Source: Nitrospira sp.
GTDB taxonomy: Bacteria; Nitrospirota; Nitrospiria; Nitrospirales; Nitrospiraceae
Assembly: GCA_019636815.1 (NCBI GenBank)
Contig: JAHBWT010000044.1
Span: forward strand, 1-33,862
Reading direction: 5' to 3'
Length of the DNA stretch: 33,862 nucleotides
Shown here: positions 1 through 33,862 of the stretch, in pieces
Layout of the letters: every line of letters begins with the position of its first letter
How positions within the stretch are numbered: the first letter of the stretch is position 1
The notes under the pieces: generated by a model
Told to the model about the DNA's origin: nothing
Seen by the model: only the letters and a program-made list of their open reading frames with translations
The model's database searches: none
Translations under genes and position numbers: made by a program

Positions 1-506
1 AAGGATGGAAAGGCGGATTAAGAATGGAGGGTTGTGAGGGCGAAGACTGTGACCGATAGGGAAGAAGGCTCGCCACGCATCACGCCGGCTTGCGCGACGT
101 GTTGTGCCGGAGAGTCCGAGACTGGGCGGGGCATCTCGTACACCCGGCTGACGGTCAGGATTCTTAGCAGCCGTCTAAGACCATTCCTTCCTGAGCAGGT
201 ATGCCGTGCATTGGCTCAGTGCGTCCGGCTTCCGGAACGTGAAGAAGACCGTTGTCGTCTAAACGTCAAGTCATGAGAGAAAGCTCAATGAATTCACAGG
301 TCGGCCACAGACGTCATCAGTCCTGGCCCAGCGTCCACGAACCGACCAGGAATCCGCCCGCGCCGGAAAAAGCAGCTACGCCGTAGGCCGGATCAGCCTT
401 GAGGCAATTCCAAATATGGTGGACTGGATCTCCCACAGAGCCGGGCCGATGGAACGAGCGGTGTTGTCGAACAGGGCTTGCCACCTCAAGTGACGGAGGA
501 CGGGAA
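1..506. other. No convincing gene; region downstream of the patatin-like gene
   Basis: I find no recognisable protein or RNA here. Open frames of 60-130 codons exist but lack family resemblance and good ribosome sites. On the minus strand a 44-codon frame (510 down to 376) begins in a four-base ATGA overlap with the stop of the patatin-like gene, and a GAGGGG stretch precedes its ATG. A second minus frame ending at 317 contains a glycine-rich run. Either could be the remains of a small downstream gene. Support is too thin to call a CDS. Confidence 0.3.
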
Positions 507-1895
507 TCATTCCCCTCTCTGCAGATCGGCCATCAATCGCTGAAATTCCTGGTCCTTGCGGATCAGCTGGGAAGCCGCGATCAGAAGCCGGTCGATCTGC
601 TGGTCCGTCAAGTACAGCGTCGTGGGAATCTTCATGAGATACTCCTGTTCATCCGTATCATCGACGGCCCCCAGGCTGACGTCGATGAAGTAGATGTCGG
701 CGTCCGGCGCGAAGGGACTGTCTTCCTCCATCGATTGAATGCGAAGCTTCGCCCGCAAGGCCTCGACGCCGAAGCGTAAGAGCAACAGCGTATCCGCCGA
801 ATACCGGTTGATCGGGATGTCGACCAAAGCGCTGAAGACGCGTGTGAACACAGGAACCTCGTCACTCCGGTAATCCTTCACATCCGGGCTCGTCTCGGCG
901 TTGACCGAAATGAACACCAGCTTCTTAATCGCGTTCACTCCTGCATTTCTGAGATGGTTCTCGAAACCTCCGGAGACGCTCGCCACTTCCAAGACACCTC
1001 TCAACGCAAGGTTGTCCGACAGTCCGCCGTCCAGCAGGTGAATATGGGGCCGCTTGTGGGCGTCAAGATAGGACAGCAATTCTTTCGCCCGTTGCCTCTG
1101 AGCCTGCTTGGGGGACTTGCCGGCTTCCATCAACCAGGACGGCGGCTGGTATCCACATTGTCCGGCATAGCTCTTGAGCGTGATGGGGCTGAGCACCAAC
1201 GGGAGGGCGGCGGACGCGGCGGACGCACGGGCAATCGGCAATTTTCCAAGGTCCGAACAGATCAGGTCGAACTGTGTTTGACCGAACTCGAATCGCGAGA
1301 GCGTGGCCATGTCCGAGGCATGAATCACGAGACCGGGTCTGGTTTTCTGGTTGATCAGATCGTCGTAGGTCTTGCCCTCGAACAATGCTTCGTCCAGAAG
1401 GTCGGCAAGGATGTGCGCGCGACCGTAGTAGGGAGACCAGAGGCGAAACCAGTTGGCCGGCGACCGGAGGATTCGTCCCCTGATTTCGCTGTCCCAATCC
1501 TTCCTCAGAAAGCGGTATTCGAAGTCGTGAAAGATCCGGTCTCCGAACAGGGTGTAATAGGCGCCGGTAAAGGTGCCCCCCGACAACGCATTGATCACGT
1601 CGAGTTCGTCCAACAGGCGCTTCTGCTTGCCTTCCCATGTGATCTGCTGACGCGCCATTTCACGCAACGCGCCGAACGCCAACGCGGACGCCCTCGTTCC
1701 GCCTCCGGAAAACGACGCGACGATGAACAGGCTGTCCGAGTTGCCCTCTTCAGGCGGGGCCAGATTCCGCCATCGATAGCCGGCTGCGGGATCCCACTGT
1801 GTTATGGGTTCATTCAGAGTCGGGCGCACATACTCGCATCCCATCAGCAGGGTCAATACGATGATCGCCATCTTCCACCGGACAATCACTGGCAT
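507..1895 (-). CDS. Patatin-like phospholipase, predicted lipoprotein
   Basis: Predicted 462-residue patatin-fold acyl hydrolase, probably acting on lipids or acyl esters at the periplasmic face of a membrane. The N-terminus is a lipoprotein signal: hydrophobic residues 9-18, then LLMGC with Cys20 as the acylation site. The oxyanion-hole glycines are at 64-66 (FSGGGTR). The nucleophile elbow is ALSGG with Ser105, so the first glycine of the usual GxSxG is alanine. The catalytic Asp is D289 in DGG (LLDGGLSDN). Seen: all three patatin elements in the right order and spacing. The start at 1895 is supported by a GGGAG-like site just upstream. A second Met at residue 9 would still leave a lipoprotein signal. 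It lies 30 bases beyond the MscS-type gene on the same strand, so the two may share a transcript. The natural substrate cannot be told from sequence. Confidence 0.88.
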   Translation of the reverse strand: MPVIVRWKMAIIVLTLLMGCEYVRPTLNEPITQWDPAAGYRWRNLAPPEEGNSDSLFIVASFSGGGTRASALAFGALREMARQQITWEGKQKRLLDELDVINALSGGTFTGAYYTLFGDRIFHDFEYRFLRKDWDSEIRGRILRSPANWFRLWSPYYGRAHILADLLDEALFEGKTYDDLINQKTRPGLVIHASDMATLSRFEFGQTQFDLICSDLGKLPIARASAASAALPLVLSPITLKSYAGQCGYQPPSWLMEAGKSPKQAQRQRAKELLSYLDAHKRPHIHLLDGGLSDNLALRGVLEVASVSGGFENHLRNAGVNAIKKLVFISVNAETSPDVKDYRSDEVPVFTRVFSALVDIPINRYSADTLLLLRFGVEALRAKLRIQSMEEDSPFAPDADIYFIDVSLGAVDDTDEQEYLMKIPTTLYLTDQQIDRLLIAASQLIRKDQEFQRLMADLQRGE

Positions 1896-1925
1896 CTATA
1901 CACTCCCGTCTCTAGACATCTATGC

Positions 1926-3662
1926 CTATGCCAGCCGCTTGTCGGCGTCACGCTCGAGCCGTTCGATACGTTCCACATCTTTGGCCGGTGGCGCACACCA
2001 CCGATCTTTCGGAACGACCTTGGGATGATCGGGGTCGCCTTCGTAGGCCGGCGTCATGATCTGCACGCCGTGCTCATTGAAGAGATCAAGGATGTTGCGA
2101 TGGAGCGCGTTGTACAACGTGTGGCTCACTTGCGGCTGATTGCAGGAAAAACACAGGGTATATTTCACCGCGAAATCATCCAACGACCGGAGCATCACGA
2201 ACGGTGGCGGGTCGCGCAGCAACCCCGGGGTACGATCGGCCGCCTCCAGCAGCAGGGATTCGACTTGCCGCCAGGGCACGTCATATCCGACCCCTATCGT
2301 GGTATTGAGTCCCAACCCTCGCTCGCGCGCCAGGACGCTGAGATTCGTGACGCTGCTGTTTTGGATGGTGGAATTCGGAACCGTGATTTCTTCATTGCTC
2401 AACGAACGCAAGTGCGTGACCTGCAGGCGGATTTCGGTCACATCGCCGACGAGATTCTCGACCTTGATGCGATCCCCGACTTTGAAGGCCCTGCGATAGA
2501 TCATCGTATAGCCCGCGATCATGTTGGCCACGGCGGACGATGACCCGAGCGAGAAGATGACGCCCAAGAGGATCGACAGCCCCTTGAACGCTTCAGATTG
2601 AGACCCGGGGATGTATGGATACGCCGCCACCAGCGCAAACGCGACCACCAGCAGACGGACGAGTCGGAACGTGGGGATGGCCCACTCCGGGTCGAATCCC
2701 GAGATGGTGATGGTTTTCTGTTGAAGGCCCATAAAGTATATTTTCAGCAGCCGTATGATGTACCGGGTGACGAAGGCGAGGATAATCAAGAAGATCACGT
2801 TTGGTACGGCATCGACCACGGCCAGCCCGATGGTGCGGAGAGGATCGAGCACCAGGGCCAAGAGTTGCCCTGAAAGAGACCGCGTCCAAGGGTAGAGGCC
2901 GAGCACCAATTGGATGTAGAAGAGGGCGAGCACCAGCAACACCAGGTTCCGCGCCATTCTCGCGGATGACCGCATGACCTCCCACAGCTGTTCGCCGTCC
3001 ACGACCGGAAACACTCTCGATCCGAGTGCTTCGACCTTGGCTCGGTATCGCGCTTCCGCACCGCGTTCGAGCCGCCGGAATGCGCGCACGATCAGAAATA
3101 TGGTCAGCGCCACGGCAGCTGTAGCGCCCAACGCGTACAGCGTGTCGATCATGAGATCGTGTGGGCTGCGGTCGCGTCGGTACTTCGTGACAGCCTCCTT
3201 GATGCGGCCCGCGTAGGATTCGGCCAACAGTTGGCGCGAGACGCCTTCTATCTCGGCATCCGGATCGAACACCTGGGCAATCGCCTCTCCGGACAGTTTG
3301 ATGATCGACCGGTCCGGAGCCTCCTCGACGTGGAGTCCTTCAAGTGAACGTGTCTCATTCGACGCCAGCGCTTCGATGCGACGGCTGATGAAGTCCGCTC
3401 GCCGCTCCGCCGGGAAAGCGGTCACTCCTCTGACTTTGAACAGAATCTGCCCATCAAGCATCACATCGGCGGTTTGCGCGACATCGACTGCCGAAATCCG
3501 ACCTTGGTTCTCCTTCCGGTCCTCTGCACCGGCCTCATGGATCATGCAAAATTCGCATGCGATGAGGAGAAGCGCCGCCAAAAGGAGCGCACTTCGGAAG
3601 AAAGAACAGACCGGTTGGGGATGCCGTCGTAGGAACAGACGAGCGTTCATGCCATTCGCCAT
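1926..3662 (-). CDS. MscS-family mechanosensitive ion channel with N-terminal periplasmic region
   Basis: Small-conductance mechanosensitive channel protein that would release solutes when membrane tension rises (osmotic downshock). After a signal peptide (hydrophobic run near residues 22-36, ending around EAGAED) there is a periplasmic segment of about 130 residues. Transmembrane helices follow near 175-193, 239-257, 284-304 and 332-350. The pore-lining TM3 is near 361-387 (SLGSSSAVANMIAGY), and next comes the beta-domain with the family motif FKVGDRIKV. The C-terminal alpha/beta domain carries VPNSTIQNSSVTNLS. At about 578 residues it belongs to the larger MscS-like group, not the 286-residue E. 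coli type. Start choice is uncertain: the frame is open to an ATG at 3725 with a moderate site (CAGGTCAGG), and other ATGs occur at 3662 and 3650. I chose 3662 because it puts the signal peptide close to the N-terminus. It precedes the patatin-like gene by 30 bases. Confidence 0.9.
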   Translation of the reverse strand: MANGMNARLFLRRHPQPVCSFFRSALLLAALLLIACEFCMIHEAGAEDRKENQGRISAVDVAQTADVMLDGQILFKVRGVTAFPAERRADFISRRIEALASNETRSLEGLHVEEAPDRSIIKLSGEAIAQVFDPDAEIEGVSRQLLAESYAGRIKEAVTKYRRDRSPHDLMIDTLYALGATAAVALTIFLIVRAFRRLERGAEARYRAKVEALGSRVFPVVDGEQLWEVMRSSARMARNLVLLVLALFYIQLVLGLYPWTRSLSGQLLALVLDPLRTIGLAVVDAVPNVIFLIILAFVTRYIIRLLKIYFMGLQQKTITISGFDPEWAIPTFRLVRLLVVAFALVAAYPYIPGSQSEAFKGLSILLGVIFSLGSSSAVANMIAGYTMIYRRAFKVGDRIKVENLVGDVTEIRLQVTHLRSLSNEEITVPNSTIQNSSVTNLSVLARERGLGLNTTIGVGYDVPWRQVESLLLEAADRTPGLLRDPPPFVMLRSLDDFAVKYTLCFSCNQPQVSHTLYNALHRNILDLFNEHGVQIMTPAYEGDPDHPKVVPKDRWCAPPAKDVERIERLERDADKRLA

Positions 3663-3861
3663 TGAGACACTCTGAGGCAGGTTGAACGGCGTTTTGTCAG
3701 GGCGTGATTCTTGCGCTTGTCCCATCGGTTGTCAACCTGACCTGTTGCCACGGTGGTCTCTTGATCCTGCTGGTGAGGCGAGCACCGGCTTTCGCCGGCT
3801 TCTTTGCTGTTACGGTCGCCAAAGGCAAGCAGCCGATTCAATGAAGCGGTGGGGGCGGATT

Positions 3862-4140
3862 CTAGAGAAGATTAGGTTCGACTGGCTTCGAGGCGATCCA
3901 TGCAGGATTTGAGCGCGGGCATGTCCGATTCGAGTGTGTGAGCCGTTGGTCGAGCTGTGAAAATGACAACCTCATCAGCGTCCGCATTTCCTTGAATTCG
4001 TCCCTGAACTCATCAGGCAAGCCCTGTCGCTCATGTCGGATCGTCGCGTGACCGTCGGCGATTTGCCGAATATCGCTTCGGAGTGAGTCAGCGACAATGC
4101 CAAAGTGGCGCGTGATCTCTTCCATCTGTTCAGAATTCAT
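3862..4140 (-). CDS. Small charged coiled-coil protein, C-terminus frameshifted
   Basis: A 92-residue protein with no domain I can name. Residues 1-69 are an amphipathic, charged alpha-helical stretch (MEEITRHFGIVADSLRSDIR ... FKEMRTLMRLSFSQLDQRL) typical of small coiled-coil proteins. After His69 the sequence becomes Pro/Asn/Trp-rich and no longer helical. Adding one base between 3933 and 3934 (making CTC GAA TCG) restores a heptad-like tail (LESDMPALKSCMDRLEASRT) that ends at a TAA at 3874-3872, giving about 89 residues. The restored tail fits the preceding helix so well that the present frame is probably the result of a one-base deletion or a sequencing indel. Function is unknown. A copy of a 35-bp direct repeat lies 14 bases upstream of its start. 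Confidence 0.55.
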   Translation of the reverse strand: MNSEQMEEITRHFGIVADSLRSDIRQIADGHATIRHERQGLPDEFRDEFKEMRTLMRLSFSQLDQRLTHSNRTCPRSNPAWIASKPVEPNLL

Positions 4141-4153
4141 GGGCCGATTGTTA

Positions 4154-4188
4154 TAGATGGAATTCCACGAAAATGCAGCGGATTCCCT
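4154..4188 (+). repeat. Direct repeat copy 1 (flanks the HAF-repeat gene)
   Basis: About 35 bases starting TAGATGGAATTCCACGAAAA and ending ATTCCCT, matched on the same strand by 5598-5635. Two substitutions and a three-base indel separate the copies. They bracket the HAF-repeat gene and its upstream region. The copy contains the palindrome GGAATTCC. I know of no named element with this sequence. Confidence 0.6.
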
Positions 4189-4218
4189 ATCTGACCGTGA
4201 GCGCGACGTGCCGGAGCA

Positions 4219-5292
4219 TCAGTCTAGCACAGGTGGACATATGTGGCCGATGCCACCCAAAAGACTGGCCGGCAGGAGAAGGACCGCGCGTCTCGGTCCA
4301 TTATTCAGTGATGCCTGCGCCGCAATCTGGCCCTTATCGTTAATGGCGAGAGCGCCGATCAGCTTCCAGCCGGCGGCTCCTGAGAGTCGCGTGTTCAAAT
4401 CAATCATAGTGGACCCATCGTACAGGAAGGCGGTGATTTCCGCGCCGGTCTGCGCAACGCCAACCACCCGGGCGGAAGCGTTGATCGCCTCCGCCACGCT
4501 GAACCACTCCGGATGCGCCGGGTCGAGCGTCCCCAGATCTTGTGTGGGCTCGAAGTGGTTCCGTGAGAGAAATGCATGTGGGACTGCACTGCCGATGGTG
4601 CCGGTCACGTTTCCGTGGACATTGATTGCTCGAGGCTGCATGACGCGGTCAACGTCGGCCAGCAGCGGGTGCGGGGAAGGCGGGCGAATCTGAAACCACC
4701 GGTTCAGGTTCGGGAAAAATTTCATCCCCAGTATCGAGCCTCCGGAAGCCCGGAGTGGCCCTGTCACCTCACCGGAGTCACTGATGCCGGTCGCCCTGAT
4801 CACAGGGGCAGTTCCGCTGGGTGGAATCACGACAAAGGTTGGGAAGGTGACGGCTTGGCCGTTGCTGTACGTCACCGCTTCTTCCGTGGAAAGCCCGGGC
4901 ACGGACTGAAACCCGACGATCTTCCCGCTCTTATTCACGGCAAGCGCATGTTGGTTCAGCTGGTCACCGCCGCCGAGATCCTGGAATACCCCCTGATAAA
5001 ACGAGAAGGCTCGCGATCTCTCGCCCGGACGCCGGAAGGTGCCCACCACCATGGCGCCATCGTTGATTGCCGTCGCTTCCGATGAGGCTTGGGGCACCCT
5101 GGCGCCGACATCGACCATCGCGCAGCCCGGCCTATCGTAGATGAACGCGCGCCGGAAGGTGTCGTTGTTTCTGGACCAGAAACCGGACACTTGACCGAAA
5201 CTATTGATACCAGTGGGCTCGGATGTCTCAAAGTCCGGGTGCACTCCCAGGTCTATCACGTGATAAGTCTGCGCACACGACACAAATGTCAC
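4219..5292 (-). CDS. HAF-repeat secreted protein; true start probably at 5327 across a one-base frameshift
   Basis: Predicted exported beta-rich repeat protein of unknown function. It carries repeated units of the extracellular HAF family, with recurring INxxGxVxG-like turns (GINSFGQVSGF, AINDGAMVVGTF, AVNKSGKIVGF, AINVHGNVTGT, AINASARVVGV, AINDKGQIAA), each followed by xAFLY/xAFxY-like strands. These probably form a propeller or similar fold. The open frame only reaches a GTG at 5292 with no good ribosome site. A strong site (AAAGGAGGT) precedes an ATG at 5327, whose frame opens MNRIMILAL and then stops after 12 codons. One extra base around 5300-5304 would join it to SVTFVSCAQ, giving a proper signal peptide with a possible lipobox ending in FVSC. 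The gene was therefore designed to start at 5327. As written it has lost its export signal and initiation site, or the sequence has an indel. It is bracketed by a 35-bp direct repeat. Confidence 0.75.
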   Translation of the reverse strand: MTFVSCAQTYHVIDLGVHPDFETSEPTGINSFGQVSGFWSRNNDTFRRAFIYDRPGCAMVDVGARVPQASSEATAINDGAMVVGTFRRPGERSRAFSFYQGVFQDLGGGDQLNQHALAVNKSGKIVGFQSVPGLSTEEAVTYSNGQAVTFPTFVVIPPSGTAPVIRATGISDSGEVTGPLRASGGSILGMKFFPNLNRWFQIRPPSPHPLLADVDRVMQPRAINVHGNVTGTIGSAVPHAFLSRNHFEPTQDLGTLDPAHPEWFSVAEAINASARVVGVAQTGAEITAFLYDGSTMIDLNTRLSGAAGWKLIGALAINDKGQIAAQASLNNGPRRAVLLLPASLLGGIGHICPPVLD

Positions 5293-5327
5293 TGACAGTC
5301 AAGGGCGAGAATCATAATTCGATTCAT

Positions 5328-5831
5328 GACGACCTCCTTTATGTCCTGCCTTACGCTTGGCCGTTCGGTCACGTTGTGCATTCTCGCTGAATTGTGGATT
5401 ATATAGATAAACCCACGGTTGCATTCTGTGGTGTGGAGTTTACTCTTAATGTGGGAGAACGCGTAGGGAATGGTTACACGCTATGGTGCTACGGCACAAC
5501 AGTAATAGTCTGAGTTGGCCTGACGTTCTTCCGAAAACGAGACCAGCGAGAACCGGCAACGTGTGCGAGCCTGACCCTTCTTCTTGGGCCGCTTGTGTAG
5601 ATGGGATTCCACGAAAATGCAACGGTGAATTCCCTTCAGCAAAGGAGAGCAACTCTTTATTCAACTGTCTGTGAAACGGTGGAGAATCCGTTGAAGTGGC
5701 TCGGATTTGACAGACACCTTTGAGCGAGGGCAGGATTCTCCAAGGAGTCATACTTGAGAAGTAGAAAAATCCGTAGTATCGAGATTGTCGACGTTGGCTG
5801 CGATCGACAAACTGCTGTGAAAGGGGAAAAG
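5328..5831. other. Intergenic region between divergent HAF-repeat and sulfatase genes
   Basis: About 500 bases with no credible gene. It should hold the promoters of both divergent genes. On the minus strand a TATAAT hexamer at 5403-5398 lies 71 bases before the HAF-gene start, but I see no convincing -35 box. The second copy of the direct repeat is at 5598-5635. Open frames crossing this region on the minus strand overlap the sulfatase start and show no family features. Confidence 0.4.
5598..5635 (+). repeat. Direct repeat copy 2 (flanks the HAF-repeat gene)
   Basis: Partner of 4154-4188 in the same orientation, beginning TAGATGGGATTCCACGAAAA and ending AATTCCCT. It lies in the non-coding region upstream of the HAF-repeat gene, about 1.4 kb from copy 1. 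The two copies share all but two substitutions and a three-base insertion. Confidence 0.6.
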
Positions 5832-7520
5832 ATGAACATGGAAAACAGACGATTGTTTCCGTTCCGTATCTCCGCCATCGTGTGGATTGTGAGCGTCGTA
5901 GTCGTTTCAACAGCCGTCTCCTCCTCGTACGGACAAGTGGTCACGTCCAGCGATGCCCCACCACCGCCAAGCAGTCCATCGAACCGTTTGGTCGTGCAGA
6001 GCAAACAAAGCATCGAATGGATGGAACCGTCCATTCCTCGTCCGGAACAGGAGAGAGCCGCAGCCGAGAAACTGGCGGCACTCGAGCAGAAGACCGGTCG
6101 CAAACCCAACATCCTGCTGTTGCTGGTGGACGACATGGGCTGGGGCGATCCTGGCAGCTACGGCGGGGGCGTAGCACTGGGTGCCGCGACACCTAATATC
6201 GACGCGCTGGCAGCCAACGGATTGAAGCTGACATCGGTCTACTCCCAGCCGACTTGCACGCCCACGCGCTCGGCGATCCTTACCGGCCGGCTGCCCGTAC
6301 GCACTGGCCTGACACGCCCGGTCCTGGCCAACGAGCCGTTCTCCGTCAATCCGTGGAAAGGCGAACACTCGCTGGGCAAGCTTCTCTCCCAAGCCGGCTA
6401 TCGCACGGCGCTCGCGGGCAAGTGGCACATCGGCGAAGCCGAAGGGATGCTCCCGCACGAGGTTGGCTTCGATGAGTTCTATGGCGTCGGCTCGGTCGTG
6501 TCGTTTCACACCACGGGCCTGTCGCGCCGCACGATGATCACGCCGGAGTTCACGAACGATCCAGCGCGCATCGATGACTACTACAACAGCGGCGCGATCT
6601 TCGATCTCATCCACGGAAAGAAAGGGCAGGGTCGCAATTTCCAGCGTGTCAAACCGCTCACGACCGCCGCGGTGATCGGTGAACTCGACCAGGACTTCGC
6701 CAGGTATTCCATCGATTTCATCAAGAAGGCCGCGGCCGAGAACAAACCATTCTTCCTCAAACACGCGTTCCTGAAGGTGCATTACGACAACATTCCCGCC
6801 AGGGGGTTCGTCGGCACGAGTGTCGCCAAGACGCATTACCGCGATTCGGTGGTCGAAGTCGACCACATCGTCGGCAGGCTGGTTGCGGCGCTGCGCGAAG
6901 CGGGTCAGCTCGACAACACGTTCATCTTTTTCACTTCCGACAACGGCCCGGAACTGGATGCCTGGCCCGACAACGGCGCAACGCCGTTCCGGGGCGGCAA
7001 GGGGACGACCTGGGAAGGCGGCGTGCGCGTGCCCGGCATTGCGTCATGGAACGGCATGATCAGACCCGGCCGCATCAGCAACGGCATGTTCGATTTGACC
7101 GATTTCTTCGTCACCGCGCTCGCACTGGCCGGCACGCTGGACAAACTGCCGAAGGACAATTATATCGACGGCATCGACCAGAGCTCCTTCCTGCTCGCCG
7201 ATGACGGACAGACCAAGCGGCACACGACGTTCTTCTGGAGCGCCTACGAATTCAGTGCGATGCGTATGGGCGAATTCAAGATCTACTTCAAGCCCGTGCT
7301 CCAGGCGCAGCCGATGACCGGCGTCGGCGGCGCATACATCCTGCAAACCGGCCAGACGCCGTGGGTCTTCAATCTGCACGTGGACCCGCAGGAACAGAAG
7401 ATCGGCACCAACTACCACTTCGACCTGATGTTCGAGCCGGGCGTCGAAGAATCGAAGAGACACCTGGCCACGTTCAAGAAGTGGCCCATGAAGGATCTCG
7501 GCTTGACGGCGGGAAAGTAG
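5832..7520 (+). CDS. Secreted sulfatase (arylsulfatase family)
   Basis: A 562-residue type I sulfatase that would hydrolyse sulfate esters in the periplasm. The start at 5832 follows an AAAGGGG-type site and gives a clean signal peptide (hydrophobic residues about 14-32, then SSYGQ). The open frame extends upstream to a TTG at 5754 without support. Family elements: the metal-binding pair Asp100-Asp101 in LLVDDMGWGD; the formylglycine signature C-T-P-T-R with Cys142; the active-site Lys in AGKWHIG; and the second metal site TSDNG with Asp370-Asn371. The Cys must be oxidised to formylglycine by a maturase (FGE or anSME), and none is encoded here. The C-terminal half is complete and the length is normal for the family. 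It stands alone between the HAF gene and the TA region. The substrate cannot be inferred; phosphonate or phosphate esters are possible in relatives. Confidence 0.93.
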   Translation: MNMENRRLFPFRISAIVWIVSVVVVSTAVSSSYGQVVTSSDAPPPPSSPSNRLVVQSKQSIEWMEPSIPRPEQERAAAEKLAALEQKTGRKPNILLLLVDDMGWGDPGSYGGGVALGAATPNIDALAANGLKLTSVYSQPTCTPTRSAILTGRLPVRTGLTRPVLANEPFSVNPWKGEHSLGKLLSQAGYRTALAGKWHIGEAEGMLPHEVGFDEFYGVGSVVSFHTTGLSRRTMITPEFTNDPARIDDYYNSGAIFDLIHGKKGQGRNFQRVKPLTTAAVIGELDQDFARYSIDFIKKAAAENKPFFLKHAFLKVHYDNIPARGFVGTSVAKTHYRDSVVEVDHIVGRLVAALREAGQLDNTFIFFTSDNGPELDAWPDNGATPFRGGKGTTWEGGVRVPGIASWNGMIRPGRISNGMFDLTDFFVTALALAGTLDKLPKDNYIDGIDQSSFLLADDGQTKRHTTFFWSAYEFSAMRMGEFKIYFKPVLQAQPMTGVGGAYILQTGQTPWVFNLHVDPQEQKIGTNYHFDLMFEPGVEESKRHLATFKKWPMKDLGLTAGK

Positions 7521-7639
7521 ACAGAACTTTCGGGGCAAATGCTCTCTGTTTTTACGGAGACCGTTCCCCCTTCAAGACAGGGTCGTGCAGGGTGGATGCG
7601 CTCTTCAAACAGAAGACTGCTGTTCACTTGAGCGGACGA

Positions 7640-7825
7640 CCATTAGCACGGGAGCATCGGCTCAGCGTCGCCCAGAACGGGTGCACACGACTGCAGGACA
7701 CGGTGAAAGATACGCTGGAGTTGCGTTGGTGGTCGCTGGGGTTCGGGGATAAGGTCAAGGTCTTGGCGTCGAAGACCCTGCGCAAAGCGCTTGCCGCGAC
7801 CGCTGAAAAATTTGAATTGACAAGT
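7640..7825 (+). pseudogene. C-terminal fragment of a WYL-domain transcriptional regulator (copy 1)
   Basis: The plus frame reads as the tail of a WYL-domain regulator: LQDTVKDTLELRWWSLGFGD, then VKVLASKTLRKALAATAEKF. In WYL regulators this 'DTLELxRWLLGFGxxVEVL..P..LR' segment ends the protein. No HTH domain or complete WYL core precedes it; only about 120 bases separate it from the sulfatase stop. It is therefore a remnant. A second, diverged copy of the same tail is at 8781-8897 and the TA pair lies between them. The last conserved part runs into the TA promoter region. Confidence 0.6.
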
Positions 7826-7860
7826 CGCACTATACGATGTACGGTTTCAATGTGTACATG
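7817..7860 (+). promoter_or_regulatory. Candidate promoter and operator of the TA pair
   Basis: TTGACA at 7817-7822 is a perfect -35 hexamer. Seventeen bases later TACGGT (7840-7845) keeps the three most important -10 positions. The inverted repeat ATGTAC (7837-7842) / GTACAT (7854-7859), with an 11-base gap, overlaps the -10 and the likely start point. That is where a ribbon-helix-helix antitoxin would bind to repress its own operon. Assignment is by pattern only. Confidence 0.4.
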
Positions 7861-7877
7861 AGTTAAGGGAGAGTGCC

Positions 7878-8150
7878 ATGCCAAGAGTAGCCGTTAAAAA
7901 TAATCGTCGGATGTCCTTACGAATCCACTCAGCGGATAAGGCACTGTTGCTGCGTGCGGTTGCCTACGCCCATACCGACCTCACTGATTTTGTAGTACGG
8001 AACGCCCTCCAAGCCGCAAAAGCGGTGATTGCCCAGGCTGAACGGGTTTCCCTATCCGAGCGGGATAGCCTGCGCGTATTAGATGTCCTAGAAAATCCCC
8101 CACCGCCGAACGCAAAGCTACTGGCGGCAGCCCGTGCCTTACCTAGATGA
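7878..8150 (+). CDS. TacA-type DUF1778 antitoxin (ribbon-helix-helix)
   Basis: A 90-residue DUF1778-family antitoxin. The N-terminal half carries the ribbon-helix-helix DNA-binding fold (RMSLRIHSADKALLLRAVAY, then THTDLTDFVVRNAL-like helices). The C-terminal part contains the toxin-wrapping segment ending SLSERDSLRVLDVLENPPPP, a family hallmark. It neutralises the acetyltransferase encoded next and should repress the operon. Its ATG follows AAGGGAGAG at good spacing. Its stop overlaps the toxin start (ATGA), so translation is probably coupled and antitoxin is made first. An inverted repeat upstream is a likely operator. Confidence in the family is high; the DNA site is inferred. Confidence 0.9.
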   Translation: MPRVAVKNNRRMSLRIHSADKALLLRAVAYAHTDLTDFVVRNALQAAKAVIAQAERVSLSERDSLRVLDVLENPPPPNAKLLAAARALPR

Positions 8151-8674
8151 CCGTTCCTCCATGGCACGAAGAGCCGATTGCGAAACAGCATAATCGGGAG
8201 GCGTTTGATTGCGGCGACGCAGCCCTCAATGATTTTCTGCGACGTCATGCCCGTCAAACGCATGAGGGGGGCGGGGCGAAAATCTTTCTCGCGGTAAGGG
8301 ATGATGACGCGACTCTGGTGCTAGGTTTCTACTGCCTCAGTCCTGCCTCGATAGAATTTTCCCGCGCACCTGATGTGGTGAAGCGTGGACTGGCGCGGCA
8401 TGATGTTCCCGTGTTCCGCCTCGGTCGGCTGGCTGTCGCCCAATCCATGCAAAGGAATGGGCTGGGAGGCCAATTGCTTCTAGCTGCTGGTCGTCGGTGT
8501 CTTCGTGCCTCTCAGGAAGTCGGCGGCGTGGCCTTGCTGATTGATGCCAAGAATGAAGGCGTCGCACAGTGGTATGCCAGCTATGGCGCATTGCCCCTTC
8601 TGGACACGCCTCTCTCCCTGCTTCTGCCTCTGGCAACCATCCAAAAGGTCTTAGAAGCTGCCAACAAACTATAG
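8147..8674 (+). CDS. TacT-type GNAT acetyltransferase toxin
   Basis: A 175-residue GNAT-fold toxin paired with a DUF1778 antitoxin. Characterised relatives (TacT, AtaT, ItaT) acetylate the amino group of charged tRNAs and halt translation. The acetyl-CoA pyrophosphate loop is Q-R-N-G-L-G-G at 102-108, preceded by the strand RLGRLAV (91-97). The tyrosine in the C-terminal WYASYG motif (Tyr143) corresponds to the catalytic position in TacT. The N-terminus has the typical FDCGDAALNDFL segment seen in this toxin group. The length is normal and no key residue is missing, so the toxin looks active. It overlaps the antitoxin by four bases. Which tRNA it targets cannot be read from sequence. A perfect hairpin follows the stop. 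Confidence 0.9.
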   Translation: MTVPPWHEEPIAKQHNREAFDCGDAALNDFLRRHARQTHEGGGAKIFLAVRDDDATLVLGFYCLSPASIEFSRAPDVVKRGLARHDVPVFRLGRLAVAQSMQRNGLGGQLLLAAGRRCLRASQEVGGVALLIDAKNEGVAQWYASYGALPLLDTPLSLLLPLATIQKVLEAANKL

Positions 8675-8702
8675 TTCGGTCGTGTCGCACAAAAGAAATT
8701 CC

Positions 8703-8724
8703 AGAGCGGGCATTCGCCCGCTCT
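8703..8724 (+). terminator. Hairpin after the TA operon, possible terminator
   Basis: A perfect 9-bp stem AGAGCGGGC / GCCCGCTCT with a four-base loop ATTC starts 29 bases after the toxin stop. On the plus strand the U-tract is poor (TTAGG, with TTTTG some 15 bases on). On the minus strand a T-rich stretch follows more closely. It could act as a weak or bidirectional terminator. Confidence 0.45.
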
Positions 8725-8780
8725 TAGGTCGGAGCTTTTGTTAGTTCACACACTTCATACAACCGTACAACCCCGCCAGC

Positions 8781-8897
8781 AATAAGGACACGCTCGAACT
8801 GCGGTGGTGGCTGTTGGGATTCGGAGATATGGTCGAGGTCTTGGGGCCAAAGACCCTGCGCAAAGAGTTTGCCGCAACCGCGAAACGCTTATCATGA
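8781..8897 (+). pseudogene. C-terminal fragment of a WYL-domain transcriptional regulator (copy 2)
   Basis: The frame NKDTLELRWWLLGFGDMVEV, then LGPKTLRKEFAATAKRLS and a stop at 8895-8897, is the extreme C-terminus of a WYL regulator. It matches copy 1 (7709 onward) without gaps over about 35 codons, with roughly three quarters of bases identical by eye. Upstream of the AAT AAG codons the similarity ends. It is a remnant, closer to the family consensus than copy 1. Confidence 0.6.
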
Positions 8898-8902
8898 TCC
8901 CG

Positions 8903-8930
8903 TGTAACCTTTTCAATGCTCGCGACGACT
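8903..8930 (+). promoter_or_regulatory. Possible ECF-type promoter for the sigma/efflux operon
   Basis: TGTAACC (8903-8909), 16 bases, then CGACT (8926-8930). A '-AAC-' -35 box and a CG-starting -10 box are typical of ECF sigma promoters in general. The site lies 69 bases before the first gene of an operon that encodes an ECF sigma factor, so autoregulation is plausible. This is a single-site guess with no second example in the window. Confidence 0.2.
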
Positions 8931-8998
8931 AGAGAACAGAAGGAAGGAACTGGGGTTGGTCCCAGGCCTCGACTAACCACTTATCGAAGGAGGGTATC

Positions 8999-9601
8999 AT
9001 GAGATCGAGTACACCGTTGATGTTGGGCATTGTATTAGGCAGCGCGCTGATCGCTTCACCGCCGACATGGGCTGACGGTGGGGGCCGTTGTTCAGGCGGC
9101 AAGGGCCAAGCCACGTCATATCAGAAGGGACATGGTTACGGAGGTGCGACCGGCCACCTGTTACGCTATCTGATGAAGAACAAGCAGGAGATCGGTCTGA
9201 CCGATGAGCAGATCGCCAAGCTGCGGACGGTGACGCTCGATTCCGATCGGGACAGGATTCGGGTAAAGGCGGATATGATGGTCAGCGAACGGGAGCTCCG
9301 CTCATTGCTGTGGGATCAAAAAGCGGAATTGCCTGCGATCGAAGCGAAGATCAGGGAGAAGGAATCGCTGGTCGCCGCGGGCCAGATCATCGGCATCAAG
9401 GCCAAGCGGGAGCTGCTCGGCGTCTTGACGGCCGAGCAGAGGACCAAACTCAAAGCCCTGCGGGAACAGCACCGGCAGGAGCGGCGCCACATGATGCGCG
9501 CCGAGGCCGGTGAACCGGCGAATGGACTCCATGCCGGGGCGTTCACCGAAGTTTTCGAGGTCGAGGCGGCCGACGTGGATGGTGAATTCTCGGCCGGCTG
9601 A
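8999..9601 (+). CDS. Spy/CpxP-like periplasmic protein
   Basis: A 200-residue exported alpha-helical protein of the Spy/CpxP (LTxxQ) type. Such proteins act as periplasmic chaperones or envelope-stress and metal sensors. The signal peptide covers residues 1-25 (cleavage after TWA). The first LTxxQ-like motif is IGLTDEQIAKL and the second is LTAEQRTKLKAL, the two signatures of the family, joined by long charged helices. A Cys/Gly/His-containing segment (GGGRCSGGKG, YQKGHGYGG) follows the signal and could bind metal. A strong ribosome site (AAGGAGG) precedes the ATG. It is the first gene of the sigma-efflux operon, six bases before the sigma-gene frame. In related loci such a protein feeds stress or metal status to the regulators downstream; that role is inferred here. 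A second Spy-like gene is at 19417. Confidence 0.8.
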   Translation: MRSSTPLMLGIVLGSALIASPPTWADGGGRCSGGKGQATSYQKGHGYGGATGHLLRYLMKNKQEIGLTDEQIAKLRTVTLDSDRDRIRVKADMMVSERELRSLLWDQKAELPAIEAKIREKESLVAAGQIIGIKAKRELLGVLTAEQRTKLKALREQHRQERRHMMRAEAGEPANGLHAGAFTEVFEVEAADVDGEFSAG

Positions 9602-9607
9602 TCTTGG

Positions 9608-10324
9608 ATGTGTTCGACACTCGACAGAATCTTGCGCGGTGCTATGATGGGCGACGGTTCGGTTCTGGCGAATACGGCGACCGTGTGGGGACTCCTTCTG
9701 CCGATGACCGATGAGTCGTTGACGATTCAGGAGCGCACGTCGGAAGATCGGGACCTTCTCCGGCTGATTCAAGGGGGAGAGACCGACCGATTTGCGGCGA
9801 TCATCGGCCGATATCAACAACACGTCGCCCGTATCGTCGGCCGGCGGGTGCCGGCGGATCATCTCGAAGAGATCGTGCACGACGTATTCGTGAGAGCGTA
9901 CTTCGGGTTGGCCCAATACTCGGAATCGGTTTCTCTCGACCATTGGTTGTCCGGCATCGCCGTCCGTACCTGCTACGACTTCTGGAGAGCGAGAAAACGC
10001 GAGGAAGTTCCGGCCAGTTCGCTGACCAACGAGCATCATCGATGGATTGAACGGGTGCTGGCCCCGCAGTCTGACGAGGAGTTCCACGACCAGGTCCGGC
10101 GGCGCGAGGCGGCGGACGTGCTGGAATGGGCGCTCGGACAACTTTCGCCGGAGCATCGCGCTGTGCTGACGCTGGTTCACCTCGACGGCTATTCGGTGCG
10201 AGAGGCCGCGCAGTTGTTGGGATGGAGCGCCATCAACGTCAAAGTACGGGCGTATCGGGCGCGACAGGCGCTTCGGAGGATTCTGGAGGCGGTTCACGAA
10301 GGAGACCATGATGCAACGGTCTGA
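9608..10324 (+). CDS. ECF-type RNA polymerase sigma factor
   Basis: An extracytoplasmic-function sigma-70 family protein. Region 2 runs from about residue 48 to 130: LLRLIQGGETDRFAAIIGRY, the core-binding EEIVHDVFVRAYFGL helix, and the -10 recognition part ending DFWRARKR. Region 4 is near 175-230: LSPEHRAVLTLVHLDGYSVR, then EAAQLLGWSAINVKVRAYRA, a clear helix-turn-helix. No regions 1 or 3 are present, as expected for an ECF factor. The start is uncertain: the frame opens at 9608, but homology begins after Met33 (ATG 9704, MTDESLTIQERT), which is a more typical start. The gene overlaps the next one by 17 bases. It should direct transcription of this operon in response to an envelope signal relayed by the next two gene products. 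Confidence 0.9.
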   Translation: MCSTLDRILRGAMMGDGSVLANTATVWGLLLPMTDESLTIQERTSEDRDLLRLIQGGETDRFAAIIGRYQQHVARIVGRRVPADHLEEIVHDVFVRAYFGLAQYSESVSLDHWLSGIAVRTCYDFWRARKREEVPASSLTNEHHRWIERVLAPQSDEEFHDQVRRREAADVLEWALGQLSPEHRAVLTLVHLDGYSVREAAQLLGWSAINVKVRAYRARQALRRILEAVHEGDHDATV

Positions 10325-10619
10325 CGACAGGATTCATACGGTTGAGCGCGCCTTGACCGAGGCCTATCGCGCGAGCGCAATCGGCGAAGTCGACGTGACG
10401 CAGGCCGTCATGCGGGACATTCGCCGCTCGGTGGACGACGGCAGCCGGTGGGGGCCCTCCGTCGTACTGGATCAGCTGGTCTGGCGGGCGGCGACCATCA
10501 CCGCCGCGGTCGTGCTCGTCGTGACGGTGCTGACGATCGGGATGTTTCGGACGACGCCGGGGGAGAGCGCCTGGTTGTTGGTTGAGGAGTTCGAATCGGC
10601 TCCGTTGTTCGGGGATTAG
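10308..10619 (+). CDS. Short single-helix membrane protein, putative anti-sigma factor
   Basis: A 103-residue protein with an N-terminal cytoplasmic helical part (1-57, charged), one transmembrane helix near 60-80 (WRAATITAAVVLVVTVLTIG) and a short periplasmic tail. I recognise no sequence family. Its position just after an ECF sigma gene (17-base overlap, so translationally coupled), its size and its topology match short anti-sigma factors such as CnrY. There is no zinc-binding HxxxCxxC motif, so it is not a ZAS-type anti-sigma. A good site (GAAGGAG) precedes ATG 10308. The product should hold the sigma at the membrane until the periplasmic sensor reports stress. This role is inferred from context. 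Confidence 0.65.
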   Translation: MMQRSDDRIHTVERALTEAYRASAIGEVDVTQAVMRDIRRSVDDGSRWGPSVVLDQLVWRAATITAAVVLVVTVLTIGMFRTTPGESAWLLVEEFESAPLFGD

Positions 10620-10710
10620 CCTGAGAGGGTGAATCTCCCGGCGAGGCGAGCATCGAGCCGGCCGGCGTGTTACCGTGTTGCTCGTGAATCAGGATGAGGA
10701 GGAATGTGGC

Positions 10711-11130
10711 ATGTCACGATTCAAATTATGGGCGGGCCTGATCATCCTGTTCGGAGCCGGGGTGTTGACCGGCACCGTCGTCGCCTCGCTCTATGCCGAC
10801 TCGGAGCGGGCGCATCGCGGCGCGCGCGGCCCGGCCGCCCAGCACGAGCGGATCATGAAACGCCTCACACAGGAGTTGTCGCTGACCGCGCAGCAACAAG
10901 CCGAGGTCGAACCGATCGTGACCCGCACCCATGTGGCGATCCTCTCCCTTCGCTTTTCGCATCAGCCCGAGGTTGAACAGATCCTGACCAGGGGAATGGC
11001 GGAGCTCAAAGAGAAATTGTCTTCGGCGCAACAGTCAGAATTGGAACGGATGTATGCCGACCTGCAGCAGCGCTGGCAGGTCTCGAGAGACTATCTGGAA
11101 ACGACCAAACGTGGAATGACGCCGCCGTAA
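10711..11130 (+). CDS. Membrane-anchored periplasmic heavy-metal-sensor-like protein
   Basis: A 139-residue protein with one N-terminal helix (about 7-27, with GxxxG-like glycines) and a periplasmic all-helical domain of the Spy/CnrX 'periplasmic heavy metal sensor' type. It contains LSLTAQQQAEVEPIV and LSSAQQSELERMYADLQQRW, two LTxxQ-like repeats that form the helical hairpin. Candidate ligands His35, His45, Met49, His74 and His84 lie in the sensor part, but I cannot match them one to one with the CnrX sites. ATG 10711 follows AGGAGG at eight bases. The open frame reaches back to a TTG at 10675 without support. It sits between the presumed anti-sigma and the efflux genes, as CnrX does, so a sensing role for metal or envelope stress is likely. 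Confidence 0.75.
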   Translation: MSRFKLWAGLIILFGAGVLTGTVVASLYADSERAHRGARGPAAQHERIMKRLTQELSLTAQQQAEVEPIVTRTHVAILSLRFSHQPEVEQILTRGMAELKEKLSSAQQSELERMYADLQQRWQVSRDYLETTKRGMTPP

Positions 11131-11169
11131 CACGCCGCCTCCACTTCGAGCCACTCACAAAAGGACATC

Positions 11170-12390
11170 ATGGCAGAATCCATGCACTTTGCGACGACGG
11201 TGAAACGGTGGCTGCTCGGGCTCTTTGCGGCCTGCCTCCTCGCGCTGGGCGGGTACGCGTTCCTGGAGAAATCGGGTGAAGAATCGTCGCGCGCCGGCCA
11301 AGCACCCGGCGGCCCACGCGCCGTGCCGGTGCAGGCCGCCGCGGCGAAGACGGGCGACGTCGGCATCTATTTGAACGGGCTCGGCTCGGTCGTGCCGCTC
11401 CATACCGTCAAGGTCAGGAGTCGCGTCGACGGGCAACTCATGAACGTGCTGTTTCAAGAAGGGCAGATCGTCGAGCGCGGCGAGCTGTTGGCCAAGATTG
11501 ATCCGCGACCGTTCGAAGTGCAACTGACTCAGGCCGAAGGGCAGATGGCCCGCGATCAGGCGCAGTTGAGGAACGCCCGCTTGGACCTGGAGCGGTACAA
11601 AGACCTTTTCAAACAGGGCTTTGTTCCCAAACAACAGGTCGACACCCAGGACGCGATGGTGCGCCAATTCGAGGGGGTCGTGAAGACCGATCAAAGCCAA
11701 ATCGACAATGCCAAGCTCCAACTCGCCTATAGCCGCATCACGGCCCCCATCAGCGGTCGGGTGGGATTGCGGCTCGTGGATCCCGGGAACATCGTGCATG
11801 CCAACGACACGAACGGGCTGGTCGTCATCACGCAGCTCATGCCCATCACGGTCGTCTTCACCATTCCGGAGGACAGTCTGCCGCCCGTGCTCGAGCGGCT
11901 CAACGCGGGACAACAGTTGACGGTCGATGCGTTCGACCGGGAGCAAAAGAAAAAACTCGCCAGCGGCACGCTCCTGACGGTGGACAATCAAATCGATCCC
12001 AACACCGGTACGATCCGGCTCAGGGCGGTGTTTCCGAACGAAGACGGCGCATTGTTTCCCAACCAGTTCGTCAATGCGCGATTGCTGCTGGAGGTGAAGC
12101 AGGGCGTCACGATCGTGCCGTCCGCCGCCGTCCAGCGGGGAGTGAAGGGTCCCTTCGTGTACGTCGTGAACAGCGACCGGACGGTCGCCGTCCGAAGCGT
12201 CGGCGTCGGCGCCGCGCAGGGCGAGGACGTGTCGATCACCGCGGGGCTTTCTCCGGACGAGCTGGTCGTCGTGGACGGAACCGAGAGACTGAGGGAAGGC
12301 AGCCGAGTCGAGATCCGAAATCGGGACGACCGGCAGCCCGCCGCTCCGCCGTCCGAATCCGAGAAACCGCAACAAGGAACGCAATTGTGA
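11170..12390 (+). CDS. mdtA: RND efflux periplasmic adaptor subunit, MdtA type
   Basis: Membrane fusion protein (406 residues) linking an inner-membrane RND pump to an outer-membrane channel. An N-terminal hydrophobic anchor/signal lies at about 13-31. It is followed by the barrel-sandwich half-motif [20 protein letters not shown], the alpha-hairpin ([20 protein letters not shown] to QIDNAKLQL), the second lipoyl half ([20 protein letters not shown]), the beta-barrel ([20 protein letters not shown]) and the membrane-proximal domain ending [15 protein letters not shown]. The [16 protein letters not shown] stretch is typical of MdtA-like adaptors. The stop overlaps the start of the first pump gene (GTGA). 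The product should trimerise and serve both pumps encoded next. Assignment to the Mdt branch rests on motif recall and on the tandem pumps. Confidence 0.92.
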
Positions 12391-15300
12391 ACCCGTCCCG
12401 CCTCTTTATCATGCGGCCGGTGGCGACCGCCTTGCTCATGATCGCCATCATGCTGGCAGGGACCTTGGCCTATCGGCAGTTGCCGGTTTCAGCTCTTCCC
12501 CAGATCGATTATCCGACGATCCAGGTCCTGACGTTCTATCCCGGCGCGAGCCCCGACGTGATGGCCTCTTCCGTGACGGCCCCGCTGGAGCGGCAGTTCG
12601 GGCAGCTGCCCGGGCTGAATCAAATGACGTCGACGAGTTCCAGCGGCTGTTCGGTCGTGACGCTGCAATTCAGCCTCGATTTGAGCTTGGATGTGGCCGA
12701 ACAGCAAGTGCAGGCGGCGATCAACGCCGCCTCCACCTTTCTTCCGCGCGACCTGCCGAATCCGCCGATCTACAACAAGGTCAACCCGGCCGATGCCCCG
12801 ATCCTGACGTTGGCCATGACCTCGACGACGTTGCCCCTGTCCCGAGTCCAAGACCTTGCGGAAACCCGGTTCGCGCAGAAAATCTCCCAGCTCTCCGGCG
12901 TGGGGCTTGTCAGCATCAGCGGCGGCCAGCGGCCGGCCGTACGCATTCAGGCCAACCCGCGCGCGCTGTCGGCCTACGGGCTCACGCTGGAGGATCTGCG
13001 GGTGGCCGTGGCCGCCGCGAACGTGAATCAAGCCAAGGGGGCGTTCGACGGGCCGCGGAGGTCTTCGATCATCAACGCGACCGATCAACTGCTGTCGAGC
13101 CACGAGTATCGGCCGTTGATCGTGGCCTATCGCAACGGCGCGCCCGTCCATTTGTCCGACGTGGCCGACGTCATCGACGACGTAGAAAACATCCGGCAAG
13201 CCGCCTGGATGGATCGGACGCCGGCGGTGCTCGTCAATATTCAACGGCAGCCGGGGGCGAACGTCATCGAGGTGGTGGATCGCGTCACACAACTGCTGCC
13301 ACAACTTCAGAGCACGTTGCCGTCCGCCGTGCGCGTCACGGTCTTGACCGATCGGACCACGTCCATCCGCGCCTCGGTGCGGGACGTGCAGTTCGAGCTG
13401 ATGTTCGCCGTGGCGCTGGTCATCATGGTCATTTTTCTCTTCCTTCGGACGCTATCAGCCACCGTCATCCCCGCGGCGGCGGTTCCGCTGTCCATCGTGG
13501 GCACGTTCGGCGCCATGTATTTGATGGGGTTCAGTCTGAACAATCTGACGCTGATGGCCCTCACCATTTCGGCGGGATTCGTCGTGGACGACGCCATCGT
13601 CATGATCGAAAACATCTCGCGGTACATCGAACGGGGCGATCCGCCGCTCCGGGCCGCCCTCAAAGGGTCCAAGCAGATCGCGTTTACCATTCTCTCGCTG
13701 TCCATCTCGCTGATCGCGGTGTTGATCCCGTTGCTCTTCATGGGCGACGTCGTGGGCCGGCTGTTCCACGAGTTCGCCGTCACGCTGAGCGTTACCATCG
13801 CCATTTCAGCGGTCGTCTCGCTCACGCTGACGCCGATGATGTGCGCGAGGCTGTTGCGCCGCCGTGACGACGCGGAGCAGGAACGGTTCTATACCGTATC
13901 TCAACGGGTGTTCGACCGGATCATCGCCGCCTACGGCAGGACGCTCCGGTGGGTGTTGAACCGCCAATCCGCAACGCTGGCCGTGGCGATCGGGACGCTC
14001 CTGTTCACCATCCTGCTGTATGTGGTCGTGCCCAAGGGTTTCTTTCCCGTCCAGGACACGGGAGCGATTCTGGGCATTTCCGAGGCGGACCAATCGATCT
14101 CGTTCGGTGCCATGGCCGACCGCCAGCAGGCGCTGGCCGACGCCATCCTGGCCGATCCGGCCGTCGCCAGCCTGTCTTCGTTCATCGGAATCGATGGGAC
14201 CAACACGACGCTCAACAGCGGGCGCATACATATCAATTTGAAGCCCCTCGCCGAGCGCAACATCAGCGCGCCGGACTTGATTCCCCGGCTGCAGGCCCGG
14301 GCGGCCGGCGTCGACGGCATCACGCTGTTTCTCCAGCCGATACAGGGCCTCACGATCGAGGATCGAATCAGCCGGACGCAGTACCAATATACGCTGGAAG
14401 ATGCGGATCCCGAGGAGTTGAGCCGATGGGCGCCGGCATTCGTCGAGGCGCTCCAGGCCCTGCCCGAGTTACGGGACGTGGGCAGCGATCAGCAGGACCG
14501 GGGGCTCTCCTCCCTGCTGCACATCGACCGCAGCACGGCCGCGCGGCTGGGCATCACGCCCCAACTGATCGCCGAGACGCTCTATGACGCGTTCGGGCAG
14601 CGGCAGGTCTCTACGATGTTCACGCAACTGAACCAGTACCGTGTCGTGCTCGAGGTGATGCCGGAATTCCAGAGTGGGCCGCAGGCGCTCCAGTTCCTCG
14701 ACATCCGATCGTCGACCGGCGGGCAGGTTCCGCTGAACGTCTTCACGAAATTTTCAGAGACGACCACTCCGTTGGCCATCAACCGGCAGGGGCAATTCCC
14801 CGCGGTCACGCTCTCGTTCAACCTGGCGCCGGGGAAATCACTCGGTGATGCCGTGACGGCGATCGAGCGGGCGGCGGCGGCCATCGGCCTTCCGGCCAGC
14901 ATCAGGGGGAGCTTTCAAGGCGCCGCTCAGGCGTTCCAGGCCTCGCTTGCGAACCAAACGTGGCTGATTTTGGCCGCGCTGGTTACCGTCTACATCGTGC
15001 TCGGCATTCTCTACGAGAGCTATATCCATCCTCTCACTATCCTCTCGACGCTCCCGTCCGCCGGCGTCGGCGCCTTGCTCGCGCTCATGCTGTTCCGTAT
15101 CGAATTCAGCGTGATCGCATTGATCGGCATCATTCTGCTGATCGGAATCGTCAAGAAGAATGCGATCATGATGATCGACTTTGCGCTCGATGCGGAGCGC
15201 AAAGAAGGCAAGGATCCGGCAGAGGCGATTTACGAAGCCTGCCTCTTGCGCTTCCGTCCGATCATGATGACCACCATGGCCGCGCTGTTCGGCGCTCTCC

Positions 15301-15503
15301 CTTTGGCAATCGGGTCCGGGGTCGGGTCGGAATTGCGGCACCCGCTCGGGATCACGATTATCGGCGGCCTGATTCTGAGTCAGGTCCTGACGCTGTACAC
15401 CACGCCGGTCGTGTATCTCGCCTTCGACCGGTTGGCGCGCCGTATGGCTTCCCGTCGCGCTCCGGCCGCGCAGGCTGAGATTATGAACCCCGGTCCGTTA
15501 TGA
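12387..15503 (+). CDS. mdtB: RND efflux pump permease, MdtB type
   Basis: Inner-membrane proton-driven RND transporter, 1038 residues, complete. The N-terminal TM1 segment is [20 protein letters not shown]. The pore domain begins [22 protein letters not shown]4 carries the proton-relay pair Asp401-Asp402 ([13 protein letters not shown]). The C-terminal half shows [20 protein letters not shown] and the TM10-12 cluster ([34 protein letters not shown], the latter an RND hallmark). Twelve transmembrane segments and two large periplasmic loops fit the family. The start is GTG at 12387, overlapping the adaptor stop by four bases. Two tandem, related permeases after an MdtA-like adaptor is the MdtABC arrangement, in which B and C form a heterotrimer exporting bile salts, novobiocin and zinc-related stressors in enterics. 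Substrates here are unknown. Confidence 0.93.
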
Positions 15504-18500
15504 ATGTGTCGGCTCCGTTCATCCATCGTCCCGTGGCCACCACCCTGCTGACCGTCGGCGTCACCCTCGTCGGCCTCGTCGCGTTCCAATTTCTCCCGGT
15601 CGCCGCTCTCCCGCAAGTGGAATTTCCGACCATCAGCGTGTCGGCCTATCTTCCGGGGGGAAGCCCGGAAACCATGGCGACCTCCGTCGCGGCGCCGCTC
15701 GAACGCCAGTTCGCGCGCATCGCCGGCGTGACGGAGATGACTTCCACCAGCACGCTCGGCTCCACCGGCATCACGCTCCAATTCGAGCTGGACCGTAACA
15801 TCGACGGTGCCGCCCGCGACGTCCAGGCGGCAATCATGGCGGCGCGCGGCGATCTCCCGTCCACCCTCCCGAGCAGTCCGCGGTACCGCAAGATCAACCC
15901 GGCCGACGCGCCGATTCTCATCCTCGCGCTGACGTCGGATATCGTGAGCCGGGGCCGCATGTACGATGTCGCCTCCACGATTCTTCAACAGAAGCTGTCA
16001 CAAATTGACGGTGTGGGGCAGGTGACGGTGGGAGGCGGCTCGCTGCCAGCGGTCCGCGTCGATCTGAATCTCACGGCGTTGAACAAGTACGGGATCGGCC
16101 TCGGCGACGTTCGCCGGCTGTTGGGCGACACGAACGTCAACCGCCCGAAGGGGCAGCTCACTGACGGGCCGCGCATATGGGAGCTCAGGGCCAACGACCA
16201 GCTGCATGACGCGGAGGAGTATCTCCCGCTGATCGTGAGTTACCGGGACGGGCGGGCCGTCCGGTTGTCGGACGTCGCGACCGTGGAGCATTCGGTCGAG
16301 GATCTGCGGACGACCGGTCTGGCGAACGGTTCACCGGCGGTCCTGATCATCATCAACCGTCAGCCGGAAGCGAACATCATCGCGACCGCCGATCGTATAC
16401 GGGCGATGCTGCCGCAACTGGAAGCCTCCATTCCCGGCAGTATGACCCTCTCCGTCGTGGTCGATCGCACGCCGGCCATCCGCGCGTCGTTGCACGACGT
16501 CGAGCGCACGCTCGCGATCTCGGTGCTGCTGGTGATCCTGGTCGTGTTTCTGTTTCTCCGGGACGTTCGCGCCACGCTCATTCCCTGCGTGGCGGTACCG
16601 GTCTCGTTGATCAGCACGTTCGGCGTCATGTACCTCTTCGACTACAGCCTGGACAATCTCTCGTTGATGGCGCTGACCATCGCGACCGGGTTCGTGGTGG
16701 ACGATGCGATCGTCGTCCTGGAAAACATCAGCCGGTATCGCGAACAGGGGATGGCGCCGTTCCAAGCCGCCCTCCGCGGAGCGCGGGAGGTCACGTTCAC
16801 CGTCCTGTCGATGACGTTGTCGCTCGTCGCGGTCTTTCTCCCGATCCTCCTCATGGGCGGCATGATGGGCCGGTTGTTCCGGGAATTCGCCGTCACCCTC
16901 TCCGTCGCGATTTTGGTCTCGCTCGTGGTGTCGCTCACCGCGACTCCCATGATGTGCGCGAGAATTCTCAAGCCTCACCGCGCGGAGGCTCGCGGCCGGT
17001 GGTATCGATTCAGCGAGCGGGTATTCGAAGGCATGCGCGGCGGATATGCCCGGAGCCTCACCTGGGTTCTGCGGCATCAGCGAAGCATGCTCGCCTTGAC
17101 CCTCGCGACGATGGCTGTCAGCGCGTATTTCTACACCATCGTACCCAAGGGATTTTTCCCTCAGCAGGACACCGGCCGCATGTTCGGGAACATTCATGCG
17201 GCGCAGGACATCTCGTTCCAAGCGATGCGCCAGAAGCTTACGGAGGTGGCGGACATCATCCGGAGCGACCCGGCCGTCGAGACGGTCACGGGGTTCAGCG
17301 GCGGCAGCGGCAACACGAACACCGCCCGCCTGTTCATCGGGTTGAAACCGCTTCACGAGCGGCGGATCAGCGTGGATCAGGTGATCGCCCGGCTGCGGCC
17401 CAAGCTGGCGACGGTTCCCGGTGCACCGACGGTGCTGCAAGCCATTCAAGATCTGCGGATCGGAGGGCGGGCGAGCAGCGCGCAGTATCAATATACGCTT
17501 CAAGGGGTGGACCTGGCCGAGCTGAACAACTGGGCGCTCCGAGTGGAGCACCGGTTGCGTACGCTTCCCGAGATCGCGGATGTCAACAGCGACCTGCAGG
17601 ACAAGGGACTGCAGTCGCTGGTGGTGTTCGACCGCAGCACGGCCTCGCGCCTCGGTCTCAGCCCCCAGCTGATCGACGACACGCTGTACGACGCGTTCGG
17701 CCAGCGGCAGGTTTCGATCCTGTATACCCCCCTGAACCAGTATCGCGTGGTGATGGGAGTTGCGCCGCAGTACTGGCAAGATCCCGCCACGCTTCGTGAG
17801 ATCTATGTGCGCTCTGCGGCCGGAGCTCAGGTGCCGTTAAGCGCCGTGGCGCGTTTCGAACCCACGAATACCCTGCTCCTCGTCAATCATCATGGGCAAT
17901 TTCCTGGGGTGACGCTGTCGTTCAATATGGCTTCCGGGGTTTCGTTGGGGCAAGCCGTGCACGCGATCGAGGAATCCATGCGGGAAATCGGGTTGCCGGC
18001 CGGCATCAGAGGGAGTTTTCAAGGGGCAGCCAAAGCCTTTCAGGCGTCGGTCGAGAGCCAGCCGCTGTTGATCCTCGCCGCGCTCGTCACCATGTACATC
18101 GTGTTGGGCATCCTCTACGAAAGCTACGTCCATCCGCTCACGATTCTTTCAACGTTGCCGTCGGCCGGCGTCGGGGCGCTGCTCGCACTGCTCCTGTTCA
18201 AGATCGAACTGAGCATGATCGCGCTGATCGGGATCATTCTGCTGATCGGGATCGTGAAAAAGAACGCCATCATCATGATCGATTTCGCCTTGGACACGGA
18301 ACGAAAGGAAGGCAAGCCTCCGGAGGACGCAATTTATGAGGCCTGCCTGTTGCGCTTCCGGCCGATCATGATGACGACGACGGCGGCTTTGTTCGGCGCC
18401 TTGCCGTTGGCGCTTGGAACGGGTGTGGGGTCGGAATTGCGCCAACCGCTCGGCGTCGCCATCGTCGGCGGACTCCTCGTCAGTCAACTCCTTACGCTGT

Positions 18501-18598
18501 ATACGACACCCGTGGTGTACCTCTACCTCGACCGGATGCGGTTGCGCTTCCTGCGGATGCGGGGGAGGGCCATGACGACGAAGCCGCTTCCTCAATGA
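15500..18598 (+). CDS. mdtC: RND efflux pump permease, MdtC type
   Basis: Second RND permease, 1032 residues, complete and clearly related to the previous one. It starts with the MdtC-like [20 protein letters not shown] and [20 protein letters not shown]. The proton relay Asp401-Asp402 is in [20 protein letters not shown]. The later signatures [34 protein letters not shown] and [20 protein letters not shown] are intact. ATG 15500 overlaps the stop of the MdtB-type gene (ATGA), so the three pump genes are translationally coupled. In E. coli MdtB and MdtC assemble as B2C and MdtC is the more flexible subunit; the same partnership is inferred here. No outer-membrane channel gene follows, so the pump must borrow one from elsewhere. 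It ends the operon; I see no clear terminator after it. Confidence 0.93.
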
Positions 18599-19043
18599 CC
18601 TTCGACAACCGGCTGGAGAAGTCTCCCGCCCTCATGGATCAGGATCACAAAGGGGAGCCTGGAGAGCAAGCTGCCGCACGGGGTTGCATGCGGTCCGCAT
18701 TGAACTCCCGGATAAATACGTGCCGATCCGCTGCGGCGGATATGCGGTGCGGGCTGCGCATCGCCTTCGGCCTCTAGGTCACGACACTTCGTGCTGTACC
18801 GCACAAGGCCGGGAACGGGATGGAAGAGCAAAGATTGGAGAAAGTATATAGATCATGGGCAGTGTCCGTGACGCATATTGCTTCATCTACAAGCGAGGTC
18901 CTGGGGATTTGTGCCCCATATCGGCAATGCACTCATCGAGTCTGGCAGTTTCAAGTCTTTGTTTCCCCAAACCATGTGGTCGTAGACCTCCAGAAAACCT
19001 TGAGAGGCATCAGAATCGCACAGAGGAAGGTATTGCGCCTGTC
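18599..19043. other. Non-coding gap between the efflux operon and the CBS gene
   Basis: About 445 bases with no recognisable gene, RNA or repeat. Short open frames here have no family features, and the one that runs in-frame into the CBS gene from 18855 looks random before residue 60. I see no strong hairpin for ending the efflux operon. Confidence 0.35.
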
Positions 19044-19271
19044 ATGGCAAAGGACCTCAACCGTCTGACGGCTGAGTATGTAATGGCCAAGGATCGCATC
19101 TCCGTGACTGAAGATACGAGCAGCAATGAAGCTGTAAAGCTCATGGAGGACAAACGGCTCCTCAACCTTCCGGTCATGAAGAACGGCAAAGTCGCGTACT
19201 CGATCACGCGGCATGATATCCTGCGGGCATGGATTGGTCTTGGCGTATCTATTGAAGATCGGTCTGCCTGA
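19044..19271 (+). CDS. Single CBS-domain protein, possibly a fragment
   Basis: The frame encodes one CBS motif: LTAEYVMAKDRISVTEDTSS, NEAVKLMEDKRLLNLPVMKN, GKVAYSITRHDILRAWIGLG. CBS domains usually come in pairs and bind adenosyl ligands to regulate a partner. Here only the second half of a pair appears to be present, with 75 residues in all. The open frame extends upstream to 18855, but that part (Ser/Cys/Pro-rich) is not CBS-like, so I place the start at ATG 19044; no strong ribosome site marks it. It may be a decayed two-CBS protein that lost its first domain, or a free-standing single CBS. No enzyme or transporter domain is attached. Function unknown. Confidence 0.5.
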   Translation: MAKDLNRLTAEYVMAKDRISVTEDTSSNEAVKLMEDKRLLNLPVMKNGKVAYSITRHDILRAWIGLGVSIEDRSA

Positions 19272-19416
19272 AGGCGCGGGGGCGGATTCGTGGGTGGTCA
19301 TTGGTTGTATTTCTCAAAACGCGTACAGGCGAGCCGATCAAGTTCGAGATGCCGAAGTCGCCGAAGTAGAATAAGGCCGATTGAATTCTCAGATTTCAGA
19401 ATGGAGGTAGAGGGTA

Positions 19417-20070
19417 ATGGTTATGATGAGGAGCTTACGTTTTGGATTTGGGGCAGTCGCATTGACTGTCGCGATGACCGTGTTCCCTGTTTTTGCCGGT
19501 GAAGGCCATGGGAAGATGGGACATGGTGGTCACGATCAGGAAGACCAACATGATGATGGCGGGCACTATCTGAAACATCTGTTGAAGCATGCCAAAGAGT
19601 TTGAATTGACACAGGAGCAGATCGGCAAGCTCAAGGCCATCCAGCTGGACTTCAAACGCTCGGAGGCCAGGTTGGAGGCTGACACCAAGGTGGCGAAGCT
19701 CGAACTGCACGCGCTGTTGGAGGAGGAGCAGGCTGACCTTAATGCGATCAAAGCAAAAGTTGAGGAACTGAAAAAGGCGGAAGGGGCCTACCTGTTCGAG
19801 GGGATCAAAAGTACGCGCACAGCCACGGCCCTATTGACTCTCGATCAACGGGAAAAAGACCGTGCCCATCGTGAACAAATGAAGAGTAAAAGCGAAGGAC
19901 AGCGCGGAGGCAGAATGGGCGGTATGGGTAGAGGTGGGATGATGGATGGGAGAGGCGAAATGGGCGGCATGATGGGGAGCATGGGAGGTAGCGGGCGTGG
20001 GCAGGGTGGACACGACGGTGGCGATCATGGGAGTGGAGGATCCGACGGAGGTCAGCAACATCAGCATTGA
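19417..20070 (+). CDS. Spy-like periplasmic protein with Met/Gly/His-rich tail
   Basis: A 217-residue exported helical protein. The signal peptide is residues 1-27 (cleavage near VFA-GEG). A His/Asp-rich stretch follows (GHGKMGHGGHDQEDQHDDGG), then the LTxxQ-type helical core (FELTQEQIGKLKAIQLDFKR to LLTLDQREKDRAHREQ). The last 55 residues are low-complexity, Gly/Met-rich then Gly/His-rich (GGRMGGMGRGGMMDGRGEMG and so on), ending HQH. Such Met and His clusters commonly bind Cu, Ni or Zn, so a metal-buffering or metal-sensing chaperone role is likely. A site GGAGGT lies eight bases before ATG 19417. It stands alone, unlike its relative at 8999, and the two share only the core motifs. Composition of the tail could also reflect simple-repeat expansion. 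Confidence 0.75.
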   Translation: MVMMRSLRFGFGAVALTVAMTVFPVFAGEGHGKMGHGGHDQEDQHDDGGHYLKHLLKHAKEFELTQEQIGKLKAIQLDFKRSEARLEADTKVAKLELHALLEEEQADLNAIKAKVEELKKAEGAYLFEGIKSTRTATALLTLDQREKDRAHREQMKSKSEGQRGGRMGGMGRGGMMDGRGEMGGMMGSMGGSGRGQGGHDGGDHGSGGSDGGQQHQH

Positions 20071-20264
20071 TAATCGACGTCAATTTGCGACAGGGCGCGC
20101 CTGCTTGAGCCCAGAAGTTTCCCAGCACATGCCGTTGTCGATCGAGTATCAATGGCGTAAGATCTCATCAAGCGACGAGAATCTGAAAACGGTTGCCGAG
20201 TTTCCTTGGCATAGACCTGGCTTTTCAGAAAGAAGAACATTCTTCACCCACGGAGGGATTCACC

Positions 20265-20576
20265 ATGGCAAATCGGGACGGGAGAAGCTCACCTGAAACG
20301 GTTTTCCTCGCATTTCTCGGCGGGGCAATCGGGGGCATGATCGCCGGCATCCTTCTCGCGCCGAAATCCGGCGAGGAAACACGTCGTGTGCTAAAAGGCC
20401 ATGCTCAACGGACGGAAGAAGAGATCATCGAGAAAGCCAAAGAAGCGCGAGCGGCGCTTGACGAGGTGATTGAGCGGGGCAAGCATTTTGTGGAGGAGAG
20501 GCGTGCGGACGTGGAAGCGGCGGTGAAGGCCGGTCGAGACGCGATGAAAGAAAGAGTGGAAAAATACCGTGGCTGA
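20265..20576 (+). CDS. YtxH-domain-like small membrane protein
   Basis: A 103-residue protein with one glycine-rich transmembrane helix (about 13-32: FLAFLGGAIGGMIAGILLAP) followed by KSGEETRR and a long charged helix to the C-terminus. This is the YtxH/gas-vesicle-like pattern: GGxxGxxxGxLxAPxSGxExR, then an amphipathic coiled coil. Function is unknown even in characterised genomes; members are often general-stress-induced. The ATG at 20265 follows GGAGG at eight bases. The same frame is open from 20193, but that extension has no site. It lies upstream of hemerythrin and cytochrome genes with gaps of over 100 bases, so co-transcription is uncertain. Confidence 0.78.
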   Translation: MANRDGRSSPETVFLAFLGGAIGGMIAGILLAPKSGEETRRVLKGHAQRTEEEIIEKAKEARAALDEVIERGKHFVEERRADVEAAVKAGRDAMKERVEKYRG

Positions 20577-20699
20577 TGGCGATCAGGCTATCCATTCGCC
20601 GTCTCGTTCAATGGAGCATTCGGTTGTGACGAAGCGGAAGGCCGCCACGGAGTACCCATTTGCGTAGGACACTAATTTAACTTATCCAAGGATAAAGCC

Positions 20700-21179
20700 A
20701 TGAGTGAATCTCAGACCATCACGACATTCTATGAAAAAGACCACGACCGCCTGGACGACTTGTTTAAGACCTTTCAAACAATGAAGCGGTCGGACTTTCC
20801 CAAGGCGAAGGAAGCATTCAAGGACTTTAAGACCGGCCTGCAGCGCCATATCGTGTGGGAAGAGGAGCTGCTGTTTCCGATGTGGGAAGAGAAAACCGGG
20901 ATGGTCGAGGACGGGCCGACGCCCATGATGCGATTTGAACATGACCAAATCAAGCAACTGCTTGACGCCATTCACCAAAAGGTGGAGGCCCAGAATCTCG
21001 ATACCGACCAGGACGAGCAGGCGCTGTCAAACCTCTTGAGTTCTCACAATAGGAAGGAAGAACGGGCGCTGTATCCCGCAATCGATAACGTCATCAGCCC
21101 GGACGAGTGCGCCAGAGTCTTCAGCGACATGAAAACTATTCCGGAGGACCGGTCCAATGCCTGTTGCAGTGAGCATTGA
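20700..21179 (+). CDS. Hemerythrin-domain (HHE) protein
   Basis: A 159-residue four-helix hemerythrin-like protein that would bind a non-heme di-iron centre. Candidate ligands are all present: His15 (KDHDRL), His50 and Glu54 (HIVWEEELLFP), His81 (EHDQIK), His116 and Glu120 (SHNRKEERALYP). This is the single-domain HHE type. Possible roles are O2 or NO sensing, oxygen storage, or iron-sulfur repair as in YtfE/RIC. Cys155-Cys156 near the C-terminus (SNACCSEH) is unusual. AAGGA precedes the ATG at seven bases. The next gene, a c-type cytochrome, begins inside or just after its 3' end, so both are probably on one transcript and may act in the same oxygen or electron-transfer process. Confidence 0.88.
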   Translation: MSESQTITTFYEKDHDRLDDLFKTFQTMKRSDFPKAKEAFKDFKTGLQRHIVWEEELLFPMWEEKTGMVEDGPTPMMRFEHDQIKQLLDAIHQKVEAQNLDTDQDEQALSNLLSSHNRKEERALYPAIDNVISPDECARVFSDMKTIPEDRSNACCSEH

Positions 21180-21210
21180 CAGTGATCGAATAAAAAGGGG
21201 AGGCGGCGTG

Positions 21211-21723
21211 GTGGAACAAGCTGCGAGTGAGAGTGGGCAGAGATCTCTATCTTTGCTCTTTGCTCGCAACCTCCATCTCTTGGCCCCAGTGATGGTCTCG
21301 CTCAGCCTGCTCTTCACGAGTAGCCTGGGAATGGAGCTGCTGTCGCCGTCGCTCTCCGCATGGGCTGAATCCCCCACCGCACAACCGACCGGAAAACTAA
21401 AAGGTAATATCATGCGGGGCCGGGAGATTTTCAACGGGAAAGGTGTCTGTTACTACTGTCATGGCATCGATGGGTATATCGGGAAAAGACCTCGATTGGA
21501 AGCGGACACCGCTACACTCATCGCGAAACTGAATCCTCCCCCGACCGATTTGCGGAACCCCGAGGTTCAGCGCCTGAAGACCAATAAGGAACGTGCCCGT
21601 GCCATTCGGGAAGGCCATCCCGGCACCGGTATGTTTCCCGACACCACCATGACCGATCAGGACCTCGCCGATACGTTGCTCTACCTCGCGCTCATCAGAA
21701 GGGACCCTCATCCGGAGCAGTAG
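21211..21723 (+). CDS. Monoheme c-type cytochrome, periplasmic
   Basis: A class I-like cytochrome c with one heme site CYYCH and an axial Met most likely in the TGMFPDTTMTDQDLADTLLYL region. An N-terminal hydrophobic signal (LLAPVMVSLSLLFTSSLG, cleavage near AWA-ESP) sends it to the periplasm. Start choice: GTG 21211 or GTG 21208, both after GGGGAGG. The frame also opens at ATG 21157 with GGAGG nine bases upstream, which would overlap the hemerythrin gene by 23 bases but leave a long charged region before the signal. I prefer 21211. It probably carries electrons between complexes; the partner is not encoded here. It forms a likely operon with the hemerythrin gene. Confidence 0.85.
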   Translation: MEQAASESGQRSLSLLFARNLHLLAPVMVSLSLLFTSSLGMELLSPSLSAWAESPTAQPTGKLKGNIMRGREIFNGKGVCYYCHGIDGYIGKRPRLEADTATLIAKLNPPPTDLRNPEVQRLKTNKERARAIREGHPGTGMFPDTTMTDQDLADTLLYLALIRRDPHPEQ

Positions 21724-21766
21724 GATCGGGAGTTGGCGTAAGAAGCCTCGTCTTTGGTTGGAGCAC

Positions 21767-21829
21767 ATGGTGGGTAAAACAACAACTCGCTACGATGTTG
21801 CCGCGCATCTTCGCACCCAAGCGGCTTAG
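21767..21829 (+). pseudogene. N-terminal remnant of an addiction-module antidote protein
   Basis: Twenty codons and a stop, reading MVGKTTTRYDVAAHLRTQAA. The TTTRYDVAxHLRT part is the usual N-terminus of HigA-like 'probable addiction module antidote' proteins, which continue with EEDMAAYL-type residues and an HTH. Here a stop follows at once and no HTH is found downstream. It is a short match, so the call is tentative. Confidence 0.35.
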
Positions 21830-21849
21830 TACCTTTTCGATTTTTAGCG

Positions 21850-22068
21850 ATGCGGAAGTGCTATGACTTCTCCAAGATGAAAAAGCGTAAGAACCCGTAC
21901 GCCAAATATTTGAAACAGCCGGTCACGATGCGGTTGGATCGTGATACGGTCGCCTATTTCAAGTCCATCGCTGAAGAAATGGGAATCCCATATCAAAGCT
22001 TGATCAATCTCTACCTTCGCGACTGCGCCATGCATCACCGCAAGTTACACATAAAGTGGGCATCGTAG
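21850..22068 (+). CDS. CopG/BrnA-like antitoxin without a visible toxin
   Basis: A 72-residue DNA-binding antitoxin-like protein. The N-terminus MRKCYDFSKMKKRKNPYAKY is characteristic of this group. A ribbon-helix-helix part follows (QPVTMRLDRDTVAYFKSIAE, then MGIPYQSLINLYLRDC), ending HRKLHIKW. In complete systems a small RelE-like or BrnT-like toxin gene lies next to it. None is found on either side: upstream is an antidote-protein scrap and the cytochrome gene, downstream an eroded XRE gene. It is therefore an orphan. No good ribosome site precedes the ATG, so expression is doubtful, but the frame is intact and its N-terminus matches the family. It may persist as an 'anti-addiction' protein or be passing out of use. 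Confidence 0.7.
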   Translation: MRKCYDFSKMKKRKNPYAKYLKQPVTMRLDRDTVAYFKSIAEEMGIPYQSLINLYLRDCAMHHRKLHIKWAS

Positions 22069-22108
22069 ATCTCTGAGGAAACAATTTAGGGCATCCGTGA
22101 ATACGAAC

Positions 22109-22246
22109 ATGACCAAATCAAGCGGCAATGCTTTTTATTGATATCGGCTTTGATCAGGATGAAGCAGTGGTGTTCCAGATGCGCGCCAGTCTCATGAGTG
22201 ACCTTCGGCTCTACATTGAAAAACAGGTTGGAAACGCTCAGAGTGA
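22109..22246 (+). pseudogene. Broken XRE-family (HigA2-like) regulator, 5' part only
   Basis: Reading from ATG 22109 gives MTKSSGNAF and then stops. Removing one T from the T-run at 22132-22136 gives IDIGFDQDEAVVFQMRASLM, SDLRLYIEKQ. Adding one base near 22226 continues GWKRSE to a TGA at 22244. This is the N-terminal part of the XRE antitoxins that read 'NVF.DLGF..EEA..L.MRA.LM..LR..I...GWTQ.EAA'. The HTH part that should follow is missing. Two indels and a truncation make a sequencing error unlikely to explain all of it. Confidence 0.5.
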
Positions 22247-22288
22247 AGGGGAAATGTGATAAGAGATTTAACCTGTTAACTTCGAGAT

Positions 22289-23343
22289 ATGGCTTGTATC
22301 TATCCAGGCCCACACAGCTCGATGTCTGAGGAGCATTACTTGCCAGCTGCTCTCGGAAGGTTCAAGGGGTATGAGCCGCTACTGGATAGACTTTGTCGCG
22401 ATTGCAATAAACAAATAGGTAACACGTGTGAAGAGCCCTTTCTCCGAGCTGGACCTATTGCATTTTTAGATGGTTGGTTGGAAACGAAGGCAGAGATGGT
22501 CCTCCACCATCTCCTTTTTACCGAGGAGCAGGTGGTGCACGATCGCTTTATATGACAGGTCGTCTGGACGGTTTTGACTTTGACGTACTGTTTGAGGTCA
22601 AACCAGGCACTGAAGACGTATACCCTCTCCGCCAAGTCGTCTTCGACCATCCGATCGCGGGCCGCCAACCTGTTCCGATTTTGGACCGGATGAAAGACAA
22701 TCCCACTGCTCTTAGTGAGTATCTAAGAGAGCAGGGCATTGAGGGTGCTAAGCCTGTCCACGTATTCGCAACACCTGATGAAATCCCGTGGTTGACCAAT
22801 CTGCTACTCAGTGCGGTGGGAACCACACCAGGTGGAAAATGGCAAACATTAGACGTTCATGCCCAGCGCATCGGCCTTGTGGTCCGAGCAGGTGTCAACG
22901 AAACCCACTTCCGGGCGGTTGCCAAGATTGCGTTCCACTACGCACTCAAGGTGCTCCCAGACCTGACGGGCTTTGAACCTGAATTTAATGCAATTAAGCA
23001 GTTCATCTGGGAAGGCGGGCATTCAAACCGCTTCGTTCACAAGCAGGGTGAACAATTTGTCCTTAACTTCCGCCAAGGCTATAGGCCATCCTGTTGGTCA
23101 CACATTCTGGCAGTAACCTGCAACTACAACGAAATCGTAGGATATACTCAATTCTTTGCAGGTCCGAGATCGCTACCACTGCCATATAGGATCAGGATTG
23201 GATCAAACCCTTCCAGGATTATTAGCCGAACCATACAGCATGCACATCAGTTCATAATTCTTCCTCAAACCGAAAAATCAGGTTACATCGGTGTGATGGA
23301 AGATCTCCAGACTGCCAACTATGTGTCAGTTGGAATCAGATAA
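22289..23343 (+). pseudogene. HNH-endonuclease-like protein split by a one-base frameshift
   Basis: Two overlapping frames make one protein. The first (22289-22555) begins with an HNH-like zinc-finger segment: Cys3, the SEEHYLPAALG motif with the catalytic-type His, and LCRDCNKQIG, the second Cys pair. After AGPIAF it leaves the gene's frame and ends at 22555. The second frame, usable from about 22474 to 23343, continues WLVGNEGRDG and then about 270 residues with no domain I recognise (FEVKPGTEDVYPLRQVVFDH, then ADHPQ-like segments to YVSVGIR). Adding one T to the T5 run at 22463-22467 joins them into about 350 residues. The first Cys pair of the HNH zinc site is imperfect (CIYPGPH). The region is AT-richer than its neighbours, suggesting transfer. 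Restriction or phage-defence use is possible but unproven. Confidence 0.65.
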
Positions 23344-23411
23344 GTAATTTTCGATAAAATACGTTCATTTAAGGAGAGTTTGCATTTGGAGAAGGGGGAT
23401 GGAGCGATTTC

Positions 23412-23630
23412 TTACATGGTGTGTCGTGGTGATTCGATTCGTATTCTCGCATCCACGATCCGGCAGCCTTGGCCGGGTGGGAGGGAAAAAATCGGATTCA
23501 AGTCGAGTTCGCTGATCTCGGAAAGCGCTTCGGCAAGCTGAGCGATACGGAGCAAGACATCTCCAGCTGCCTTCAGATCGGCGGTCGGTTGATCACGGCC
23601 GCCATTGCAACAACGCGAACTTTCGCCTGC
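23412..23630 (-). pseudogene. Decayed C-terminal fragment of a second ADP-forming acyl-CoA ligase
   Basis: The minus frame contains LLRIAQLAEALSEISELDLN, PIFSLPPGQGCRIVDARIR, matching the last residues of the intact ligase gene at 24377-27109. Forty-four bases (from 23440 and from 24393) are identical in the two copies. Further into the gene the similarity falls but stays homologous (GGRDQPTADL against GYRGHPPADL), so this is a diverged paralogue or orthologue. A further shift near 23610 separates a KFALLQ piece. Nothing of the rest of the protein remains. The HigB-HigA pair lies between the two tails. Confidence 0.65.
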
Positions 23631-23642
23631 CATTGACCACTA

Positions 23643-23671
23643 TTGAGGCCTATTACGGGTGCCGTTATAAT
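23643..23671 (+). promoter_or_regulatory. Promoter of the higBA operon
   Basis: TTGAGG (23643-23648), a 17-base spacer and a perfect TATAAT (23666-23671). Transcription would begin about seven bases later, at or next to the GTG at 23679 that starts the toxin. The mRNA would then be leaderless or nearly so. Confidence 0.55.
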
Positions 23672-23678
23672 GGAGCCC

Positions 23679-23972
23679 GTGATACGCTCGTTCGGGAATC
23701 GAGGCACCGAGGAAATATTTGACGGCGTCGATTCCGAAATAGTCAGAAAAACATGTCCCCGAAATCTGTGGAAGGTTGCCAGAAGGAAACTGGATCAGAT
23801 TAATCGCGTGAAAGATCTTACTGAGCTCGCTGTGCCGCCAGGAAATCGCCTCGAACGGTTGCGGGCGGACCGGAGCGGACAGCACAGCATTAGGATCAAC
23901 GATCAATACAGGGTCTGTTTTCGATGGGAGGCTGGAGATGTCTACGAGGTTGAGATCACGGATTATCACTAA
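23679..23972 (+). CDS. higB: HigB-type toxin (RelE superfamily)
   Basis: A 97-residue ribosome-dependent mRNA interferase of the HigB/RelE group. Family landmarks: GTG IRSFGNRGTEEIFDG at the N-terminus, the central LWKVARRKLDQINRVKDLTE, LAVPPGNRLERL, and the C-terminal QHSIRINDQYRVCFRW, then EVEITDYH. The start is decided by the promoter: an upstream in-frame ATG at 23670 lies inside the -10 box, whereas GTG 23679 gives the usual MIRSF start and the usual length. The gene precedes its antitoxin, which is the normal order for hig systems. Its stop is eight bases before the antitoxin's likely GTG. All conserved residues seem present, so the toxin is probably active and kept in check by the neighbouring HigA. 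Confidence 0.9.
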   Translation: MIRSFGNRGTEEIFDGVDSEIVRKTCPRNLWKVARRKLDQINRVKDLTELAVPPGNRLERLRADRSGQHSIRINDQYRVCFRWEAGDVYEVEITDYH

Positions 23973-23979
23973 GAGACCG

Positions 23980-24330
23980 GTGACCACTGATTTGCAGAGC
24001 CGCTCGCAAGATCTTGTTGCACGCCGGCTGCCTTGTCGGCGGCCACCTACCCGTCCGGGCGAAATGTTGCTGGAGGAGTTCGTCAAGCCGCTGGGCATAA
24101 CCCAATCGGAGTTGGCGGTCCGCCTGGGCATCTCGTTCCCCCGGCTCAATGAAATCATCCGGGGCAAGCGTTCGATCACGTCAGATACCGCGCTCCGGCT
24201 GGCGCGTGTCCTAGGGATGTCTGCTGACTTCTGGCTGGGGCTACAGGTGGACTGGGATCTCTGGCACGCTATGCACGGCTCGAAGGCCAGCGAAATCCAC
24301 CGTCTTGAGCCCCTTCGCCCTTCAGCCTGA
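23980..24330 (+). CDS. higA: HigA-type antitoxin (XRE helix-turn-helix)
   Basis: A 116-residue antitoxin of the HigA family. The core begins RPPTRPGEMLLEEFVKPLGI, then the helix-turn-helix TQSELAVRLGISFPRLNEII, then RGKRSITSDTALRLARVLGM and SADFWLGLQVDWDLWHA. These are the classic HigA segments. A 25-residue N-terminal extension (QSRSQDLVARRLPCRR) precedes the usual start. The frame is open back to ATG 23938, which would overlap higB by 35 bases; I prefer GTG 23980, which lies just after the higB stop. It should bind HigB and repress the operon promoter at 23643-23671. The 3' end lies 46 bases from the convergent stop of the acyl-CoA ligase gene. Confidence 0.88.
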   Translation: MTTDLQSRSQDLVARRLPCRRPPTRPGEMLLEEFVKPLGITQSELAVRLGISFPRLNEIIRGKRSITSDTALRLARVLGMSADFWLGLQVDWDLWHAMHGSKASEIHRLEPLRPSA

Positions 24331-24376
24331 CCAGGCTTCCCGCATGACACTGTTAGCTGAGTTGAGGATAAGGGGT

Positions 24377-27109
24377 CTACCCTAATCCAACCCGTATTCT
24401 CGCATCCACGATCCGGCAGCCTTGGCCGGGTGGGAGCGCGAAGATCGGATTCAAATCGAGTTCGCTGATCTCTGGAATTTCTTCAACGAGACGAGATACT
24501 CGCAGCAACGTTTCTTCCAAGGCATCAAGATCGGCCGGTGGGTGCCCGCGATAGCCGGTGAGCAAACGATAGCCTTTGATTCCGCGGACCATCTCTGCGG
24601 CGTCACGGTCGGTGAGTGGCGTGATGCGGAACTGAACATCTCCAAGGATCTCGACATGAATTCCACCAAGTCCAAAAGCCATCAGAGGGCCGAAGAGGGG
24701 ATCATCCGCGACTCCGATCATGACCTCCACGCCGCCGGTGAGCATCGGCTGCACGAGCACGCCTTCCATGGCGTCGAGCTGATTGGTCTCGGCGAGTCGC
24801 GTTCTCACCGAGTCAAACGCTTTGCGAACCGCCTCTTCGTTCGTGAGATTCAATTGCACGCCGCCGATCTCAGTTTTGTGCACAATCTGATGTGAAGCCA
24901 GTTTGACGGCGACCGGATAACCGACTTGCCTTGCCACGGCCGCTGCTTCATCGGCGGTTCCAGCCACTCCTCCTGGCTGAACAGGAAGTCGGAGCGCACT
25001 CATGACATTTCGTGTCTCTTCCACCGACAACCAGCCCGCACCGCGACGCGAGAGAACGTCGGTACAGATTTTCTTAACGGCTGGAAGATTCAGATCATCG
25101 AAGTCGGGAACCATGCCAGCCGGCTGTTGCCGCCACTCTGCGTAAGTCGCCGCTTTGCCGAGCACGAGCGCGGGGGTCTCCGGCAAATGGTAGGCGGGAA
25201 TGGTTTCTGTTTGGGAATTAAACGTACGGTCCATGTCACCCTCCGCCATCCAGCCAATGAGCACAGGCTTGGCCTTCGCCCCAGCCTTTCGCCCATTCTC
25301 AATTCCAGCCATGATGCCACGGGCGATCTCTGGCGTATCTGTCACGGTCACAGCCATATAGAGGATGATCAGCGCATCGATCTCACCAGCCAAGAGGAGA
25401 GTTTCAATCCCCTTGGCGTACTGATCCGGTGTGGCAGAAGCAATCAAATCGACGGGGTTGCTTAGCGCGGCGGCCAAGGGGAGAAAGGATGAGAGCGTTG
25501 CCCTGGTTCGGGCAGACAATTCCGGAACAACCAACTCGCTTTCCTCGCAGGCGTCAGTACAAAGAACGGCAGGCCCTCCCGCGTTCGTGATGATGCCCAC
25601 TCGCCGACCCAGCGGGAGGGGTTGATTTGATAGGCCAGAAGCCAGGGCCAATAAGTCTTCGAGCGATTCCGCGCGAATGACGCCGGCTTGATGAAATAAG
25701 GCATCGATGGCAACATCGCTGGCTGCAAGCGCCGCTGTGTGAGAACTTGCCGCACGCCGCCCCGATTGTGAGCGTCCAGCTTTGACCGCAATGATCGGTT
25801 TGCGACGGCTCACGCGCCGGGCGATGCGGGCGAATTTTCGAGGATTGCCGAAGGACTCCACGTAAAGGAGGACGACATTCGTGGAAGGGTCTTCTTCCCA
25901 ATATTGCAACAGATCGTTGGTGGACACATCGGCCTTGTTTCCCACACTCACAAAGGAAGAGATGCCCAAGTGAAATCGCCGCGCGCCGGCAAGAGTCGCA
26001 ATCCCGATGGCGCCGCTTTGCGACGACATGGCGGCACGGCCCCGAGGGGGAAACAGCGTGGTGAAGGTGGCATTCAGCTGTACGTCGCGGTCCGTGTTCA
26101 AGATTCCGAAGCAATTGGGCCCGATCATGCGCATGCCGTATTGCCGGATCTTTTTGGCCAGCTGGCTCTGGAGCTCCGTTCCTTCGGCTCCCACTTCCGC
26201 AAAGCCTGCCGTAATGACCACCAACGCCCGGACACCTTTGTCCGCACAATCATCGACGACGGACAACACGTGCTGTCGGGGCACAGCGATGATGGCGAGA
26301 TCCACTGATCCGGGAATCGTGCGTACTGAGGAATGGACAGGAACTCCGGCGATCTCTGAGGCATGTGGGTTGACCGGATAAATGGCACCACGAAACTGAT
26401 TGGTTCGGAGTGCATCGAAAAGTCGATAGCCGATGCTCTTTGGATCGCGCGATGCACCGACCATGGTCACGGATCGGGGGTGGAAAAACGGGCGGAGTGA
26501 AGCGGTTGTGGCGAGCCGTTCACGGACCTCGGCACGAGTGACGGTCGTTTCCGAGGGAATCAGCGACAACTCGACTTCCATCTCGTCGCCTCCGTAGGCT
26601 TCATGGGCCGTAAACCCCGATTCGCGGAATACTTCCCGCATGGCCAGATTGTCCGCATGAGTGACCGCCCATAGTCGGGTGAATCCATGCCGGATGGCCA
26701 GCAAGGCGAGCCGTTCAAGGAGCAGGGTTCCCAGACCTTTCCCATGAAACTCGTCGATCACGGCCATCGCCACCTCCGCGGTGTGCGCATCCCTCGCCCA
26801 GTAGGACCCCGCGGCAATAATGTGCAGTGCGTCTTCCCATGACCGCATGACGATCAACGTCAACTGCGAACGGGGGGCTGAAGAGTCGCACAATCCCGCG
26901 ATGAAATCGTCCGGCGGTCTACCTTCCGAGAAAAACCGGCGCCGCTTCGATTCCGGCGACAGACGGTCGACAAATTGCTGCATCAAAGCCGTGTCCGACG
27001 GTTCGGACAGACGAATCGCTGCGGTCGTGCCGTCGCGAAGAATCAGCGATCCAGAGTCGGCATGATCGGCTTTCCATGGCGGGGTGTAGAGCGGACGAAC
27101 CTGTTTCAT
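24377..27109 (-). CDS. GNAT / ADP-forming acetyl-CoA ligase fusion (Pat/AcdAB-like)
   Basis: A 910-residue fusion. Residues about 15-185 are a GNAT acetyltransferase (VAMAVIDEFHGKGLGTLLLE is the acetyl-CoA loop). Then come a CoA-binding Rossmann domain at about 205-330 (RSVTMVGASRDPKSIGYRLF), a succinyl-CoA-ligase-like domain (MIGPNCFGILNT; SSHTAALAASDVAIDALFHQ) and a C-terminal ATP-grasp part (from about 690: YPVAVKLASHQIVHKTEIGG, then EISELDLNPIF). Such proteins either make acetyl-CoA with ATP formation or act as protein lysine acetyltransferases (E. coli PatZ). PatZ has its GNAT domain at the C-terminus; here it is N-terminal. It ends the minus-strand stress operon, 115 bases after the universal-stress gene. 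A decayed duplicate of its 3' end lies beyond higBA. No strong ribosome site precedes the ATG. Confidence 0.88.
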   Translation of the reverse strand: MKQVRPLYTPPWKADHADSGSLILRDGTTAAIRLSEPSDTALMQQFVDRLSPESKRRRFFSEGRPPDDFIAGLCDSSAPRSQLTLIVMRSWEDALHIIAAGSYWARDAHTAEVAMAVIDEFHGKGLGTLLLERLALLAIRHGFTRLWAVTHADNLAMREVFRESGFTAHEAYGGDEMEVELSLIPSETTVTRAEVRERLATTASLRPFFHPRSVTMVGASRDPKSIGYRLFDALRTNQFRGAIYPVNPHASEIAGVPVHSSVRTIPGSVDLAIIAVPRQHVLSVVDDCADKGVRALVVITAGFAEVGAEGTELQSQLAKKIRQYGMRMIGPNCFGILNTDRDVQLNATFTTLFPPRGRAAMSSQSGAIGIATLAGARRFHLGISSFVSVGNKADVSTNDLLQYWEEDPSTNVVLLYVESFGNPRKFARIARRVSRRKPIIAVKAGRSQSGRRAASSHTAALAASDVAIDALFHQAGVIRAESLEDLLALASGLSNQPLPLGRRVGIITNAGGPAVLCTDACEESELVVPELSARTRATLSSFLPLAAALSNPVDLIASATPDQYAKGIETLLLAGEIDALIILYMAVTVTDTPEIARGIMAGIENGRKAGAKAKPVLIGWMAEGDMDRTFNSQTETIPAYHLPETPALVLGKAATYAEWRQQPAGMVPDFDDLNLPAVKKICTDVLSRRGAGWLSVEETRNVMSALRLPVQPGGVAGTADEAAAVARQVGYPVAVKLASHQIVHKTEIGGVQLNLTNEEAVRKAFDSVRTRLAETNQLDAMEGVLVQPMLTGGVEVMIGVADDPLFGPLMAFGLGGIHVEILGDVQFRITPLTDRDAAEMVRGIKGYRLLTGYRGHPPADLDALEETLLRVSRLVEEIPEISELDLNPIFALPPGQGCRIVDARIRVGLG

Positions 27110-27224
27110 CGCGGCTATATCTACGGTACCAGCCGATCCGGTTTCAACGTCAGAACGATTCTGAGCGCAGGCTTGACGGGTTCGAAAAGTCCGCAGCCGA
27201 TATCGTCTCTCTGTTCGAGTCTTT

Positions 27225-28082
27225 TCACCGTAGCACGAGCACCGGACAAGTCACATGATGAACCACGGCATGTGACACACTCCCTAAGAGGAAGCGAGAA
27301 AATCCCTTGCGTCCATGAGAGGTAACGACGACGAGATCCATGGGCTTCGCCTCATGTTCAATCATCGCGGCGGGATTGCCGGTGGCGACTTTCGTGCTGA
27401 CCGTATAGTGTGAGTTCAAGAGTTTGCCGGCGGTCGACGTGACCAGCTCTTCCGCATAGCGCTCGGCTCCTTCCCACCATGCTTTAGTTCCCATTGCATC
27501 GTAGGGGTCATCCACTCCGATCGGAACGACGACGTGGAGGATACAGAGGTCGGCGGGATCGGCGAACGGATGCTGCATCAACCATTTTACGATGTGATCA
27601 GCGTCTTCTCGGCACTCGATCGCGATGAGTACCCGCTGAACTTTTCGCGCGGCACCTCTCACGATCATGGTTGGACGGGAACCGTGCAAGAGCACTCGAT
27701 GGGATACGCTTCCGAGGACCATCTCCGAGAGCCGGTTTCGTCCACGAACGCCGACGGCCACGAGATCGGCCGAGAGGTTGTCGGCGCTGTCGAGGATGAG
27801 CTGAGCGGGACTGCCGACTTCATTGACCTTCCTGATGGACTGGATCTCCGGCGGAACCATGGTCGCGGCGTGATCCAGAGCCTCGTGCCCGGCATCGACC
27901 ATCGCATTACGGAAATCATCATATCCTTGCACGTTGCCCGCCTGGGCGATGATCGGATTTTGTAAAATCCCTAAATCAACACCATGGACCAGCGCGACGT
28001 CCGTCGGATGATAGAGTTGGAAGGTTTGAATAACCGCCGCGAAAGCCTGATCTGACCAATCGACGCCGATGACGACTCTCAT
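27225..28082 (-). CDS. Universal stress protein with two tandem USP domains
   Basis: A 285-residue UspA-family protein with domains at about 1-145 and 150-285. Each begins with a beta-strand (MRVVIGVDWSDQAF; VQRVLIAIECREDADH) and ends with the ATP-binding glycine motif. The first has G-VR-G-RNRLSEMVL-GS, which fits G-2x-G-9x-G(S/T) exactly. In the second (TSHGRKGFSRFLLGS) the first glycine is replaced by Thr. The second domain ends HHVTCPVLVLR, a typical USP C-terminus. It probably binds ATP and supports survival in stress; its partner is unknown. A site (AAAGG) precedes the ATG at seven bases. It starts 21 bases after the phosphoribosyltransferase stop, so the two are clearly co-transcribed. 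Confidence 0.92.
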   Translation of the reverse strand: MRVVIGVDWSDQAFAAVIQTFQLYHPTDVALVHGVDLGILQNPIIAQAGNVQGYDDFRNAMVDAGHEALDHAATMVPPEIQSIRKVNEVGSPAQLILDSADNLSADLVAVGVRGRNRLSEMVLGSVSHRVLLHGSRPTMIVRGAARKVQRVLIAIECREDADHIVKWLMQHPFADPADLCILHVVVPIGVDDPYDAMGTKAWWEGAERYAEELVTSTAGKLLNSHYTVSTKVATGNPAAMIEHEAKPMDLVVVTSHGRKGFSRFLLGSVSHAVVHHVTCPVLVLR

Positions 28083-28103
28083 GCGATGACCTTTCCCACT
28101 ATA

Positions 28104-28793
28104 TTATGGCGGCGAGGCCGTTGAAGACTGCGTCCGCTCCTTCCATCCCAACAGCGATTCCTCCGCCAGGGTTAAATACTCCGCCACATCGTAATCGCTG
28201 ACCTGGGCGAAGTCGATATAGTGATGACCCACGGCCCGGAATGGGTCCGGTGTGGCAAGGACTATGAATTCATCCACCTGTACGCGTGCCTCTTGTATGG
28301 TGTCCAATGGGCCGACCGGAATAGCTCCGATCAGCCGGCGAGGTTTGAGGTGTCTGATGGACTGGACAGCTGCGAAGAACGTGGAGCCGGTGGCGATCCC
28401 ATCATCCACCAGAATCACGCTGTGCTCGGCAAGCGGGGGCATCTGCCGACCTTGGCGGTACATACCCTGCCGTCGAGCGATCTCTTGTTGCTGCATATGA
28501 GCCAGACCATCGATCTCAGTTCGAGAAAGACCGTACGCCGCCATTGCCTCAGGGTTCAGATAGACTGTGCCTGTTTCTCCCACCGCTCCGAGCGCATACT
28601 CGGGATTATCCGGCGCTCCCAGCTTGCGGGTAATAAATACGTCCAGCGGAAGATGCAGCCCCACACTCAGCTGATAACCGACGGCGACCCCACCGCGTGG
28701 GAGTGCCAAGATGATGGCTGTTGGATCATCACGGTACTGGATGAGTCGATCCACGAGCCGACGACCGGCCTCTTCGCGATTCTTGAACGTCAC
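28104..28793 (-). CDS. Phosphoribosyltransferase-domain protein
   Basis: A 229-residue type I PRTase-fold protein. The PRPP-binding signature is SVILVDDGIATGSTFFAAV, about residues 124-142, with the acidic pair and the GxxT loop intact. The early flexible-loop part reads AIILALPRGGVAVGYQLS (about 26-43), and PLDVFITRKLGAPDNPEYAL follows. Members of this group next to universal-stress and heat-shock genes are common and their substrate is not known; they are often annotated only as PRTase. The start is GTG at 28793 with GGAAGGGA upstream. A small frameshifted gene overlaps its 5' end in another frame. Its stop is 21 bases before the universal stress gene. Confidence 0.88.
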   Translation of the reverse strand: MTFKNREEAGRRLVDRLIQYRDDPTAIILALPRGGVAVGYQLSVGLHLPLDVFITRKLGAPDNPEYALGAVGETGTVYLNPEAMAAYGLSRTEIDGLAHMQQQEIARRQGMYRQGRQMPPLAEHSVILVDDGIATGSTFFAAVQSIRHLKPRRLIGAIPVGPLDTIQEARVQVDEFIVLATPDPFRAVGHHYIDFAQVSDYDVAEYLTLAEESLLGWKERTQSSTASPP

Positions 28794-28973
28794 GCGTGTC
28801 CCTTCCGTCCGGTAAATTCACATCAGACCGCTTGGCAATCTCGACTCCGATCAACAACATCGCCAATAGGACCACGAGGAGCGTGAGTAGGGGATGGTGC
28901 TGCGTCCCACCCTCATTTTCTTATCCCAGTGCCCATCCCAGGGAATTTCGAGGTAACGAGGATGCCCAAACAT
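28729..28973 (-). pseudogene. Small one-helix membrane protein, frameshifted in an A-run
   Basis: ATG 28973 has a good site (GAGGAG) and reads MFGHPRYLEIPWDGHWDKK, then runs into an out-of-family stretch and a stop at 28851. Adding one base to the A4 run (plus-strand T4 at 28916-28919) continues NEGGTQHHPLLTLLVVLLAM, LLIGVEIAKRSD, a strong transmembrane helix, with a stop at 28731-28729 inside the next gene. The gain of a clear membrane helix suggests the frame is broken by a single indel. It lies 16 bases after the Hsp20 stop, so it belongs to the operon. I do not know its function. The C-terminal overlap with the PRTase gene may be fortuitous. Confidence 0.4.
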
Positions 28974-28989
28974 GATCTCCTCTTTCCTC

Positions 28990-29463
28990 TCACGCGATTT
29001 TCACTTCGATTGCTTTTGGCTTGGCCTTCTCAGACTTTGGAAGATGGACTTTCAATATCCCATCTTTGTACTCTGCATTGATCTTGGATCCGTCGGCATC
29101 TTCGGGAAGGGTAAAGCTCCGCACGAAACTGCCGTACGCCCGCTCGACGCGATGATATTTCTTCCCTTTTTCTTCCTTTTCGTACCTCCGCTCTCCGCTG
29201 ATCGAGAGGACGTCGTCATGGACGTTGATCTTGATCTCTTCTTTTTTCATTTCAGGTACTTCAGCTTTGATGACATACTCGTTCTCGTCTTCCGAGATAT
29301 CCACGAGCGGCGACCATTCGGCGACAGTGATGGCTTCCTTCTTATCGCCTCCGGTGGGAACGGGTGTACGGCCAAATAAGGTCGAGAGTCGTTTTTCCAT
29401 CTCTTCGAGCTCCTTGAACGGATTCCATCGCGTCGTCGGTTCCCATCGTGTCAATGCGCTCAT
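28990..29463 (-). CDS. Hsp20 small heat-shock protein (alpha-crystallin domain)
   Basis: A 157-residue ATP-independent holdase. The N-terminal arm is MSALTRWEPTTRWNPFKELE. The alpha-crystallin domain starts near WSPLVDISEDENEYVIKAEV and continues PEMKKEEIKINVHDDVLSIS, GERRYEKE, AYGSFVRSFTLPEDADGSK, with the hallmark EYKDGILKVHLPK. The C-terminal I-x-V motif (AIEVKIA) allows oligomer formation. The start ATG 29463 is set by AAGGAGG eight bases upstream; the frame runs on to 29556 without support. It is the first gene of a minus-strand stress operon: Hsp20, a small membrane protein, a PRTase, a universal stress protein and the GNAT-ligase. I could not find a clear sigma-32 promoter upstream. 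Confidence 0.95.
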   Translation of the reverse strand: MSALTRWEPTTRWNPFKELEEMEKRLSTLFGRTPVPTGGDKKEAITVAEWSPLVDISEDENEYVIKAEVPEMKKEEIKINVHDDVLSISGERRYEKEEKGKKYHRVERAYGSFVRSFTLPEDADGSKINAEYKDGILKVHLPKSEKAKPKAIEVKIA

Positions 29464-29807
29464 GATCAGTGCCTCCTTGTGTGATTGATGGGGGCTGGAT
29501 GCCCTGCTGCTAACTTTGCATTGACGGTGCCAACGTCCAGGATTCGAAGGATCCACAAGAAAATGCGCGGTTCTATATAACCAGGTGGGTTGGGTTCATC
29601 TAAGAAGGAGAAGGGCCTGTGGCAATACGGGACAGTGATACAGAAGGGACTGTTGCCTCTTTCGACATTGATAGAAAGGCGGGGTTCCTTAAGATCGGCA
29701 TTGAGGACACCAGGCAAGAATGGATCTGAGTCTAGGTCGTGCACGACTGAGATTACTCATAGACAAAGCAGAGGAATGATCGGATTCTGGAGTCGAAAGA
29801 AAGTACG
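29464..29807. other. Intergenic region upstream of Hsp20
   Basis: About 340 bases, divergent to the small basic protein. It probably contains the stress-operon promoter. On the minus strand a TATATA at about 29573 has no good -35 partner, and no sigma-32-type CTTGAA/CCCAT pair stands out. No gene is convincing here. Confidence 0.3.
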
Positions 29808-29954
29808 ATGAAACAACGCTTGTCGTTTAAGAATTTGCCCAAGATCCAGGCAAAGCGGTTCAAGAAGCTGATACTGGAAAAGGAACGGGAGCGAGCCAAA
29901 CAAACGAGGGTTCAGCCGGCCGGGAAACGGTCTCCACATAGAGGTAGAGGCTGA
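29808..29954 (+). CDS. Very small basic protein (48 residues)
   Basis: The frame MKQRLSFKNLPKIQAKRFKK, LILEKERERAKQTRVQPAGK, RSPHRGRG is strongly basic, helical in the middle and Gly/Arg-rich at the end, like nucleic-acid-binding or ribosome-associated small proteins. It is complete from ATG 29808 to TGA 29954. A weak GAAAG-type site precedes it. I do not recognise a family. The composition is non-random and the frame lies in otherwise empty DNA, which is modest support. A longer minus-strand frame crosses the same DNA, but it is Arg/Leu/Phe-rich and unlike any family. Confidence 0.35.
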   Translation: MKQRLSFKNLPKIQAKRFKKLILEKERERAKQTRVQPAGKRSPHRGRG

Positions 29955-30277
29955 GGCTGAAAGCCGCGTGAGGATGTCTTCTGTCAGGTGTTCAAGGAAA
30001 GGGTCGGACCTGCTCTTGTGTAGCCAACGAGCGGAGGCCGGTCCTGAGAGCTGTTTGTGAAAGGTGGAGGTCTTCGAGGGGTTTAGGCTTCCCGCTTGGT
30101 ACCGGCGGGCCTGCTCACTGCCCCAGCGCTCGACCTCGATTCTCTTGAGTGTTCCTCTCACCGAGGCCTCCACTCAGTTATAAGATAACCGCTTTTCTCG
30201 GGAAATCAACCGGCAGAGTTGGTTCACACGAGTTCCCTCTTTCCACTGGAGCGGGAGACGCTGTTCCGCAATGCCGT
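29955..30277. other. Gap before the Pal-like gene
   Basis: About 320 bases after the small basic gene and beyond the 3' end of the minus-strand Pal-like gene. I see no gene, RNA or repeat that I can support, and no clear terminator for the Pal-like operon. Confidence 0.3.
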
Positions 30278-30868
30278 TCACGGCTTCCTGAAATGCACAC
30301 GCCGGTTTGATTGCCAGCACGCCTCGCTGTGCTCGGTGCAGAAAGGGCGTTCTTTTCCATAACTGGTGACTTGGATTTGCGACGCGGCCATACCGTGTTT
30401 CTCCAGATGTCGTTTGGCGGCCTGAGCGCGCCGTTCTCCCAGGACGAGGTTGTAGGCACTGGTGCCTCGCTCGTCGCAGTGGCCTTCGATCACGAGCCCT
30501 TGATTCAGTTCCGACTTAAGCAGGTCCGCAAGACGCTCCAACGTCGATTGGGCGTCTACGCGGATCGCATACCGATCGAAATCAAAATACACGTCCGAGA
30601 GTTCGGCCAGCGGTTCGACTGGTGGAGCCAACGATGTTTCCGGAACCGGCGCAACAGGCTCTTCCTCAACGCGCAGCTCCGGCTCTTCCGGCTTTGTTGG
30701 GGGGACGACCTTCGTTGCCTCAGCCACGGGTGCAGGAGGGGGATCGGCCTGGAATGATTGATCCTCTGCCGAGGTCACGATTCTCTGCCCGCTACAGCCT
30801 GACACGATCATGACCATGATCAACCAGAGAACAAGGCTGTCGCGCTGACGCGGAATCTGGGGCGACAT
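30278..30868 (-). CDS. Pal/OmpA-family peptidoglycan-associated lipoprotein
   Basis: A 196-residue outer-membrane lipoprotein that anchors the envelope to peptidoglycan. The lipoprotein signal is residues 1-25 (LVLWLIMVMIVSGC, Cys25 acylated). A Pro/Glu-rich linker follows (about 40-88). The OmpA-like domain covers about 93-195: DVYFDFDRYAIRVDAQSTLE, the peptidoglycan-binding GHCDERGTSAYNLVLGERRA, and YGKERPFCTEHSEACWQSNR, ending RVHFRKP. This resembles Pal of the Tol-Pal system, but no tol genes are nearby, so it may be a Pal paralogue. A strong site (AAGGAGGAGG) precedes the ATG. It follows the exported 112-residue protein by 12 bases, so they form an operon. Confidence 0.9.
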   Translation of the reverse strand: MSPQIPRQRDSLVLWLIMVMIVSGCSGQRIVTSAEDQSFQADPPPAPVAEATKVVPPTKPEEPELRVEEEPVAPVPETSLAPPVEPLAELSDVYFDFDRYAIRVDAQSTLERLADLLKSELNQGLVIEGHCDERGTSAYNLVLGERRAQAAKRHLEKHGMAASQIQVTSYGKERPFCTEHSEACWQSNRRVHFRKP

Positions 30869-30880
30869 TATTCCTCCTCC

Positions 30881-31219
30881 TTATCGAATGTGAATGGATC
30901 GAGCGATCAAACCGTCAGGCGTCTTCAGGTACGTGATAGTTGCCTTCTCACCGGCTTGGATATCAGCTAACCCAGCGGCCTGTTTCCCCTTCATAATCTT
31001 CGTATCTGTGGCCAGACGAGCGCCGACGACGAGCTCTTCCTCATTAGGAAGCACGACTTCCACCACGATGATCTGTGGATCAACGTCGACATTCGTAGCG
31101 ACCACTGTCCCATGGACCGTCCGCTGTATTGTCTCTCCCCAAGAACTCGTGACGGAAATCGTGGTACCCACCAATCCACATGCTAAAGCCACAGCGAGCA
31201 GGTACGCATTCGTTCTCAT
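30881..31219 (-). CDS. Exported protein of unknown function (beta-rich)
   Basis: A 112-residue protein with a signal peptide (residues 1-29, MRTNAYLLAVALACGLVGTT ... SWGE) and a small beta-rich mature part (TVHGTVVATNVDVDPQIIVV, EVVLPNEEELVVGARLATDT, TYLKTPDGLIARSIHIR). The alternating pattern suggests an OB-like or DUF5666-type barrel, but I cannot assign a family with certainty. ATG 31219 follows AAGGTGG; the frame extends to 31330 without a good site and would bury the signal, so I chose 31219. It is the first gene of a two-gene unit with the Pal-like lipoprotein, 12 bases away, so an envelope role is likely. Confidence 0.7.
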   Translation of the reverse strand: MRTNAYLLAVALACGLVGTTISVTSSWGETIQRTVHGTVVATNVDVDPQIIVVEVVLPNEEELVVGARLATDTKIMKGKQAAGLADIQAGEKATITYLKTPDGLIARSIHIR

Positions 31220-31694
31220 AAAAACCACCTTACTCTTCAGTCCGGATGATTCGGTGCAGGACTTCACCAATCGTACCTGGCATCGTGGCAAGAAGAGCGC
31301 CACGCCACGCAATGAAGATGAATCGCGCAACTCATTGAAAACACTAAATGTTGAATCGAGTAGTTAGTGTCGGAAAAGAACAGCGCTGAGGAAATCCGCT
31401 ACAAAGCTCCTCTCACTGATGTTGCGAAAGGACACATGGATTCTCAGAACGGTGAGAGCTCGGCAATTCTCTACTCCAACAATTCTCTATCCTGTGGGCC
31501 ATCCGAAGTCGGCGAGTTTGTTCCTCAAAACAATTGAGCGAGGTCACACAAGCGGTCATCAAACAATTGTCGGCACTCCAATTGCTCCTTCACATGGCAA
31601 CACGCGTCGCCGGACCTTGACCTGACGTCTACTCTCTTGCGGATCTTTCCTTCAGCGCGTTATGGGACGAACGGGCCGACAAGGCGGAGCGAGA
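31220..31694. other. Intergenic region between divergent genes
   Basis: About 475 bases containing the promoters of the divergent exported-protein and PH-domain genes. Short plus-strand frames here are not supported by any family resemblance. I see no repeat or hairpin worth naming. Confidence 0.3.
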
Positions 31695-32186
31695 ATGGCT
31701 CTAATCATGGAGGAGCGGGAGCCGGATCGATTGGTGGTCTGGGAGGCGTTTCCCTCCTGGGCACAGTTCGCTTGGCTCTACCTCATGAGCGCTCTCTCCG
31801 CCCTCCGTGCGGCGCTGTTTCATAGATTCGGCGTGGATGGATGGGAGATGTGGGTGATAGGGGCCGTGATCCTGATTGCCTGCGCCGCAGTCCTGCGGCA
31901 CTGGGGGCACTACGAACTCACGAGGGATCGGATCATGGTGCGCAACGGCTACACGAGACGCGTGATTCAGTCCATTCTTCTGAGAGATGTCCGCGAAGTG
32001 ACGATACGGCAAGGCTTCGTCGCGCAGTTCTTCGGAATCGGTAGGCTGATCATTCACTCACGGACACCCGATCGAATGATCTCATTACGGGGAGTATGCG
32101 ATCCAGAAGAGGTAAAAACTCGCATCGAAGCCCTTGCCTGGAAGCATCAGCGAACGACTGTGAACTCACAGCCGGCTGGTACGTGA
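31695..32186 (+). CDS. PH-domain membrane protein (bacterial PH, YdbS-like)
   Basis: A 163-residue protein with two transmembrane helices (about 21-36, FAWLYLMSALSALRAALF; about 50-68, WVIGAVILIACAAVLRHW). These are followed by a bacterial pleckstrin-homology-like domain (YELTRDRIMVRNGYTRRVIQ, SILLRDVREVTIRQGFVAQF, FGIGRLIIHSRTPDRMISLR, GVCDPEEVKTRIEAL). The 'R-x-G-x-x-x-R..I.L.D..EV...Q....R.FGIG.L.I.S' run is the bPH2 signature. Its role is unknown; relatives are implicated in membrane-stress responses. I start at ATG 31695 (GGAG five bases upstream); the frame opens at 31662. It is followed by 160 bases before the archease operon. Confidence 0.75.
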   Translation: MALIMEEREPDRLVVWEAFPSWAQFAWLYLMSALSALRAALFHRFGVDGWEMWVIGAVILIACAAVLRHWGHYELTRDRIMVRNGYTRRVIQSILLRDVREVTIRQGFVAQFFGIGRLIIHSRTPDRMISLRGVCDPEEVKTRIEALAWKHQRTTVNSQPAGT

Positions 32187-32305
32187 TTCGGATGCTGAGT
32201 CACCAGACTCAATGCGAAACATTTAGAGTGGAGATTGCCTTCAAGGATCATGTAGGAATGGTCGCGATCACGTGATGTGGAAATGCGAGACAAAGGAGGT
32301 GTTTT

Positions 32306-32326
32306 ATGGGGAGGCATTGCTGCTGA
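32306..32326 (+). CDS. Possible six-codon leader peptide before the archease gene
   Basis: A strong ribosome site (AAAGGAGG) is followed by ATG GGG AGG CAT TGC TGC TGA, that is MGRHCC, 21 bases before the archease start. The archease gene itself has a weaker site (GAGAGAGGAC). The palindrome ATCACGTGAT lies at 32267-32276. A leader ORF that couples or gates translation of archease is possible. It could also be the scar of an earlier start. Confidence 0.25.
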   Translation: MGRHCC

Positions 32327-32347
32327 ACTTCAGAGAGAGGACCGACT

Positions 32348-32794
32348 ATGCAGTCCACGAGTTCCGAGATGATACATGACAAGACTTGGGAACATTTCCC
32401 GCATGAGGCCGATATCGGTGTGCGAGGGTTGGGTTCAACCAAAGAGGAGGCTTTTGAATGGGCAGGGTTGGCACTGACCGCCGTGATCACGGATCCGGCC
32501 TCTGTCTTTCCTCGGGAAGCCGTGGTTATCGTCTGCGAGGCGCCTGACGATGAGTTGCTGTTGGTTGATTGGTTGAATGCGTTGGTCTACGAGATGGCGA
32601 CGCGCAACATGCTGTTTAGTCGATTCACCGTTCGTTTCAACACCCGTTCATTGCACGCGACGGCCTGGGGAGAGAAGGTCGATGTGGCGCGGCATCAACC
32701 GGCTGTCGAAGTCAAAGGCGCGACCTACACAGAGTTGTCCGTGAAGCGAGATGAGCAGGGGGCCTGGATTGCCCAGTGCGTGGTCGACGTATGA
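32348..32794 (+). CDS. Archease, RtcB-activating protein
   Basis: A 148-residue archease. It activates the RNA ligase RtcB by promoting guanylylation of the ligase and multiple turnover. Family residues: the metal-binding DIGVRG region near the N-terminus ([20 protein letters not shown], about residues 15-34, with the acidic pair and His), the [16 protein letters not shown] helix (about 74-89) and the C-terminal [20 protein letters not shown], ending CVVDV. The length matches the family. It starts at ATG 32348; the in-frame ATG at codon 8 is the other option. It lies 31 bases before the RtcB gene on the same strand, the usual operon. Expression may be modulated by the short leader ORF at 32306. 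Confidence 0.93.
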
Positions 32795-32825
32795 CCGACC
32801 GTAAAAATTGAGTGGCGAGGTTGTG

Positions 32826-33862
32826 ATGGATCTTCATCTCCTGAAACGCCGCGGACGCGACGAATGGCACATTTCTCCTCGTGGCAAGATGCGAGTGCCG
32901 GGAGTCATCTACGCCACCGAAGCGTTGATTCACCATATGGACGAGAAAGTGTACGAACAAGTGACCAACGTGGCCACGTTGCCCGGCATCGTTCAAGCAT
33001 CCTATGCGATGCCGGATGCCCATTGGGGCTATGGGTTTCCCATCGGCGGGGTCGCCGCATTCGATCCCGATCTCGGCGGCGTGGTGTCGGCCGGCGGCGT
33101 GGGCTTCGACATTTCCTGCGGAGTCCGTCTGCTTCGCACCGGACTTACGGTCGAGGATGTCCGACCGGTGAAAGAACTGCTGGCCGACTCCTTGTATCAC
33201 CGCATTCCTGCCGGTGTGGGAAGCACGGGTACGGTTCGTTTGGATAAGCATGAAATGGACGCCATGCTCGCCGGAGGAGCGAAATGGGCCGTGAGAAAGG
33301 GCTATGGGGCACATGAGGATCTAGAGTTTATCGAAGAGCACGGCTGCATGGCCGGCGCCAAACCTGAGCATGTCTCAAACCATGCCAAGAAGCGCCAGCA
33401 GGATGAAATGGGGACGCTCGGCTCCGGGAATCACTATCTCGAAGTGCAACAGGTTGTGACGGTGCATGATGCGGAGGTTGGTGCGGTCTTCGGAGTTCGT
33501 GAAGGCGATGTTGTCGTGAGCATCCATTGTGGCTCGCGAGGGCTCGGACATCAGATCGGCACCGAGTTTCTGAAGAGTATGGCCGTCAGCGCGGCTCGAT
33601 ACCGGGTCGAATTGCCGGATCGTGAGTTGGCCTGTGCCCCGATCAATTCCGAGATAGGCCAGGAATACCTCGGGGCGATGCGAGCGGCGATCAACTGCGC
33701 CCTTGCCAATCGGCAGATCATCACGCATCTCGTCAGAGAAGTATTTGCGGACGTGCTGCCGCAGGCCCAGCTCTCGCTGCTGTATGACGTGTCCCACAAT
33801 ACCTGCAAGGTCGAGGACCATGTCGTGGACGGGACACCGACCCGTCTGTTCGTCCATCGCAA
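32826..33862 (+). CDS. rtcB: RtcB RNA ligase, 3' end beyond the window
   Basis: The first 345 residues of the RtcB tRNA-splicing/RNA-repair ligase, which joins 2',3'-cyclic phosphate and 5'-OH RNA ends using GTP and Mn2+. Landmarks: MPDAHWGYGFPIGGVAAFD (Asp and His of the first metal cluster), GGVGFDISCGVRLL with the Mn-binding Cys, LGSGNHYLEVQ, and SIHCGSRGLGHQIGTEFL with metal-binding His residues. It continues to the window edge with YDVSHNTCKVE. The His nucleophile that takes GMP lies further on, so catalytic completeness cannot be checked. The ATG at 32826 follows GCGAGG. With archease it forms a repair unit that in many bacteria is induced by stress. Confidence 0.93.
   Translation, partial: MDLHLLKRRGRDEWHISPRGKMRVPGVIYATEALIHHMDEKVYEQVTNVATLPGIVQASYAMPDAHWGYGFPIGGVAAFDPDLGGVVSAGGVGFDISCGVRLLRTGLTVEDVRPVKELLADSLYHRIPAGVGSTGTVRLDKHEMDAMLAGGAKWAVRKGYGAHEDLEFIEEHGCMAGAKPEHVSNHAKKRQQDEMGTLGSGNHYLEVQQVVTVHDAEVGAVFGVREGDVVVSIHCGSRGLGHQIGTEFLKSMAVSAARYRVELPDRELACAPINSEIGQEYLGAMRAAINCALANRQIITHLVREVFADVLPQAQLSLLYDVSHNTCKVEDHVVDGTPTRLFVHR

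Follow-up and report, generated by a model that had tools for sequence, protein, structure and literature searches.

The working of type II toxin-antitoxin (TA) modules implies that the toxin must die before the antitoxin. Inferences about TA decay and orphan antitoxins usually draw on scattered copies rather than on a single site such as the one described here. Orphan antitoxins are common in Klebsiella and E. coli, where antitoxins without toxins have been read both as degraded loci and as anti-addiction genes (PMC7192599, PMC10790755). The Nitrospira locus shares such lone antitoxins but differs in showing every stage at a single syntenic site throughout the genus, with a legible toxin-first order. 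In addition, the E. coli survey reports many orphan toxins (PMC10790755), whereas none was seen in 58 loci of the Nitrospira site. Pairs, orphan and broken antitoxins and empty sites occur together at one syntenic place, which makes the rule that the toxin dies first countable and opens the question of whether a lone antitoxin is debris or serves as an anti-addiction gene. TA-rich chromosomal integrons are also similar in their same-orientation TA pairs, rapid turnover and fixed place, but at the Nitrospira locus no integrase or attC was found, the attC scan being crude.

The window (the whole stretch of 33,862 nucleotides that was analysed) comes from a genome of 4.0 Mb in 143 contigs. We conclude that the stretch behind its c-type cytochrome gene very probably holds the leftovers of three type II TA modules, lying in a genus-wide hotspot where modules erode toxin-first (Table 1). 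The interval is placed between a hemerythrin/cytochrome pair, whose two genes adjoin in nearly all loci, and a block of acyl-CoA synthetase and universal-stress-protein (USP) genes. Genomes sharing the locus are Nitrospira or Nitrospirota metagenome-assembled genomes; the sole exception is one weak deltaproteobacterial match.

Table 1. Genes and remnants in the window's interval and at its borders
Feature	Position	Strand	Evidence and remarks
Hemerythrin-domain gene	20700..21179	+	PF01814 E 3.5e-16; conserved left flank
c-type cytochrome gene	21157..21723	+	PF00034; immediate left border; orthologues present in relatives
HI1420-type antidote remnant, first ~18 codons	21767..21829	+	DNA alignment to G119 and G041
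Predicted orphan BrnA antitoxin, intact, 72 aa	21850..22068	+	PF14384, 36 bits
HTH_37 XRE antitoxin remnant	22109..22246	+	Collinear DNA with intact XRE of G105 and G087
HNH_5-like ORF, first of two overlapping frames	22289..22555	+	PF14279, 23.9 bits, below cut-off of 27.5 (weak)
HNH-associated gene, second frame	22552..23343	+	No family matched
Acyl-CoA synthetase 3' end fragment	23440..23591	-	76% direct repeat of 24393-24544
HigB toxin, intact	23643..23972	+	PF05015, 54.9 bits
HigA antitoxin, intact	23938..24330	+	TIGR02607, 107.1 bits
GNAT/acyl-CoA synthetase gene (ADP-forming type), right border	24377..27109	-	PF13549, PF13607, PF13380, PF00583

The first piece behind the cytochrome gene is a 20-codon ORF (MVGKTTTRYDVAAHLRTQAA) that a sequence-only reading of this DNA had taken for the N-terminus of an antidote protein. 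On its own, the 20-aa piece matched no family among the Pfam and NCBIfam profiles, and neither did the XRE remnant; hence, homology of both fragments was tested via the intact copies of their neighbours. We found that window DNA at 21756-21824 can be aligned with genome G119, where the matching bases are the ribosome-binding region and first ~18 codons of an antidote gene that is intact (TIGR02684, E 2e-36, 123.9 bits; PF21716, E 8e-31); in G119 an intact TIGR02683 toxin and this antidote stand directly after the cytochrome gene. From the cytochrome stop on, 21724-21824 also aligns to G041, in which the antidote is truncated and the toxin is gone as well. A tblastn match at the syntenic position has E 0.002. 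The earlier claim is thus borne out by an intact homologue at this locus: 21767-21829 is the start of an HI1420-type addiction-module antidote, with its HI1419-type toxin absent. G119 and G087 both keep the RelE/ParE-like HI1419/HI1420 module (TIGR02683/TIGR02684) intact at this site, whereas the window retains ~18 codons of antidote and no toxin.

The second piece, described earlier as an intact CopG/BrnA-like antitoxin with no toxin, was confirmed as such. The ORF exceeds the cut-offs of both PF14384 (BrnA_antitoxin; cut-off 26.1) and PF12441 (CopG_antitoxin; 31.2 bits, cut-off 28), and stays below that of the NCBIfam equivalog NF047399 (21.9 vs 60). G105 is sister to the window genome in the hemerythrin tree (98% support), and its paired BrnA shares 93% identity with the ORF of the window. 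At the same place G105 carries BrnT (PF04365), BrnA and an intact HTH_37 XRE gene. BrnT lies directly upstream of BrnA in G105, G005, G158 and G170, whereas no BrnT was found in the window's interval, and the upstream space is too small for a toxin. Elsewhere in the window's own genome, the best BrnT reaches only 42% identity with the cognate toxin of G105. Across the 79 genomes searched, close BrnA homologues (at least 83% identical) are confined to this site. Compared with the BrnT-BrnA type II module of the sister genome, the window has an intact BrnA standing alone behind the cytochrome gene, its BrnT deleted.

The third piece had been read as an XRE antitoxin broken by two indels and truncated, which proved roughly right. 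We found that 21847-22222 and the G105 sequence run collinearly over BrnA, the intergenic bases and the first ~40 XRE codons, and that the alignment contains one single-base indel, a frameshift near 22131. The G105 gene is an intact XRE (PF13744, E 3.8e-19), and G087 has an intact copy at the same site. Homology is clear up to 22222, where a strict local alignment ends, and the middle of the gene is missing beyond; a looser alignment suggests a short 3' piece, a weak 17-base match at 22224-22240 whose score is reached by 2 of 300 shuffles and which is not significant against G105 alone and weakly significant against 13 relatives. Positions 22109-22222, perhaps to ~22240, therefore read as one clear indel plus an internal deletion rather than two indels, and represent what is left of an HTH_37 XRE antitoxin gene, assigned through its intact counterpart at the same locus. 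The last ~30 XRE codons persist behind differing TA modules in more than 12 loci (e.g. L064, L069, L085 and L099), as if this surviving 3' stretch were a right-end marker of the TA cargo.

The sequence-only reading had proposed a profile search of the three pieces and had stated that its claim would fall if the two fragments lacked a significant family match. Taken literally, that is what the search gave, with BrnA as the single match. The intact same-site homologues of both fragments, in contrast, match their families strongly (TIGR02684 in G119, PF13744 in G105), and the proposed comparison with relatives that keep intact pairs here bore out each of the three pieces (G119, G105 and G087). 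We give next to no credence to the idea that the fragments are non-coding DNA resembling TA genes by chance: neither matches a profile alone, and the antidote piece is as short as 20 codons, but the DNA of both is collinear with intact genes that relatives carry at this site, and these alignments refute it.

Of two intact TA pairs said earlier to lie nearby, one is in the interval. This HigBA pair (23643-24330) consists of a HigB-like toxin followed by HigA, each intact, and is the only module still complete in the window's interval; copies of HigB ~90% identical occur at the same site in G128, G165 and G102. The other, an intact pair of TacA1 (PF08681) antitoxin and GNAT-like toxin at 7878-8674 (GNAT match below the Pfam cut-off), lies 13 kb upstream and outside the interval.

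Two further elements share the interval. The HNH_5-like gene at 22289-23343 is split across two frames with a 4-base overlap, and G105 and G145 keep only 3' remnants of the second frame. A plasmid search with the HNH-associated protein gave no relatives, one with the DNA gave a single match of 49 bases at 80% (E 0.1), and an Rfam search of the window gave no match. Beyond HigBA, the 3' end of the acyl-CoA synthetase gene (24393-24544) is repeated at 76% at 23440-23591. Similar fragments recur within the interval in many relatives, and one directly precedes HigB in G108, G165 and G128 as in the window. In the four carriers, the fragments preceding HigB are at least as similar to one another as to their own acyl-CoA synthetase genes, most clearly in G000/G108. 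These similarities led us to reject a fresh target duplication from HigBA insertion as the origin of the fragment.

To place the window among its relatives, the same interval was taken from 57 of them, giving 58 loci with the window. The interval ranges from 69 bp (G062 and G093) to 7.8 kb with both borders seen (7.775 kb, G153), several lengths being lower bounds set by contig or stretch ends. Six kinds of type II TA module recur in it: HI1419/HI1420, BrnT/BrnA, BrnT2 with a BrnA-like antitoxin, two HigBA types and PF09720/ParE; XRE recurs besides these. With counts read by hand and a total of 79 x 3.55 Mb assumed for the genomes, 12 of 252 BrnT genes fall in the intervals (0.15 expected), as do 15 of 329 HigA genes (0.20 expected), densities ~80 and ~77 times those across the genomes of the genus. 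The presence and absence of seven modules requires 59 state changes on the hemerythrin tree, a count that does not separate gain from loss. Hence, TA turnover at the interval is fast. Across the genus Nitrospira, this interval is a hotspot for TA modules. Its richest array, with three TA pairs and an intact XRE, is that of G087 (L112), ~0.6-4.7 kb after the cytochrome gene, which holds HI1419-HI1420, an orphan C18 antitoxin, the intact XRE, an HI1420 fragment, BrnT2-C18 and HigB2-HigA2.

Across the 58 loci we counted 22 intact pairs and 22 intact antitoxins without an intact toxin (20 strictly; the toxin is absent in 15 and broken in 7, two of the latter, BrnT of G157 and ParE of G167, being judged solely by a lost start codon), and not a single intact toxin without an intact antitoxin. 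The loci are related, so the 22 are not independent; counted by eye, they represent ~16 distinct junctions. Remnants are similarly skewed, with 19 of antitoxin only vs 1 of toxin only, and one module with both halves broken. These counts fit the toxin-before-antitoxin rule. In PF09720-ParE, the sole module with the antitoxin gene first, the toxin is again the lost part. Hence, gene order is not the cause of toxin-first loss.

Individual loci retain intermediate stages. The last codons of a toxin remain just upstream of orphan antitoxins for HigB2 in G111, G146 and G165 and for BrnT2 in G096. One close clade forms a series from the BrnT-BrnA pair (G158) through orphan BrnA (G096 and G128) and broken BrnA (G136) to empty sites of 69 bp (G062 and G093). 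Short deletions, located either behind the cytochrome stop or between modules, account for the losses.

Modules at the site very probably erode through small deletions and frameshifts. Toxins very probably go first, presumably because loss of the antitoxin first would poison the cell with its own toxin, and the freed antitoxin would decay later, at leisure. The window's lineage has lost BrnT, the HI1419 toxin and all but the start of the antidote, which now lies beside the intact BrnA, and its XRE is frameshifted and lacks its middle. Repeated gain would occur by recombination between the conserved flanks.

Selection on the freed antitoxins bears on whether they are debris. For BrnA, paired copies give pairwise dN/dS values of 0.014-0.058 and orphan copies values of 0.06-0.15, with synonymous sites near saturation in many pairs and the date of toxin loss not fixed; HigA2 has a smaller paired-to-orphan shift than BrnA. 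For both orphan BrnA and HigA, dN/dS is low, tighter than pure neglect would leave if orphaning were old. Hence, given the saturated sites and undated toxin loss, dN/dS says only that the orphans are not yet free-drifting. Orphan BrnA appears still to be under purifying selection and may have a residual role. The stronger proposal, that it is kept for a job of its own, either anti-addiction against an incoming BrnT or service as a DNA-binding regulator expressed by read-through from the cytochrome gene, we consider unlikely. The intact BrnA ORF of four orphan genomes (G000, G096, G128 and G153) and dN/dS values far below 1 speak for such a job, and Klebsiella has orphan antitoxins that retain the ability to neutralise toxins (PMC7192599). 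However, constraint looks relaxed relative to paired BrnA, the low values may predate toxin loss, BrnA is broken or lost in the close relatives G136, G142, G141, G062 and G093, and the window's own genome has no cognate-like BrnT elsewhere.

Decay is well shown at this site and arrival is not. The sequence-only reading had pictured a spot of repeated TA arrival and loss; loss is directly visible in a high-turnover hotspot that spans the genus, whereas no gain was caught in the act in 58 loci, and we infer repeated arrival from the many modules scattered across the tree. Transposases (ISL3, IS21 and IS30-like) occur in few loci only. BrnA of G158 and G096 differs at 6 of 25 fourfold sites vs 3 of 56 in the adjacent hemerythrin gene, a contrast suggestive of cargo exchange through recombination between the conserved flanks.

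The site might instead hold mostly one ancestral TA array that decayed differentially, without repeated arrival, and we regard this as a serious contender while leaning somewhat against it. Module order is largely consistent (HI1419/20, BrnT2-C18, BrnT-BrnA, HigB2-HigA2, XRE), the confinement of close BrnA relatives to this site would follow, and BrnA and hemerythrin identities correlate (r 0.63). Against this stand the number of state changes on the flank tree, the fourfold-site contrast between G158 and G096, and Unst-ParE and HigBA1, which change nearly once per carrier. The shared module order nevertheless suggests that some of the diversity arose as an older array decayed differentially.

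Two more specialised readings concern how modules would be gained. A chromosomal-integron cassette array, or an integrase-less attC cluster, that shuffles TA cassettes is highly improbable: the TA pairs do follow one another head to tail in a single orientation and turn over fast, and full-length integron integrases occur in 8 of the 79 genomes of the genus, but all of these lie elsewhere and none at this locus, and a scan of 166 kb of intervals gave 0 attC-like core sites with complementary arms, though the scan was crude, had no positive control and gave 0 in shuffles too. With no integrase at the site and no attC in this crude scan, we rejected the integron reading. It is somewhat less improbable, yet still quite doubtful, that the interval is a dedicated TA-collecting site that gains modules by some integrase-free route and stocks leftover antitoxins as antidotes against incoming toxins. 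Compared with these two, repeated gain through the flanks followed by toxin-first erosion remains our preferred account.

Related genes also occur away from the hotspot. At a different site in G056 (L092, G056:C22:306000-320000), BrnT, BrnA and HigA lie close together, with a BrnA 69% identical to that of the window, and G132 (contig C41) carries a similar gene group.
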